Positions 1-64,000 of a stretch of 64,000 bases of DNA are shown here, piece after piece. The translations under genes were made by a program, and so were the position numbers. The notes below the pieces were generated by a model, which worked only from the letters and a program-made list of their open reading frames with translations, was not told the DNA's origin and did not search any database. Source of the stretch: Psychrobium sp. MM17-31 (GTDB lineage: Bacteria; Pseudomonadota; Gammaproteobacteria; Enterobacterales; Psychrobiaceae); the NCBI RefSeq assembly GCF_022347785.1, contig NZ_JAKRGA010000006.1, positions 124,001 to 188,000 on the forward strand, given 5' to 3'. How positions within the stretch are numbered: position 1 is the stretch's first letter; each line of letters starts with the position of its first letter.

Positions 1-294
1 TTCCAAGCTGACGCTGCACGTGAAGCGGGTATCTTCCATCACCTTATTACATTACCAACTTATCATACAGCTGCTCTTTCAACTGATAACTTGGCTAAAG
101 AATACTTCGGTGACCAAGGTATGCTGGGCTACGTACAAGGTGTACAACGCAAGGAAATCCGTCAAGGTATCGCTTGTGTGAAACACCAAAACATGGCGGG
201 TTCAGACATGGGTGATGATCACAAAGAATACTTCGCTGGCGACGCAGCACTAAAAGCTGCTGGTAAAGACAACACCATGAATCAGTTCGCTTAA
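1..294 (+). CDS. aceA: isocitrate lyase, C-terminal fragment
   Basis: The reading frame is open from base 1 and ends at TAA 292-294, so only the last 97 residues are present. Isocitrate lyase cleaves isocitrate to glyoxylate and succinate in the glyoxylate shunt. The fragment carries the family's C-terminal tail: a YFGDQGMLGYVQGVQRKEIR stretch, then KHQNMAGSDMGDDHKEYF, and it ends in NQF-A. The catalytic KKCGH region lies upstream of the window. A strong intrinsic terminator follows within 20 bases, so it is the last gene of its transcript. Identification rests on recognising the conserved C-terminus. Confidence 0.9.
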   Translation, partial: FQADAAREAGIFHHLITLPTYHTAALSTDNLAKEYFGDQGMLGYVQGVQRKEIRQGIACVKHQNMAGSDMGDDHKEYFAGDAALKAAGKDNTMNQFA

Positions 295-312
295 TTAGCA
301 ACTTGATTTAGC

Positions 313-342
313 AAAAGCCTCGAGGAAACTCGGGGCTTTTTT
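313..342 (+). terminator. Rho-independent terminator of aceA
   Basis: Stem AAGCCTCGAG / CTCGGGGCTT (one G-T pair) closed by a GAAA tetraloop and followed by a T run. It lies about 20 bases after the aceA stop and separates it from creB. Confidence 0.85.
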
Positions 343-397
343 ATGTCTATAGAAGTGCTATGCTAATGCCATTAATTTCAAGCACTTTGATTAATCC

Positions 398-1093
398 ATG
401 TCTGCATCTCAAAACATAAAACCACAAATCTTAGTTGTCGAAGACGAGCAATCTATCGCCGATACTGTTATTCACGTATTAAAGAATGAAGGCTTTGCCG
501 TTGATTGGGTTTCCTTAGGTAGTGAGGCAATAGCAAGACTTGAGCAAACAGCGTATTCATTGATGATTTTAGATGTTGGATTGCCAGATATCACAGGCTT
601 TGATGTTTGTAAAAAAATCAGGCTCTCGCATGATTTGCCAATAATATTTCTAACTGCACGCAGTGAGGAAATCGATCGCGTGGTGGGTCTTGAAATCGGT
701 GGTGATGATTATGTGACTAAGCCTTTTAGTCCACGTGAACTCGCGGCTAGGGTTAAAGTCATTCTTAAGCGTATTGCTAAGCCTGCGGTGAATGAGCAAC
801 CTTTATTGCAATTACAACCTGCTGCTTGTGGTTGTGATTTTGTCCTAAATAGTAGGGCATTAGCTCTGACTTCCATTGAATTTAAATTGCTTGAACACAT
901 GAACCGTCATATTGGCAAGGTGATGAGTCGCGAGCAGCTGCTCGATGCTGGTGGTTTTTCGCTAGATGCTGGTTATGAGCGAAATATTGATAATCATATT
1001 AAATCGTTGCGCGCCAAGTTGAGAGTGGTTGATCCCGATACCCAATACATCAAAACACATCGCGGTTTTGGATATTCACTGCAAGGTCAATAA
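398..1093 (+). CDS. creB: two-component response regulator CreB
   Basis: OmpR-family regulator of 231 residues. The receiver domain (about 10-125) shows the acidic pair E15-D16, the phosphoacceptor D59 in LMILDVGLPD and the conserved Lys in DDYVTKPF. A winged-helix DNA-binding domain follows, ending in HRGFGYSL. The creC kinase starts 2 bases after the stop and creD follows, the gene order of the E. coli CreBC system, which responds to growth on fermentation products in minimal media. I see no strong Shine-Dalgarno before the ATG. The assignment to CreB rather than a generic OmpR-type regulator rests mainly on the creC and creD neighbours. Confidence 0.88.
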   Translation: MSASQNIKPQILVVEDEQSIADTVIHVLKNEGFAVDWVSLGSEAIARLEQTAYSLMILDVGLPDITGFDVCKKIRLSHDLPIIFLTARSEEIDRVVGLEIGGDDYVTKPFSPRELAARVKVILKRIAKPAVNEQPLLQLQPAACGCDFVLNSRALALTSIEFKLLEHMNRHIGKVMSREQLLDAGGFSLDAGYERNIDNHIKSLRAKLRVVDPDTQYIKTHRGFGYSLQGQ

Positions 1094-1095
1094 TC

Positions 1096-2556
1096 ATGCT
1101 TAACTGGCCAAAAATTCCTTTTGGATTGCGGATGTTTCTGCTTTATGCAGTATTTGTCGGCTTTTGTGCCTATTTGGTACTGCGAACATTAACAGCCGAG
1201 ATTAAGCCAGGAGTTAGGCAAACCATGGAGGAGACATTAGTGGATATGTCTAATTTTATTGCGCTGGTAGTGGCGGATGATGTTAGGCATGGCACGTTGC
1301 AACAGAGTCGTTACCCGCAATTGTTTCGGCGCTTTGGCGAGCATGAATCGCAAGCATCAATTTGGGGGATGGAAAAGCTTAATGCTGCTAAACGGATTTA
1401 TATTACCGATGCTAACGGCATCGTTATTTTGGACTCTGATGGCACCGATGTCGGTAAAGATTATTCTCGTTGGAATGATGTTTATTTAACATTGCGCGGA
1501 CAGTACGGCGCTCGCTCTACCAAGCTTGATGATAATGATGAGTCATCGACGGTTATGTATATTGCCGCGCCGATAAAGGATGGCGATGAGATTATTGGCT
1601 CGGTAACCGTCGCTAAGGCAAACAGCGCCATGCAGCCGTTTATCGAGCGGGCTAAAAGTCGATTAATCATGTGGGGAATAGCGCTGGGGCTGTTGGCTCT
1701 TTTAATTGGCGCGTTAATTTCATGGCGTATTACCAAGGCGCTAGATCGCTTAACGGACTATGCGGAGCGTGCAATAGACGGTGATAAAGTCGCGCCGCCG
1801 CAGTTTCGAGTCTTTTATGAATATGGCGATTTAGCACAAGTTATTGATCGGATGCGCCATCAGCTTGAAGGTAAAAACTATGCCGAGCGTTATGTGCAAA
1901 GTCTGACTCACGAGTTAAAAAGTCCGATTGCTGCCATTCGCGGTGCCAGCGAGATTTTGCAGACTAAACCCAAACCGGATAGTCAGCAACGTTTTTTAGC
2001 GAACATCGAGCACGAAACTACGCGATTACATTTACTCATCGAGCGAATGTTAAATCTGTCGGCAGTTGAAAAGCAGCAGGTCATCGAAAACAGTCAGTTG
2101 TTTTCAATGAATGATGCCTGCAAACAAGCGCTACGGGTGTTTGAAGGTGAATGCATAAAACGAAATATCGCATTGACCGCTGAACTAGCTACTAGCTATC
2201 AAATACGCGGCGATGAACTCTTGATGCAACAAGCCATTATTAATTTGCTGCAAAACGCCATCGAGTTTTCAGAAGAAGGCGGGGAAATTTCCTTGTCTTG
2301 TGAGGCCATGGATAACAAGTTAGCGGTTAAAGTATTTAATCGCGGCGCTGCCATTCCGGAATTTGCACTAGATAAACTTAATCAGCGTTTCTTCTCTTTG
2401 CCAAGGCCAAGCACAGGTAAAAAGAGCACAGGATTAGGACTTAACTTTGTGAATGAAGTCGCTCAGTTACACGGCGCAACGCTTGATATTGCTAATTTTA
2501 ATGACGGCGTGTTGGCAACAATTCTGCTTAGCAAATTACATACAAAAAACACTTAA
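1096..2556 (+). CDS. creC: sensor histidine kinase CreC
   Basis: Inner-membrane sensor kinase of 486 residues that phosphorylates CreB. An N-terminal transmembrane helix (about 10-30) precedes a periplasmic sensor of CreC type (TLVDMSNFIALVVADDV near residue 48). A second membrane helix (about 192-212) leads into a HAMP region. The H box SLTHELKSPIAAIRG has its phosphoacceptor at H272. The ATPase domain has the N box (LLQNAIEFS) and the G2-type GLGLNFV motif. It starts 2 bases after creB, so the two are probably translationally coupled. Length matches E. coli CreC (474). Confidence 0.9.
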   Translation: MLNWPKIPFGLRMFLLYAVFVGFCAYLVLRTLTAEIKPGVRQTMEETLVDMSNFIALVVADDVRHGTLQQSRYPQLFRRFGEHESQASIWGMEKLNAAKRIYITDANGIVILDSDGTDVGKDYSRWNDVYLTLRGQYGARSTKLDDNDESSTVMYIAAPIKDGDEIIGSVTVAKANSAMQPFIERAKSRLIMWGIALGLLALLIGALISWRITKALDRLTDYAERAIDGDKVAPPQFRVFYEYGDLAQVIDRMRHQLEGKNYAERYVQSLTHELKSPIAAIRGASEILQTKPKPDSQQRFLANIEHETTRLHLLIERMLNLSAVEKQQVIENSQLFSMNDACKQALRVFEGECIKRNIALTAELATSYQIRGDELLMQQAIINLLQNAIEFSEEGGEISLSCEAMDNKLAVKVFNRGAAIPEFALDKLNQRFFSLPRPSTGKKSTGLGLNFVNEVAQLHGATLDIANFNDGVLATILLSKLHTKNT

Positions 2557-2619
2557 TCTACACATAAGTCCTACATCAGCTTCATAAACTAGTTGTCATA
2601 ATTAAATGGAGAACTAGTT

Positions 2620-3963
2620 ATGCAACTTAAATTTAAATTACTCGCCATCGGCATACTGATTTTAGTGCTTACCATAGCGCTTATGATGATCAACGGTTTG
2701 GTGAGTGAACGTCAATCACTACAGCATGAAGTGCAGCAAGAAATAGCTCGCAGTAGCAGTGGCCCGCAACAAATTATTGGCCCTTTTTTAGTGGCGAAAT
2801 TTAAAAGAGAGGTATTAGAAACAACTGCTGATGGTAAAGCACAGCGGCTAGTAACTCGTTATAGCTATAAAAACTTGTTGCCTAAAAAATATAATTTTAA
2901 CGGTAACTTAGATACGCAGTATCGTGCATTAGGCATTTATAAAGCGCTGCTTTATCAGGCCAGTAATGATATTCAAGGTGAGTTTATCGTGCCGCCTAAC
3001 TGGGCTGAGAAGGAAGATGCTACTTTGATGAATATTGTTATGGTAACTGCCATTAGTGATGTACGAGGCATCCAAAACGGATTGGCTTTAACGTTAAATG
3101 ACAAGGCATTTGAACTGTTGCCAAGTACAGGTAATAAGCGCTTTAAAAATGGTGTGCACAGTGCGATAGATCCTCAATGGCTTACACAGCAGCACAAGCT
3201 GAAATTTAAGCTTACCCTCAACCTACTTGGTATGGAGTCGCTAGATATTGCGCCAATTGGCCAAGAGACTACAGTGAACCTTGCTGCGTCGTGGCCGCAC
3301 CCGAGTTTTATCGGTAACTATCTGCCTATCGAATCAACCATTGATGAAAATTCTTTTACGGCGCATTGGCAAACGACCTTTTTTGCTACCAACATGGCAA
3401 AGAAAATGAATAGCTGTATAACTAGTGCTGTCTGTGACGACATCTACCATTCCGTACTTGGTGTATCGTTAGTAGATCCTGTAAATCAATATCTAAAAAC
3501 CGATCGCGCAATTAAATACGCGGAGCTATTTATCTTGCTAATACTCTTTGGCTTTATGGCATTTGAAATTTTTAAAGGGTATTCGGTACATCCAGTGCAA
3601 TATACTTTGGTGGGTGTTGCTATGGCTCTGTTCTATTTATTGCTGTTGTCTTTATCTGAGCACATTGATTTTAATACCGCTTATATCATTGCTAGCGTCA
3701 GCTGCGCTGCTGTACTGGGAATTTATATCTCAGGTGTATTAGGAGAGATTAAGCACGGCTTGTTATTTAGCGCTGGTGTTTTAGTGTTGTATGCCATTTT
3801 ATTTGGTCTACTGGCGGCAGAAGATTTTGCGCTACTAATGGGGTCGATTTTCGTATTCGCACTGGTTGGCACAGTGATGATAGTGACGCGCCATGTTGAT
3901 TGGTATCAATTGGGAAAATCTAAAGCTAGCGATGAGTCGACTGAGATTGCTCAATGCGATTGA
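2620..3963 (+). CDS. creD: inner membrane protein CreD
   Basis: 447-residue CreD-family membrane protein. An N-terminal helix (about 5-25) is followed by a large periplasmic region (about 30-305) and a cluster of hydrophobic helices from about residue 305 to 425. It is preceded by AATGGAGAACTAGTTATG, a good ribosome binding site. creD is the classic target of CreB in E. coli and has been linked to envelope integrity and beta-lactam or colicin responses; the biochemical role is unknown. The 63-base gap after creC may hold its own CreB-dependent promoter, but I could not find a convincing CreB direct repeat. Its 3' end overlaps the convergent 3926-4195 gene by 38 bases. Confidence 0.9.
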   Translation: MQLKFKLLAIGILILVLTIALMMINGLVSERQSLQHEVQQEIARSSSGPQQIIGPFLVAKFKREVLETTADGKAQRLVTRYSYKNLLPKKYNFNGNLDTQYRALGIYKALLYQASNDIQGEFIVPPNWAEKEDATLMNIVMVTAISDVRGIQNGLALTLNDKAFELLPSTGNKRFKNGVHSAIDPQWLTQQHKLKFKLTLNLLGMESLDIAPIGQETTVNLAASWPHPSFIGNYLPIESTIDENSFTAHWQTTFFATNMAKKMNSCITSAVCDDIYHSVLGVSLVDPVNQYLKTDRAIKYAELFILLILFGFMAFEIFKGYSVHPVQYTLVGVAMALFYLLLLSLSEHIDFNTAYIIASVSCAAVLGIYISGVLGEIKHGLLFSAGVLVLYAILFGLLAAEDFALLMGSIFVFALVGTVMIVTRHVDWYQLGKSKASDESTEIAQCD

Positions 3964-4195
3964 TGATATGGCTGATGCGATAGGCAAGAATGCCGAGCCA
4001 ACCAATGAGTGCGAGGAGTAGGGCGATGGTAATCAGGATAACAGCACCGTAACCCTGCCATGAATCTTCACTGGGGTTGTGCCAAAGAATTGCTAGTCCC
4101 GCACCAAACAACACAAGGCCACTAAAAAACAAAGCGACGCTCTGTTTTATATAGTGGCCTAGCGGATATAAAAAGCGTTTAAGGCGCTCTTTCAT
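3926..4195 (-). CDS. small two-helix membrane protein, unknown function
   Basis: 89 residues. Two hydrophobic segments (about 18-38 and 49-72) are separated by a short polar loop (WHNPSEDSWQGYG). The basic N-terminus (MKERLKRF) and the polar, Arg/His-containing C-terminus suggest that both ends are cytoplasmic. I do not recognise a family. It ends inside the 3' end of creD on the opposite strand (38-base tail-to-tail overlap) and lies just downstream of nfuA on the same strand (20 bases), so it may be expressed with nfuA. Confidence 0.65.
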   Translation of the reverse strand: MKERLKRFLYPLGHYIKQSVALFFSGLVLFGAGLAILWHNPSEDSWQGYGAVILITIALLLALIGWLGILAYRISHIINRIEQSQSTHR

Positions 4196-4215
4196 TATCT
4201 AATACCAAATATGAT

Positions 4216-4794
4216 TTAGTAGTAAGAGTGGTCGCCCGCTTGGTGTTCTGTCATATCTTTCACGCCGTTTAATTCACCAGCGAAGATTTCTAACATCTCT
4301 TTCTCGATGCCTTCTTTTAACGTCACATCAACCATTGAACAACCGTTACAACCACCGCCAAATTGCAGTACAGCGATGCCATCATCGGTGATTTCCATTA
4401 GCGTTACTTGGCCGCCGTGGCTGGCAAGTTTTGGATTGATTTCAGATTGGATAAAGTAATCAACACGGTCGACTAATGGTGCGTCATCGCTCACTTTACG
4501 CATTTTCGCATTTGGTGCTTTTAGTGTTAATTGCGAGCCCATTTTGTCGGTCACGTAATCGATTTCAGCTTCTTCAAGATAAGGAATGCTTTGTTCGTCA
4601 ACGACGGCAGAAAAACCGTTGTATTCAAATTTTTTGTCGCTTTCTTCTAACGCTTCTGGTGGGCAATAAGATACGCCACATTCTGCGTTTGGAGTGCCAG
4701 GGTTAACAACGAATACGCGAATGGCAGTATTCTCTGGCTGATTGCTTAACAGTTCGCTGAAGTGCGCCTGTGCTGGATCTGAAATTGAAATCAT
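4216..4794 (-). CDS. nfuA: Fe-S biogenesis protein NfuA
   Basis: 192 residues, the same length as E. coli NfuA. The N-terminal half is a degenerate A-type (IscA-like) domain ([16 protein letters not shown]...). The C-terminal half is the Nfu domain, with the cluster-binding CxxC in [20 protein letters not shown]. The protein carries Fe-S clusters to client enzymes under oxidative stress or iron limitation. The order nfuA, comF, bioH with bioH divergent is the same as nfuA-gntX/bioH in E. coli, which supports the call. Confidence 0.95.
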
Positions 4795-4927
4795 TGCTAC
4801 CTCGACCTTTGAGCTCTATTTGCTACAGAGTTTAATTCTGACTAATTTAGTCAGGTTTATTGTGTATTGTATCTTGTTAATGGGGATGCTGGTAGGGAAA
4901 TTAAATAGCTGTGATGGATAAATTATA

Positions 4928-5683
4928 TCAATCAGTGATCAGTGTCCGCGCAATAGCCCAGTGTTGAATTTCGATATCTTGTTGAGTGAGTATCGTCGCG
5001 CTGATTTCGCGCATGGTGGCGCCTGTGGTGTACACATCATCGACTAGTGCAATAGAGTCATAGGGAATTTCATGCTTTAGCGCAAAGGCATTATCGAGGT
5101 TGTGCTGGCGTTCTTTGGCATCGAGCTGTGCTTGAGATTGTGTTGAGCGTTGTCTTTTAAGATGGTCGATTACAGGAATATGCAGATATAAACTTAATTC
5201 ATTGGCAATGAGCAATGCTTGATTAAAACCACGTTTATTTTGGCGCAGCCAATGTAGTGGCACGGGCTGAATTGCTTGCGGCATTTCAATAATGCCTTGG
5301 TTAATGAGCTTATAAATTCTGCGGGCTAGGAAATGGGCTAACTCGCGAGCCAATTGAATTTGATGCTTGTATTTAAAGTCACTTAATAATTGTTTTACAG
5401 GTGTTCGATAATAGCTAGCTGTGACTAGCGCAAACTCTGGTATTGACTGTTGACACTGCCCGCACCAACTCACCACTGCATTTAGTTGCTTCGAGCAGCC
5501 AATACACAGCTGGTCGGGAAAAGGTAAATCACTGCGACAAGTCTCGCAAAGACGGTTGCGATAATTAGCGGTTTCTTCATGGCACAGGTGACAACCGTGG
5601 GGTAACGCATTGCGAAATTCACGCAGCGATTGGGTTATCCACCGAGTAAATTTGAATGATACAATGCGAATTCGACTAGTCAT
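4928..5683 (-). CDS. comF: ComF family protein (GntX-like)
   Basis: A zinc-ribbon-like N-terminus with four CxxC pairs (CHLC, CETC, CIGC, CGQC) is followed by a type I phosphoribosyltransferase fold, with the PRPP-loop motif SIALVDDVYTTGATMRE near the C-terminus. ComF proteins take part in natural DNA uptake; the enterobacterial member is GntX. The start is uncertain. The frame stays open to a GTG at 5716 and an ATG at 5701, both of which run into the bioH start region; I chose the ATG at 5683. None has a convincing Shine-Dalgarno. bioH is divergent with essentially no intergenic space. Confidence 0.85.
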   Translation of the reverse strand: MTSRIRIVSFKFTRWITQSLREFRNALPHGCHLCHEETANYRNRLCETCRSDLPFPDQLCIGCSKQLNAVVSWCGQCQQSIPEFALVTASYYRTPVKQLLSDFKYKHQIQLARELAHFLARRIYKLINQGIIEMPQAIQPVPLHWLRQNKRGFNQALLIANELSLYLHIPVIDHLKRQRSTQSQAQLDAKERQHNLDNAFALKHEIPYDSIALVDDVYTTGATMREISATILTQQDIEIQHWAIARTLITD

Positions 5684-5707
5684 AATATTGAGTATAGGCA
5701 TTTCAAA

Positions 5708-6475
5708 TTGATTCACGTAGAAAAGAGCGGTAACGGACCAGCGTTAGTATTAGTTCATGGTTGGGGCTTAAACAGTGGTGTTTGGGCGCAAGTTGTCGAA
5801 CCTTTATCAGCTAACTTTACGATCTATCGCGTTGATTTACCTGGCTTTGGATTTAGCGAACGCTGCTCTGAGTCTAATGTTGAGGCATGGGCAAAAATGG
5901 TTGTAGATGCGGTAGATGAACCTGCGGTATGGCTTGGCTGGTCATTAGGTGGATTAGTGGCCACGCAAATTGCGATTGATTATCCAGAAAAAGTTAATGG
6001 GTTGATAACTGTTGCTAGCTCGCCGTCATTTGCTGAAAGTGAAGAGTGGCCAGGGATCAAATCAAATGTGATGAATATGTTTACCCAGCAACTTTCCCAC
6101 GACTTTGCGCTGACATTAGAGCGATTTTTGGCTATTCAAGCTATGGGAAGTGATAGCGCCAAGCGCGATATAAAAGCACTAAAAGCAGTGCTCGAACAAC
6201 GCCCTTTACCCAATAAGCAATCATTGCACGATGGTTTACAGCTCCTTAACGATGTGGACTTACGCACAAAGTTACATCAAATTGAGCAACCATTTTTGCG
6301 AATTTACGGCCGCTTAGATTCGTTGGTGCCACAAAAAGTCATTACCTTAGTTGATGATTTAACACCGAAAAGTAGCAAGGTTATTTTTGCAAAGGCTTCA
6401 CACGCTCCATTTATTTCTCACACTGAGGAATTTATCTCGGTAATCCGAGAGTTTTTAGAGTCTGTGAAAGCGTAA
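5708..6475 (+). CDS. bioH: pimeloyl-ACP methyl ester carboxylesterase BioH
   Basis: Alpha/beta hydrolase of 255 residues (E. coli BioH is 256). It cleaves the methyl ester of pimeloyl-ACP and so ends the BioC-BioH route to the biotin precursor. Visible motifs are the oxyanion-hole HGWG near residue 18, the nucleophile elbow GWSLGG, an acid region YGRLDSLVP and the catalytic His in KASHAPFISH. The start is a TTG at 5708 with AGG nine bases upstream; no in-frame ATG fits, and the N-terminal length then matches E. coli BioH. The divergent comF and nfuA confirm the locus. Confidence 0.92.
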   Translation: MIHVEKSGNGPALVLVHGWGLNSGVWAQVVEPLSANFTIYRVDLPGFGFSERCSESNVEAWAKMVVDAVDEPAVWLGWSLGGLVATQIAIDYPEKVNGLITVASSPSFAESEEWPGIKSNVMNMFTQQLSHDFALTLERFLAIQAMGSDSAKRDIKALKAVLEQRPLPNKQSLHDGLQLLNDVDLRTKLHQIEQPFLRIYGRLDSLVPQKVITLVDDLTPKSSKVIFAKASHAPFISHTEEFISVIREFLESVKA

Positions 6476-6493
6476 ATATCCCTTTCAATTTAC

Positions 6494-6524
6494 GGCGGTT
6501 TGGTTAATAATTGAACTAACCGCC
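6494..6524. repeat. hairpin in the leader of the 6547 gene
   Basis: Inverted repeat GGCGGTT / AACCGCC with inner GTT/AAC pairs, 18 bases after bioH. No T run follows on either strand, so I do not call it a terminator. It could be an RNA stem in the 5' leader of the next gene or the remains of a weak terminator. Confidence 0.35.
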
Positions 6525-6546
6525 AGCAAAAATAGAGGGCTGTAAA

Positions 6547-6828
6547 ATGAATATACAATCAGCATTTGATTCCGGCGTAGCAGGTTTTAATAAAGCAAAT
6601 GAACGAGCTGCCGAAGCGGCTCGTGAAATTAACCAGCAACAAGTGACGCCAGTGCAGGGCCAACCCGAGGTGCAACAAGCTGAATCACAAGAAGCAGTTG
6701 AGCCAAATACGCCAATCACAGAGAGTTTGATTAATCTGCGCCTCGCTGAAAATCAGGCGCAAGCGTCTGCAAAAGTAATAGAAACTGCCGACAATATGTT
6801 GGGCAGCTTAATCGACACCAAGGTATAG
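6547..6828 (+). CDS. small flagellar rod-like/hypothetical protein
   Basis: 93 residues with a low-complexity Gln/Glu/Ala middle (about 25-60). The C-terminal helix (SLINLRLAENQAQASAKVIETADNMLGSLID) resembles the C-terminal D0 coiled coil of flagellar rod and hook proteins such as FlgC and FlgE. The N-terminal MNIQSAFDSGVAGFNKA is also D0-like. There is no signal peptide and no central domain, so it cannot be a complete rod protein. It is 9 bases upstream of the HExxH metallopeptidase gene and probably co-transcribed with it. The flagellar resemblance is inferred from heptad and residue pattern only. Confidence 0.7.
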   Translation: MNIQSAFDSGVAGFNKANERAAEAAREINQQQVTPVQGQPEVQQAESQEAVEPNTPITESLINLRLAENQAQASAKVIETADNMLGSLIDTKV

Positions 6829-6837
6829 CGAATACTC

Positions 6838-7695
6838 ATGAACGTAATAACTAACTATCCTCATGTTAGCTTAGTTACCACCAATCCGGCGACGGATAGG
6901 CTGGCGCGTGATAACGCGTTGCGTCCAGTTGTCCCCCCTGTTACTCAACCAAATAGTGCTTCCGCAGAGCCGGCTGTGGCAGGCGATAAAGAAAAAGCAC
7001 AACCAAACCTTTCAAGTGCGCCGAATAATAATCCTACTTACGAGCACCTTCAGCACAACACTGCTCAACAAGAAGAGTTAAGTGACAAGCAAGATCAATC
7101 AGGTCAGCAACAAGATAAAGAAGGTGAGAAAAATCAAAGTGGCGATGAGCGCTTTACTGAACAAGAACAAGCAAAAATAGAAGAGCTTAAAGAACGTGAT
7201 CGCGAAGTTGTCGCACACGAATTAGCTCATGCTAATGCTGGTGGTCAATATGCTGGTTCGCCAAGCTATACTTATGAGACTGGCCCTGATGGCGTTAAAT
7301 ATGCGGTGGCAGGCGAAGTACCTATCGATACTTCTAAAGTGGCTGGTGATCCACAAGCGACCATAGCGAAAGCTGCACAAATTAAACGTGCTGCACTAGC
7401 GCCCGCAGAGCCTTCTGGCCAAGATCGCAAGGTTGCTGCGCAGGCAGATCGCATGGCTGCTGAAGCGCGTCAGGAGTTATTGAAAGAAGCTGGCCCAGCA
7501 GGTTCTGAAAATGACGAAGAGCAAAGTGATTATCGCGTTAACAATGCCGTTGAATCAGATGCTTTCAACAAACGAGCGACCTTAGCGCAGGACGAAGACT
7601 TTCAGCAAACAATCGCCAACAGAAGTTTGCATATTAACGCGTTCTATCAACAATCTAGTCAAGCCGCAAATAGTCAATTCCATTCGCAGGCTTAG
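6838..7695 (+). CDS. putative metalloprotease, SprA-related family
   Basis: 285 residues. The N-terminal 110 residues are low-complexity and rich in Gln, Asn and Glu. The conserved core (about 115-220) contains REVVAHELAHANAGGQYAGSPSYTYETGPDG, with a zincin-type HExxH (HELAH), then YAVAGEVPIDTS and an Ala-rich helical stretch. This pattern matches the SprA-related (CJM1_0395-like) putative metallopeptidases. No signal peptide or membrane segment is visible. The substrate is unknown. The preceding flagellar-like gene, 9 bases away, is a possible partner or substrate, but that is inference. Confidence 0.8.
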   Translation: MNVITNYPHVSLVTTNPATDRLARDNALRPVVPPVTQPNSASAEPAVAGDKEKAQPNLSSAPNNNPTYEHLQHNTAQQEELSDKQDQSGQQQDKEGEKNQSGDERFTEQEQAKIEELKERDREVVAHELAHANAGGQYAGSPSYTYETGPDGVKYAVAGEVPIDTSKVAGDPQATIAKAAQIKRAALAPAEPSGQDRKVAAQADRMAAEARQELLKEAGPAGSENDEEQSDYRVNNAVESDAFNKRATLAQDEDFQQTIANRSLHINAFYQQSSQAANSQFHSQA

Positions 7696-7725
7696 CCCAT
7701 TAATCCCGACTTTAATTACTGATTT

Positions 7726-9978
7726 TTAATTCTTACGTGCCGACTTAAAGGCATCTGCCATTGAGCCATGCCGTTGTTGCGATTTGACTGGCTGTTTAGT
7801 CTTTACTGTATGGTTATTACCACTCTTCATTGTTAGCGCGATGCGTTTACGGGCTACGTCGACTTCAGTGACTTTCACCTTAACCACTTGCCCAACTTTC
7901 ACGATTTTACGCGGATCGCTAACAAAGCTATCACTAAGTTGGGAGATATGAACTAAACCATCTTGATGGACACCGATATCGACAAAGGCACCGAAGTTAG
8001 CGACATTGGTTACTGTGCCTTCAAGCTCCATATCGATTTCAAGATCGTTAATGGTGTCTATACCGTCAAGTAACTTCGCGGCTTTAAAGTCACCACGTGG
8101 ATCGCGTGCTGGGCGCTTGAGTTCATTAATAACGTCAATCACCGTTGGTAGACCAACTTGTGCGTTAGTGAAATCATGGGCATTGAGATTATTGAGCTTA
8201 GCTTCGTTGCCCATCAATTCAGTGATTGACTCACCACAATACTTAACGATGTTATTGGCTAGCGAATAAGATTCTGGATGCACAGCACTGGCATCGAGTG
8301 GCTCTTGGCCATCGCGAATACGCAAGAATCCGGCGGCTTGTTCGAACGCCTTAGGACCTAGTCTTGGCACCTTTAACAACTGTTTGCGATTACTAAATTT
8401 TCCTATGCTTTCACGATAGCTAACGATATTGGCGGCTAATGTGCTATTGAGGCCACTAACGCGTTGCAGTAGCGGAGCAGAAGCCGTATTTAGTTCAACG
8501 CCAACACCATTTACACAATCTTCGACGATTTCATCGAGTCGCGTATTAAGTTGGGATTCGTTAACATCGTGCTGATACTGGCCAACACCGATAGCTTTAG
8601 GCTCAATTTTTACTAGCTCTGCTAATGGATCTTGCAGACGACGGGCGATAGATACCGCGCCGCGAAGCGATACGTCTAGCGTTGGAAATTCATGGGCAGC
8701 CAACTCAGATGCCGAATAGACAGAAGCGCCAGCTTCACTAACGATGATGGTCGTAATGGCAAGTTGATGCTGTTTTTTACAATCGAGCACCAGTTTTTCT
8801 GTTTCACGCGAGCCTGTGCCATTACCGATACTTACCAAGGTTATATGGTGGCGCTTAATTAGAGTTGCTAAGGTATCGATGGATTGTTGCCATTGACTAC
8901 GCGGCGCATGTGGATAAATGGTATCTGTGATGAGTAGCTTACTTTGTTGATCGACCACCGCGACTTTAACGCCTGTGCGAATACCGGGATCTAAGCCCAA
9001 CGTCACCTGATTACCAGCTGGCGCCGCCATCAATAAATCCGATAGATTGTTGGCAAAGACTTCGATGGCTTGTGTTTCTGCACTTTCTTTGGCTTTGCTA
9101 ATTAGCTCATTGCTCACACTAGGTAAGACCTTCAATTTCCAGCACTGCTGGGCAACATCCGACAGCCAAGTGGCAAGCTCTCTATTACGCTGGTTAATTT
9201 TAAGCGATTGGTTAATCAGCTCTAAACACGGATGAACAACAGGCTCATGGGCAAGCCCTAAATTCACTTGTAGTGCGCCAGCGTTCTTACCACGCAATAG
9301 TGCCATCATACGGTGTGATGGGATCTTATTAATCGGCTCTTGATGAGAAAAATAATCGCTAAACTTGGCGATGATTTGTGGATCTACTGGCGGTGTTTTC
9401 TTGCGGGCTTGTTTGGCGCTAATCACGCCCTGACGCCACATCAACTGGCGAATATTGGCAATAAGCTCGATATCTTGCGGGATTTGTTCGCTAATGATAG
9501 CCGCTGCACCTTCTAGCGCCTGCGTTGAGTTTTTAATATCGCCGTTGATAAATTTGGCGGCTAGTTGTTGAGGACTTGCGTTATTGGCTGATAACAATTG
9601 TTGGGCAAGCGGTGCTAATCCTGCTTCGATAGATTGCTGCCCTTTGGTTTTGCGGCTGCTTTTAAACGGCTTATAAATCTCTTCTAATTCCGTTTTACTT
9701 TGACAGTGCTCAATGGACTTTTTAAGTGCTGCATTTAATTTACCGCTTTCCGATAGCGTCGTGAGAATACTGTTTTTTCGATCGGTAAGCTCTCTGGTAT
9801 AGGTGAGTTCACGCGCCAGCTGTCTAAGTTGTGTATCGTCGAGTCCCTTTGTCGCTTCTTTGCGATAGCGCGCAATAAAGGGGACTGTGGCGCCTTCGTC
9901 TAACAGAGTGATTGCGGCATTGGCTTGTTCGGAAGAGATGCTTATTTTTTTGGCGATTATTGAGGAAAGTTTATTCAC
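7726..9978 (-). CDS. tex: Tex, S1-domain RNA-binding transcription accessory protein
   Basis: 750 residues (E. coli YhgF/Tex is 773). Domains in order are an N-terminal helical Tex region (1-190), a central helical region, a YqgF/RuvX-like RNase H fold beginning at TLGLDPGIRTGVKVAVVD (about 327-460), helix-hairpin-helix repeats (about 490-560), and a C-terminal S1 domain (GTVTNVANFGAFVDIGVHQDGLVHISQLS, about 650-720). Tex is an RNA-binding protein associated with transcription elongation. In E. coli it neighbours greB-ompR; here greB is 5 kb away. No partner gene shares its transcript. Confidence 0.95.
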   Translation of the reverse strand: MNKLSSIIAKKISISSEQANAAITLLDEGATVPFIARYRKEATKGLDDTQLRQLARELTYTRELTDRKNSILTTLSESGKLNAALKKSIEHCQSKTELEEIYKPFKSSRKTKGQQSIEAGLAPLAQQLLSANNASPQQLAAKFINGDIKNSTQALEGAAAIISEQIPQDIELIANIRQLMWRQGVISAKQARKKTPPVDPQIIAKFSDYFSHQEPINKIPSHRMMALLRGKNAGALQVNLGLAHEPVVHPCLELINQSLKINQRNRELATWLSDVAQQCWKLKVLPSVSNELISKAKESAETQAIEVFANNLSDLLMAAPAGNQVTLGLDPGIRTGVKVAVVDQQSKLLITDTIYPHAPRSQWQQSIDTLATLIKRHHITLVSIGNGTGSRETEKLVLDCKKQHQLAITTIIVSEAGASVYSASELAAHEFPTLDVSLRGAVSIARRLQDPLAELVKIEPKAIGVGQYQHDVNESQLNTRLDEIVEDCVNGVGVELNTASAPLLQRVSGLNSTLAANIVSYRESIGKFSNRKQLLKVPRLGPKAFEQAAGFLRIRDGQEPLDASAVHPESYSLANNIVKYCGESITELMGNEAKLNNLNAHDFTNAQVGLPTVIDVINELKRPARDPRGDFKAAKLLDGIDTINDLEIDMELEGTVTNVANFGAFVDIGVHQDGLVHISQLSDSFVSDPRKIVKVGQVVKVKVTEVDVARKRIALTMKSGNNHTVKTKQPVKSQQRHGSMADAFKSARKN

Positions 9979-10099
9979 GAATATCTCGAAACAATATCTA
10001 ACAAGTTGTTGGAATGAAAAGTTTTCTATCTAGTGAGAATATACTATAGTGCGGTCGAGGTGAATAAATATAATTCAAATTAAATACAAGGAATTAATC

Positions 10100-12037
10100 A
10101 TGAGAATGCTAACTAAGAGTTTGATTACTCTTATTTTGTTAATGGGAGTTTGGACGCAGGTGTATGCTGCGAATAAGCAAATTCCTGTTAAGGATTTTTT
10201 TAAGAATCCTGGATATAGTCAGTTACAACTATCACCCGATGGTAAATATTTGGCTGCGTTAATTGATGTATTAGATCGTCGAAATCTAATGGTAATGGAA
10301 ACAGCTGATCTGTCAAAATTCGAAGTATTGACTGGTTTTAAAAAGCAAGACATCGCAAGCTTTTTTTGGGCAAACAATAAGCGACTTGTTTTTACAATGG
10401 ATACCAGTAATGGTATGGAAGCGCTAAGTATTTTTACAGTTGAGCGCGGTGAGAAAAAACCAAAAATTGTAAAACTTTTAGGTGCTGAACCGACTACTCG
10501 CGGCGTTGTGACGGCAAGTATCGTATCGACATTACCAGATGACCCGGAGCATATTATTGTTTCATATAACAGACGTTATATTAAAGCTCCAGATTTGTAT
10601 AAAGTTGCTGTAGATAGTAAATGGAATGGCAGAAAGAAGCGTAATCATTCAATGAAGTTGATTGCTGAGAATCCTGGTAACGTAGAGGGATGGATTGTTG
10701 ATCACGATGGTGATGTTCGAGGTGCTATCTCCGTTGATGAGCTAACGGGTAAATTCTTATATAAAGATAAAGGCGCCAAAGAATTTAAAACATTGGCTAC
10801 TTATAACATTTTTGATGAACATATTATTCCACTTGGATTCGCGTTTGATAATCAGAAAATGTATGTCGGTTCGAATATTGGACGTGATAGGTTTGCTATT
10901 TTTGAGTATGACCCACAGTCGGCCAAGCTAGGAAAAATGATTTTCGAACATGATGAAGTTGATGTTACTGGCCTTATGATGTCAAGACACAAAAAGAAAA
11001 TCATAGGTGTTGCGTATAATGCAGACTACCCAGAGCGTGTCTATTTTGATGCTAAGGAGAAGCAATTTAACGACTCTTTAGTGAAAATTTTTAAGGGCAA
11101 AAAGGTCAATATTGTAAGCCAAACAGATGATGAAAAAATAAAAGTTATTATCGCGCATGATGATAATGATCCTGGCTCATACTTTCTTTATGATGGAGTC
11201 AAAAATAAGCTAAGTTTTTTAGCTAAAGTTATGGATTGGATAGATCCAAATCAATTGTCAAAAATGAAGCCATTTCGTTTTAAGAGTCGTGATGGATTGA
11301 CCATGCGCGGTTATCTCACGGTACCGAAGGGAAGCGATGGTAAAAATTTACCATTGATCATCAATCCACATGGTGGTCCATTTGGAGTGCGTGACAGCTG
11401 GGGCTATAACCCTGAAGTACAGTTCTTAGCAAACCGCGGCTATGCTGTGGCACAAGTGAATTTCCGCGGTTCAGGTGGCTATGGCCGAGAATTTGAACAA
11501 GCAGGTTACGGCGGTAAATGGGGGGCAGAGATGCAGCACGATATTACTGATACCGTTAAGTATCTCGTAGATCAAGGGATAGCAAATCCTGATCGTGTAT
11601 GTATCTATGGGGCAAGTTATGGCGGCTACGCAACTATGGCTGGTTTAACCTTTACTCCAGAATTATACAAATGTGGTATTAATAATGTTGGTGTAACTGA
11701 CGTAGGTTTGTTATTTGATACTTTACCAAAGCATTGGGAAAATGGACGCAAAGCATTGGAGCACCGAGTTGGTGATCCTAAAGATGCAAAACTAATGGAG
11801 CGTATGTCTCCTTTAGCGCATGTTAAAAATATTAAAGCACCCGTATTCATTATTCATGGTCGCCGTGATATCCGCGTTAAAATGAAGCATGCAGACTTAC
11901 TAAAAGCTGAGCTTGATGAACTAGGTAAACCATATGAATGGCTTGTGAAAAACAAAGAAGGTCATGGTTTTAGAAAAGTTGAAAACAAAGTAGAAATGTA
12001 TGAAAAAGTCGAGAAGTTCTTAAAACAACATCTCTAG
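10100..12037 (+). CDS. secreted prolyl oligopeptidase family (S9) peptidase
   Basis: 645 residues. A signal peptide (about 1-24, ending YAA) predicts export. A beta-propeller-like region (about 30-380) precedes an alpha/beta hydrolase domain (about 395-645). The nucleophile is S506 in YGASYGGYA. The acid is probably the Asp in HGRRDIRVKMKHAD and the His lies in NKEGHGFRK; the HGGPFG motif forms the oxyanion hole. These enzymes cleave short peptides, often after proline or as dipeptidyl or acylaminoacyl peptidases; specificity cannot be read here. The ribosome binding site AAGGA precedes the ATG and a terminator follows, so it is monocistronic. Confidence 0.9.
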   Translation: MRMLTKSLITLILLMGVWTQVYAANKQIPVKDFFKNPGYSQLQLSPDGKYLAALIDVLDRRNLMVMETADLSKFEVLTGFKKQDIASFFWANNKRLVFTMDTSNGMEALSIFTVERGEKKPKIVKLLGAEPTTRGVVTASIVSTLPDDPEHIIVSYNRRYIKAPDLYKVAVDSKWNGRKKRNHSMKLIAENPGNVEGWIVDHDGDVRGAISVDELTGKFLYKDKGAKEFKTLATYNIFDEHIIPLGFAFDNQKMYVGSNIGRDRFAIFEYDPQSAKLGKMIFEHDEVDVTGLMMSRHKKKIIGVAYNADYPERVYFDAKEKQFNDSLVKIFKGKKVNIVSQTDDEKIKVIIAHDDNDPGSYFLYDGVKNKLSFLAKVMDWIDPNQLSKMKPFRFKSRDGLTMRGYLTVPKGSDGKNLPLIINPHGGPFGVRDSWGYNPEVQFLANRGYAVAQVNFRGSGGYGREFEQAGYGGKWGAEMQHDITDTVKYLVDQGIANPDRVCIYGASYGGYATMAGLTFTPELYKCGINNVGVTDVGLLFDTLPKHWENGRKALEHRVGDPKDAKLMERMSPLAHVKNIKAPVFIIHGRRDIRVKMKHADLLKAELDELGKPYEWLVKNKEGHGFRKVENKVEMYEKVEKFLKQHL

Positions 12038-12052
12038 AACTTAATCACCGAT

Positions 12053-12079
12053 AGGCCAGTGAAATCACTGGCCTTTTTT
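12053..12079. terminator. bidirectional terminator between S9 peptidase and GST
   Basis: Stem GGCCAGTG / CACTGGCC with an AAAT loop followed by TTTTTT on the plus strand. It sits between convergent genes and probably also ends the minus-strand GST transcript, although the minus-strand U run is poor. Confidence 0.85.
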
Positions 12080-12083
12080 ATTT

Positions 12084-12728
12084 CTACTTACCAAATACCG
12101 CATTTTCGTGCGCTAGTTGTGCAATCACCTCAGGGCGCTGCATAAAGCTTTCTTTAAACTGAGCTAAGGCTGGCCAGCGCGTTGAATCAACATCAAATTT
12201 GGTGTGATGCAGACTAAGCATGTGGCTACCGATGGCTAAATCGGCAACGCTAAATTGATTGCCGACGAACAAAGTGTTGCCCGCTAGTTGTGCTTCTAGG
12301 TAATTTAGTTGTTCTGGAATTAGGTTGTTAACTAAGTCATCAACACGGGCTTGATCGGTTTCTTGTTGGAAGAACATCGGGCCGATAATGCGCTGGAAAT
12401 ATAGCGCTGAGACTACTTCTGAGAATTTAGTATCGCTGTATTCTTCTAACCACAGGGCGCGTGCGTAGTCTACGGCATCTTCAGGATACAGTGGGTTGGT
12501 GCTATTAGTGCGTTCAAGGTAGGCAATAATCACAGAAGAATCGGCAAAGGCGGTGTTGTCGTCGATGCGATAGCCAGGGATCTTACCTAGCGGTGATGCG
12601 GCGCGAAACTCGCTATCATCGCTACCAGGCATCGTTGGTTTTAATTCCGCGCTAATGCCTTTAATTGCGTGTGCTAGCAGTGTTTTACGTACGTAAGGTG
12701 ATGGTGGAACACCATAGATAATAGCCAT
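12084..12728 (-). CDS. glutathione S-transferase family protein
   Basis: 214 residues. The N-terminal thioredoxin-like domain (1-75) begins IYGVPPSPYVRK and contains the cis-Pro segment GKIPGYRID and the glutathione-binding FADSSVIIAYLE. The all-helical C-terminal domain (90-214) has the N-capping-like LFVGNQFSVADLAIGSH. It probably detoxifies an electrophile by glutathione conjugation. It lies 69 bases downstream of a TetR gene on the same strand, and a near-perfect NemR-type operator sits between them (12746-12761), so it is likely induced by reactive electrophiles. Confidence 0.88.
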   Translation of the reverse strand: MAIIYGVPPSPYVRKTLLAHAIKGISAELKPTMPGSDDSEFRAASPLGKIPGYRIDDNTAFADSSVIIAYLERTNSTNPLYPEDAVDYARALWLEEYSDTKFSEVVSALYFQRIIGPMFFQQETDQARVDDLVNNLIPEQLNYLEAQLAGNTLFVGNQFSVADLAIGSHMLSLHHTKFDVDSTRWPALAQFKESFMQRPEVIAQLAHENAVFGK

Positions 12729-12745
12729 ATTATTTTTCCTTATAT

Positions 12746-12761
12746 TGGACCAATTGGTCTG
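12746..12761. promoter_or_regulatory. TetR/NemR-type operator upstream of GST
   Basis: TGGACCAATTGGTCTG, a 12-bp perfect palindrome core (GACCAATTGGTC) 18 bases before the GST start codon. It fits the E. coli NemR box pattern TAGACC-N4-GGTCTA at 10 of 12 fixed positions. A second site precedes the TetR gene. Binding by the 12798-13394 product is inferred from position and family. Confidence 0.7.
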
Positions 12762-12797
12762 TTTTTAATTGTGCCAAACCTGATCAAAGATTTGCCT

Positions 12798-13394
12798 TTA
12801 AGTCAGCAATTGGCGTGTAAATTTATGCCAGCGATTGAGAGAATCGCCATTATTAAGTGCTTTCATGCGCAAAATAGCACCTTCCCAGCTTTCGACAATG
12901 AAATTAGCTGTTTGCTCGGTATCGATATCAGGGTTAATTTCACCAGTCTTTTGCCCTTGTTTTATCACTTCAGCAAAGGCTAGCGACATGCTGTTGAGGC
13001 TAGTGTTGAGTTTTGCAGCAAACACTGGGCAAAGATCGGTCAATTCTTGTGTCAGGTTGCCGATAGGGCAGCCAAATGCAAAATTTGCATTCTCGAACTG
13101 TTGATAATAAAAATGGTGAAAGGCGCTAATTTTATCCAAACTACCCAACGTTGGATGCTGCAAATGCAATGGCAGGCTTTGCTTGAACTGTTGTCGATAA
13201 TGATCAACCACGGCATGACCCAATTCATCCTTATCTTTAAAATGAAAATAGAATGAGCCTTTGGATACGCCAGCAGTTTTTAAAACTTGGGCCATCCCTG
13301 TGTGATTAAAGCCTTGTTGATAGATGAGCTTCGCCGCAGCTTGAATAATCTGCAACTTGGTTTGCTCGCCTTTTGATAGTGTGGTTTTGTTCAT
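12798..13394 (-). CDS. TetR/AcrR family transcriptional repressor (NemR/AcuR-like)
   Basis: 198 residues. The helix-turn-helix lies at about 10-55 (KLQIIQAAAKLIYQQGFNHTGMAQVLKTAGVSKGSFYFHFKDKDEL), the TetR signature. The remainder is the helical ligand and dimer domain, with cysteines in NFAFGCPIGNLTQELTDLCPVF as in the NemR/AcuR group that senses reactive electrophiles. It precedes the GST gene on the same strand, with operator-like sites in front of both genes, so autorepression and GST control are likely. No Shine-Dalgarno is visible, because a 38-bp palindrome abuts the start codon. Confidence 0.87.
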   Translation of the reverse strand: MNKTTLSKGEQTKLQIIQAAAKLIYQQGFNHTGMAQVLKTAGVSKGSFYFHFKDKDELGHAVVDHYRQQFKQSLPLHLQHPTLGSLDKISAFHHFYYQQFENANFAFGCPIGNLTQELTDLCPVFAAKLNTSLNSMSLAFAEVIKQGQKTGEINPDIDTEQTANFIVESWEGAILRMKALNNGDSLNRWHKFTRQLLT

Positions 13395-13432
13395 AATTGC
13401 GATAGTAGACCGATTGGTTTGTTATCGCAATT
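13395..13432. promoter_or_regulatory. 38-bp extended operator palindrome at the TetR start codon
   Basis: Inner operator TAGACCGATTGGTTTG (13406-13421; TAGACC-N4-GGTTTG). It is enclosed, on exactly the same centre, by a perfect 10-bp inverted repeat AATTGCGATA (13395-13404) and TATCGCAATT (13423-13432). The structure touches the start codon of the repressor gene. Confidence 0.7.
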
Positions 13433-13468
13433 ATTATTTTAGTCGAACTAAGATTATATAAATGACGT

Positions 13469-14551
13469 TTATTGTGCCTGTAACCACCAGCTTTGTTGAT
13501 ACTGCTGTGCGTTATCAAGACTTAAATCATCAAAACTGATGGCTTGACCAAAGATTGGCGAGAGCATTTTTGTATTGTGTTGAATGCTGGCACTTAGCGC
13601 TCGCTCTAGTGGTTCGAACCAGTCGTGCAGTGCTAAATCGAATGTCGAGTTGTGGATAGGCAGCATGTATTTTCCTTGCAAATCGACATGCGCTTGCACA
13701 CTTTCTTCTGGGCTCATGTGAATTTCGCTCCATAAGTCATTGTAAGCACCAGTCTCTACCATGGTGATATCAAATGGTCCGTAGCGATCGCCAATTTGTT
13801 TAAAGCCTGGGAAGTAGCCGGAATCGCCACTGAAAAATACTTTGCGTTGCTTGCTGTTTATTACCCAGCTTGCCCATAGCGTTTCATCACGATCGAATAA
13901 TCCTCGTCCCGAAAAGTGTTGCGCTGGCGTAGCGACATATTCGATGTCATCCAGCACTATGGATTGCCACCAATCACGTTCAATGATTTTTTCGTTATCT
14001 ACGATGTCGCTAAGGTGCTTGCTCAGTCCTAGTGGAACGACAAAGTAGCTGGTTTTTTCATTTAATGCTTCAAGCGTTTGGCGGTCGAGATGGTCGTAAT
14101 GATCGTGGCTTAATACGACGGCGCTAATTTTTGGTAAAGCGTCTAATGTTAATGGCATTGGATGGAACCGCTTCGGGCCTGCCCACTGCACTAGTGACGC
14201 TCTTTCGCTGAAAACAGGATCGGTTAATACGTATTTGCCGTCGAGACGCAGCAGTTGTGAAGAATGGCCTAGGCGAAATATTGCATCGTGAGTCTGTGCC
14301 AATACGTCGCTCGTAATATCAGTCATTGGAATGTGACGTGGCGTGGCCGCAAGACGCTTGGTGGTTGCATACGCTTTGGTAATGTCCCAAATATTTCCCA
14401 TGCTAGTGGAATAGGTGATGTATTGATTGAGGTATTTACCATCCGCTTTACGTGATGTATCAAAGGCTGGTTGTTGGGCAATGGCACTACAATTCATAAC
14501 GACTCCGACTAAGGTGGTTAAACAACTTAATAACAAGGTTTGGGCTTTCAT
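13469..14551 (-). CDS. MBL-fold metallo-hydrolase (UlaG/NAPE-PLD-like)
   Basis: 360 residues with an N-terminal signal peptide (about 1-25, cleavage near AIA-QQ), so probably periplasmic. The metal-binding HxHxDH motif is in VVLSHDHYDHLDRQTLEAL. Further ligands are probably in PAQHFSG, FFSGDSGYF and the late His in LPIHNSTFDL. The family includes N-acyl phosphatidylethanolamine phospholipase D and UlaG-type lactonases; the substrate here is unknown. It is divergent from a TetR gene at 14660, and an operator-like palindrome lies 18 bases before its start. Confidence 0.85.
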   Translation of the reverse strand: MKAQTLLLSCLTTLVGVVMNCSAIAQQPAFDTSRKADGKYLNQYITYSTSMGNIWDITKAYATTKRLAATPRHIPMTDITSDVLAQTHDAIFRLGHSSQLLRLDGKYVLTDPVFSERASLVQWAGPKRFHPMPLTLDALPKISAVVLSHDHYDHLDRQTLEALNEKTSYFVVPLGLSKHLSDIVDNEKIIERDWWQSIVLDDIEYVATPAQHFSGRGLFDRDETLWASWVINSKQRKVFFSGDSGYFPGFKQIGDRYGPFDITMVETGAYNDLWSEIHMSPEESVQAHVDLQGKYMLPIHNSTFDLALHDWFEPLERALSASIQHNTKMLSPIFGQAISFDDLSLDNAQQYQQSWWLQAQ

Positions 14552-14568
14552 TTTTGCGTCTCAAAATG

Positions 14569-14589
14569 TAAACTGTACGGTGTAGTTTA
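14569..14589. promoter_or_regulatory. TetR-type operator between MBL hydrolase and TetR gene
   Basis: A 21-bp interrupted palindrome, TAAACT-N2-AC-G-GT-N2-AGTTTA, in the 108-base divergent intergenic region. Size and symmetry suit a TetR dimer. It sits in the 5' region of the MBL hydrolase gene and probably overlaps its promoter. Recognition by the adjacent TetR protein is inference. Confidence 0.6.
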
Positions 14590-14659
14590 TTTTTTGTTTG
14601 TTGATATGTAAACGCCATCAGTTAAAATAATCGAAAATTTGTGACGCAAGTAGATCGGT

Positions 14660-15283
14660 ATGACAGAAACAAAACAGACAAGAAGCGAGTTGAAACGCAG
14701 CGCTATTTTAAGTGCGGCGAATATTGCGTTTCGACAAGATGGTGTAAAAGCCACTAGCATGGACAAAATTGCAGAGTTAGCTCAGGTGTCCAAGCGTACC
14801 GTTTATAATCACTTTGCCACCAAAGAAACATTGGTGTTTCATCTCATTTCTCAATTATGGGATGACGCAGTAATGACGACGGGGTTGTCATACCAAGCAG
14901 ATTTGCCAATTAAGCAGCAGCTTACCGATATTTTACTCACCGAAATGAAAACCATGGCGAGCGAAGGATACATCGAACTAGTGCGTGTTGCCTTGGGGCA
15001 CTTTTTGTTTGAAGCCTCAGATTTACAAGAAGAAATGTGTAAAATTCACAACACTGAAACAGATTTAGAACGCTGGTTAAAAAGTGCTGTTGCCGATGAA
15101 AAACTGCGTATCGATGATGTAAAAATCGCGATGGAACAGTTACACAGCTTGCTAAAAGGGGTTTGTTTTTGGCCGCAGCTTATCCGTGTTTGCGATGTAT
15201 TGACGGAAGCTGAAAGCGAAGCTTTAGTGAATCGCAGTGTCGATATGTTCCTCAATCAGTATGCCGTTAATGAAGAAAACTAA
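14660..15283 (+). CDS. TetR/AcrR family transcriptional regulator
   Basis: 207 residues. The helix-turn-helix is at about 12-60 (SAILSAANIAFRQDGVKATSMDKIAELAQVSKRTVYNHFATKETL). A helical C-terminal ligand domain of the AcrR/TetR_C type follows. It is divergent from the MBL hydrolase and probably represses it through the palindrome at 14569-14589. Its last 14 bases overlap the start of greB, so the two are likely translationally coupled; this link to greB-ompR-envZ is unusual. Confidence 0.87.
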   Translation: MTETKQTRSELKRSAILSAANIAFRQDGVKATSMDKIAELAQVSKRTVYNHFATKETLVFHLISQLWDDAVMTTGLSYQADLPIKQQLTDILLTEMKTMASEGYIELVRVALGHFLFEASDLQEEMCKIHNTETDLERWLKSAVADEKLRIDDVKIAMEQLHSLLKGVCFWPQLIRVCDVLTEAESEALVNRSVDMFLNQYAVNEEN

Positions 15284-15746
15284 TTTAGTCACACCCGGCG
15301 GCTGGAATAAGCTCGATCAAGAATTAAAATATTTGTGGAAAGAAAAGCGGCCACAGGTTACGCGTGCGGTTTCTGAGGCTGCGGCCTTAGGTGATCGTAG
15401 TGAGAATGCGGAATATAAAGAGGGCAAGCGAGAGCTACGCTCCATCGATCGCAGGCTACGATTTTTAATGAAGCGTTTAGAAGAGTTAGAAATCGTTCAT
15501 TACGCGCCATCACAAGAAGGCAAGGTTTACTTTGGGGCTTATGTCGAGCTTGAAAATGACAATGAAGAGCAAGCCACTTACCGCGTGGTTGGCCCCGATG
15601 AAATTGACGTTGAAAATAATCATATCACCATAGATTCACCGATGGCGCGCGCCTTAATCGGCAAAGAAATCGATGACGAAGTGGTGGTAAAAACACCTTC
15701 TGGCGATAAGATTTGGTATATCAATAATATCTTTTATAAGAAATAG
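15270..15746 (+). CDS. greB: transcription elongation factor GreB
   Basis: 158 residues from the ATG at 15270 (an upstream in-frame ATG at 15237 lies inside the TetR gene and adds non-homologous residues). The N-terminal coiled coil carries the catalytic-tip acidic motif LGDRSENAEYKEGKRELR. The C-terminal FKBP-like domain has the GreB-typical IDSPMARALIGK. GreB stimulates cleavage of backtracked transcripts in RNA polymerase. The downstream order ompR-envZ resembles E. coli, where greB neighbours ompR. Confidence 0.93.
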   Translation: MKKTNLVTPGGWNKLDQELKYLWKEKRPQVTRAVSEAAALGDRSENAEYKEGKRELRSIDRRLRFLMKRLEELEIVHYAPSQEGKVYFGAYVELENDNEEQATYRVVGPDEIDVENNHITIDSPMARALIGKEIDDEVVVKTPSGDKIWYINNIFYKK

Positions 15747-15794
15747 CCTTCCCTCATCATTAACACTTTAAGTCACTAAAACATACTTTGTAAC

Positions 15795-15825
15795 AAAGCT
15801 CGGACAAAATACACATTTGAGCTTT
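15795..15825 (+). terminator. possible weak terminator after greB
   Basis: Inverted repeat AAAGCTC / GAGCTTT with a 17-base loop, followed by TTGCTTT. The stem is weak and the U run interrupted, so this is tentative. A 13-base palindrome CTTTGTAACAAAG at 15786-15798 overlaps its left edge. Confidence 0.3.
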
Positions 15826-15890
15826 TGCTTTACGGGCACTTAGATTTTATATTAGTGTTTAATTGCTAACGACTTTCCAGAGATTCAATC

Positions 15891-16613
15891 ATGAGTAATG
15901 AAACCACCAAGATTTTAGTTGTCGATGACGATGCTCGTCTGCGTAGCTTGTTAGAGCGCTATTTAGTCGAACAAGGGTTTCAGGTGCGTACCGCCAACGA
16001 CGGTGAGCAAATGGACCGCCTAATGGAGCGCGAAAACTTCCACATGATGGTGTTAGATCTCATGTTACCGGGTGAAGATGGCTTGACGATTTGTCAGCGC
16101 CTACGCAAGAAAAATAACGACATCCCTATTTTAATGCTGACGGCAAAAGGCGATGAAGTTGACCGCATTATCGGCTTAGAGCTCGGTGCTGATGATTACC
16201 TGCCTAAGCCATTTAACCCACGTGAATTACTGGCCCGAGTTAATGCCGTTCTGCGTCGTCGCAGTAGCGAAGTGCCGGGCGCACCGTCGCAAAATGAAGA
16301 AGAAATTACCTTTGGTGACTTCAAGCTCAATTTGGCAACCCGTGAAATGCATCATGGCGATGAAGTGACTTCACTCACCTCTGGTGAATTTGCGGTGCTT
16401 AAATCACTAGTGACCCACCCTCGCGAACCGCTGTCACGCGATAAGCTAATGAATATGGCACGTGGCCGCGATTACAGCGCGCTAGAGCGCAGTATCGATG
16501 TTCAAGTTTCACGTCTGCGCCGAATGATTGAAGAAGATCCAACTAATCCGCGTTACATCCAAACAGTTTGGGGCTTAGGCTATGTCTTCGTTCCTGATGG
16601 CCGCGCCCACTAA
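15891..16613 (+). CDS. ompR: osmolarity response regulator OmpR
   Basis: 240 residues (E. coli 239). The receiver domain has the acidic cluster VVDDDARLR (12-14), phosphoacceptor D56 in [13 protein letters not shown], and the Lys in [13 protein letters not shown]. The C-terminal winged helix ends [14 protein letters not shown], diagnostic of OmpR. It controls outer-membrane porins and other envelope genes with EnvZ. Its stop overlaps the envZ start in a TAATG, and greB lies 144 bases upstream. Confidence 0.96.
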
Positions 16614-17923
16614 TGAAGCGCTGGTTTCCTAAGAGCGCCTTTGGTCAAACGGCGCTCTTAATTGGTTTTTTATTACTGATCAATCAAGTGGTGTCATACA
16701 CCATAGTCACAAAACACTACGTTGAACCAAGCCTAAGGCAAATTACTAATTTACTCGCTAAGCAAGTAAAGCTGGTATTTATGAATATGCCAGAGCAAGG
16801 GCGTGAACAGCTTCCCACCGATGAAATTCTTACCGAGCAGTTTAAAGAAGTCACTGGGCTACGAGTGTACCCCGCTTATTTAGCGTCTCGCTATGGCCTT
16901 GATGAGACGATTCCATATCGCTATATCTCCGAACAAATGAGTGAGCAGTTAGGTGGGGAAACCGAAGTTAGAGTCGCCAAAGGCGAATTGTTTATGGTGT
17001 GGATCCGTCCGCCACAAGACCCCTATGTCTGGATAAAAATCCCGCTGGAAAAGTTCGATGATAGCGAGTTTTCGCCGCTGACGTTTTACTTGATTGTCAT
17101 AGGCAGTTTATCGATTGTTGGTGGTTGGTTATTTGCGCGACATCTCACCAAGCCACTGCGAAATTTACAGCTCGCTGCTAATCAAGTGGCAAAAGGTGAA
17201 TATCCTGAGCGCTTAAAATTCGAAGGCTCTTCTGAGGTGATTGATTTAACCCGTGCCTTTAACTCGATGGCATCGGGCATCAAGCAGCTTGAGGATGATC
17301 GCGCGCTACTAATGGCGGGTATTTCTCATGATTTACGCACGCCTCTCACCCGAATTCGATTGGCCACTGAAATGCTTGATGACAAAGAAGCGTTTTTTAA
17401 AGAGGGTATCGAGCAAGATATCGATGATATGAATGAAATCATCGATCAGTTTATTACCTACATTAAGCTAGATCGCGAAGAAGTGGCAGAGCTTAATGAT
17501 CTCAACGAGATTATTAGCCAAGAAGTGAAAGCTGAAGCTAATCGCGGACGAAATATTACTGCTAATCTTGGCAAGCTCCCGCCGATGATGTTGCGTACCC
17601 ATGCCTTAAAACGAGTGCTCGCCAATTTAATTAGTAATGCTATTCGCTACGGTGGCGGTCAAATTGAAATTCATTCTGGCATGTCTGGGCGTGGTGTCGC
17701 TTATTTCAAGGTAGAAGATAACGGCCCGGGAATTCCGAGCGATAAAATTAAGCAGCTATTTAAGCCTTTTGTGCAAGGGGATAACGCGCGAGGTGGTCAA
17801 GGCAGTGGCTTGGGATTGGCAATAGTGCATCGCTTTGTGAATAATCACGGTGGGCGAGTCCTAATTACAAACCGCGAGCAGGGCGGTTTGTGCGTCCGCA
17901 TCGAATTGCCAGTTTATAAGTAA
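16613..17923 (+). CDS. envZ: osmosensor histidine kinase EnvZ
   Basis: 436 residues (E. coli 450). There is a first membrane helix (about 12-32), a periplasmic segment, a second membrane helix (about 158-178), then HAMP ([26 protein letters not shown]). The H box is [20 protein letters not shown] with H239. The ATPase domain has [19 protein letters not shown] and [11 protein letters not shown]. EnvZ phosphorylates and dephosphorylates OmpR. It is coupled to ompR by a one-base stop/start overlap. Confidence 0.96.
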
Positions 17924-17941
17924 CTATTGATTTTTTGAATT

Positions 17942-17960
17942 CGATAGTTATAACCTATCG
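17942..17960. repeat. small inverted repeat after envZ
   Basis: CGATAG-N7-CTATCG, 18 bases past the envZ stop. There is no T run, so it is not a clear terminator; it may be a weak end-of-transcript hairpin. The remaining sequence up to the peroxiredoxin gene shows nothing else I can support. Confidence 0.25.
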
Positions 17961-18059
17961 CTGTAATTGATAGTTTCGCTTGGCAAATGACATCGATTTT
18001 CTTCATACTGGTTTTATACCAAGTCAGCAATGACGTATAAAATCACTATGGAGAAGATC

Positions 18060-18788
18060 ATGTTAGAGAACAAAGAAGGCCAAGCAATTCCAAATGTTAC
18101 TTTTAGAACCCGCGCAAATAATGAATGGGTTGATGTAACTACACAATCGCTTTTTGAAAACAAAACCGTGGTTGTATTTTCACTGCCGGGTGCTTTTACC
18201 CCAACGTGTTCTTCTACTCACCTTCCGCGTTTTAATGAACTTGCTGGCGTATTTAAAGACAACGGTGTTGATGACATCATTTGTATGTCAGTTAACGATA
18301 CCTTTGTTATGAATGCATGGTTGGCAGATCAAGACGCTGAAAATATCACAGTTATTCCTGACGGCAACGGTGAATTCACCGAAGGCATGGGCATGCTTGT
18401 TGACAAGCAAGATTTAGGTTTTGGTAAACGCAGCTGGCGTTATTCTATGCTGGTTAAAAATGGCGTTATCGAAAAAATGTTTATTGAGCCGAACAAGCCA
18501 GGCGACCCGTTTGAAGTTTCTGACGCAGATACTATGCTTAACTATATAAACAGTGACGCGAAAGCACCACTTGATGTGGCATTATTTAGTAAAGCAGGTT
18601 GCCCACATTGCGCTCGAGCCAAAGAGTTGTTAACTAGCAAGGGAATGGCATTTGAAGAAATTGTGATTGGTTCAGACGCGAGTTTATTGTCATTGCGTGC
18701 AATGACAGGAAGAACCACAGTACCACAAGTATTTATCGCCGGAGAACACATCGGCGGCGCCGACGAGTTAACTGCTCACTTGGCTTAA
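18060..18788 (+). CDS. hybrid peroxiredoxin-glutaredoxin (Prx5-Grx)
   Basis: 242 residues from the ATG at 18060, preceded by GGAGAAG; two in-frame ATGs upstream (18030, 18048) have weaker sites. Residues 1-160 are a Prx5 domain with the peroxidatic Cys in LPGAFTPTCSSTHLPR. Residues 170-242 are a glutaredoxin with CPHC (SKAGCPHCARAKELL), TVPQVFI and GGADEL. The fusion reduces H2O2 and alkyl hydroperoxides using glutathione directly, as characterised for the Haemophilus influenzae enzyme of almost the same length. A CBS-domain gene follows after 30 bases. Confidence 0.94.
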   Translation: MLENKEGQAIPNVTFRTRANNEWVDVTTQSLFENKTVVVFSLPGAFTPTCSSTHLPRFNELAGVFKDNGVDDIICMSVNDTFVMNAWLADQDAENITVIPDGNGEFTEGMGMLVDKQDLGFGKRSWRYSMLVKNGVIEKMFIEPNKPGDPFEVSDADTMLNYINSDAKAPLDVALFSKAGCPHCARAKELLTSKGMAFEEIVIGSDASLLSLRAMTGRTTVPQVFIAGEHIGGADELTAHLA

Positions 18789-18818
18789 CCATAAACTTGG
18801 AACAATGAGGACGAGACC

Positions 18819-19241
18819 ATGATTGATTTGAAAGTGAAGGATTTTATTACCCAAAACGCTCCTGTGATTACGTCTTCGACATTGTTGTCTGATGCCGTTG
18901 ACCAAATTGAAAAAAGCCCCCAAGACAGTGCTGTGGTGGTTGAAAATGAGCGTGTAGTTGGCATTTTAAGTGAACGAGATTGTTTACGCACGCTGGTATC
19001 TAGCAGCTATTACTGTGATGGTGCGCCTACAGTTAGCGATATTATTAAAACCAATGTAGTGACTATTGATGCCGAAGATAATATTCACGATGTCGCATCG
19101 AAAGTTATTTCAGATACTGCGGGATTTTGCGATCAGACGTGTTTTCCGGTGATGCAAAATAACGTTTATGTCGGGCTTATCGGTGTTAAAGGATTGGTTG
19201 AAGCTTTAAATCAACACTTTAAATCTTGTCAGACTCATTAG
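18819..19241 (+). CDS. CBS-domain pair protein
   Basis: 140 residues forming a tandem CBS (Bateman) module: first motif about 10-62 (PVITSSTLLSDAVDQIEKSPQDSAVVVENERVVGILSERDCLR), second about 78-135. No catalytic domain is attached. Such stand-alone modules bind adenine nucleotides and regulate other proteins. The second motif contains two Cys (FCDQTCFPV), and another pair lies near the C-terminus. A good GAGGA ribosome binding site precedes the ATG. It lies 30 bases after the Prx-Grx gene, so it is probably co-transcribed and may sense energy or redox state; the partner is unknown. Confidence 0.85.
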   Translation: MIDLKVKDFITQNAPVITSSTLLSDAVDQIEKSPQDSAVVVENERVVGILSERDCLRTLVSSSYYCDGAPTVSDIIKTNVVTIDAEDNIHDVASKVISDTAGFCDQTCFPVMQNNVYVGLIGVKGLVEALNQHFKSCQTH

Positions 19242-19259
19242 TCTCCGGTTCGTTTAGTA

Positions 19260-19292
19260 AAAAGCCAATATCGATTGATATTGGCTTTTTTG
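19260..19292 (+). terminator. Rho-independent terminator after the CBS gene
   Basis: Stem AAGCCAATATC / GATATTGGCTT with a GATT loop, followed by TTTTTG. It ends the Prx-Grx/CBS transcript. Confidence 0.88.
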
Positions 19293-19405
19293 TTATTTAG
19301 TGATGCAAACCCATTAAAACCGTAGGTCTATTGGCTGGCTTGCTGTACACTAGCCCGCTTTTTGAGCTTGCGACTTTTTTAAGCCGCCCAACAATGAGTC
19401 TAGCT

Positions 19406-20794
19406 ATGAAATTTACTGAATTGGGTTTATGCCCTGAGATCCTTGAAGCTGTTGCTAATCAAGGTTATGAAACACCTTCTCCGATTCAGGCGCAGGCGAT
19501 CCCTGCTGTGTTAGCTGGTAAAGATGTCATGGCTGCAGCGCAAACTGGTACAGGTAAAACGGCAGGCTTTACCTTGCCTATTTTAGAACGTCTTCGCACG
19601 GGTAAACCAGCTCGCGGTAACCAAGTTCGAGCATTAGTGCTAACGCCAACACGTGAGTTAGCGGCACAAGTGGCGGAAAACGTAACAACCTACAGTCGCA
19701 AGCTACCACTAAAATCTACTGTTGTTTTCGGCGGTGTAAAGATTAATCCGCAGATGCAGCGTTTACGTGGCGGTACCGATATCTTGGTGGCTACACCGGG
19801 ACGTTTGTTAGATTTATACAGTCAAAATGCGGTGCGTTTTGACCATCTAGAAACCTTGGTGCTTGATGAAGCCGATCGCATGTTAGACATGGGCTTTATT
19901 CACGATATTAAGCGCATCATTAAGTTGTTGCCTAAGAAACGTCAGAATTTATTATTCTCGGCAACTTTCTCGCCGGAGATTCGTCAATTGGCCAAAGGCT
20001 TAATTCACGATCCTGTTGAAATCTCAGTAACGCCAGAAAACTCTACTGTAGATCGCATCGACCAATGGTTATGTCCGCTCGATAAAAGCCGTAAGACAGC
20101 CGCATTAATTTTCTTAATTGAAGACAATGATTGGCAACAGGTGTTGGTCTTTTCACGTACTAAGCACGGCGCAAATCGCATTGCCAAGCAATTAGAGTCT
20201 AAAGGTCATAGCGCAGCAGCAATTCATGGTAATAAGAGTCAAGGCGCTAGAACACGTGCGTTAGCAGGTTTTAAGAGCGGTGAAATTAAAGTGTTAGTTG
20301 CAACCGATATTGCAGCACGTGGGCTGGATATTGAACAATTACCACAGGTAGTGAATTTTGATTTGCCAAATGTGGCGGAAGATTACGTTCACCGTATTGG
20401 TCGTACCGCACGTGCTGGTGCGACAGGCGAGGCGGTATCTCTTGTGAGTAATGATGAGATGCAGCAACTTAAAGACGTTGAGCGCTTAATTCAAATGCTG
20501 ATCCCGCGTAAAGAAATTCCAGGCTTTGAAGCGGTTCATCGCGTGCCTGAGACAGAATTGGACACACGTCCGATTAAGCCGAAAAAACCTAAAAAGCCAA
20601 AGAAACCAAAACCGCGCTCGGAGCATAAAGACGGTCAGCGCTCAGGTGAAAATGCTCGCGGACACAAGCCAAAGAGTGCTAATCCACGTCATAAACAGGG
20701 CAACAATGGTAATCGTCGTAAGCAAGAAGGTAGTGGTCAAAAGAAACCTGCGAACACTGATCGTCGAACAGGACGTTCACGTCCACAGGTCTAG
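19406..20794 (+). CDS. DEAD-box RNA helicase, RhlE-like
   Basis: 462 residues from the ATG at 19406 (FTELGL... as in RhlE); in-frame starts at 19331 and 19394 add residues not typical of the family. Motifs in order are the Q motif ([14 protein letters not shown]), Walker [25 protein letters not shown] ([13 protein letters not shown]), [18 protein letters not shown] and [10 protein letters not shown]. The tail (about 380-462) is basic and low-complexity, with a [13 protein letters not shown] repeat and Arg/Asn/Gly-rich sequence, probably for RNA binding. The likely role is ribosome assembly or RNA turnover. Its 3' end is 6 bases from the convergent VOC gene. Confidence 0.9.
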
Positions 20795-20800
20795 TTAGGA

Positions 20801-21583
20801 TTAAGCCGGAGGAGCTAACAACTGAATAATTGAGAAAGTTGCTCCTTGCGGATCGTTGATCACCGAGAAGCGCCCAACATCGGGAATATCAGTTGGCGGT
20901 ACACAAATCATCGCGCCTAACTCTTGTGCTTTATTGGCCATAGCTTCGCAGTCATCAACTGCAAAATAATTCATCCAATGGGGCGGGGTGTCTCCCCATT
21001 CTTCGGTCATTTCCATCATGCCGCCTTCTTGATGATTCCCAGCTTTTAACTCCGTGTAAGTTAAACCCATCATGTCTTTATCGTCATACTCCCAGCCCAG
21101 AATTTGGTGGTAAAAGGCTTTGCTGTCTTCGCGATTAAGCGTGGCTAATTCGCTCCAACACAATGTCCCTTCGCAGTCTCGAAGTTCGATACCTGCATGT
21201 TGATTAGCTTGCCAAATCGCAAATACAGCGCCGTTTGGCTCTTGTAATATCGCCATGCGCCCAGCGTCCATGACATTATGAGGACCTGCGATAACTGCAG
21301 CGCCAAGCGGCTCTGCAATGGCAAGGGTTGCATCGACATCATCGACGGCGATATAAGTTAGCCAGTTGGTCATCACGCCGTTGGCTTCTTGTTCTGGCAT
21401 CCGTTGAAACATGGCTGCGACGACTTTATCGTCAACCGTCATCTTGGTGTAATACATGCCATCGCCAATGTCTTCGTCATCGGCGTGCCAGCCAAAGAGA
21501 TCACAATAAAAAGTTTTCGCTACTTGCCAGTCTTGAGCCGTCAATTCTAGCCAGCAGAATTGTCCCTGTTGTTTTTTAGTCAT
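20801..21583 (-). CDS. VOC family protein with two glyoxalase-like domains
   Basis: 260 residues with two vicinal-oxygen-chelate repeats. The first is about 5-125 (GQFCWLELTAQDWQVAKTFYCDLFGW) and the second about 135-260 (GTLCWSELATLNREDSKAFYHQILGWEYDD). Each repeat has the beta-alpha-beta-beta-beta pattern, ending in DPQGATFSI or EPNGAVFAI. The family includes glyoxalase I and ring-cleaving dioxygenases, but this two-domain subgroup is usually of unknown activity. It stands alone between a convergent helicase gene and the large kinase gene upstream on the same strand (62 bases away). Confidence 0.85.
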   Translation of the reverse strand: MTKKQQGQFCWLELTAQDWQVAKTFYCDLFGWHADDEDIGDGMYYTKMTVDDKVVAAMFQRMPEQEANGVMTNWLTYIAVDDVDATLAIAEPLGAAVIAGPHNVMDAGRMAILQEPNGAVFAIWQANQHAGIELRDCEGTLCWSELATLNREDSKAFYHQILGWEYDDKDMMGLTYTELKAGNHQEGGMMEMTEEWGDTPPHWMNYFAVDDCEAMANKAQELGAMICVPPTDIPDVGRFSVINDPQGATFSIIQLLAPPA

Positions 21584-21645
21584 TGTATTATCACTCGTTG
21601 CGAAAGGGTTTAATTAACCTAACGCTAATCATCAAGGATTACAAA

Positions 21646-24600
21646 TTAAGCCAGCTCAACGGGAAAAGAGATACTAAACACTGTTCCTTGGTTCAGCTCA
21701 CTCGCGCAGTTAATACTGCCATCGAGTTGATTAGTGACTATGTTATATACAATGTTGAGCCCTAGTCCACTGCCGCCATTGTCGCGGTTGGTAGTGTAAA
21801 AGGGTTCAAATATCTTGCTGAGGTTTTCTTGCTTAATGCCTATACCATCATCCATCACCATTAAATTGAGATGTTCGCCTTGTTCATTGACTTTAATGGT
21901 TATGACACCTTGTTTGTTAGGGAAAGCGTGAATGCTGGCATTGAGCACTAAATTTGAAATGATTTGTGAAAATGTACCCGGACAGCCGTTGATAGACAGT
22001 GTTGGCTCACATTCAACCTCAATAGTGATTTGCGTGTGTTTGATAACATGGTGAATGCTGGTAAGAATTTCTTCGATGTATTCTGCAATATTAAACACGC
22101 GTGATTGTGACGAGCTTTGGTCAACTGAAACTTGCTTAAAACTGCGTACTAGCTCGGCAGTACGTTCTAGGTTGCGCATTAATAATTCAGCAATTTCCTT
22201 AGATGCACCTAAGTAACTATCGAAGTCGCTTTTTTTCATTTTTTGCGCGACGTATTTCTCTTCGATTGACTGATTGAGCTCTAAAAAGTGAGTGGCCGCG
22301 GTTAATCCTATGCCTACTGGCGTGTTGATTTCATGGGCGACGCCGGCAACAAGGCCCCCAAGACTCGCCATTTTTTCCGATTCGATAAGTTGTTGCTGAG
22401 CATCTTTGAGATCTTTTAGCGATTGCTCTAAATCTCTATTAGCATCGATCAGTTGGGCGTTGTGATTAATTTGCGCCTGCTCTAATGCTTTTTTATCGCT
22501 GATATCGCGCCATACAACGTGCACCGTATTCTCATTGTTTCTGACGATTTCAGTCAATACGATCTCTACCCAAAATTCTTGACCATCGACTTTTTGAAAT
22601 ACCCACTCGAAACGTTGGGTGCCATCGCTGGCGCAGCGTTGGTCTATTTCTTCTCGCTGTTGTGCTGAAAGTTGGCCATCGGGTTGTTTGGATGGTGAAA
22701 TATCGACAGGCGTTAAGCCGATGATTTGCTGTTTATCGGTCATTCCTAACATCTTTAAAGCGGCATTATTGCAATCGGTATAGATGCCATCTTTCATTAA
22801 TAACAGCCCATCTGAGGTGTCGTAAAACAGCGTTTCAAAAATTTCCTTTTGCTCGTTGAGGGCAGCCATGCTTTTGGACAGCTCTTTGTGAGATCGTGAT
22901 ACTTGGCGTTGGGCAGATTTAACGCGACGAAAGCTCACTATGAAAACGATAGAAATGATGCTAAAGCAGAAAAGTATCCAATAAATTATCTCGTAATCTA
23001 CTGCGGTGCTGACGTTGCGTTGCACCCAACGTTGGCGAATTTCCCGATGGGTAGCGTCGTCGATCGAAGCCAGTACTTTGTTGATGATAGACAATAATAT
23101 TTGTTGATCGTCATGCACCATGATGCGATGAGAGAAGCCGGCATCAAGTTGCCCGACAATTTTTAAGCGTCGATAGCGGGTTTCTAACTGATAAATGGCA
23201 ACTGCCATGTGGCCAATGTATGCGTCGGCCTTTTGATTTTCCACCAGCTCTAAAGCCTTTTCCATTGATGAGGTTTCGATTATCTTGGCGTCAGGATATT
23301 GTTTTTTAATAAAATAAAAAACGGGATCGCCTTTGGGAAGGGCAATTGTTTTGCCTTGTAAATCACTTAAGGTATCGACAAATGAAGCATTTTCGTCCAT
23401 CACAATGCCAAAATGAAAAAACGAAAACTCTTCGGAAATGATGCCAGAAGTAGCGTTTTGCTCAATGTCTGTTATCCCAGGAATAAGGTCGATACGATGT
23501 TCTTCGAAGGCTTGAATCACACCCGGCCAAGTGCTTTCTTTGATCAGTGTAAATTCAATGCCTGTTTTAGCGCTAATGATGTCGAGATAATCCGCCATTA
23601 AGCCACTGAATTTACCATCCTCGACTATCGACAGAGGTCGCCAATCAACTTCAGAAAAGCGAATGACGGGGTGTGAGTCCAAGTAACGTTGCTCTTGATT
23701 AGTGAACGCCAATTCGTTGTTTTGATAGTTCAATCGATGATAAATAGCTGAGATATAGCTAAAGCGAGGTTGGCTCTTAAAGTGTTGAATGTCGGGGATT
23801 AAGCTAGTTCCCTTAAGGTGATTGGCAATGTAATTATCATCAAAATAGATATTGAGATAGCCCTGCGGTGAAGCGACTTTATCGAAGATATTAATGATGT
23901 CTTGTTGATTAAAATATTTGTTGCTGCTGCTCTGTTCGATAGCTTGCTCGATGAGATTTTGTTGGTTATCAAAGACGTCCACTCTTTCTATGTAGGGTAA
24001 AGAAATCAGCGCGTTAAGTAGGTTCTTTAACGGCGTAGTATCCGTTGAATACATGTGATTGGCGATTATGGCGGAAAATAATTGTGCCGCTTCAATTTTG
24101 TGCTGCATTACATTGTTGGTGTATTGCTTGATGATGTAATCGTATTCGCCGCTGTTTTTGATATTAACGAGGCCTTGGTTAAAACGATCGCGTAAATATT
24201 TGTCTCTAAAACCGACCATAGTGGCATTTTTTTGAGAAAACGGCGTATGGTAGGTGAAGTCATTTACCTCGTGACTTGGCGTGTGATTGACCTGCCATTC
24301 GAATATATTCTTATCGATGACTAGAACATCGCCCTCGCCACGCAGAAAAGACACCACTTGTTGTTGCTGAAACTTATATTCGCGATAGTCTTTGGGTCTC
24401 GTTTGCGGATTAAATAACCCATAATAATCGTCGCCGAGATATTTATAGGCGTCGGTAAAAGCCAAAGTGGTTAATCCTGCGAGGTCGCTGGCCGTCGTTA
24501 TCTTTCGATTGTCTTTCGCTCTAGAGATAACGATGTTTTCGAAATTAATAAAAGGTCGAGAATAAAAGTAGCCATCATCTTTGGGATTTACGGCTACCTT

Positions 24601-26313
24601 AGCATCGATATTTGAATTGCTGGCTAAGGCTTGATGAAGCAGTGGCGTCGACAAGTTAACCGAGCTGTATATTTCCATGCCTTGATTGCGTAGCGCGCGA
24701 TACATTAAATCGTATTCAATGCCGCGGATCTTCGGGTGATCTAAGGTAAATGGCTCTTTGCCAAGCCCAAAGGCGAGATTGAGTCCTGTTTTATGATGTT
24801 GAGCGCTAAGCCAATCGTTGGTAATTATCTTTTTACGCGACTGGCTTATTAGCATCAATGATTTACTCAGAATGCTCTTAAGCAACGGCTGATCGTCTTG
24901 TATGCGCATTACGAGTTGTTGAGCTACATCACTGTGCAGTGGCAGTGATCGTATGCCGTGAATGAAATTACTCTCTATAAATTGTGATACTGAATAGCTA
25001 TCTCCCCATATAGCGTCAGCACCGTTGGTATTAATTAGTTCAAGTGCCGTTGCGTAGTTATCGACTTTGGTGACTGAAATACCGCGCTGCAAGCTGTTGA
25101 TAAGATCGTGGTGACGTGAACCTTGAATAACGACTAGTGTTTTGCCGACTAAGTCGCTTAAGCCACTGATATCGTGACGAGTCTCTTCAATGAATAGTGA
25201 AGAAGTCAGAGAGAGATAGTCCACCGAAGCATTGTCATGGTTATTAAGGGATGCGTGAAAAGAGGCAGGCATAATATCAATTACACCTTGTTTGAACTGT
25301 TGCTCTAATTGCTGCTTATGGCCAGTGACTGCTTGAAATGAAAACCCCGATGTTTTGGCAACATCGGCCAAAATGTCTCCGACAATGCCATTAATTGCGT
25401 GTTGTTGGTTGGAAAATAGATAGGGTTTCCATTCGTCTACGCCGACATTGAGCACGGGATTCTGTTTGATATAGTCCAACTCTTCATCGGTGAATAATCT
25501 ATTATCTTTGGCCATGTTGAACCATTTGTCAGTTAGATCTGCCAACTGTTGCTTGGATATTGAAGCCACGCCCTTACTGAGGATTTTCGTGAGTAATGGC
25601 TGGCTCTTATGCGTTGCAATAGCGAGATTGCCGGTGTCGTTGATTAGTGCCGCTGCTATCTTAAGCCCCATTTCTTTAACTTTATTGCCATTGGCATGTG
25701 TAATTACAGCGGCGTCTACTTGGCCAGAAGCTACGCTTTCAAGTCCTTCTAATGTTGATTCAATATAATGAATTTTCGACGGTGCAACCTGCTGCTTAAT
25801 ATAGTCACCGATAATGTGATTTTTGAATATCGCAATGCGCTTGCCAGTGAGATCTTCTAATTTTTCGATATCGTTGCGATTGTTACGGGTCAGAATGTGT
25901 TGCGCGGTAAAGTAGTAAACTGGTGAAAAAGACAGAAGTTGTTTACGAGCTTCTGTCGGAGTGACAGATGTTAGTGCCCAGATTTTTCCATCGATGAGTT
26001 TGTCATAGGCTGCTGCCCAAGAGTGATCGCGTTTTAAAGTGAATTCGGTGCTGAGGTTGTGATTAATGAGCGCAATTAAATCTTTATTAAAACCATCGAC
26101 TTGCCCTTGTTGGTTGATGAAAACAAAGGGATACCAATTTTGATCGGTAGTTATTTCAATATGTGGATTGGCTTCTAACCACTGCTTTTCTTTGAGGGTA
26201 AGTAGGTGAGGGCTACTTAGGGCAGAGTTTTGGTTGTCGCTTAATACAAAAGCGTTGGCATGCATGCAGCACGCGACAATCAATAATAGAAACGCCGAAA
26301 AGGAAGTTTTCAT
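21646..26313 (-). CDS. giant sensor histidine kinase with four periplasmic solute-binding-like modules
   Basis: 1555 residues. A signal peptide (about 1-21) is followed by four SBP_bac_3-like modules at about 33-272, 283-512, 518-750 and 875-1100. Modules 1, 2 and 4 share a start like LTLKEKQWLEANPHIEI / FTNQEQRYLDSHPVIRF. A smaller 110-residue segment, possibly PAS- or Cache-like (SLPYIERVDVFDNQQNLI), lies between modules 3 and 4. One transmembrane helix (about 1105-1127) leads to a coiled coil, a PAS domain (about 1155-1275), a second coiled coil, an H box with H1327 (AGVAHEINTPVGIG) and an ATPase domain to the end (GSGLGLNIVYNIV). Unlike EvgS and BvgS there is no receiver or HPt domain, and no response-regulator gene is adjacent. 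Ligands are unknown, probably amino-acid-like. Confidence 0.9.
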   Translation of the reverse strand: MKTSFSAFLLLIVACCMHANAFVLSDNQNSALSSPHLLTLKEKQWLEANPHIEITTDQNWYPFVFINQQGQVDGFNKDLIALINHNLSTEFTLKRDHSWAAAYDKLIDGKIWALTSVTPTEARKQLLSFSPVYYFTAQHILTRNNRNDIEKLEDLTGKRIAIFKNHIIGDYIKQQVAPSKIHYIESTLEGLESVASGQVDAAVITHANGNKVKEMGLKIAAALINDTGNLAIATHKSQPLLTKILSKGVASISKQQLADLTDKWFNMAKDNRLFTDEELDYIKQNPVLNVGVDEWKPYLFSNQQHAINGIVGDILADVAKTSGFSFQAVTGHKQQLEQQFKQGVIDIMPASFHASLNNHDNASVDYLSLTSSLFIEETRHDISGLSDLVGKTLVVIQGSRHHDLINSLQRGISVTKVDNYATALELINTNGADAIWGDSYSVSQFIESNFIHGIRSLPLHSDVAQQLVMRIQDDQPLLKSILSKSLMLISQSRKKIITNDWLSAQHHKTGLNLAFGLGKEPFTLDHPKIRGIEYDLMYRALRNQGMEIYSSVNLSTPLLHQALASNSNIDAKVAVNPKDDGYFYSRPFINFENIVISRAKDNRKITTASDLAGLTTLAFTDAYKYLGDDYYGLFNPQTRPKDYREYKFQQQQVVSFLRGEGDVLVIDKNIFEWQVNHTPSHEVNDFTYHTPFSQKNATMVGFRDKYLRDRFNQGLVNIKNSGEYDYIIKQYTNNVMQHKIEAAQLFSAIIANHMYSTDTTPLKNLLNALISLPYIERVDVFDNQQNLIEQAIEQSSSNKYFNQQDIINIFDKVASPQGYLNIYFDDNYIANHLKGTSLIPDIQHFKSQPRFSYISAIYHRLNYQNNELAFTNQEQRYLDSHPVIRFSEVDWRPLSIVEDGKFSGLMADYLDIISAKTGIEFTLIKESTWPGVIQAFEEHRIDLIPGITDIEQNATSGIISEEFSFFHFGIVMDENASFVDTLSDLQGKTIALPKGDPVFYFIKKQYPDAKIIETSSMEKALELVENQKADAYIGHMAVAIYQLETRYRRLKIVGQLDAGFSHRIMVHDDQQILLSIINKVLASIDDATHREIRQRWVQRNVSTAVDYEIIYWILFCFSIISIVFIVSFRRVKSAQRQVSRSHKELSKSMAALNEQKEIFETLFYDTSDGLLLMKDGIYTDCNNAALKMLGMTDKQQIIGLTPVDISPSKQPDGQLSAQQREEIDQRCASDGTQRFEWVFQKVDGQEFWVEIVLTEIVRNNENTVHVVWRDISDKKALEQAQINHNAQLIDANRDLEQSLKDLKDAQQQLIESEKMASLGGLVAGVAHEINTPVGIGLTAATHFLELNQSIEEKYVAQKMKKSDFDSYLGASKEIAELLMRNLERTAELVRSFKQVSVDQSSSQSRVFNIAEYIEEILTSIHHVIKHTQITIEVECEPTLSINGCPGTFSQIISNLVLNASIHAFPNKQGVITIKVNEQGEHLNLMVMDDGIGIKQENLSKIFEPFYTTNRDNGGSGLGLNIVYNIVTNQLDGSINCASELNQGTVFSISFPVELA

Positions 26314-26327
26314 GGACAGCCTAAAAA

Positions 26328-26370
26328 GGTTAACGACAGTACGGGGTAGATTTAAGTATAGTCGTTAACC
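26328..26370 (-). terminator. long-loop inverted repeat: ilv-dapB terminator or kinase-gene operator
   Basis: Perfect 10-bp arms GGTTAACGAC (26328-26337) and GTCGTTAACC (26361-26370), 23 bases apart. They lie between the dapB stop and the giant kinase start. Read on the minus strand the second arm is followed at once by TTTTTAG, as in an intrinsic terminator, but the loop is long. It could equally be a pair of operator half-sites in the promoter of the kinase gene. Confidence 0.5.
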
Positions 26371-26397
26371 AGTTTTACGCTGTTTAGTCGCGAAATT

Positions 26398-27129
26398 TTA
26401 ATCCATTAAATGTTCTAAACCGTAAACAAGTTGCTGACGTTCAACAACTTTTTTACAGGCTAAAACTACGCCCGGCATGAAAGACTCACGGTGCTGTGAG
26501 TTGTGCTCGATCTTTAGGGTTTCGCTCAAACCGCCAAAGAATACAGTTTGTTGTGCAACAACACCCGGTAGACGAATTGAGTGTAGTTTGACGCCGTGCA
26601 GCTCTGCACCGCGAGCGCCTTCAATAAGCTCTTTATCGCTGGTGGTTTGCGGCGCGGCAGTGCGAGCGGCACTAATCATTTCTGCGGTGCGTAAACCAGT
26701 ACCCGACGGGCTTTCTTCTTTCTGTGGGCTATGGGCTTCAATCACTTCAACGTCTGGCAGGTATTTAGCAGCTTCGGCTGAGAACTTCATCATTAACACC
26801 GCGCCTACGCTAAAGTTAGGGGCGATCAAGCCACCTAAGCCTTTTTCTTGCGACAGTGCTTGCAGCTCTTGCACTTGCGATTCTACAAAACCACTGGTGC
26901 CAATTACTGGGCGAGCGCCGTGCTCAAGAATAGTTTTGGTATTGTTGAAACCCGCTGATGCAGCGGTAAAATCTACTACCACATCAGGTTTTAAGCTATC
27001 GATAGTGGCTGCTAAATCGTCTTGGTAGTCAATTTCGCCGACTAGATTTAGCGCGTCATCGTTGTTAATCGCGTTAACCGCTTCTTTTCCCATGCGCCCG
27101 TTGGCGCCGTTAACTAATACGTTAATCAT
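26398..27129 (-). CDS. dapB: 4-hydroxy-tetrahydrodipicolinate reductase DapB (short type)
   Basis: 243 residues, shorter than E. coli DapB (273). The N-terminal Rossmann motif is NGANGRMG and the segment VVVDFTAAS is typical. The catalytic His and Lys are kept in EAHSPQKEESPSGT, and the C-terminal substrate domain has LHSIRLPGVVAQQTVFFGG. The enzyme reduces the dihydrodipicolinate precursor in lysine and diaminopimelate synthesis. Here it is not beside carAB, its usual gammaproteobacterial neighbour, but is the last gene of the ilv cluster, 7 bases after a class V aminotransferase. It may be a second, transferred copy; that needs the whole genome. Confidence 0.87.
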   Translation of the reverse strand: MINVLVNGANGRMGKEAVNAINNDDALNLVGEIDYQDDLAATIDSLKPDVVVDFTAASAGFNNTKTILEHGARPVIGTSGFVESQVQELQALSQEKGLGGLIAPNFSVGAVLMMKFSAEAAKYLPDVEVIEAHSPQKEESPSGTGLRTAEMISAARTAAPQTTSDKELIEGARGAELHGVKLHSIRLPGVVAQQTVFFGGLSETLKIEHNSQHRESFMPGVVLACKKVVERQQLVYGLEHLMD

Positions 27130-27136
27130 TGTTGTG

Positions 27137-28258
27137 TTATTTACCTAATGCAGATTTTAGCGCGGCTAAACACAGGGCAACGTTTTCGTTGCGCGCTGCA
27201 TAGCCCATGAGACCGATGCGCCACGCTTTGCCCGCGAGTGCGCCTAAGCCTGCGCCAATTTCTAAGTTGTAATCGTTTAATAAAGTGCTGCGAATGGCAG
27301 CGTCGTCAGCCCCAGCAGGGATTACGACAGTGTTAAGTTGCGGCAGGCGATGCGCTTCATCGACAATAAATTCGATGCCAAGCTCGGTTAAGCCTGCCTT
27401 GAGTTTTTCGTGCTGCGTGCGGTGACGTGCCCAAGCATTTTCTAAGCCTTCTTCTTGCAGCATGACTAGTGACTCGTGCAGTGCGTACAGCGAATTAACT
27501 GGCGCCGTGTGGTGGTAGCTACGCTTGCCTTTACCGCTCCAGTAACTCATAACCAATGTTTGATCTAAGAACCAGCTTGGCACCTTGCCGTGACGTTGCT
27601 CCAGTTTAGCGATGGCGCGTGGGCCAAAGCTCACAGGAGAAATCCCCGGTACACAAGATAAACATTTTTGACTACCTGAATAAATGGCATCGATGCCCCA
27701 TTCATCAACGCGCAATTCAACGCCGCCAAGCGAGGTTACGGCATCGACAATAGTTAACGCGTCGTGCTGCTGTGCTAGTGCACACAGCGCTTTGGCGTCA
27801 GATAATGCACCTGTTGAAGTTTCGGCGTGGACAAAAGCGAGGAACTTGGCATCGGTGTGTTCGTTTAGCGCTTGTTCTACCTTATCTAAAGAAACTGGTT
27901 TACCCCATTCATCTTCGACAACAATCGCGGTAGCGCCAAGGCGTTCAACGTTTTCCACCATGCGAGTACCAAAGACACCGTTAACACAAACGATCACTTT
28001 GTCTTGTGGTTCAACGAGATTAACGAAACAAGTTTCCATGCCTGCACTGCCAGGAGCGGATACCGCAATGGTGAACTCATTTTTAGTTTGAAAGGCATAT
28101 TGTAGTAGGCTTTTAACTTCGTCCATCATACCAACGAATTCAGGATCTAAATGACCAATTGTCGGGCGACCTAGGGCTTGCAAGACACGTGGTGAAACAT
28201 CGCTTGGGCCCGGACCCATCAAAGTGCGCGGTGTTGGATGAAATGAAGTAATAGCCAT
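27137..28258 (-). CDS. class V aminotransferase (alanine-glyoxylate/serine-pyruvate type)
   Basis: 373 residues, PLP-dependent fold type I. Features are the N-terminal LMGPGPSDVSPRVL, the glycine-rich VSAPGSAGMET, the PLP-phosphate and ring-contact segment FVHAETSTGALSDAKAL with VDAVTSLGGVE, the Schiff-base Lys in YSGSQKCLSCVPG, and the C-terminal WRIGLMGYAARNENV. Members interconvert glyoxylate or pyruvate with serine or alanine. It lies 12 bases downstream of ilvA and 7 bases upstream of dapB, so it is part of the ilv transcript. The true donor and acceptor are not visible; because ilvE is missing from this operon, a role in branched-chain transamination is possible but unproven. Confidence 0.87.
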   Translation of the reverse strand: MAITSFHPTPRTLMGPGPSDVSPRVLQALGRPTIGHLDPEFVGMMDEVKSLLQYAFQTKNEFTIAVSAPGSAGMETCFVNLVEPQDKVIVCVNGVFGTRMVENVERLGATAIVVEDEWGKPVSLDKVEQALNEHTDAKFLAFVHAETSTGALSDAKALCALAQQHDALTIVDAVTSLGGVELRVDEWGIDAIYSGSQKCLSCVPGISPVSFGPRAIAKLEQRHGKVPSWFLDQTLVMSYWSGKGKRSYHHTAPVNSLYALHESLVMLQEEGLENAWARHRTQHEKLKAGLTELGIEFIVDEAHRLPQLNTVVIPAGADDAAIRSTLLNDYNLEIGAGLGALAGKAWRIGLMGYAARNENVALCLAALKSALGK

Positions 28259-28270
28259 GAATAAAATCCT

Positions 28271-29800
28271 TTAATGAGTTAAAAATAAGCTGTAAACAGG
28301 GTTGTCACTCTCGTCTTTGTATTGATAGCCAAGTTGTTCTAGGTGATGAACAAAGTCATCATAACCGTCTTCACTTAGCTCAAATCCCGCCAGCACGCGA
28401 CCGAAGGCCGCGCCGTGGTTACGATAATGGAATAGGGTAATATTCCAGCTTTCTCCCAAGGTTGCCAAGAAGTTGGTTAGTGCACCTGGGCACTCAGGAA
28501 ACTCAAAACTAAACAGTTTTTCGTTAACCGCTTCTTGTGGGCGGCCGCCCACCATATAACGAACGTGAAGCTTTGCCAATTCATTTTGTGACAAGTCTTG
28601 GGCTGGATAATCGTGTTGCTGCAGGTGTTCAATCATTGAGTTGAGTTCTGTTTCACCGTTGGCAAGACGCAGTCCCACGAAAATACTGGCACAATCGCGA
28701 TTGGCAAAACGGTAGTTAAACTCGGTAATGGCGCGCCCACCGATTAATTGACAGAAACGGCGGAAACTGCCTTTTCTTTCAGGAATAGTTACTGCCATGA
28801 CGCCTTCTTTCTGCTCGCCGAGTTCACAGCGCTCAGAGACGTAACGGAGGCCGTGAAAATTAACATTGGCGCCGGATAGCACAGCAATTAAGTGTTCATT
28901 CTCTAATCGATGTTCGCTGCTGTATTTCTTTAGCCCCGCCAGCGCCAATGCGCCAGAAGGTTCAGCAATGGCGCGGGTATCTTCGAAAATATCTTTAACC
29001 GCTGCACAAATCTCATCGCTTGATACCGTTACCATGGCATCGACATAATCTTTGGCGAGGCGAAATGGCTCTTCGCCAATGCGTTTTACCGCAACGCCGT
29101 CGGCAAACAAACCTACGCGATCTAAATCGACTGGCTCACCAGCTTCAAGGGCGGCGCATAAACAAGCTGAGTCTTTCGATTCGACACCGATGATTTCAAT
29201 ATCAGGGCGTACCATTTTCAAATACACCGCCATTCCAGCAATCAGGCCACCACCACCGACAGGGACAAAGACTTTGTTGATTTTGCGATGTTGTTGCAGC
29301 AGCTCCATCGCGACTGTGCCTTGACCTGCAATGACTTCTTCATCGTCAAATGGCGGAATAAACTCCATGCCTTTTTCGTGCGAGAGTGATTTAGCATGGG
29401 CATTGGCTTGATCGAAATTATCGCCGTGCAGTACCACATTACCGCCGTGCAATCGTACCGATTCCACTTTGATATCTGGCGTGGTGCGCGGCATAACAAT
29501 AGTTGCCGTGGTGCGTTTGCGTTTGGCTGACATGGCCACGCCTTGGGCGTGATTACCTGCCGAGGCGGTAACGACGCCACGGGCGAGTTGCTCGTCGCTT
29601 AGGCTGGCTATCTTGTTGTAAGCGCCGCGTAGTTTAAAACTAAACACTGGCTGCTTGTCTTCACGCTTGAGTAATACGGTGTTATTCAAGCGCGCCGACA
29701 TTTTATTTAGTGGGTCGAGTGGCGTCACTATCGCGGCGTCATAGACTGGTGCCTGCAATATTTTGGTGAGGTAATCGAGACCGCTTAGCTGAGTGCTCAT
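28271..29800 (-). CDS. ilvA: threonine ammonia-lyase, biosynthetic
   Basis: 509 residues from the ATG at 29800 (E. coli 514). A longer open frame to 29920 lies inside ilvD and is not homologous. The catalytic domain has the PLP Lys K56 in FSFKLRGAYN and the glycine-rich PVGGGGLIAG. Two ACT-like regulatory domains follow (about 325-410 and 420-509), the feedback site for isoleucine. It converts threonine to 2-oxobutanoate, the first step to isoleucine. The start overlaps the ilvD stop by one base (TAATG), implying translational coupling. Confidence 0.95.
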   Translation of the reverse strand: MSTQLSGLDYLTKILQAPVYDAAIVTPLDPLNKMSARLNNTVLLKREDKQPVFSFKLRGAYNKIASLSDEQLARGVVTASAGNHAQGVAMSAKRKRTTATIVMPRTTPDIKVESVRLHGGNVVLHGDNFDQANAHAKSLSHEKGMEFIPPFDDEEVIAGQGTVAMELLQQHRKINKVFVPVGGGGLIAGMAVYLKMVRPDIEIIGVESKDSACLCAALEAGEPVDLDRVGLFADGVAVKRIGEEPFRLAKDYVDAMVTVSSDEICAAVKDIFEDTRAIAEPSGALALAGLKKYSSEHRLENEHLIAVLSGANVNFHGLRYVSERCELGEQKEGVMAVTIPERKGSFRRFCQLIGGRAITEFNYRFANRDCASIFVGLRLANGETELNSMIEHLQQHDYPAQDLSQNELAKLHVRYMVGGRPQEAVNEKLFSFEFPECPGALTNFLATLGESWNITLFHYRNHGAAFGRVLAGFELSEDGYDDFVHHLEQLGYQYKDESDNPVYSLFLTH

Positions 29801-31656
29801 TAATCTTCCTTGTTGAGCAGGGCGACATTGCGCACTGCGCCTTTGTCGGCACTGGTGGCTAACATAGCGTAAGCTTTTAACGCCGTTGAAATATGACGCT
29901 CGCGATCGGCTGGCTGCCAAGCATTTTTACCTTTGGCGTCCATCGCGCTGCGGCGTTGAGCAAGTTCTTCATCGCTAATTCGAATGCTAATGGCGCGTTT
30001 AGGAATATCGATATCGATGATGTCGCCTTCTTCCACTAAACCAATAGCGCCGCCGTTAGCGGCTTCTGGCGAAACGTGACCGATAGACAAGCCCGAGGTA
30101 CCGCCAGAGAAGCGACCATCGGTAATTAGTGCACACTCTTTGCCTAGGCCCATCGATTTAAGATAGGTGGTTGGATAGAGCATTTCCTGCATACCCGGAC
30201 CACCTTTAGGACCTTCATAGCGAATAATAACCACATCACCTTTAACAATTTTGCCGCCTAAGATACCTTCAACCGCATCGTCTTGGCTTTCGAAAATACG
30301 CGCCGGGCCGGTGAAGGTAAGGTTATCGTCATCAACACCTGCGGTTTTTACGATACAGCCATCGAGTGCCATATTACCCGATAACACAGCAAGGCCACCT
30401 TCAAGACTAAAGGCGTTGTCGATACTACGGATACAGCCGTTTTCGCGATCGTCATCTAACGTATCCCAGCGACACGATTGGCTAAAGGCTTTGGTGGTGC
30501 GAATGCCAGCTGGGCCTGCGCGATAAAATTCTTTTACCGCTTGATTGTCGGTCACCTTAACGTCGTATTGCTCGATAATCTCGCTTAGCGATAAGCCGAG
30601 CATGCTGCGCACATCGGTGTGTAGTAAGCCTGCACGCGCTAGCTCGCCTAAGATGCCGACGATGCCGCCAGCGCGATGCACATCTTCCATGTGATAGTCA
30701 GGAGTTGATGGCGCGACTTTACACAGTTGCGGTACTTGACGTGATAAACGATCGATATCGTCCATCGTGAAATCGACACCGCCTTCTTGAGCGATGGCCA
30801 GTAGATGCAATACGGTATTGGTTGAGCCGCCCATGGCGATATCTAGCGTCATGGCGTTTTCAAAGGCTTGCTTGGTGGCGATGCCACGAGGCAGAGCTAG
30901 AGGATCGTCGTTTTTATAGTAGGCTTCACACATCTCCATGATGCGCTTACCGGCGTTAAGGAACAATTGTTCGCGATCGCTATGTGTTGCGAGCAGTGAA
31001 CCATTACCCGGTTGCGCTAAGCCTAGCGCTTCAGCTAAACAGTTCATGGAATTTGCGGTAAACATGCCTGAACAGGAACCACAAGTTGGACAGGCGCTGC
31101 GCTCGATTTGATCGCTTTGCTTATCAGATACCGTAGGGTCGGCGCCTTGAATCATCGCATCAACTAAATCGAGTTTAATGATTTGTTCTGAAAGCTTGGT
31201 TTTACCCGCTTCCATCGGCCCACCAGACACAAAAATTACCGGAATATTAAGGCGCATCGCTGCCATTAACATGCCCGGAGTGATTTTGTCACAGTTAGAA
31301 ATACACACTAGCGCATCAGCACAATGGGCATTTACCATGTATTCCACAGAATCAGCAATTAGCTCGCGCGATGGCAAGCTGTAAAGCATGCCTGAGTGGC
31401 CCATGGCGATACCGTCATCAACGGCAATGGTATTAAACTCTTTGGCCACACCGCCTGCTTGTTCGATAGCACCAGCCACTAGTTGTCCCATGTCTTTAAG
31501 ATGAACATGACCGGGTACAAATTGGGTAAAGGAGTTGGCAACCGCGATAATAGGCTTGCCAAAATCGTTATCTGTCATCCCCGTTGCTCGCCACAGAGCG
31601 CGGGCTCCAGCCATATTACGCCCTTGAGTACTGGTTGCTGATCTTAATTTTGGCAT
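29800..31656 (-). CDS. ilvD: dihydroxy-acid dehydratase
   Basis: 618 residues (E. coli 616). Cluster-ligand cysteines are in [12 protein letters not shown] and [18 protein letters not shown]. The C-terminal swivelling domain contains [17 protein letters not shown], a conserved signature. It dehydrates 2,3-dihydroxy-3-methylbutanoate and the pentanoate homologue in valine and isoleucine synthesis. It follows ilvM after 66 bases, in which ilvE would be expected by comparison with E. coli, and is coupled to ilvA by TAATG. Confidence 0.97.
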
Positions 31657-31680
31657 GCTCGTTCCTTTCTATTCTTTCGC

Positions 31681-31710
31681 TTGTTCTGATTACTATTGTT
31701 CTGATTACTA
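31681..31710. repeat. perfect 15-bp tandem duplication between ilvM and ilvD
   Basis: TTGTTCTGATTACTA occurs twice, back to back, at 31681-31695 and 31696-31710, in the only sizeable gap of the ilv operon. Confidence 0.9.
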
Positions 31711-31722
31711 ATGTTGTGAGTG

Positions 31723-31974
31723 TTAGGCTGATTTACTTGCTTGAGTCGCGCTGAGTTCGACAATTTCTTTTACATCAACCAACTTAGCTAATTGGTTAAT
31801 GAGCAAGAAAATAGCGCGCTGGCTCGATACGGTGAGTAATAGTTCACCCGATTCGTGTTGCCAATCGAGTTGCTCTACTTTGAAACCACGATGGCGAGCG
31901 ACGCGCAATACGCGCTCTAATACTTCGGGTGATTGATTGAGTGTTAACTTTAATTGTTGATTGCTTGATGACAT
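31723..31974 (-). CDS. ilvM: acetolactate synthase II small subunit
   Basis: 83-residue single ACT-domain protein ([38 protein letters not shown]), the size and pattern of IlvM. It is the regulatory subunit needed for full activity and stability of the isozyme II catalytic subunit. The start overlaps the ilvG stop by one base (TAATG). Confidence 0.92.
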   Translation of the reverse strand: MSSSNQQLKLTLNQSPEVLERVLRVARHRGFKVEQLDWQHESGELLLTVSSQRAIFLLINQLAKLVDVKEIVELSATQASKSA

Positions 31975-33620
31975 TACACTTTCTCCATCATATCGGCGTT
32001 AGACGCGCCTGGTGGTACTAGCGGCCATACATTGTCTGCTTCGTTGATGCGCACGTGTAGTAAAAATGCGCCATTGCTGTTAATCATTTCATCGAGCGCT
32101 CCTTCAACATCCGCCTGCATGGTAATGGTGCGCGCTTGAATATTGAATGCTGAAGCAAGCGTGACGAAATCAGGGTTATCCGTCAGTATAGTCTCACTGT
32201 AGCGCTCTTCGAAGAATAGCTGTTGCCACTGACGTACCATGCCTAAGCGCTGATTATCGATGAGGACGATTTTCACGTTTAACTGTTCACGTTTGATGGT
32301 TCCTAGCTCTTGTACGTTCATCATGAATGAACCATCACCTGATACCACGACGATAGGATCTTGGCGACCACGGGCATAGCGAGCGCCGATGCCTGTTGGT
32401 AAACCAAAGCCCATAGTGCCTAAACCGGCACTGGATAAATGATTTTCTGGACGGGTGAAGTTCATGTGCTGTGCCACCCACATTTGGTGCTGGCCAACAT
32501 CACAGGTAACAACTGCGTTTTCTGGTAATTTTTGCGATAGTGAATTCAATAGCTTTGGCGCGTAGATGCTGCGATACGGTGCGTCGTAATTCCAGCTGTA
32601 TTGCACCTTTAAATCGCGACAGTTTTGTTGCCAAGGTGCGATGTTCATTTGGGTGTGAAGTGCAGGCAAGATATCTTTTAAATCACCGCACAGCGAAACA
32701 TCAGATTGGCGTAGTTTGTTGATTTCAGCAGGATCGATGTCGATGTGTAACACGCGGGCATTGGAAGCAAAGCTCTCAAGACGACCTGTTACTCGATCGT
32801 CGAAGCGTGCACCAATTACAACGAGTAAATCACAATCGTGAACACATAAATTGGCTGCTTTGGTGCCATGCATGCCTAGCATACCCAAATGATATGGCTT
32901 GGTACTAGGAATAGCGCCGATGCCTTTAAGGGTTGTTACCGATGGAATACCTGTCGCGTCAACAAAGCTTTGTAGTTCATCAACCGCATTAGCCATTCCG
33001 ACCCCGCCACCAACGTAAAGAATTGGCTGCTTGGCGTTGGCGAGTAATTGCTGAGCAGCGGCAAGACGCTCACTGTCGTATTCAACGATAGGATCTTTTT
33101 GTGATTTTCCGAGTACTGCTTCTACTTCGGCTAATTGAATGTCTTTAGGAATATCAACAAGAACGGGGCCAGGGCGACCCGATTTTGCGACGGTGAATGC
33201 TTGTTGCAGTACATCAGCGAGTTCGTCTTTGTGCTGCACCATAAAGCTGTGTTTAGTACAGGCAAGCGATAAACCTAGCACGTCCATTTCTTGGAAAGCG
33301 TCAGTACCGATAACCGCGCTGGTTACCTGACCTGTAATAGCAACGATAGGCACTGAGTCCATGTAAGCGTCAGCAAGGCCGGTGATAAGGTTAGTCGCTC
33401 CTGGGCCTGAGGTAGCGATACACACACCAACTTTGCCACTAGCACGAGCATAGCCGACTGCTGCGAAGGCCGCGCCTTGCTCGTGGCGACATAAGACGTG
33501 TTTTAGACCGCCGTCATAGAGTGCATCGTAAACGGGCATAATGGCGCCGCCGGGATAACCAAATACGGTGTTTACCCCTTCTTGTTTCAAATAACTAACT
33601 AATAAATCCGCACCGCGCAT
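31974..33620 (-). CDS. ilvG: acetolactate synthase II large subunit
   Basis: 548 residues (E. coli IlvG 548). ThDP-dependent enzyme: the catalytic Glu lies in [19 protein letters not shown] central FAD-binding domain ([16 protein letters not shown]) is followed by the ThDP/Mg motif [16 protein letters not shown]...[11 protein letters not shown]. It condenses pyruvate with pyruvate or 2-oxobutanoate at the start of valine, leucine and isoleucine synthesis. It is intact, unlike the frameshifted ilvG of E. coli K-12. An ilvL leader and attenuator precede it. Confidence 0.96.
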
Positions 33621-33647
33621 CTTATGTCATCCATTGCTATTGATATA

Positions 33648-33681
33648 AAAAAACCCCCGAAACTTTCGCATCGGGGGTTTT
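33648..33681 (-). terminator. ilv attenuator terminator
   Basis: Read on the minus strand: stem AAACCCCCGA / TCGGGGGTTT with loop TGCGAAAGTT and a following T run. It lies between ilvL and ilvG. The TCGGGG near the end of ilvL can pair with the CCCCGA of the first arm to form an antiterminator. Confidence 0.88.
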
Positions 33682-33702
33682 ATGTAATTTGCTTTGCTTT
33701 GT

Positions 33703-33786
33703 TTAAGCACTAGCACCCCGACGCTGTGGCTTAATCACCACGACGATAATGTTAATAATCAGGACTAGTTTGCTTAATAAGCTCAT
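33703..33786 (-). CDS. ilvL: ilv operon leader peptide IlvL
   Basis: 27-residue ORF, ATG 33786-33784 to TAA 33705-33703, with AGAGAAAG upstream. It begins MSLLSKLVLIINIIVVVIK, so 13 of the first 18 residues are Leu, Ile or Val, and it ends with a basic tail. E. coli IlvL has the same design (VVISVVVIII). Ribosome pausing at these codons when charged branched-chain tRNAs are scarce should favour the antiterminator and expression of ilvGMDA. comM divergent upstream matches yifB-ilvL in E. coli. Confidence 0.9.
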   Translation of the reverse strand: MSLLSKLVLIINIIVVVIKPQRRGASA

Positions 33787-33843
33787 TTGTAAACTTTCTC
33801 TTACGGCCAAGTATTGGCTTGTTACAAGGTTAAGTGTTGACAA

Positions 33844-33872
33844 GTTGTATCACGGAGGATTTGTAAACACAA
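33844..33872 (-). promoter_or_regulatory. putative ilv promoter
   Basis: Minus-strand -35 TTGTGT (33872-33867), a 17-base spacer, and an extended -10 TGA-TACAAC (TACAAC 33849-33844). Transcription would start near 33837, about 50 bases before ilvL. Motif match is moderate. The rest of the region up to comM shows no other feature I can support. Confidence 0.4.
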
Positions 33873-34073
33873 CCGCCCAACCGCAACTATTTTTTAACAC
33901 AGGTAAGTTGGCGTAAGCTTATGTCCAGCTAATGCTTATTAAACAAAGATATAGCTAATAAATATACTTTGGTATTGATGTTATTTATTTTGATTATGAG
34001 CTATTACAAAAAGGGCGAAAGCATAGCTGATGTTCTATTCTTGTTACTTATCAGGTTACAAAGGATGGTCAAA

Positions 34074-35579
34074 ATGTCGCTAGCCGTTGTTTTCAGTCGT
34101 GCCAAGGTGGGGGTTGAAGCGCCATTAGTTAATGTTGAGGTTCATTTAAGCAATGGGTTGCCTGCATTTTCTATCGTCGGACTTCCGGAGGCGTCGGTGC
34201 GTGAATCCCGCGATCGGGTGCGCAGCGCGTTAATTAACGCTGGATTTGAGTTTCCTGATAAACGGATAACGGTAAATCTCGCCCCCGCGGATCTTCCCAA
34301 AGAGGGTGGCCGATTTGATTTGGCTATTGCTATAGGTATTTTAGCTGCTAGTGAACAAGTACCATCGCAGCACATTGCAAGCTATGAATTTTATGGCGAA
34401 CTCGCGCTTTCGGGAGCAATGCGACGTGTGCTTGGCATCTTACCGGCAGCGCTCGCTGCCAATAAAGTGAATCGTTTGGTTATTGCGGCTGCGCAAAATC
34501 AACATGAGTTGGCGTTACTGGAGAATCCCGACAATAAAATTGCCAGTCAGCTTTTGGAAGTAACGGCCTTTTTACATGGTCAGCACGCGCTAGAAATTCC
34601 GCAGCCAATGACTGAGCAAGCTGTGCAGGAGTCATTAGATCTACAAGATGTCGTGGGGCAATCATTTGCCAAGCGCGCGTTAGAAATAGCGGCGGCAGGC
34701 GGGCATAATTTGTTATTTGTTGGGCCTCCTGGCACTGGCAAAACCATGTTGGCGAGCCGCTTGCCGACGATTTTGCCGCAATTAACCATGACCGAGGCGT
34801 TAGAAGTTGCGGCAGTGCATTCTACCTGTGGCATGACTGTTTCCATTCAAGATTGGCGCACGCCACCGTATAGAGCCCCGCACCATTCGAGTTCGTCTGT
34901 TGCATTAGTAGGAGGCGGCAGTAATCCGCGTCCTGGTGATATTTCATTGGCGCATCGCGGAGTGTTGTTTCTAGACGAAATGACGGAATTTGAGCGCAAG
35001 GTGCTCGACTCGCTACGTGAGCCTATGGAGTCCGGCAATATTTCTATTTCTCGGGCTGCGGGCAAAGTAACTTTTCCCGCCAATTTTCAATTAGTAGGGG
35101 CGCTAAATCCTAGCCCTTGCGGAGAAGTCGGTGAGCACAGCCGTAGTACGCCAGATCAAATCTTAAAGTATTTATCAAAAGTTTCAGGACCTTTTCTCGA
35201 TCGCTTTGATTTAACCATCGATGTGCCTAGATTGCCGCAGGGGGAAATGTCACAAGGAGAGCGCGGTGAGTCTAGCGATGTGGTGAGAGAGCGAGTTAAT
35301 CGAGCGCGCGCTGTTATGCAGCAGCGACAGCAATGTCCTAATGCTCAACTTAGTGGCAAGCTGTTATCAAAATATTGTGGTTTATCGGCGTCTGATAATG
35401 CGTTTTTGGAATCGGCAATTGAAAAGCTTCATTTATCGATGCGCGCTTATCACCGAATTTTAAAAGTGGCGCGCACTATTGCCGATCTTGCTGGCTGTGA
35501 AGTAGTCAACCGACAACATATCGCTGAAGCACTGGGCTATCGAGCAATGGACAAACTGTTAAATAATCTGCGGCATTAA
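34074..35579 (+). CDS. comM: YifB/ComM family Mg-chelatase-like AAA ATPase
   Basis: 501 residues from the ATG at 34074, which has AAGGA upstream and gives the family N-terminus MSLAVVFSRAKVGVEAP; the open frame extends to 33969 but that part is unrelated. An N-terminal Lon-like fold (about 1-170) is followed by an AAA core with Walker A GPPGTGKT, Walker B VLFLDEM, and a C-terminal Mg_chelatase_C domain. ComM is a hexameric helicase that promotes branch migration when transformed DNA is integrated. Together with comF in this window it hints at natural competence. It is divergent from ilvL, as in E. coli. Confidence 0.95.
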   Translation: MSLAVVFSRAKVGVEAPLVNVEVHLSNGLPAFSIVGLPEASVRESRDRVRSALINAGFEFPDKRITVNLAPADLPKEGGRFDLAIAIGILAASEQVPSQHIASYEFYGELALSGAMRRVLGILPAALAANKVNRLVIAAAQNQHELALLENPDNKIASQLLEVTAFLHGQHALEIPQPMTEQAVQESLDLQDVVGQSFAKRALEIAAAGGHNLLFVGPPGTGKTMLASRLPTILPQLTMTEALEVAAVHSTCGMTVSIQDWRTPPYRAPHHSSSSVALVGGGSNPRPGDISLAHRGVLFLDEMTEFERKVLDSLREPMESGNISISRAAGKVTFPANFQLVGALNPSPCGEVGEHSRSTPDQILKYLSKVSGPFLDRFDLTIDVPRLPQGEMSQGERGESSDVVRERVNRARAVMQQRQQCPNAQLSGKLLSKYCGLSASDNAFLESAIEKLHLSMRAYHRILKVARTIADLAGCEVVNRQHIAEALGYRAMDKLLNNLRH

Positions 35580-35629
35580 AGCGCTATTTATTGTTACACT
35601 AAGCTCAATCTAACTTTTTAGGACCAATT

Positions 35630-35980
35630 ATGATTGAGCGTATTGAAACTAAACAACGCATGAGCCGTATTGTAAAACACAACGGGACCATCTATTTATG
35701 CGGCCAAGTCTGTGCCGATGCCACCCAAGATATCACTCATCAAACGCAAACCATGTTAGACAAGGTCGATGAACTGCTATTTAAAGCTGGCAGTGACCGC
35801 CACCATATTCTATCTGCCACTATTTATATCAAAGATATGAAAGATTTCGCTGCCATGAACGACGTGTGGGATGCTTGGCTACCAGAAGGTTCTGCTCCAG
35901 CACGTGCTTGTGTACAAGCGAGCATGGCACGCGAAGCATTGCTCGTTGAAATCTCGGTTGTTGCTGCTGAAATTCAATAG
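35630..35980 (+). CDS. RidA-family protein (YoaB-like)
   Basis: 116 residues of the YjgF/YER057c/UK114 fold. Typical segments are [34 protein letters not shown] and the Arg in [11 protein letters not shown]. RidA proteins hydrolyse reactive enamine/imine intermediates such as 2-aminoacrylate, produced by PLP enzymes including IlvA. The sequence resembles E. coli YoaB more than RidA itself, so imine deaminase activity is not certain. AGGA precedes the ATG. A LysR gene follows 5 bases later. Confidence 0.88.
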
Positions 35981-35985
35981 GTGGT

Positions 35986-36891
35986 TTGATGATTACTGAT
36001 AGTAAGATGCTCGATGGCGTAGTGATTTTTTCGCAAGTCGTTAGCAATGGCAGTTTTACCAAAACGGCTGATAAGACGGGGCATTCGACGTCTTACATCA
36101 GTAAGGAAGTCAATAAACTGGAATCGCGGTTGGGGGTTCGTTTACTTAATCGTACTACTCGCACCTTAAAACTTACGCCAGAGGGTGAGCTGTATTATCA
36201 GCAATGTTTACGGGTGTTGGAAGATTTATCTGATGTCGAGCAAGCATTAGATGGCGCGAAGAAAGAGCCGCAAGGAACGTTAAAGATTAGCTGCCCCGTG
36301 AGTTTTGGTGCGTCGAAATTCGGTCCTATTTTCACTCAGTTTTTGTTGAAGTATCCGCAAGTTAATTTAGATATTGAACTCTCTGACACCAAGGTTGATG
36401 TAATTGAAGATGGTTATGACTTGGTGATTCGCGCTTCTGGTAGCCTCGAAGATTCTAATTTGATTTGTAAGCGAGTGATGAGCTCTACCGATATTACTAT
36501 CGCCTCCCCTGAGTATATCAAGCGCAGAGGGATGCCCAAGCACCCTAGCGAATTAGTCGATCACGAGATTATCGGTTATAAGAACGCGCCACAGCCGAAG
36601 GTGTGGGATTATGTTGGGCTCGACGGTGAGAAAATCGTGGTTAAGCTAGAGCCTCGCATTTTGTCTAACTTGTCGGAGATGAAAACGACTTTTTGTTTAG
36701 CGGGTTTAGGCATTACTCGTTTACCGATAATCAATGTTACCGAAGAGCTAGCAAGTGGTCGTTTGGTGGAAGTATTTCCCGATTATGAAAACTATAAAAT
36801 AGACTGTTTTCTGGTGTATCCAAGCCGCAAATATATGTCGGCCAAGGTGCGTTGTTTTATCGACTTTTTCACAGAATCCTTACAGGAATAA
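35986..36891 (+). CDS. LysR family transcriptional regulator
   Basis: 301 residues. The N-terminal winged helix-turn-helix is at about 5-65 (VIFSQVVSNGSFTKTADKTGHSTSYISKEVNKLESRLGVRLLNRTTRTLKLT). A periplasmic-binding-protein-like effector domain follows (about 90-295). It starts 5 bases after the Rid gene, which suggests co-transcription rather than the usual divergent arrangement. Its target is not evident; the C-terminal pattern is of the CrgA/YafC type group. Confidence 0.88.
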   Translation: MMITDSKMLDGVVIFSQVVSNGSFTKTADKTGHSTSYISKEVNKLESRLGVRLLNRTTRTLKLTPEGELYYQQCLRVLEDLSDVEQALDGAKKEPQGTLKISCPVSFGASKFGPIFTQFLLKYPQVNLDIELSDTKVDVIEDGYDLVIRASGSLEDSNLICKRVMSSTDITIASPEYIKRRGMPKHPSELVDHEIIGYKNAPQPKVWDYVGLDGEKIVVKLEPRILSNLSEMKTTFCLAGLGITRLPIINVTEELASGRLVEVFPDYENYKIDCFLVYPSRKYMSAKVRCFIDFFTESLQE

Positions 36892-36949
36892 ACAGTTGTT
36901 TGATTACAGGTGAATCGGTATATTAGCCATCTTCAATTAAGGAGCTAAT

Positions 36950-37828
36950 ATGTCGTTTATCAATGGAGTTCTGTCTGGACTCGGTTATGTGGTTAACACT
37001 ATTTTTTGGTTTGTCCCTATTTTCATTTTAGGACTGTTAAAACTCATTCCGGTTAAGCCACTACAGCAACTGCTGAGTTATTTGATCGACGGCTGTGCTA
37101 GCGGTTGGATTAAAGTTAACAGCTTTAATCAAATGCTGTTTAGTCGTACTAAAATGAACACCAATACGCTGCCTCAGCTGTCGACTAAACAATGGTATAT
37201 GGTGATCGCCAATCATCAATCGTGGGTCGATATTTTAGTATTGCAGCGTGTGCTTGACGGTAAGGTTCCTTTTTTAAAATTTTTCTTAAAACAACAACTC
37301 ATCTTTGTGCCGGTGATTGGTTTGGCATGGTGGGCGTTGGACTTTCCATTTATGAAGCGCTATAGCCGCTCGTTTCTCTTAAAGAACCCTCATTTGCGTG
37401 GTAAAGATGTTGAAGCGACAAAACGCTCGTGTGAAAAATTTCAGCTTAAGCCAGTTAGTGTAGTGAACTTTGTTGAAGGAACCCGTTTTACCAATGAGAA
37501 GAGTGAGCAACAAGGGAAGCCATTTCCATCGTTGTTGCGACCTAAAGCTGGCGGCATGGCTTTCGCGCTGGATGCAATGTCTGGACGCTTAAATCAGCTG
37601 GTGGACGTTACTATTTCTTATCCCCATGGCATTCCTTCGTTTTGGGACTTTGTCTGCGGGCGAGTGAAACAAGTCGATATCAATATCGAGCTATCTGATA
37701 TTGCGCCTGAATTGATTGGCGACTATCAGAATGACAAACAGTACAAATCGCGATTTCAGCAGTGGCTCAATGGCAAGTGGCAAGCGAAACAAGACAGATT
37801 AGAAGAGATGAAAAAAAACGCTCCGTAA
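36950..37828 (+). CDS. yihG: YihG-like lysophospholipid acyltransferase
   Basis: 292 residues of the PlsC/LPLAT family. It has an N-terminal hydrophobic helix (about 5-30), the acyltransferase motif I NHQSWVDI (HX4D), and motif III NFVEGTRF. It transfers an acyl chain to lysophosphatidic acid or a related lipid at the inner membrane. AAGGAGC is a strong ribosome binding site. Proximity to dsbA and srkA matches E. coli srkA-dsbA-yihF-yihG, which supports YihG. Confidence 0.88.
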   Translation: MSFINGVLSGLGYVVNTIFWFVPIFILGLLKLIPVKPLQQLLSYLIDGCASGWIKVNSFNQMLFSRTKMNTNTLPQLSTKQWYMVIANHQSWVDILVLQRVLDGKVPFLKFFLKQQLIFVPVIGLAWWALDFPFMKRYSRSFLLKNPHLRGKDVEATKRSCEKFQLKPVSVVNFVEGTRFTNEKSEQQGKPFPSLLRPKAGGMAFALDAMSGRLNQLVDVTISYPHGIPSFWDFVCGRVKQVDINIELSDIAPELIGDYQNDKQYKSRFQQWLNGKWQAKQDRLEEMKKNAP

Positions 37829-37842
37829 TGGAGCGTTTTTTA
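37815..37842. terminator. bidirectional terminator between yihG and dsbA
   Basis: AAAAAAACGCTCC, loop GTAAT, GGAGCGTTTTTT. T runs flank the stem on both strands, and it lies between convergent genes. Its left arm is within the last codons of yihG. Confidence 0.88.
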
Positions 37843-37857
37843 AATGTGAGGAGAAAT

Positions 37858-38463
37858 TTAGTCTTTCTTCTGAACTAGGAAGTTAACCAGTTCGTTGAAC
37901 TTTTGCTCGCTATCGATAGCTTTGTTATTTACTTGGTATTTACCGTTGATGATAAATGTAGGTACACCAGTAATGCGGAATTGTTTAGTGTTTTGACGCA
38001 TTTGCTGAGCAACGCGTTTTAACTTAAAGCTTTTAGTACCTGAGTTGAATTTCTTTTCGCTAACACCTGCGTCCATGAATAGTGGCTTGATGTCGTCCAT
38101 TGAAGCGATTGGCATACGCGTAACGTGCACAGCTTGGAAGATTTTTGGCACCATTACATCTTCGTTTTTCAATAGTTTTGATAAACCGTAGGCCTTAGCC
38201 ATCACAACACCAACGTTGCCGCCAAGTGTTTCGGTGTGGTTCTTACGAAAATCAACGTCTGTTGGTAGCGTTTTCTTTAGGTTATCTACTAAAGGTTCAA
38301 AGCGGTAACAGGCTGGACATAAAAATGAAAAGTATTCGACAACTTCCGGCTTTTTAGAAGCAACCTTACTTACTACAAAATAATCAGTGCCTTCTTTAAA
38401 GTCAGCTGCGTGAGCAAAGGTGCTCATGACAAAGGTAAAACATAATAGTGCGAATTTTTTCAT
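37858..38463 (-). CDS. dsbA: thiol:disulfide interchange protein DsbA
   Basis: 201 residues with a signal peptide (1-19, cleavage AHA-ADF). The thioredoxin-fold active site is FSFLCPACYRF (C49-P-A-C52), and the cis-Pro loop is TGVPTFIING. It introduces disulfides into periplasmic proteins. The dipeptide between the cysteines is Pro-Ala, not the Pro-His of E. coli DsbA, which would be expected to make it a weaker oxidant. It lies downstream of srkA on the same strand, as in E. coli. Confidence 0.94.
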   Translation of the reverse strand: MKKFALLCFTFVMSTFAHAADFKEGTDYFVVSKVASKKPEVVEYFSFLCPACYRFEPLVDNLKKTLPTDVDFRKNHTETLGGNVGVVMAKAYGLSKLLKNEDVMVPKIFQAVHVTRMPIASMDDIKPLFMDAGVSEKKFNSGTKSFKLKRVAQQMRQNTKQFRITGVPTFIINGKYQVNNKAIDSEQKFNELVNFLVQKKD

Positions 38464-38589
38464 TGTATTTAATTCCTAAAAATTTTTGCGATAGGTTATC
38501 ACTTACCCAATAAATTACCACTGATGTTAGTGATAAGTTATGTATCAAAGATTAACAAACTAGGTTTTAGTTCCATCTTTTGACCACGG

Positions 38590-39591
38590 TTAGTAGTTAA
38601 AGCTTGGCAATGTCAGCGGTGGCTCTTGCAACTGCGCTATTTGTTCTTTGATGGCTAATACTTGCTGTTCCCAATATTGCGGGGTGTTAAACCACGGGAA
38701 ATTGTGCGGAAATGCGGGATCGTCCCAACGTTTCGCCAGCCAGTACATGTAGTTAACCATTCTCATCGCCCGCAGTGGTTCTATAAGCTTGAGCTCATTG
38801 GTATCAAACTCGCAAAACTCGCCATAGCCTTCTAACAACACCTCTAATTGCATCATTTGCGCGTTGCGATCGCCGCTAAGCATCATCCATAAATCTTGAA
38901 TTGCTGGGCCGTTGACGCTGTCGTCGAGATCGACAAAATGTGGCCCATCATCTGTCCACAAAATATTACCGGGATGACAGTCACCAAACAGACGCTGTTG
39001 CGCCACTGTACCTATGTCTGATAATTGTTGTTGAGTAAGTTCCACCAGCATATTCAATGCGGTATCAAAGGCTTGGCGCAAATAATCTGGTACTTCAGCG
39101 TATTGTAGTAAGAATTGCTGCGGTTTGACTAAGTAGTTATCGCTGTTGAGTGTTAGGCGATGTGTAAACTTCTTGGCTTGACCGACTTTGTGAATGCGCC
39201 CCATAAAGCGGCCAACCCACTCTAGGTGATCAAGGTTGTCAACTTCAAACTGACGCCCGCCGCGACATTCAAAAAGCGCGAATAGAAAGCCGTTGTATTG
39301 ATGTAGTGTTTGCCCATCCAATACAAGCGGCGGAATAACAGGGATCTCTGCCTGAGCCAACTCAATGCTAAATTGATGTTCTTCGATAATTTGCTCGGTG
39401 GTCCAGCGCGCAGGGCGATAGAATTTGACGACATATCGGAGCTCGTCATCGGCGGTAAATTGATACACTCTATTTTCGTAGCTATTGAGGGCCATTAATC
39501 CAGAAGTAGGATAGATGCCGATAGATTCAATAGCGTCGAGCATAAAATCTGGTGTTAGATTGGCGTAGTCCGCCACTATTTGGTTAGGCAT
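38590..39591 (-). CDS. srkA: stress response kinase SrkA (YihE/RdoA)
   Basis: 333 residues from the ATG at 39591 (E. coli 328). The open frame extends to a TTG at 39612, but the ATG overlaps the upstream stop as ATGCCTAA, which favours coupling. It has an aminoglycoside-phosphotransferase-like kinase fold with LNSYENRVYQF, the catalytic loop FGDCHPGNILW and the DFG-like HFVDLDDS. It is a Ser/Thr kinase tied to Cpx and envelope stress. dsbA follows, as in E. coli. Confidence 0.92.
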   Translation of the reverse strand: MPNQIVADYANLTPDFMLDAIESIGIYPTSGLMALNSYENRVYQFTADDELRYVVKFYRPARWTTEQIIEEHQFSIELAQAEIPVIPPLVLDGQTLHQYNGFLFALFECRGGRQFEVDNLDHLEWVGRFMGRIHKVGQAKKFTHRLTLNSDNYLVKPQQFLLQYAEVPDYLRQAFDTALNMLVELTQQQLSDIGTVAQQRLFGDCHPGNILWTDDGPHFVDLDDSVNGPAIQDLWMMLSGDRNAQMMQLEVLLEGYGEFCEFDTNELKLIEPLRAMRMVNYMYWLAKRWDDPAFPHNFPWFNTPQYWEQQVLAIKEQIAQLQEPPLTLPSFNY

Positions 39592-39904
39592 AAGTTTGTA
39601 ATAATTGGCCAATAAAGGTTAATACTTCGGTGTCATCGTTGTTATCGAGCTCTATCCAAATGCTACTACTGTTTTCTTCAAAGGTGATAAACAGACGAGT
39701 TCCTTCGAATTCAAAAGAGACTTTGTGGAGATCTGCCCCTAAATCATGGCTGTTGAATTGTCCATCAATAGTTTGAATAAGCCATTGAGAAAATGACAAA
39801 AAATTGTCCCAATCGACATTGGGTTTGATTGTTTCAATGTTCAGTTGCACCTGTGCTTGCGCTACTGTAGAGTTAATTTTAAAGGAAAATTTATTTGCTG
39901 GCAT
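39584..39904 (-). CDS. DUF3630-like hypothetical protein
   Basis: 106 residues from the ATG at 39904 (a TTG at 39946 is the longest frame). It is a small acidic soluble protein with alternating strands (FEGTRLFITFEENSSSIWIELDNNDD) and no membrane segment. Position just upstream of srkA, overlapping it by 8 bases, and its size fit the DUF3630 family seen next to srkA in related marine gammaproteobacteria; that match is from memory and moderate. Function unknown; probably co-translated with srkA. Confidence 0.68.
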   Translation of the reverse strand: MPANKFSFKINSTVAQAQVQLNIETIKPNVDWDNFLSFSQWLIQTIDGQFNSHDLGADLHKVSFEFEGTRLFITFEENSSSIWIELDNNDDTEVLTFIGQLLQTYA

Positions 39905-40014
39905 GGACGGCTTAACACGTGAATAATGAGTGGAATATGGTAGCAATTACCACTCAACCCTGTCTATGGATGCAAACTTATAACGCTGTAGCTAGTTTGG
40001 AAATTGCCTAAATA

Positions 40015-42750
40015 ATGAATGAAAATATTTTGAATGAACTGCCATTGGGAGCGGGCGGTGACACTGACGTATTGAAACAATTGTTGTCGTTGAACGAAGC
40101 TGTATTAGACAGCCAACTCGTTATTCATCACGCATCAGAATCCTTTTCGGCAATTTTAAATGGTTCGGCAAATGATGTCATTGGTCGCGGGCTTGGTGAG
40201 TTTATCGATGCTACCGATAGCGAATATCTACTCGCTTTAATGTCCAATGGCCAGTCACAAACGATTAAAGTTAATTTTTCATTTTCCCAAGGTAACCATC
40301 CAAATACCTTGTTTTTACTTAGCTTTGAACAAATAGTTATCAACAATCAAACTTGGGTTTTACTGCGCAGCGTTAAAAAAGAGCTCGACAGCAATAGGCA
40401 ACACAATGCATTTTTCGATCACTCGGTGTTGCCACAATTGGTTGTTGATCCTGCTTCTTTGACTATTCTCAAACAAAATCACGCCGCAGAAAAGTCGTTC
40501 TCTTATGTAGATTTAGCTTCACTGCCTTTATTGTCGCAGATTATTAACTTGCCCAATGCGCCGTTAGTGGCGTTGTTTGATCAGGTGGGTAACGAAGGTA
40601 GTGTTTTATCGGTGCCGGTTTTAACAGAGAGCGGTACAACAGAGCATATTAATGTCCAGCTCAATCGTTTCGAGTATCGCGGTCAGATTGCTTGGTTAAT
40701 TCAATTTATTAAAGACTTGGGCCATGAGGATATGGCTCAGCAGTTTAGCGCTAGCAGAGAATTAACCGATGCATTGTTTGAAACTAAAGATTATGCGCTG
40801 TTGATGATGGATAGCTTTGGCGTTATCAGTCAAATCAATCAACCTATGTGCGATTTGTTGCACCTCGATCGCAATCAGGTAATAGGTCAGCGTGCAAAAT
40901 TAGTATTGCCGCAACAAGTGAGTACTTTGATTTCTACGTCTGAAAACTCACAGCACAAAGTGTCATTAAATTCTCCTTCTCAGACTTTCAAACTTAAACA
41001 ACAGCCATTACGTAACGACAAAGGTTATGTCTTGGGCTTGTTATTAGAATTAAAGTCAGAAACAGAAGACGAGCAAGGACTGATTTCTCGCGCCTATGAA
41101 GCAGCAAACAACGCGGGTAATCACGCGGTATTTATCACCGATAAAGATGGTTTTATCGTATATGTAAATACGATGTTTGAGCACCAGACGGGTTATCGTC
41201 GCGATAGCATTATCGGTGAGAGTTTTTCTATTTTAAAAGGTGATGATAGCAACGAAGATGTTATCCAAAACTTGTGGCGCACTATAAAGAACAAAGATAC
41301 TTGGCGTGGTGTACTCAAACACCAACGTCAATCTGGCGCTAGTTACTGGAGCGACTTAACCATTAAGCCGTTGGTGGATCGCGAAGGTAATATCGAGTGT
41401 TTTGTTGGCTTAAGCCACGATATAACACTGCAAAAAGAAATGCAGAAGTCCGGCACTTATCTCGCCAACTACGACGTTAAAACTGGCTTGGCTAACAGTA
41501 TTCTTGCCAAAGATCGCTTAGAAGGCATGATTGGTCGTGCTAGACGTCGTAAATTAATAGTGGCGGTGGTTTATCTCGATATTACTCAAATCAACGATTT
41601 AGCTAAACAGTACGGTGGTGAGTTAGCCGATAGCGTGCTGCTTATTTATTGTAATAACCTGCAACGGGCATTGCGCTCGGAAGATGCGGTGGCGCGAATG
41701 TCTAATGAGCGGTTAGCGATTTTCTTGCCTGACTTGCCTAATGTTGAATCACTTGATGTCGTTTCGGCGAAAATCGATCGCGTTAATCAACAGGCTATAT
41801 CTGTTGGTGATAACAGCTTTAAGTTCGATATTCGCCAAGGGGTTTCTTATTACCCAGAGCAAGGACTCGATTGCGAATCATTACTTAAAAATGCAGAGGC
41901 ATCGATTATTAAAGCGTGGTCAACGGGCGCGCCAATCGGCTGTTTCTCACAAGGACAAAATGAAAATGCGCTAATGCATTTCCAAATGCGTCGCGAAATC
42001 GATCAAATGATTCAAAACAAGGCGTTTAATCTTGTTTACCAACCAATTATTAATTTAGAAGATGACTCGCTCTACGGCTTAGAAGCTAAAATTCAGTGGC
42101 AACATCCACAATTTGGTACGATAAAAAACGATGATGTTTATGCGGTGGCTGAGGCGTCAGGCTGTGCGCAAGAGCTTGGTTTATTGGTATTAGAACAAGT
42201 GTGTATCGATGCGAATTTCTGGCAGCAGCTTCAGATAAAGCCGATGATGCTGTCGGTCAATTTGTCACACGGTCAGTTGCGTGACAATCAAATCGCCGAC
42301 AAGTTTACTGACATATTAGGACGTTATAATGTCGATAATCATCGCTTATCATTGGAATTGCCATTGAGCTATATTGCGACGCAATGGCTCAAACTCGATG
42401 AAATCCTACAGCAGCTATCATTACTTGGTTTCACCTTGGAATACGACAAATTTGGCGATCGCGGCGCTTATATTTCAGATTTAAGAAATTTCCCATTTAG
42501 CGGTATTAAATTAACCGAGGATTATGTTTCTCACATCGATGAAGATGCCAGTACGGCAAGTTTAGTCGAAGGCATAGTTTCTATGGCTTCGTCGCTAAAT
42601 TTAGAGGCAACGGCTGTTGGTGTGAATGAGTTTTCGCAGGTCTTGCAGCTGCAGGAAATGGGCTGTCGTCGTGCGCAAGGTGATTTCTTAGGTGGTTATA
42701 CTGATCGCGATGGTGTGGTGAAATTTATAGAGCAGGGAATGGCCATTTAA
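40015..42750 (+). CDS. PAS-GGDEF-EAL protein with degenerate cyclase and phosphodiesterase motifs
   Basis: 911 residues with no transmembrane segment. PAS-like domains are at about 20-125, 240-350 and 360-480, the last with a clear PAC end (CFVGLSHDITLQKEMQ). The GGDEF domain (about 485-640) has MSNER (562-566) at the signature position. The EAL domain (about 655-905) has EAK (690-692) for EAL, YDKFG for DDFG (K812 replaces the second Asp), IKLT for KxD, and AVGVN for AEGVE. Both activities are therefore probably lost, leaving a c-di-GMP receptor or scaffold, as in LapD or CsrD. Its terminator is interrupted by a MITE-like element. Confidence 0.9.
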   Translation: MNENILNELPLGAGGDTDVLKQLLSLNEAVLDSQLVIHHASESFSAILNGSANDVIGRGLGEFIDATDSEYLLALMSNGQSQTIKVNFSFSQGNHPNTLFLLSFEQIVINNQTWVLLRSVKKELDSNRQHNAFFDHSVLPQLVVDPASLTILKQNHAAEKSFSYVDLASLPLLSQIINLPNAPLVALFDQVGNEGSVLSVPVLTESGTTEHINVQLNRFEYRGQIAWLIQFIKDLGHEDMAQQFSASRELTDALFETKDYALLMMDSFGVISQINQPMCDLLHLDRNQVIGQRAKLVLPQQVSTLISTSENSQHKVSLNSPSQTFKLKQQPLRNDKGYVLGLLLELKSETEDEQGLISRAYEAANNAGNHAVFITDKDGFIVYVNTMFEHQTGYRRDSIIGESFSILKGDDSNEDVIQNLWRTIKNKDTWRGVLKHQRQSGASYWSDLTIKPLVDREGNIECFVGLSHDITLQKEMQKSGTYLANYDVKTGLANSILAKDRLEGMIGRARRRKLIVAVVYLDITQINDLAKQYGGELADSVLLIYCNNLQRALRSEDAVARMSNERLAIFLPDLPNVESLDVVSAKIDRVNQQAISVGDNSFKFDIRQGVSYYPEQGLDCESLLKNAEASIIKAWSTGAPIGCFSQGQNENALMHFQMRREIDQMIQNKAFNLVYQPIINLEDDSLYGLEAKIQWQHPQFGTIKNDDVYAVAEASGCAQELGLLVLEQVCIDANFWQQLQIKPMMLSVNLSHGQLRDNQIADKFTDILGRYNVDNHRLSLELPLSYIATQWLKLDEILQQLSLLGFTLEYDKFGDRGAYISDLRNFPFSGIKLTEDYVSHIDEDASTASLVEGIVSMASSLNLEATAVGVNEFSQVLQLQEMGCRRAQGDFLGGYTDRDGVVKFIEQGMAI

Positions 42751-43036
42751 TTAGGGCCTGTTGATCTTTGGTGAAGGTTTTTGCAGCGAATTGTTCGGGT
42801 TTTATACAAGGCAGAGCCTGTGACGCTTAGTGGGCTAAGCTAGCAGGCGATAACGCAGTAGAAATCACGAACAAACGCTGTCCTTCGGATGCAATGACAA
42901 GACATTTTCGCGGCGTTTCTCGTCGCTCGCCTAGGTAAACTAGGCGTCGCTCCTCATGCCTTGCGAAAAAGCCTTGTCAATTGCACAAAATTCATCCTCG
43001 AAAGATCAACAGGCCCTAAGCCATTCCCTATTTTTT
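42734..43036 (+). terminator. intrinsic terminator split by a MITE-like insertion
   Basis: Left arm AGGGAATGGC (42734-42743) lies in the last codons of the GGDEF-EAL gene. Right arm GCCATTCCCT (43020-43029) is followed by ATTTTTT. Without the intervening element the arms would enclose an 11-base loop containing the stop codon, forming a normal Rho-independent terminator. Confidence 0.65.
42751..43019. mobile_element. MITE-like element with 19-bp terminal inverted repeats
   Basis: 269 bases bounded by perfect inverted repeats TTAGGGCCTGTTGATCTTT (42751-42769) and its complement (43001-43019). The termini can be read as GGGCC...GGCCC flanked by a TA duplication. There is no ORF of note. Internal palindromes include TTGTTCG/CGAACAA (42791-42797, 42868-42874) and CGCCTAG-GTAAA-CTAGGCG (42928-42946). 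Flanking segments TGCAATGACAAG and CTTGTCAATTGCA are also near-complementary, so the right half folds into a long hairpin. Non-autonomous transposable element is the best reading. Confidence 0.8.
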
Positions 43037-43041
43037 GAAAA

Positions 43042-43641
43042 CTAACGACGCCAAGCTGGAATGCTGGTTTCGTATTCTTCAATTTGCTTGAGATGTTGCA
43101 GCGTCCAACCGATAGAGTCTAGTCCTTTAAGTAAGCACTCACGCTGAAAATCACTGATGTGAAACTCATAACGCTCGCCGTTTGGCGCAATAACTTGCTG
43201 TGCTTCTAAATCTACCGTTAGCTCAACACCATCACCCATTTGTTGGAATAATGATTCAACTTCGGCTTCGGTTAACTTCACTGGTACCATGCCGTTGTTA
43301 ATGGCATTGCCATAGAAGATATCGGCAAAGCTTGAAGCGATAACCACGCGGAAACCAAAATCATCTAACGCCCATGGTGCGTGTTCGCGGCTCGAACCGC
43401 AGCCAAAGTTTTCACGCGTCAACAAGATGCTGCCACCTTGGTATTGCGGTTTGTTGAGATTGAACTCAGGGTTTGGCTCATTACCTGCTTCGTCTAGGTA
43501 GCGCCAGTCGTGAAATAGGTGCTGACCGAAACCTTCGCGAGTTACTTTCGATAGAAACTGCTTTGGAATAATTTGGTCGGTATCAATGTTGGCAATATCC
43601 AGTGGAATAACAATGCCAGTGTGTTGGGTAAATTCTTTCAT
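43042..43641 (-). CDS. leuD: 3-isopropylmalate dehydratase small subunit
   Basis: 199 residues (E. coli 201). It has the swivelling-domain signatures [11 protein letters not shown] and [16 protein letters not shown]. With LeuC it isomerises 2-isopropylmalate to 3-isopropylmalate. It is the last gene of leuABCD, 9 bases after leuC. No clear intrinsic terminator follows; the MITE-like element lies 22 bases downstream. Confidence 0.96.
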
Positions 43642-43650
43642 GATTATTCC

Positions 43651-45047
43651 TTACTGATTGCGGATATCGACAAAGTGACCGGCACAAGCAGCAGCTGCGG
43701 CCATCGCTGGGCTCACTAAGTGAGTACGGCTCAAGCGACCTTGGCGACCAACGAAGTTTCGATTACTGGTTGATGCACAGCGCTCGTATGGCTCTAGGCG
43801 ATCGTCATTCATCGCAAGACACATCGAACAACCCGGTAAACGCCATTCAAAACCTGCGTCGAGGAAAATCTTATCTAATCCTTCTTTCTCCGCCTGCGCT
43901 TTGACAAGGCCTGAGCCCGGCACGACGATAGCAACTACGTTGTCTGCGACTTTTTTGCCATCGGCAATCTTAGCAGCGGCGCGCAAATCTTCGATACGGC
44001 TGTTAGTACAAGAGCCAATAAATACCTTATCGACACTAACATCTGTTAGTGATTGGCCTGCTTCTAGCGCCATGTAATCAAGGGCTTGTTGTGCGCTGTC
44101 GGATTCAACGGCATCACTAAAGCTATCAGGTGAAGGTACAACTTCATCAATAGCAACAACTTGTCCCGGGTTGGTGCCCCAAGTAAGCTGCGGCGCAATA
44201 TCTTCACCGCGTAAAGTCACTACTGCGTCAAATACGGCATCATCGTCAGACTTTAAGGTTTTCCAATAAGCGACGGCGTCTTCCCAATCTTTCCCTTTAG
44301 GGGCGTGTGGGCGACCTTCTAAGTAGTCGAAGGTTGTTTGATCTGGCGCTACCATACCTGCCTTAGCGCCACACTCGATACTCATGTTACAGATGGTCAT
44401 GCGGGCTTCCATTGATAATTGCTCAATGGCTGTGCCGCAATACTCGATGATGTAACCAGTGCCGCCAGCAGCACCAGTTTTGCCGATAATGGCTAGAATA
44501 ATGTCTTTCGCGCTAATGCCTTCGTTAATGGTGCCTGTAATTTCTACCTTCATTGACTTAGCTTTGTTTTGCTTAAGCGTTTGGGTCGCCATTACGTGTT
44601 CAACTTCTGAGGTGCCGATTCCAAAAGCCAATGCGCCGAATGCGCCGTGTGTGGCGGTGTGTGAATCACCACAAACGATAGTCGTGCCCGGCAATGTCAT
44701 GCCTTGCTCTGGTCCCATGACGTGAACAATCCCTTGGTTAATATTGTGAATGTCATACAGTTGCACGCCGTATTTATCACAGTTATCCGTTAAGGTTTGA
44801 ATTTGAATGCGCGCTTGATCGCTACAGGCATCTAGCGAGCGTGACTTCGTTGATGTGTTGTGATCCATAGTGGCAAAGGTTTTACCCACGTGACGCAGTG
44901 GTCTATCGTGGGCAGTTAAGCCTGAGAAGGCCTGTGGTGAAGTCACCTCATGCACCAAATGGCGGTCGATATAAATTAACGGCGTTTCGTTAGGCTCTTG
45001 GCGAACAATGTGATCGGCCCAGATTTTGTCGTATAGCGTGCTAGCCA

Positions 45048-45048
<1 letters not shown>
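43651..45048 (-). CDS. leuC: 3-isopropylmalate dehydratase large subunit
   Basis: 465 residues (E. coli 466). It is an aconitase-family protein with the 4Fe-4S ligands in [14 protein letters not shown] and [10 protein letters not shown], and with [26 protein letters not shown]. It works with LeuD in leucine synthesis. The start overlaps the leuB stop by one base (TAATG). Confidence 0.97.
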
Positions 45049-46163
<1,115 letters not shown>

Positions 46164-46186
46164 TTATTTTAAATTTATAAATTGTC

Positions 46187-47746
46187 TTAAACACCAGCGA
46201 TTTGTTGCTTAAATTCTTGTCGTTTGTCTGCTACCAAATCGGCGCGATGTACTAGGTTTAGTACGTGTAACATCGCGCGCACCGAGGCATGAACCACATC
46301 GGTTGCTAAGCCCATGCCATGGAAGTTTTGGCCGTTATAGGCGGCGACGATGTCCACTTGTCCTAAGGCGTTTTCGCCTTCACCTTTTGCCTTAAGCGAA
46401 TAATCAATCATCTCGATATCGACGTTGGTAATTTGATTGATGGCGTTAAAGGCGGCTTCTACAGGACCATTACCTGTTGCCGCTTCGATAAACTCTTTAT
46501 CATCGATTAGTAATTTAACGCTAGCTGTCGACATCATGCCTGAGCCAGAATGGGCGCTTAGATACGCTAGTTTGTAGAAATCGTTGTCGTCTTTTTGTTG
46601 ATTAAAGAACAACAAAGCTTCTAAATCGTAATCGAATACCTGACCTTTCTTGTCTGCAAGTTTTAAGAATGATTCGTAGAGATCATCCAAGTTAAACTCA
46701 TCATCTTGATAACCTAACTCGTTCATGCGGTGTTTAATCACATGACGACCAGAACGGGATGTCATGTTTAACGCTTTTTCCGGCTGGCCAATTGACGCTG
46801 CAGTCATGATTTCATAAGTATTTTGCGACTTAAGCATGCCGTCTTGGTGGATACCAGATGAATGAGAGAAGGCGTTGCTACCGACAATAGCTTTGTTTGG
46901 CTGCACCACCATATTACAAAGGTTACTCACTAACTGAGAGGTGCGGTAAATCTCTGTGGTATTGATGTTGGTATTAACGCCAAGAATGTCTTTGCGTAAG
47001 TTTAAGATCATGGCGATTTCTTCAAGCGATGCATTACCAGCACGCTCGCCGATACCATTGATGGTACATTCCACCTGACGAGCACCCGCTTCAACGGCGC
47101 TGATAGAGTTGGCGACTGACATGCCTAAATCATTATGACAATGTACCGAAATAATCGCTTGATCGATGTTCGGAACGCGCTCGTATAAGGTTCTGATAAT
47201 GCCGCCGAATTCGCTTGGTACCGTGTAACCAACAGTATCGGGAATATTAATAGTACTAGCGCCTGCTTTAATCGCTGCTTCCACCATGCGACATAGGTTA
47301 TCAATTGGTGTGCGGCCAGCGTCTTCACATGAAAACTCGACGTCATCGGTAAAGTTACGGGCGTATTTAACCGCGCCAACGGCCATATCTAATACGTCGT
47401 CGAACGATTTTTTTAACTTGCTCTCAACGTGAATGTCTGAGGTGGAAATAAAGGTGTGAATACGAAACTGCTCGGCGACTTTTAATGCATTAGTACAGGC
47501 ATCGATATCTGCCTTAACAGCGCGTGATAAACCGGCACAGACGCTATTTTTAACGGTCTTTGCAATGGTTTGTACTGACTCGAAGTCACCCGGCGATGAT
47601 ACAGGGAAACCGACTTCCATCACATCGACGCCTAGGCGCTCGAGTGCCAGTGCGATCTGCAGCTTTTCTTTTACTGTTAAGCTGGCTGATAATGCTTGTT
47701 CACCGTCGCGCAAAGTGGTGTCGAAGATGATGACTTGATCTGACAT
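46187..47746 (-). CDS. leuA: 2-isopropylmalate synthase
   Basis: 519 residues (E. coli 523). TIM-barrel domain with [14 protein letters not shown] and the metal-binding [13 protein letters not shown], plus a C-terminal LeuA allosteric domain (about 390-519) for leucine feedback. It condenses acetyl-CoA with 2-oxoisovalerate, the committed step to leucine. AAAGGAAAT precedes the ATG. Expression should depend on the leuL attenuator just upstream. Confidence 0.97.
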
Positions 47747-47770
47747 GTCGATTTCCTTTTGGTTAAATAC

Positions 47771-47797
47771 AAAAAAACCCGCTGGTTGAGCGGGTTT
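47771..47797 (-). terminator. leu attenuator terminator
   Basis: Minus-strand stem ACCCGCT / AGCGGGT with loop CAACC, followed by TTTTTT. It lies between leuL and leuA. The GCGGG at the end of leuL can pair with the CCCGC arm, giving a possible antiterminator. Confidence 0.88.
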
Positions 47798-47826
47798 CTA
47801 GTGGTAAGCTTTATTTCACTAATGCA

Positions 47827-47892
47827 CTAAGAGCCCGCGGAGTTAACCAGCAGGAGTAGAAGAATGTTTAGTGCGCGAGTGTGAATATTCAA
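47827..47892 (-). CDS. leuL: leu operon leader peptide LeuL
   Basis: 21-residue ORF from TTG 47892-47890 to TAG 47829-47827. It contains five consecutive leucine codons (CTT CTA CTC CTG CTG) and one more Leu three codons earlier: NIHTRALNILLLLLVNSAGS after the start. GGAG is nine bases upstream of the TTG. Leader position, Leu run and downstream terminator match the leucine attenuation system of E. coli and Salmonella, where the peptide has four adjacent Leu codons. The TTG start would keep leader translation low. Confidence 0.85.
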   Translation of the reverse strand: MNIHTRALNILLLLLVNSAGS

Positions 47893-47904
47893 GCTTATTT
47901 TCTC

Positions 47905-47921
47905 CGAGTGTTAATCACTCG
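47905..47921. repeat. inverted repeat at the leuL ribosome binding site
   Basis: CGAGTG-TTAAT-CACTCG. On the transcript the 3' arm runs into the GGAG that serves leuL, so a hairpin here could limit leader translation. An operator role cannot be excluded. Confidence 0.4.
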
Positions 47922-47948
47922 TAATGAAACTGTTTAAAAGTGGTATAT

Positions 47949-47977
47949 TTTTAACCCGTGTCGACTGGGCAAGTCAA
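47949..47977 (-). promoter_or_regulatory. putative leu promoter
   Basis: Minus-strand -35 TTGACT (47977-47972) with a 17-base spacer to TTAAAA (47954-47949). The -35 is good and the -10 poor. The remainder of the region up to msrB at 48080 shows no further feature I can support. Confidence 0.35.
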
Positions 47978-48079
47978 CAAATTTTTACGAGTGTAATTAA
48001 AATAATACATTCGATTTAATTCTATCGCTTACACTAGAGCAAAATTAGGAGTGCGGGCAATTAGCCTTAAGTAGAAATT

Positions 48080-48466
48080 ATGAAAGATAACGCATACTGG
48101 CGCGAAAAATTAACTGATGAGCAATATTACGTTTGCCGAGAAAAGGGGACTGAACGACCTTTTACTGGCAAGTGGTTGGTAAAACAAGAGCAAGGGCAGT
48201 TTAACTGTATTTGCTGTGGCAATGTATTGTTTGAAGCAAGCGCGCAGTTTGATAGTGGCTGTGGGTGGCCGAGTTTTGATGATGTAGTGGCTAAAGACCA
48301 AGTAACCTTAGTGCGCGATACCAGTCATGGTATGGAGCGTGTAGAGGTGTGCTGTGCTAAATGCGACGCTCATTTAGGTCATGTATTTCCAGATGGCCCG
48401 ACACCAACTGGTTTGCGTTATTGCATCAACTCGGTGGCTATCGATCATCAGTCTGACGCGTCTTAA
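48080..48466 (+). CDS. msrB: peptide-methionine (R)-S-oxide reductase MsrB
   Basis: 128 residues. Zinc-binding CxxC pairs are in [11 protein letters not shown] and [14 protein letters not shown]. The substrate-binding CGWPSF and the catalytic Cys in [12 protein letters not shown] are present. It repairs the R form of methionine sulfoxide in oxidised proteins, using thioredoxin; trxA is about 2 kb away. No signal peptide, so cytoplasmic. Its last 29 bases overlap the convergent 48438-48713 gene. Confidence 0.95.
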
Positions 48467-48713
48467 CTTCTTTCTGGCTACTTTTGTAGGCAAGCTGCTG
48501 CGAATAGTTGCCGTTTAAGTTAGGTTTTTTTGGCACTATGATGGGATTGAGGTTGTTGACCTTTTTCTTTACCAGCTTGGGTTTAGCTTGTGGCTTAATA
48601 GCATTAGCTGCAGCAGCCTGTTGGTAGCTGTTTGATTTATTAAGTTTTATTGTGTTTGCTTGTACTAACGGGCCTATTAGTAGAGTGACAATAAAAGCAA
48701 TTGCTAGACGCAT
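48438..48713 (-). CDS. small exported basic protein, unknown function
   Basis: 91 residues from the ATG at 48713 (the frame stays open to 48800 without a plausible start context). A clear signal peptide ([20 protein letters not shown]) is followed by a Lys/Asn/Gln/Pro-rich mature part ([15 protein letters not shown]) without predicted structure. I recognise no family. It overlaps the msrB 3' end by 29 bases, tail to tail. Confidence 0.6.
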
Positions 48714-48782
48714 ATAAATTCTCGTCGATAGAAAGAGTTGAGTTTTATAAGCGGGATTTGTGCCAAGACTGACTAGAATAAA

Positions 48783-48813
48783 AAAAGGCCGAGATATCAT
48801 ATCTCGGCCTTTC
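48783..48813. terminator. bidirectional terminator downstream of rho
   Basis: AAAGGCCGAGATAT and ATATCTCGGCCTTT, an almost perfect 14-bp stem with a minimal loop. The minus strand continues into an A/T run (AAAAAAA on plus), so it ends rho transcription. It lies between rho and the small exported protein gene. Confidence 0.85.
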
Positions 48814-48835
48814 TTATTTGATGATGTGCGATGAA

Positions 48836-50107
48836 TTATTTTTTAGGCTTAGCCTGTTTCATCGAATCGAAGAACTCATCGTTAGTCTTAGTCATGGCTA
48901 GACGGTCGATTAAGAACTCTGCCGCATCAACTTCACCCATAGGATGAACAATCTTACGTAGGATCCAGTTCTTCTGAAGTTCTGCAGAGCCAGTAAGTAG
49001 CTCTTCACGACGAGTACCAGAGCGCGTGATATCGATAGCTGGGTAAACGCGTTTTTCAGAAATCTTACGGCTTAGGTGCAGTTCCATGTTGCCTGTACCT
49101 TTAAATTCTTCGTAGATAACTTCATCCATCTTAGAACCTGTATCAACAAGTGCTGTCGCGATGATAGTTAAGCTGCCGCCTTCTTCGATGTTACGTGCTG
49201 CACCGAAGAAACGCTTTGGACGGTGGAGTGCGTTAGCGTCAACACCACCAGTTAATACTTTACCTGATGATGGAATAACAGTGTTGTAAGCTCGGGCTAG
49301 ACGAGTGATTGAGTCTAATAAGATAACCACGTCTTTTTTGTGCTCGGCGATGCTTTTCGCTTTTTCGATAACCATTTCAGCTACCTGTACGTGACGGCTT
49401 GCTGGCTCGTCGAACGTCGATGCAACTACTTCACCGTTTACTAGGCGACGCATCTCGGTAACTTCTTCTGGACGCTCATCAATCAGTAGAACCATTAGGT
49501 GAGCTTCTGGGTTGTTAGTCGCAATCGATTGAGCAATCGATTGTAGTAACATGGTTTTACCCGCTTTTGGCGGAGCTACGATGAGGCCACGTTGACCTTT
49601 ACCGATTGGCGCTGCTAAATCGATAATACGCGCTGTTAAATCTTCGGTACTGCCGTTACCGCGTTCTAGGCGGAAACGCTCAGATGGATGAACAGCCGTT
49701 AAGTTTTCGAATAAGATTTTGTTGCGAGAATTTTCTGGGGTGTCGAAGTTAACTTCTTTAACTTTCAATAATGCAAAGTAACGCTCACCGTCTTTTGGCG
49801 GACGGATTTTACCAGAGATGGTGTCACCAGTACGCAAGCTAAAGCGACGAATTTGACTCGGAGAAACGTAAATGTCGTCAGGACCTGCTAAGTATGAAGC
49901 GTCTGCGCTACGCAAGAAGCCAAAGCCATCTTGTAGAATTTCTAGAACACCGTCACCAAAGATGTCTTCACCGCCTTTGGCGTGAGATTTTAAAATGGCA
50001 AAAATGATGTCTTGTTTACGTGCACGGGCGATGTGATCGATGCCCATAGATTGTGCGATTTCGAAAAGCTCAGGAATTGACTTTTGCTTTAATTCAGTAA
50101 GATTCAT
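48836..50107 (-). CDS. rho: transcription termination factor Rho
   Basis: 423 residues (E. coli 419). The N-terminal RNA-binding cold-shock-like domain carries [13 protein letters not shown]. The ATPase core has Walker [13 protein letters not shown], Walker [17 protein letters not shown], and the R/Q-loop region [20 protein letters not shown]. It is a hexameric RNA helicase that ends transcription of untranslated RNA. trxA upstream on the same strand and rhlB-gppA divergent match the E. coli order. Confidence 0.97.
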
Positions 50108-50249
50108 AGTTGAGGGGTCTGTAGTAGTAAGTCGTTAAACTTTGTTTGTGTTAGTTGAAATATAAAGTGCGTAAAAATAGGGATTTTTCGACAGGTGCGA
50201 TAATAAATCGCTCAATAAATTAGCACTAAAACTAAGTAGGGTAAAGCAC

Positions 50250-50281
50250 AAAAGGCATATTTAGTTAAAAATACGCCTTTT
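50250..50281 (-). terminator. terminator between trxA and rho
   Basis: Stem AAAAGGC-TATTT with one mismatch, running ACAAAAGGCATATTT ... AAATACGCCTTTTG. On the minus strand it ends in CCTTTTG about 40 bases after trxA. The 200-base gap to rho beyond it, probably the long rho leader, shows no leader gene I can support. Confidence 0.6.
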
Positions 50282-50318
50282 GTTGGGGGTTACACGCATT
50301 ATTGTGATGCGGTGCAGT

Positions 50319-50645
50319 TTAGCTGTTGCTGTCGATGAACTCAGTTAGTTGAGTTTTAGATAGCGCGCCAACTTTAGTTGCAACAACGTTACCGTCTTTA
50401 AATAGTAATAGTGTTGGAATACCACGGATACCGTATTTAGGCGCTGTTTCTGTATTTTGGTCAACGTTTAGCTTACCAATAGTTACTTTTTCGCCGTATT
50501 CAGCTGCAACTTCTTCAAGGATTGGCGCAATCATTTTACAAGGTCCGCACCATTCAGCCCAAAAATCAACAAGTACAGGACGATCTGCGTTGATTACTTC
50601 TTGCTCGAAATTAGCATCTGTTAGCTGAATAATAGTGTCGCTCAT
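50319..50645 (-). CDS. trxA: thioredoxin 1
   Basis: 108 residues (E. coli TrxA 109). Active site [13 protein letters not shown], cis-Pro [11 protein letters not shown]. It is the general cytoplasmic disulfide reductant and electron donor to MsrB, peroxiredoxins and ribonucleotide reductase. GGAGAAAACC precedes the ATG. It is divergent from rhlB, with a GGGGAC palindrome in the shared promoter region. Confidence 0.97.
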
Positions 50646-50671
50646 GGTTTTCTCCGTAGAATTTATCAGAT

Positions 50672-50684
50672 GGGGACTGTCCCC
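50672..50684. repeat. REP-like palindrome GGGGAC-T-GTCCCC
   Basis: GGGGACTGTCCCC in the 142-base region between divergent trxA and rhlB. The sequence resembles the short palindromes mobilised by REP-associated tyrosine transposases in many gammaproteobacteria. Only one copy is seen in this window. Confidence 0.5.
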
Positions 50685-50787
50685 TTAGTTGCAAATATGA
50701 GGGTATTGATTTGAGACTTCAACCCCTATTGTTATTTTTTTACGATCAGGACGTTTTTTTGCCAAGCATAACTGATATGCTAGCGTC

Positions 50788-52080
50788 ATGAAAAATACAC
50801 ACTTAACAGAAACTAAGTTTGCCGAGTTTAATCTCGAGCAATCACTTCAAGCTGCACTTGACGATGTGGGTTATACGCAATGTACGCCAATTCAAGCCAA
50901 GTCGTTGCCGGTTTTAATGACAGGGAAAGATATCGCGGGACAAGCCCAGACTGGTACAGGTAAAACCCTTGCCTTCCTCGTTGCCACTTTCAATCACCTT
51001 CTAAAAAATCCTGAAGATGAGTCTCGCAAGCCGAGTCAGATCCGTGCCTTGATTCTCGCGCCGACTCGCGAGCTGGCGGTGCAAATTTATAATGATGCCA
51101 AGCCGCTAACTAAAAAGACCAAGCTCAAAATGGCCTTGGTTTACGGTGGTGATGGTTATGACAAGCAAATCGAGTCATTAGAAAAAGGTGCCGATATTGT
51201 TATTGCAACCACTGGTCGTCTTATTGATTTTATGAAGCAAGGTCATATCGATTTGCGCTACGTGCAAGCCTCTGTGCTTGATGAAGCAGACCGAATGTTT
51301 GATTTGGGCTTCATTAAAGACATTCGTTATATCTTCAGACGTATGCCAGAGGCAAGCTCTAGACTCAATATGCTGTTCTCAGCAACTTTGTCGTTTAAAG
51401 TACGCGAACTCGCTTATGACAATATGAATGATCCTGAGCATGTAGAAATTGAACCAGCTCAGAAAACGTCGAACAATGTGCAAGAAGAGCTTTTCTATCC
51501 ATCGAATGAAGACAAGATTCCATTGTTGTTAACGCTAATGGAAGAAGAGTGGCCAGACAAAGCCATTGTCTTTGCCAATATGAAGCACAAGTGTGAAGAA
51601 GTTTGGGGTTATTTGGTGGCCGACGGTCATCGCGCTGGTTTATTGACTGGTGATGTGCCGCAGAAAAAACGCTTAAAAATTCTAGAGCAGTTCACTAAAG
51701 GTGACATCGATATCCTTGTTGCAACAGATGTTGCGGCACGTGGTTTACATATTTCTGATGTAACTTACGTCTTTAACTTTGATTTACCTGATGATGCACA
51801 AGATTATGTACACCGTATTGGTCGTACTGGCCGTGCAGGGGCAACAGGCCATTCAATTAGTTTTGCTTGTGAGCAATTCGCGCTAAACCTACCGGCAATT
51901 GAAGAGTATATTGCTCATCAAATTCCCGTGAGCAAATATGATCAAGATGCGTTATTAACTGATATTGCGCCACCAAAACGCATTCCGCGTAAACCGCGTG
52001 ATGAAGGCAATAAAGGTTACACCAAGCGTCACAGTGGACCGAATAAACAACACGGTAACGATAGACATCGTCATCGTTAA
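50788..52080 (+). CDS. rhlB: ATP-dependent RNA helicase RhlB
   Basis: 430 residues (E. coli 421). DEAD-box motifs are Q motif [14 protein letters not shown], Walker [21 protein letters not shown] ([19 protein letters not shown]), SAT and [10 protein letters not shown]. The C-terminal tail is short and basic ([18 protein letters not shown]). RhlB unwinds RNA for the RNase E degradosome. Divergence from trxA-rho and gppA downstream identify it as RhlB rather than another DEAD-box protein. Confidence 0.95.
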
Positions 52081-52098
52081 TTATCGTTGATAGGTAAC

Positions 52099-52126
52099 TA
52101 AAAAGGGTCGTTATGCGGCCCTTTTC
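52099..52126 (+). terminator. hairpin between rhlB and gppA
   Basis: AAAAGGGTCG, loop TTAT, then GCGGCCCTTTT (one G-T pair), 19 bases after the rhlB stop. The U run is short (TTTTC), so some read-through into gppA is likely. Confidence 0.65.
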
Positions 52127-52154
52127 GCTAATAAAAATATAAGAAGGACTTTCC

Positions 52155-53612
52155 TTGCCAGTGTTAAATAATACATACGCCGTCATTGATTTAGGCTCAA
52201 ATAGTTTTCACATGAAGATTGTTGAAATGGTTGCGGGAGAGCCTCGTGTCATTTCGAAAGTAAAACGCAAAGTGCGCTTGGCTTCAGGGCTAGATAACAA
52301 CAATGTGTTAAGTCTTGAAGCGATGGAGCGTGGTTGGGAGTGTTTGGCATGGTTTGGCGAGCATTTATCTGAACTCGAATTATCACGTGTTAAAGTCGTG
52401 GCGACTGCGACCTTGCGTTTAGCAGTTAATGCCGATGAATTTACTGCTCGTGGTAATGAACTATTGGGTGTGCCAATTAACATCATTAGCGGTGAACGTG
52501 AAGCTGCCTTGATTTATCACGGGATGGCGGTAACGAGTAATGGTTGTGGTAAGCGACTAATTATAGATATCGGTGGTGCCAGTACCGAACTGATTTTGGG
52601 GGATGGCGTTACGCCAATTGTCCTTAATAGCTTAAATATGGGTTGCGTAACTTGGCTTGAACGCTACTTTGGCAATGGCTTGTTAACAGACAATAACTTT
52701 GATGCAGCCATTGCTGGTGCGAAAGAAGTATTAGCACCTGTGCAAGCTGATTATCTCGCTCATTCGTGGCAACTGACACTAGGCGCGTCAGGCTCTGTAC
52801 AAGCTGTGCAAGAGGTATTAGTGGCACAAGGCCTTAATGAAGAAGTGACCTTGGCAAAGCTGCAACAGTTGAAAAGCCAGTGTATTGAATGTGGCTCACA
52901 AGATAGTCTGCTTATCGAAGGGCTTAAGCCCGAGCGCAGAGTGGTGTTTGTCAGTGGCTTATGCATCTTAATTGCATTGTTCGAAGAGTTGGCTATTACG
53001 ACTATGCTGGCATCGGGTGGTGCGCTGCGCGAAGGGGTTATTAATCAATTAAGCGGCGGAGAACAACAAGAAGATATTTGTCTTGCCAGCTGTCAATCGG
53101 TCGCACAGCGTTTTCAGCTTAATTCACTACAATCACAGCAGGTTGCCCAAGTAGCCCTAAAATTTGCTAGTGACATTGAGCTCGCTGATACGTTATTACC
53201 CATGCTGAAATACAGCGCACTGTTGCATGAGGTTGGTGTTAGCGTTGATTATGCACAAGCGCCCAAACACGCTCGTTATTTATTATCTCATTTGCCACTT
53301 GCAGGCTTTAGTAAACAGCAACGACTTTTATTAGTCGCCTTGGTGGGAAACTATCGCGGCAATATCGATGTCGAGTTACTCAAAGCACAAGGCTGTTGCA
53401 GCTTTGATGAAGCCAATAAACTCTTGTTGTGCCTACGTCTTGCGGTTATTTGCGTTGGTCGTTATCAGGGCCAACGCTGTCAGCAATTGAAGCTTGCTCC
53501 AACTGAGCAAGGCTTTGTACTTGAGCAAACTTCGCAATTATTTGAACAAGCGCCGTTATTAAAAACGATGCTCAATCAAGAAATAGCTGATAATCCATTA
53601 ATGATTAGTTAA
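52155..53612 (+). CDS. gppA: guanosine-5'-triphosphate,3'-diphosphate pyrophosphatase (Ppx/GppA)
   Basis: 485 residues (E. coli GppA 494). An actin-like ATPase-fold phosphatase: IDLGSNSFHMKIVE near the N-terminus, TATLRLA, SGEREAALIYHG, IDIGGASTELILG, and the C-terminal helical domain. It converts pppGpp to ppGpp and may also act on polyphosphate. The start is TTG at 52155 with AAGGA six bases upstream. The gppA name rests on the rhlB-gppA neighbourhood. Its 3' end overlaps the convergent YeeZ-like gene by 15 bases. Confidence 0.92.
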   Translation: MPVLNNTYAVIDLGSNSFHMKIVEMVAGEPRVISKVKRKVRLASGLDNNNVLSLEAMERGWECLAWFGEHLSELELSRVKVVATATLRLAVNADEFTARGNELLGVPINIISGEREAALIYHGMAVTSNGCGKRLIIDIGGASTELILGDGVTPIVLNSLNMGCVTWLERYFGNGLLTDNNFDAAIAGAKEVLAPVQADYLAHSWQLTLGASGSVQAVQEVLVAQGLNEEVTLAKLQQLKSQCIECGSQDSLLIEGLKPERRVVFVSGLCILIALFEELAITTMLASGGALREGVINQLSGGEQQEDICLASCQSVAQRFQLNSLQSQQVAQVALKFASDIELADTLLPMLKYSALLHEVGVSVDYAQAPKHARYLLSHLPLAGFSKQQRLLLVALVGNYRGNIDVELLKAQGCCSFDEANKLLLCLRLAVICVGRYQGQRCQQLKLAPTEQGFVLEQTSQLFEQAPLLKTMLNQEIADNPLMIS

Positions 53613-54398
53613 CCACTTCAGTAAGTCTGGATATTGGTAATGGTATTGCAAACGGTCAGCACTTAGCTGGCCGTTTATGGTTTTAGCAGCTTGATCCTGA
53701 TTTGAAAATTGCGGTGGCGTTAATCCGAGAGTTTGAGCGGCGGTAGAATAAAACTCTTGGCGAGTCGGATGGGTTGGCGCACAAGCAATAAAGCTTTGTT
53801 GCCAACATGCTTGGCTGATGATCTGACTGATGATACCAATAACATCTTCTTTCGCGACTAAGTTTACTGGTGCATTTGGGTTGGCGACATCGCTTTTCCC
53901 CGCTAAAAATCGACCTGGATTGCGGTCATTACCAATCAGCCCCGCAAGATGAATAGTTGTTGCTTTGAACGCTGGCTCTAGTTGCAATGCTGTTTCAAAC
54001 TTGACCATTGCTTGCGCCGATTGAGTCACTGGTTGACGCGGCGTATTTTCATCAACAATACCTTCATAATTTCCCCACACTGATGTTGAGCTGGTAAACA
54101 GCAATTTGGTTATTCCCTTTGTAATTGCCAATTGCTGCAAAGTGATTAGCTGCGGCAAATAATTTTCCGGTGCTTTGCGGTTTGGTGGGATTGTAATAAT
54201 CATGACATCAAAATCATCACCAATACTGGCTAAACTTTCGTTATCGTCGGTGTTAAGCAATTGCATAGGCACTTCTGAAGAACCAATTTTTTCACAATTG
54301 GTCGTCGTTGCTGTCACTTTATGCCCTTGCTGTATCAGGCTTTTTGCTAATGGTAATCCGAGCCATCCACTGCCGATAATTAAAATGTTATGAGTCAT
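53598..54398 (-). CDS. NAD(P)-binding SDR-like protein (YeeZ family)
   Basis: 266 residues. The N-terminal Rossmann motif is IIGSGWLGLPLAKSLIQQGH. The extended-SDR pattern continues with TSSTSVWGNYEG in place of the usual catalytic YxxxK, and IHLAGLIGNDRNPGRFLAG. The family resembles E. coli YeeZ, of uncertain activity. The start lies 14 bases from the inverted repeat that holds the arg operators, so its promoter region is shared with argC and may also be ArgR-controlled. Confidence 0.85.
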   Translation of the reverse strand: MTHNILIIGSGWLGLPLAKSLIQQGHKVTATTTNCEKIGSSEVPMQLLNTDDNESLASIGDDFDVMIITIPPNRKAPENYLPQLITLQQLAITKGITKLLFTSSTSVWGNYEGIVDENTPRQPVTQSAQAMVKFETALQLEPAFKATTIHLAGLIGNDRNPGRFLAGKSDVANPNAPVNLVAKEDVIGIISQIISQACWQQSFIACAPTHPTRQEFYSTAAQTLGLTPPQFSNQDQAAKTINGQLSADRLQYHYQYPDLLKWLTNH

Positions 54399-54412
54399 TA
54401 GATTTTTCTCTA

Positions 54413-54447
54413 AAAATATTTATGCAGTAAAGTTGCATAAATATTTT
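54413..54447. promoter_or_regulatory. paired ARG boxes (ArgR operator)
   Basis: Perfect 14-bp inverted arms AAAATATTTATGCA (54413-54426) and TGCATAAATATTTT (54434-54447) with 7 bases between them. Arm centres are 21 bp apart, the spacing of the tandem 18-bp ARG boxes with 3-bp gap bound by one ArgR hexamer. Each arm fits the TG-N-ATA-N-WTATT pattern of an ARG box. It overlaps the putative argC -35 element. Confidence 0.75.
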
Positions 54448-54460
54448 GCTTGGTTATACT
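54433..54460 (+). promoter_or_regulatory. putative argC promoter
   Basis: -10 TATACT (54455-54460) with weak -35 TTGCAT (54433-54438), spacer 16. The -35 lies inside the second ARG box, so ArgR binding would block RNA polymerase. Start of transcription near 54467 is expected. Confidence 0.6.
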
Positions 54461-54484
54461 GAATGTGTTGGCAATATTGCCTTA

Positions 54485-54556
54485 ATGAACGATGAAAGAC
54501 TGGCAATGAACCAATATATCTCTCAAATGAAGTATACCCTTAACCGACGACGATAA
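54485..54556 (+). CDS. putative arginine leader peptide upstream of argC
   Basis: 23-residue ORF from ATG 54485 to TAA 54554-54556. In-frame ATGs at 54506 and 54527 give shorter forms (16 and 9 residues). It ends NRRR-stop using three successive CGA codons (54545-54553), and a further AGA lies at codon 5. These CGA codons form the 5' arm of a hairpin (54543-54579). Position after the ArgR-controlled promoter and before argC suggests an attenuator leader. No strong Shine-Dalgarno is visible, and I know of no described arg leader peptide in this group, so this is a candidate. Confidence 0.45.
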   Translation: MNDERLAMNQYISQMKYTLNRRR

Positions 54557-54586
54557 GCAGCTTTGTTTTTCTCGTCGGTCTTTTCT
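54543..54586 (+). terminator. putative arg attenuator hairpin
   Basis: Arms ACCGACGA (54543-54550) and TCGTCGGT (54572-54579), loop of 21 bases, followed by CTTTTCT. The stem is GC-rich and the U run weak. The 5' arm coincides with the Arg codons of the short ORF, so a ribosome stalled there would prevent folding. Confidence 0.45.
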
Positions 54587-54641
54587 GCTGACTCCCCGTT
54601 TTTACACAATCTAAATTTCGAACTTAAGTGAATCTATTGAT

Positions 54642-55640
54642 ATGATTAATATAGCAATTATTGGTGCTAGTGGTTATACAGGCGCCCAAATGTGTCAGCT
54701 TATTGCTGAACACCCGTCGTTAAACCTCACAGGCCTTTATGTGTCTGAAAATAGCTTGGACAAGGGCAAGCGCATCGATGAGTTGTATCCTCACTTGAGT
54801 CATTGCGTTAGTGAATCGCTCACCGCGCTAACTCAACAAGCATTTGAAGATATTTATGCAAATAATGATGCTGTCGCATTGGCGACTAGCCATGAAGTCA
54901 GCCACGATATTGCCGCACAGTTATTAAATGCAGGCCTTAGTGTGTTTGATTTATCTGGCGCGTTTCGTTTTAAAGAAGGTAAATACATCAACCAGTATTA
55001 CGGTTTTGAACATCAATTCCCTGACCTACTGCAACAAGCAGAATATGGTCTTGCAGAATGGAACGCCTCTGCCATTAAATCATCGAAATTAATCGCGGTT
55101 CCCGGCTGTTATCCAACAGCGTCTTTATTGGCGCTAAAACCACTGCAAAGCAATAACTTTTTAGATGAACGTCAATGGCCAGTGATTAACGCGGCTAGTG
55201 GTGTTACTGGCGCTGGCCGTAAAGCAACAATGACCAATAGTTTTTGCGAAGTTAGCCTAACTCCATACGGGGTATTAGGTCATCGTCATCAGCCGGAAAT
55301 TGCAACCCAACTTGGTGCTCAGGTTATCTTTACGCCGCATTTGGGGAATTTTAAGCGTGGTATTCTGGCCACTATCACTGCGAAATTAAAAGTAGGTGTC
55401 ACAGAGCGTGATATAGCCGCTGCATTTGATTGCTATAAAGATGCAACTCACGTCAGATTGCGCGGCAATGTTTGGCCCAAGATTGATGACGTTGCTAATA
55501 CGCCATTTTGCGACATTGCATGGAAATATGATCCTGCCAGTGGCCATATTGTGGTTGCTAGCGCTATTGATAACTTACTTAAAGGCGCCGCAGGACAGGG
55601 TCTACAATGTATAGAAATTCACTTTGGATTGGGAGCCTAA
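54642..55640 (+). CDS. argC: N-acetyl-gamma-glutamyl-phosphate reductase
   Basis: 332 residues (E. coli 334). N-terminal NADP-binding [14 protein letters not shown], catalytic Cys in [13 protein letters not shown], and [16 protein letters not shown] and [11 protein letters not shown]. It reduces acetylglutamyl phosphate to the semialdehyde, the third step of arginine synthesis. It is the first enzyme gene of argCBF-argH(A); ARG boxes and a possible attenuator precede it. Confidence 0.96.
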
Positions 55641-55645
55641 TTTAA

Positions 55646-56416
55646 ATGCAACCTTTGGTGATCAAAGTCGGTGGTGCGCTACTTGATTCCGTGGTCGAAA
55701 AAGCTAAGTTATTCGAGACTATTGCTACATTGGCTAAGCAAGATATTGCGGTAATTCTAGTGCACGGCGGCGGCTGTTTAGTCGATGAATGGATTAATGC
55801 CGTGGGATTGGAAAATCAAAAGCTGGATGGTTTAAGAGTCACGCCAAAGTCACAAATTGGTTTGGTGTCAGGCGCCTTAGCTGGCGCGGCAAATAAACAA
55901 TTAGTCGCTAATGCGAAATTGGCGGCTGTCAATGCCGTTGGCCTGAGTTTATGTGATGGTAACAGCGTGAAAGCCAGTTATCTCGACCCGCAATTAGGCC
56001 AAGTTGGAACTTGCGAAATTGGTGATGCTGCACTGGTTAACACGCTATTAGCGACTGGCTTTACGCCTTTTATCGCTTCTATTGCCGATGATGGCGAAGG
56101 TCGACTACTTAACGTTAACGCCGATCAAGCGGCGCAAGTTATTGCGCAACTGGTGGGTGGCAAGCTTATTTTATTATCTGATGTGCCGGGGGTTTTGGAC
56201 GCGGATAAGCAGCTGATTAAACAGCTAACGCCAACACATGCTAACGCATTGATAGCGCAAGGCGTTATTGCTGGCGGCATGAAGGTGAAAGTAGCAACAG
56301 CTTTTGAAACAGCGAAAGCTTTAGATGGCTCTATTGTGATTGCTAGCTGGAAACAACCTGATGATTTACTCGCTTTTGCCACTGGCGGCACTTGCGGCAC
56401 AACGATTGAACCCTGA
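55646..56416 (+). CDS. argB: acetylglutamate kinase
   Basis: 256 residues (E. coli 258). Amino-acid kinase fold with IKVGGALLDS, ILVHGGGCLVDEWI, SGALAGAANKQLV, NVNADQAAQVIAQLV and GGMKVKVATAFE. It phosphorylates N-acetylglutamate, the second step. It starts 5 bases after argC. Confidence 0.96.
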   Translation: MQPLVIKVGGALLDSVVEKAKLFETIATLAKQDIAVILVHGGGCLVDEWINAVGLENQKLDGLRVTPKSQIGLVSGALAGAANKQLVANAKLAAVNAVGLSLCDGNSVKASYLDPQLGQVGTCEIGDAALVNTLLATGFTPFIASIADDGEGRLLNVNADQAAQVIAQLVGGKLILLSDVPGVLDADKQLIKQLTPTHANALIAQGVIAGGMKVKVATAFETAKALDGSIVIASWKQPDDLLAFATGGTCGTTIEP

Positions 56417-56433
56417 AATAGGACTTCGAACAA

Positions 56434-57348
56434 ATGAACAAATTAGAACACTTTTTAACTATTAAAGATTTAACGCAGTCGCAATTTTTGGCGCTAATTG
56501 ATTTGGCCAAAGATGTTAAAGCTAATCCTGCTAAATATTCACAGACGTTGGCGGGTAAAAGCATTGTTACCTTGTACGAGAAGCAAAGCCTGCGTACACG
56601 AGTGACTTTTGATATTGGTATTGCAAAGTTAGGTGGCCATAGCGTTTATTTAGATCAGAATAATGGCGCATTAGGTAAACGTGAATCTGTAGCCGATTTT
56701 GCTAAGAATATTTCGTGCTGGGCTGATGGCATTGTAGCTCGTACCTTTAGCCATCAAACTTGTGAAGAACTAGCACAGGCGGGCACTGTTCCTGTGGTTA
56801 ATTCACTTAGTGATATGTATCACCCGTGCCAAGGTATGGCGGACTTTTTAAGTTTGGCAGAAAAGTTTGATGACTTGAGCAAAATCAAACTCGCTTATAT
56901 CGGAGACGGTAATAATGTCACGCATTCGTTGATGTTTGCAGCGGCGTTGTGTGGCAGTGATATGGTTGTGGTTTGTCCACAAGGCTGCTTCCCAGATGGT
57001 CAAGTTGTATTAGAAGCGCAGGCCATCGCTGAGCAACATGGTGGTACGCTAACGCTGAGTTGCGATCCGCAAGCGGCAAAAGGTGCAGATGCTATCTATA
57101 CTGATACCTGGATTTCGATGGGAGATGATGTAAGTTATGACGATATCAAAGATAAATTCGCGCCATATCAGGTTAATGAATCAATGATGAGCGATTTAGG
57201 TATTGGTTACTTTATGCATTGTCAGCCTGCGCATATCGATCAAGAAGTTACCCAAGCGGTATTTGATGGCGAGCAGTCTCTGGTGTTGAGACAAGCGGAA
57301 AATCGCATGCACGCACAAAACGCAGTGTTAATTACTTTACTCGGCTAA
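56434..57348 (+). CDS. argF: ornithine carbamoyltransferase
   Basis: 304 residues. The carbamoyl-phosphate motif reads SLRTRVTF where E. coli has STRTRVSF, and the ornithine-site HCLP motif reads HCQPAH. The domain-linking HPCQGMADF is typical, as is the C-terminal ENRMHAQNAVL. It makes citrulline from ornithine and carbamoyl phosphate. The same variants occur, from memory, in Shewanella ArgF, so this is probably a lineage feature rather than a different substrate. It starts 17 bases after argB; argG, which often follows, is absent. Confidence 0.9.
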   Translation: MNKLEHFLTIKDLTQSQFLALIDLAKDVKANPAKYSQTLAGKSIVTLYEKQSLRTRVTFDIGIAKLGGHSVYLDQNNGALGKRESVADFAKNISCWADGIVARTFSHQTCEELAQAGTVPVVNSLSDMYHPCQGMADFLSLAEKFDDLSKIKLAYIGDGNNVTHSLMFAAALCGSDMVVVCPQGCFPDGQVVLEAQAIAEQHGGTLTLSCDPQAAKGADAIYTDTWISMGDDVSYDDIKDKFAPYQVNESMMSDLGIGYFMHCQPAHIDQEVTQAVFDGEQSLVLRQAENRMHAQNAVLITLLG

Positions 57349-57384
57349 CTCAACGACAACAATTATTATTTGAGAGGACTATTC

Positions 57385-59319
57385 ATGGCGGCATTATGGG
57401 GTGGCAGATTCACCGAAGCGGCAGATGACAGATTTAAGAAGTTTAATGACTCACTACGCTTTGATTATCGCTTAGCAAAACAAGATATTATTGGCTCAAT
57501 CAGCTGGTCGCGTGCCTTGGCACAAGTTGATGTATTAACGACGCAGGAGCAACAATCGCTTGAGGCGGCGTTAAACGAACTCGCTGAAGAGGTTGCTAAA
57601 GATCCCGAACAGATATTGCAAAGTGACGCCGAAGATATTCACAGTTTTGTTGAATCTAAGCTAATTGAAAAAGTCGGTGATTTAGGCAAAAAGCTGCACA
57701 CAGGGCGCAGCCGTAACGACCAAGTAGCCACCGATTTAAAACTGTGGTGTAAAGAGCAGTCTATTGAACTCTGTGAATTGATTGTTCGCTTGCAACAAGC
57801 GTTGTTAGATTTAGCACAACGTGAACAGTCGACAGTTATGCCGGGTTATACCCACCTACAACGCGCGCAACCAATTAGTTTTGGTCATTGGTGCCTCGCT
57901 TACGTTGAAATGTTTGATCGCGATTTAAGCCGCTTACGCGATACGACCGAGCGCTTCGACCGTTGTCCACTAGGCTCTGGCGCTCTCGCAGGTACTGCTT
58001 ATCCAATTGATCGTCATGCGCTGGCACGTGATTTAGGCTTCAAACAAGCCACTCAAAACAGCCTTGATGCGGTATCTGATCGCGACCACGTGGTTGAGCT
58101 TTTATCGGATGCCAGTATGTCGATGATGCATTTATCGCGCATGGCAGAAGATTTAATTTTCTATAACTCAGGTGAAGCGGGCTTTATTGAACTAGCAGAT
58201 AATGTGACTTCTGGTTCATCGTTAATGCCACAAAAGAAAAATCCCGATGCGCTAGAGTTAATCCGCGGTAAAACAGGCCGTGTATTTGGTGCATTAAGTG
58301 GCATCATGATGACCTTAAAAGCCTTGCCGCTTGCATACAACAAAGACATGCAGGAAGACAAAGAAGGCATTTTCGACGCGCTGGATAACTGGGGCGATTG
58401 TCTGGAAATGATGGCAATGGTACTGCAAGGTCTTAAAACGAATAAGCCTCGCATGTTGGCCGCAGCGCAACAAGGTTATGCCAATGCCACAGAGCTCGCG
58501 GATTATTTGGTATCGAAAGATATTCCGTTTAGGGAAGCGCATCATATCGTCGGTGAAGTTGTTGTGTCGGCTATTTCTCGTCAGCTAGCGCTGGAAGATT
58601 TCACGCTTGAGCAGTTAAAAGAGTTTTCTGATGTTATTGAGTCAGATGTCTATCAGCATCTCACCATTGATGCTTGTTTGGCTAAGCGCGAAGTGCTTGG
58701 TGGTACTTCATTAGCCAGCGTAATGTCTGCTCTTGAAGAGCAACAAACTGACCTATCTGAAGGGGCTATTGCCGCCGAGGTTGTGGGTAGTACTAGTGGT
58801 GAGCAGGTGCAAAACGCAATGGGTACGGTGCAGTTGCGTATTAATGCGCATAAAGCTGAATTGCGTAATGTCCGCCCAGCGAAATTATCAGATGTTGACG
58901 ATATTACTCGTATTGTTAATTACTGGGCTGAGCAAGGCGATAGTTTACCGCGTTCGCGTTTCGATGTGCTTAACAGCATTTTAGACTTCTCAGTGGTAAG
59001 TAATGAAGACAGTGTTGTCGGTTGTGCTTCACTTTATATTTACGGTACAGGCTTAGCAGAAATTCGCTCGACGGGTATCGATAAGGAACATCAAGGTAGT
59101 GGCTATGGCCGTGCATTAGTCGATCACATGCTATTACGCGCTCAAGAATTGGATTTAGAGCGAGTTATCGTGTTGACCCGTGTTCCAGAGTTCTTTGCTA
59201 AACATGGTTTTGCACAAATCGATAAAGAGAGCTTACCTGAAAAAGTCATTAAGGATGGTGAAGGATACTTGGTTGCTGAACCTAGCGATGAGGTGGCGAT
59301 GGAGTTTCGCGGTAGCTAA
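57385..59319 (+). CDS. argH: argininosuccinate lyase fused to N-acetylglutamate synthase, ArgH(A)
   Basis: 644 residues from the ATG at 57385, with GAGAGGA upstream; a start at 57370 is less likely because it would overlap that site. Residues 1-460 are argininosuccinate lyase ([19 protein letters not shown], the fumarase signature [12 protein letters not shown]). Residues about 485-644 are a GNAT acetyltransferase ([34 protein letters not shown]). The fusion joins the last and first steps of arginine synthesis and is a known marker of Vibrio/Moritella/Alteromonas relatives. It ends the arg operon. Confidence 0.95.
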
Positions 59320-59340
59320 CCCTAGTTACGGTTAAAAATG

Positions 59341-59384
59341 AAAAGGCGCTATTTCACAGTTTGAAATAGCGCCTTTCTTTTTTT
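59341..59384. terminator. Rho-independent terminator of the arg operon
   Basis: AAAGGCGCTATTTCA, loop CAGT, TTGAAATAGCGCCTTT, then CTTTTTTTT. Its 15-bp stem and strong T run end argH(A). It faces the convergent mrcA and may act for both. Confidence 0.9.
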
Positions 59385-59396
59385 GAGAGATGATAT

Positions 59397-61967
59397 TTAG
59401 AAAATATCGTCTTCGAACTGCTCTTCCACCGTGTCTTTGGTGGCTGTTGGCGATTGGGTGCTATCGATAAAGGTTGTTGGTTCAGTGCCATCGATAAAGT
59501 ATTCAAAACGCGATGTATAATCTGTTTTAGTTGTCAGTAATCCAGTTGCCATATCAATACGTATTGTTTTGATATTCGCCGGAATAACCTTGCGCTGTTG
59601 CGGTTTGTCTTTAAGTGCAAAGTTCATGAAATCAACCCATGTCGGCATTGCACTTTTAGCACCAGATTCTGCGCCTTTTATTTGCTCTTTGCCTAGATTG
59701 CTATTGGTTCTTGTACGACCAAGTGCACGTGATGGATTGTCGAAACCGATCCAAGTGCTAGTAACAAAATACGGACTGATGCCAGAAAACCATGCATCTT
59801 TAGAGTCGTTGGTGGTTCCTGTTTTACCGCCTATATCCTTGCGTTTGATTGTGTTAGCAATACGCCAACCCGTTCCTGACCAGCCATTGCCATTGGCCCA
59901 GCTACCACCACCGGTGATAACACTACGCAGCATTTCACGCACTAGAAATGCGTTTTGCGCGCTTATAACTCGTGGCGCTAATTGAGTCTCGTCGGTCATA
60001 CATTGATCGCTAAGTGCAAGACTGTCGACTGTATTGAATTCGTCAATAATCAGTTTTGTTGCATTTTCACAAGCTTCACAAGCTATTTTCGGTGTCGCAA
60101 CTTCAACAGTGGCTTCGGTAGAATCTGTCACACGCTCGATAAAATATGGTGTAACCAGAAAGCCGCCATTGGCAAATGCGGCGTAGGCTGTCGCTGCTTC
60201 CATCGGTGTAACTGATGCTGAGCCGAGCGCCAGCGATTCACCGATAGGGAGATCATCTTTTTGGAAACCAAATTTAGTCATGTAATTGATACTGTCTCTG
60301 ATCCCTAGTTTTTGAATCAATTTCACTGACATGACGTTTTTAGATTGCGATAAACCTAATCGTAATCGAGTTGGTCCATTGTAGATCGGCGGCGAATTTT
60401 TTGGACGCCAAGCTGAGCCCTGTGAGCGATCCCATTGGGTAATAGGTACGTCATTAATGATACTCGCCAGCGTGAAATTACGCTCTAACGCGTATGAGTA
60501 TAATAGCGGTTTGATATTTGAACCAATTTGACGCTTAGCTTGGGTTACGCGGTTGAACTGACTTTTGTTGAAATCAAAGCCGCCAATAATAGCGCGAATG
60601 GCACCGTCATAAGGATCGAGAGAAACAAGCGCGCTGCTCACCTCTGGAATTTGCGAAAGGTGCCATGTATCACCGCGCTTAAATACGCGGATCAGATCAC
60701 CAAGGGCAACGATATCGGCGCTAGTTTTAGGAGCCGCCCCTTGATTGCTATCGTCGACAAAGGCGCGTGCCCATTTCATTTGATCCCAGTTAACGGTAAT
60801 CACTTCACCGGTTTTTAATACTGCTGTAAAAGCTTGCTCTTCAATTGTGTTAACAACAGCAGGCTGAAGAATTCTAATATCACGGGTGTTTTTTATTAAT
60901 TCACTGATTTTTTGCTCGTTAGAGAGGGGTTGCTCTTCGGTATTTTCTGCGGTGGTGGTAAGTACTTCTTCTAAATTAAATTGTTGTTCTGCACCGCGAT
61001 AACCATGGCGTAAATCGTAATTTAGAATATTAGTAGCGACTGCGTTTTGCGCAGCAATTTGCAGATCTGAAGGTACAGTGGTGTAGACATTAAAACCGTT
61101 TGAGTACGCTGCTTCTCGACCATAGGTTTCAACCATATATGAACGAACCATTTCTCCTAGATATGGCGCATACAATTCGATTTTTGCCCCGTGACGCTTG
61201 GCGGTAATTGGAGCGTTTTTAGCTTCTTGGTATTGCGCGTCGTCGATGAACTTTAAATCGTGCATCCGTTTAAGGACTAGATTACGCCGCGCCTTAGCAC
61301 GCGATGGCGAACGAATTGGATTTAATGTCGATGGCGCCTTTGGCAGACCTGCGATCACAGCCACTTGAGCAAGGTTTAACTCATCAATGGTTTTTCCGTA
61401 ATAAACCTGTGCCGCAGCGCCGACGCCAAACGAGCGATGGCCCAGTGGAATCTTGTTGAGATAGGCGAGTAAGATTTCGTCTTTAGTTAGCTCTTGTTCA
61501 ATATTCCACGCTAAAAATACTTCGCGAATTTTTCGAATATAAGTTTTTTCTCGAGTTAGGAAGTAGTTACGAGCAACTTGCTGGGTAATAGTACTAGCGC
61601 CTTGGCCCTTTTTTCCGGTGACTGCGAGATTAATTGCAGCGCGCACAATGCCGATTGGATCTATGCCGGGATGCTGATAAAAACGTGAATCTTCAATAGC
61701 CAGAAAAGCTTGGCGCATTTGTAATGGCACTTCGTCGAAGGTTAATGGAATGCGCTTTTTTTCACCGTATTGAGAAATAAGCTTGCCGTCTTGTGAATAG
61801 ACTTTAAGTGGTGTTTGTAATTTGAATTCTTTGAGCTTTTTGGCATCGGGTAAATCGGGCGATAAATACATGTATAAACCGATTAGCGAGACGATACCAA
61901 GGAGGCCTCCGATCAGGCCAGTGATTAGCGTCCATTTCAAAAATTTTAACATCGTTGTCTTATTCAT
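59397..61967 (-). CDS. mrcA: penicillin-binding protein 1A
   Basis: 856 residues (E. coli PBP1a 850). An N-terminal membrane anchor (about 10-32) precedes the glycosyltransferase domain (about 55-235), with the catalytic Glu in AFLAIEDSRFYQHPGID and QGASTITQQVARN. An OB-like insert follows, then the transpeptidase with SxxK (SNIKPLLYSYALE) and KTGT (GGKTGTTNDSKDAWF). It polymerises and cross-links peptidoglycan. It is divergent from pilM, as mrcA and hofM are in E. coli. Confidence 0.96.
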   Translation of the reverse strand: MNKTTMLKFLKWTLITGLIGGLLGIVSLIGLYMYLSPDLPDAKKLKEFKLQTPLKVYSQDGKLISQYGEKKRIPLTFDEVPLQMRQAFLAIEDSRFYQHPGIDPIGIVRAAINLAVTGKKGQGASTITQQVARNYFLTREKTYIRKIREVFLAWNIEQELTKDEILLAYLNKIPLGHRSFGVGAAAQVYYGKTIDELNLAQVAVIAGLPKAPSTLNPIRSPSRAKARRNLVLKRMHDLKFIDDAQYQEAKNAPITAKRHGAKIELYAPYLGEMVRSYMVETYGREAAYSNGFNVYTTVPSDLQIAAQNAVATNILNYDLRHGYRGAEQQFNLEEVLTTTAENTEEQPLSNEQKISELIKNTRDIRILQPAVVNTIEEQAFTAVLKTGEVITVNWDQMKWARAFVDDSNQGAAPKTSADIVALGDLIRVFKRGDTWHLSQIPEVSSALVSLDPYDGAIRAIIGGFDFNKSQFNRVTQAKRQIGSNIKPLLYSYALERNFTLASIINDVPITQWDRSQGSAWRPKNSPPIYNGPTRLRLGLSQSKNVMSVKLIQKLGIRDSINYMTKFGFQKDDLPIGESLALGSASVTPMEAATAYAAFANGGFLVTPYFIERVTDSTEATVEVATPKIACEACENATKLIIDEFNTVDSLALSDQCMTDETQLAPRVISAQNAFLVREMLRSVITGGGSWANGNGWSGTGWRIANTIKRKDIGGKTGTTNDSKDAWFSGISPYFVTSTWIGFDNPSRALGRTRTNSNLGKEQIKGAESGAKSAMPTWVDFMNFALKDKPQQRKVIPANIKTIRIDMATGLLTTKTDYTSRFEYFIDGTEPTTFIDSTQSPTATKDTVEEQFEDDIF

Positions 61968-62163
61968 CTATTAGCTGGGTAGAAATCATGCGATATTATA
62001 TGATTAAAACTAACGAATAGTTAGCTAATCGCAGGTAAACGCGTAAAATATAATGAGTATATATTAGTTAAGTTAACGTTCAATTAACCAAAAACTATAT
62101 ATTTGTACTGTTTGTTGCTATAACTAATCTTAATGTATTAACAAATTCGACGGCGCGATTTTT

Positions 62164-63234
62164 ATGTTAAAGGGATTATTAAAACCTAAAACAACCAAAA
62201 TGATTGGGATAGATATTGGATCTAGTGCCGTCAAAGCCGTGTTGTTTTCAAAATCTAATAATGGATTTAAAGTAGAAAATATCGCGAGTTTTCCCCTTAA
62301 GCGTGGTTATGTCGTTGATAATGCTATTACCGATTTGCAAGGCGTCGGCGAAGTCATTAAGAAAGTGAAGAAAAAGTTCGCTAAATCTGGCGCTGAACAC
62401 GCGTCAGCAGCGGTATCAGGTTCTGGCGTTATAATAAAAACTATTTATATGAATGCTGTTCGCAATGATGAAGAGCTGGAATCACAAATAGAAATAGAAG
62501 CCGAAAATCTTATTCCCTATCCGCTTGATGAAGTTAGTCTCGATTTTGAAGTTATTCGTGAAAATGCAGTAAATAGTGAAAAAGTCGATGTGTTATTGGT
62601 TGCCGCTCGAACAGAGTTGGTGCAGGCAAGGGCGCAAGCGTTAGAGTTTGGAAAACTACAGGCTAAAGTTATTGATGTTGAAGGCTATGCTTTAGGACGC
62701 GCGTATAAGTTAATTGAACATCAATTGTCAGAGGACGAGCAGTCAAAACCTGTCGCATTAGTGGATGTTGGTGCCTCGATGTTGACAGTGGCTGTTGTCC
62801 ATAAAAAAGAGACGGTGTTTATTAAAGAGCAAGCTTTTGGTGGTGAACAATATACGCAGTCGATTGTTGCCTATTACGGAATGGATAACTATGAGGCAGA
62901 GCAAGCTAAGCTCAATGGCGAATTACCAAGAAACTATGTATTTGAAGTACTAGCACCTTTCCAGACCGCTTTGACCCAACAAATTAAACGAATTTTGCAA
63001 ATGTATAGCAGTGCTAATGACAATAACCAGGTTGGAAAAATTATATTATCTGGCGGCTGTACTAATATCGAGGGACTTGATGTGGCTATTAATGAAGAAA
63101 TTGGTATTTCGTGTGTGCTAGCACAGCCATTTCTTCATTGCGAAGTTCGAAAATCGATAGATTTTGATCAATTAAACAAGGAAGCCAGTCAGTACATGAT
63201 GGCAAGTGGTTTGGCGTTGAGGAATTTTAAGTAA
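62164..63234 (+). CDS. pilM: type IV pilus assembly protein PilM
   Basis: 356 residues. Actin-like fold with the phosphate-1 motif MIGIDIGSSAVKAVLFSK and a VDVGASMLTVAVVHKKE loop. It is cytoplasmic and binds the N-terminal tail of PilN to form the alignment complex of type IV pili. The stop overlaps the pilN start in TAATG. It is divergent from mrcA; the 196-base gap holds both promoters, but no motif in it is strong enough to call. Confidence 0.95.
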   Translation: MLKGLLKPKTTKMIGIDIGSSAVKAVLFSKSNNGFKVENIASFPLKRGYVVDNAITDLQGVGEVIKKVKKKFAKSGAEHASAAVSGSGVIIKTIYMNAVRNDEELESQIEIEAENLIPYPLDEVSLDFEVIRENAVNSEKVDVLLVAARTELVQARAQALEFGKLQAKVIDVEGYALGRAYKLIEHQLSEDEQSKPVALVDVGASMLTVAVVHKKETVFIKEQAFGGEQYTQSIVAYYGMDNYEAEQAKLNGELPRNYVFEVLAPFQTALTQQIKRILQMYSSANDNNQVGKIILSGGCTNIEGLDVAINEEIGISCVLAQPFLHCEVRKSIDFDQLNKEASQYMMASGLALRNFK

Positions 63235-63794
63235 TGGCTAATATTAACTTACTGCCATGGCGAGAAGAGGCTAAGGTAAAACGCCAGCACGAATTTAATA
63301 TGTTTGCTGGCTTGGCTTGTTTGGTTGGCATATTCTGTACCATAGTGCTGTCGACATTACTTGATGGTGAACTTGAATTACAAGCTCGTAAAAACGCCTA
63401 TTTAAAGAGTGAAATCGCTATTATCGATGGACAAATCTCGGAAATTCGCGAATTGAGAAAAACCAAAGCGGATCTCAAAAAACGGATGGACTTGATTGAA
63501 CGGTTGCAAAATGCCCGTAGTCTTTCAACTCATTTGCTCGATTCTTTGGCTAAATTAATGGTGCCAGGCGTTTATTTAGAACAGGTAGAGAGAAAGGGTA
63601 ATACGCTGTGGATTGAAGGGCTCACAGAATCTAATAATCATTTGGCTAACTTGTTACGTAATTTTGAAAACTCTCAATGGTATAAAGATCCATTGGTTAA
63701 GCAAATTGATTTACAGGAAGGCAGCTTGCGCCAATTGAATAAGTTTTCACTGCGCGTGGATGTTAACGCTAATATTCAGCAAGGAACTAAATAG
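63234..63794 (+). CDS. pilN: type IV pilus assembly protein PilN
   Basis: 186 residues. The cytoplasmic N-terminus begins MANINLLPWREE, the conserved PilM-binding motif (INLLPWR). One transmembrane helix (about 22-42) leads to a periplasmic coiled coil (about 45-100) and a ferredoxin-like domain. It pairs with PilO in the inner-membrane platform. Its start overlaps the pilM stop and its stop overlaps the pilO start. Confidence 0.95.
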   Translation: MANINLLPWREEAKVKRQHEFNMFAGLACLVGIFCTIVLSTLLDGELELQARKNAYLKSEIAIIDGQISEIRELRKTKADLKKRMDLIERLQNARSLSTHLLDSLAKLMVPGVYLEQVERKGNTLWIEGLTESNNHLANLLRNFENSQWYKDPLVKQIDLQEGSLRQLNKFSLRVDVNANIQQGTK

Positions 63795-64000
63795 TGAAAT
63801 TGGATTTATCGGAATTACAAAATGTCGATTTAGATCTTAAGTATTCAGGGTCCTGGCCACCGCTGGTCAAAGGGATAGCTTACGTTTTCGTATTTCTAAT
63901 GACGTTGATGTTGGCCTATTTTGTGGTGATTAGTGACCAATTATCCGATTTGTCGAATGGTGCCGAGCAAGATGAAAAGCTTCGTTATGATTACGAATCA
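63794..64000 (+). CDS. pilO: type IV pilus assembly protein PilO, N-terminal fragment
   Basis: Starts at GTG 63794, overlapping the pilN stop by one base (TAGTG), and runs off the window after 69 residues. The visible part begins MKLDLSELQNVDLD, then a membrane helix (about 30-52) and the start of a periplasmic coiled coil. PilO partners PilN in pilus alignment. The order pilM-pilN-pilO implies that pilP and pilQ follow. Confidence 0.92.
   Translation, partial: MKLDLSELQNVDLDLKYSGSWPPLVKGIAYVFVFLMTLMLAYFVVISDQLSDLSNGAEQDEKLRYDYES

Follow-up and report, generated by a model that had tools for sequence, protein, structure and literature searches.

Attenuators of the his, thr, leu, ilv, trp and phe operons share one plan: a short open reading frame (ORF) in which codons for the end product stand in tandem, a position between promoter and operon, and a terminator hairpin. 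Control codons can be rare ones, like the CUA codons of leuL, and in this they resemble the rare CGA codons of the leader described here. A leader peptide of the arginine pathway, the fungal arginine attenuator peptide, acts in eukaryotic translation by nascent-chain arrest. To our knowledge, gammaproteobacterial arginine biosynthesis is taught as ArgR repression only.

Tandem arginine codons are at work in the speF leader of Salmonella and its relatives. Two consecutive rare Arg codons in its leader ORF (ORF34, encoding SpeFL) report the arginine supply, and rare and frequent Arg codons act alike there (PMC6386406). Arg pairs containing CGA strongly slow the ribosome on the Salmonella his leader, with de-attenuation of the his operon as the result (PMC4046918). 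The cys and trp leader peptides of Actinobacteria are, like the present one, finds of comparative genomics, some of them without obvious terminators; for arginine operons of this group the same survey describes no conserved control by RNA, and it lists arginine T-boxes elsewhere (PMC1262725).

The argC locus of Psychrobium sp.

The window, i.e., the whole analysed stretch of 64,000 nucleotides, contains an arginine operon that starts with argC, followed by argB, argF and an argH-argA fusion (argCBF-argHA; Table 1). The fusion gene (57370-59319) joins argH to an argA-like acetyltransferase domain (NF008964). It follows argF with no argG between them.

The genome encodes ArgR (PF01316), which presumably binds the palindrome ahead of argC. 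Words of the ArgR box (TGCATA, GCATAA and TTGCAT) rank among the hexamers with the strongest enrichment ahead of argC in 74 genera. The TATACT further downstream is probably the -10 element, with transcription expected to start near 54467; a strict promoter scan missed it. This leaves a leader of about 175 bases ahead of argC.

Table 1. Features of the argC leader region and operon (positions in the window)
Feature	Position	Strand	Remarks
Divergent gene	53598-54398	-	Upstream of the argC intergenic stretch
ArgR-box-like palindrome, TTATGCAGTAAAGTTGCATAA core	54418-54445	+	Overlaps presumed -35 region; read directly
Probable -10 element, TATACT	54455-54460	+	Read directly; GGTTATA(C/T)T kept across the genus
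Leader ORF, MNQYISQMKYTLNRRR, 16 codons + TAA	54506-54556	+	Length and Arg-codon end same in 10/10 congeners
Hairpin 5' arm, ACCGACGA	54543-54550	+	Made by the Arg codons; terminator-like
Control codons, CGA CGA CGA	54545-54553 (54545-54547, 54548-54550, 54551-54553)	+	TAA at 54554-54556
Hairpin 3' arm, TCGTCGGT	54572-54579	+	Core GTCGG invariant in 10 congeners (alignment), though non-coding
U-rich tail, CTTTTC	54580-54585	+	TTTTTT in L013 and L014; lost in L015
argC, N-acetyl-gamma-glutamyl-phosphate reductase	54642-55640	+	TIGR01850, 361.5 bits (cut-off 233.6)
argB, argF, argH(A) fusion (operon remainder)	55646-59319	+	TIGR00761, NF011380, NF008964 above cut-off

An earlier note on this sequence had claimed a short ORF between the ArgR-controlled promoter and argC, ending in three CGA codons and TAA. 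This ORF is present, with its end at 54545-54556. The start at 54485 did not hold: an ATG at this position would open a 23-codon ORF with the same end, but it is not conserved, and the frame is closed by stops in four congeners (L007, L009, L010 and L012). All ten Psychrobium genomes keep the in-frame ATG at 54506, which opens a 16-residue peptide in each; the peptides include MNQYISQMKYTLNRRR, MNQYLSVIKYTFNRQR, MSHFISLSKHTFNRRR, MNQFISFIEQPFYRRR, MNQLLSVIENPLYRRR, MSQFISSNQAPPLRRR, MTQYISSYHVRPLRRR and MIQVISSYHATPSRRR. The Arg-codon run reads CGACGACGA in nine genomes and CGACAACGA in the tenth. As the note had also stated, the ribosome binding site is weak in the Psychrobium sp. genome. CGA makes up 10.5% of the Arg codons in the window, and the 12-mer CGACGACGATAR has a single occurrence in the whole 4.17-Mb genome, the argC leader. 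The comparison of these sequences strongly supports the leader ORF and its control codons.

The other genomic CGACGACGA sites (31 in all) yielded no second arg leader; most of them lie in long ORFs, in another frame.

The hairpin and its U tail

A hairpin with the Arg codons as its 5' arm, and a weak U run behind it, had likewise been predicted, and both were recovered. The arms lie at 54543-54550 and 54572-54579, and the region 54538-54600 folds with -17.7 kcal/mol (z -3.18), a stability that 1 of 200 shuffles equals. The U-rich tail, nearly invariant in the genus, is CTTTTC in this genome, two congeners having six U residues. Because its loop limit is 8, a simple terminator scan misses the hairpin of Psychrobium sp. 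Across the genus, terminators of -12 kcal/mol or better were found in seven of ten genomes, against 1.0 in shuffles, and in eight of ten at -8 kcal/mol or better. As the 5' arm overlaps the CGA codons, masking by a ribosome is geometrically possible.

Covariation in the stem, which the note had named as a source of support, did not appear: pair counts in the ten congeners gave no compensatory change. Covariation therefore argues neither for the stem nor against it. An AGCAG/CTGCT pairing just 3' of the leader stop (54557-54588) was also considered and discarded, since the genus does not conserve it.

Distribution of the leader in the order

The order-wide sample covered the upstream regions of 156 argC loci, drawn from 74 genera in 18 families. 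Families and genera carry numeric labels; the names Shewanella-like (f6), Alteromonadaceae-like (f7) and Vibrio-like (f21) are inferred. The leader is found in all ten Psychrobium genomes (one with CGACAACGA), in 18 of 22 f6, 35 of 56 f7 and 4 of 4 f13 genomes, and also in f2 (5/6), f16 (5/5), f25 (2/6) and f11 (1/2). It was not found in the argC upstream regions of f21, f12, f10, f18, f9, f3 and f20, nor in those of 12 f27 genomes; the Vibrio-like and Enterobacteriaceae-like families are without it in the regions examined. Conservation in relatives had been set as a test beforehand, and the tandem CGA proved to be kept, in frame, throughout Psychrobium and in another seven families. Judged from these alignments, at least eight families share a conserved, putative arginine leader peptide ahead of the argC operon.

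Three Shewanella-like loci (L051, L058 and L045) carry a degraded leader, e.g., CTGCAGCGTTAA where others have CTGCGACGATAA, which suggests loss in some of these genomes.

RNA structures in other families

In the Alteromonadaceae-like family, 36 of 56 regions reach the -12 kcal/mol level in the terminator scan, compared with 19.9 in shuffles. The strong intrinsic terminators start about 27-46 nt past the first CGA, as in CACTTTTTACCTTTG...CAAAGGTAAAAAGTG ATTTTTTT. An extra helix is formed between a segment about 20 nt 5' of the Arg codons and a segment directly 5' of the terminator. This bracketing helix has -10.1 kcal/mol, against -8.4 when arms are swapped between genera and -6.4 in shuffles, and its paired changes include TGCTATGC/GCATAGCA, GGCTATGC/GCATAGCC, CGCTAC/GTAGCG and GCTACG/CGTAGC. 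One further genus of this family (L125) repeats the Psychrobium design, with CGACGACGA...TCGTCG CTTTTTTT.

A classical antiterminator arrangement is seen in g97 (L133 and L137, f7), in which AGGTCTG just past the stop can pair with AGACCT/CAGACCT in the terminator arm. In f7 folds of the RNA that lies beyond a ribosome halted at the first CGA, antiterminator pairing was of textbook form in g97 and no better than shuffles in most others, and a general f7 antiterminator was rejected.

Several further elements were observed. A C-rich stretch, e.g., TCCCTGCCTTGCTATGC (S-L-P-C-Y-A), lies about 20 nt 5' of the Arg codons at near-fixed spacing in twelve f7 loci (L074, L127, L128, L130, L139, L142, L159 and L079-L083); the bracketing helix explains half of it, and the TCTCCC/TCCCTG part is left unexplained by the helix. 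In f6 (L016 and L036-L039), a conserved hairpin like TTAGACG-TCCCC-CGTCTAA, without a U tract, follows 10-35 nt past the leader stop; its CGTC could alternatively pair with the Arg codons. In f16 (L245, L246 and L035), GC-rich hairpins that overlap each other (CCGGG...CCCGG and GCCTGC...GCAGGC) and have no U run behind them lie 3' of the leader stop, as if built for a switch other than intrinsic termination.

In most leaders of f6, f13, f2 and f16 the terminator is weak or absent, the terminator scan being little or no better than shuffles. A single terminator-based mechanism would thus not cover all families. Where U-tract hairpins are missing, if not more widely, the same stalling on Arg codons might instead act through Rho-dependent termination, on RNA stability or on the translation of argC. 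These four families do keep CGA CGA, the f16 hairpins lack a U run, and in the speF leader of Salmonella, Rho and RNase G act alongside tandem Arg codons (PMC6386406). We consider this alternative output unlikely, given the U-tract hairpin directly downstream in Psychrobium and in many f7 genera.

Leader peptides and codon choice

The leader peptides of the order (MKINMCNFAVKSNIPIINKNFLRR, MNISCLCPDYKLTSNNFLRR, MHTLKLRR, MSTTIRR, MVMTFLPQLRRR, MNRFSWFRRDSI and MKTNFSHNSRRRSHL are examples) diverge between families outside the Arg pair, f7 sharing in addition an S-x-P-x-Y-A stretch. The Arg-Arg position ranges from 0 to 15 codons ahead of the stop: the CGA CGA pair is the exact end of the leader in 30 of 75 cases, and one more codon follows in 21 of 75. 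In Psychrobium and the Shewanella-like leaders, Arg-Arg is the last residue pair preceding the stop. The Arg pair of these ORFs is written as CGACGA 95 times, and as any other dicodon at most three times. In the arg genes of f1, f6 and f7, the families with the best sampling, CGA accounts for 7-17% of the Arg codons.

The pair at the very end of many leaders would suit an Arg-rich nascent chain that arrests the ribosome on free arginine or a polyamine, like TnaC or the fungal peptide. Such a sensor is improbable here: the upstream peptide is not conserved between families, Arg-Arg may stand up to 15 codons ahead of the stop, and selection appears to act on the codon CGA, not merely on arginine.

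Enrichment and reading frame

Hexamers were counted in the -220 to -30 region of argC, one locus per genus, and compared with dinucleotide shuffles. CGACGA is the most enriched one, with 28 genera against 1.06 expected, ahead of TGCATA and TTGCAT. None of the 28 argC upstream regions sampled from the class outside this order has it there. It reads Arg-Arg, in an ATG ORF ending before argC, in 75 of its 77 occurrences, the other frames giving 8 and 7. Related genomes are not independent of one another, but a count by genus still gives 31 of 32 against 5 and 7. This frame bias and the near-exclusive use of CGACGA despite low CGA usage indicate that both the leader reading frame and the CGA codon appear to be under selection.

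The very strict conservation at the nucleotide level might also be expected of a protein-binding motif in RNA or DNA, the Arg-Arg reading being incidental. This is highly improbable in view of the frame counts and of the length of the Shewanella-like leaders, which varies by multiples of three. Least credible of all is chance, with ArgR, whose gene and box are both present and whose box stands without a leader in several families, as the sole control and the short ORF and hairpin as incidental, against the enrichment, the frame and the genus-wide conservation of the CGACGA leader.

Proposed mechanism

The best reading is a ribosome-mediated arginine attenuator of argCBF-argHA, downstream of an ArgR-controlled promoter, to which we assign a probability of about 0.68. 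It agrees with the earlier note, whose arginine-codon attenuator is supported by the in-frame conservation of CGA and by the terminators in Psychrobium and many f7 genera. Translation, stalling, termination and the arginine response are inferred from the sequence.

The leader transcript would encode a 16-residue peptide ending in Arg-Arg-Arg, each residue specified by the rare, slowly read CGA. With plentiful arginyl-tRNA, the ribosome would pass the CGA codons and exit at TAA; the Arg codons could then pair with the downstream TCGTCGG, and the hairpin with its U tail would terminate transcription ahead of argC. When arginyl-tRNA is short, the ribosome would halt on the CGA run, cover the 5' arm and block the hairpin, and argC would be transcribed. 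In this minimal switch the starvation codons would themselves be the terminator arm, a single ribosome position deciding the outcome with no antiterminator. In Alteromonadaceae-like relatives the CGA-CGA leader is combined with a strong terminator of its own, some 30-40 nt further on, and with a helix bracketing the Arg codons; an alternative pairing into the terminator arm is clearest in g97, where a stall on CGA would free the antiterminator.

CGA is a reasonable control codon because Arg pairs containing it delay the ribosome on the his leader (PMC4046918). The speF leader is indifferent to the rarity of its Arg codons (PMC6386406), so the strict use of CGA in argC leaders needs its own explanation. 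Against the attenuator stands the U run, short in Psychrobium and lost in the congener L015. Since a ribosome that lingers at UAA would hide the 5' arm as well, termination would need fast release or a pause of RNA polymerase. Whether these leaders form one order-wide class of CGA-locked arginine attenuators, with Psychrobium as the minimal switch and other families rewired to different outputs, we hold to be an even bet.

If true, the arginine pathway would gain charged-tRNA sensing in eight families, Shewanella-like and Alteromonas-like bacteria apparently among them. Because nearly all Arg-Arg pairs have been kept as CGA by selection, the leaders would also be a natural test, at the codon level, of theories on which synonymous codon is the best reporter of starvation. 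The Psychrobium leader would be a compact natural design, its control codons and terminator arm being identical nucleotides.

Comparison with known systems

Rfam gave no match above the gathering score in the window region, and none at E 0.5 in 20 relatives. A study of Shewanella cis-RNAs mentions arginine for speA only (PMC2659441), and argC and arginine are absent from the main text of the attenuation survey by Naville and Gautheret (PMC2965389). No earlier description of an argC attenuator was found in the open literature, which the search covered. Novelty is for this reason likely rather than certain: leader attenuation of argC in Gammaproteobacteria is likely new, while its kind, ribosome-mediated attenuation, is known.

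The fungal arginine attenuator peptide is unrelated in sequence to the argC leader peptides and has no terminator. The speF leader controls ornithine decarboxylase through Rho, RNase G and translation, whereas the argC leader would control arginine synthesis; SpeFL has a conserved HIRRT...HIMM core, whereas the argC leader peptides are not conserved between families (PMC6386406). This core is absent from the argC leader peptides, which precede argC and not speF. In comparison with the his, thr, leu, ilv, trp and phe leaders, the argC leader would sense arginine, nearly always through CGA, and would be layered on ArgR. It differs from them further in Psychrobium, where the control codons form the 5' arm of the terminator and no antiterminator is evident.
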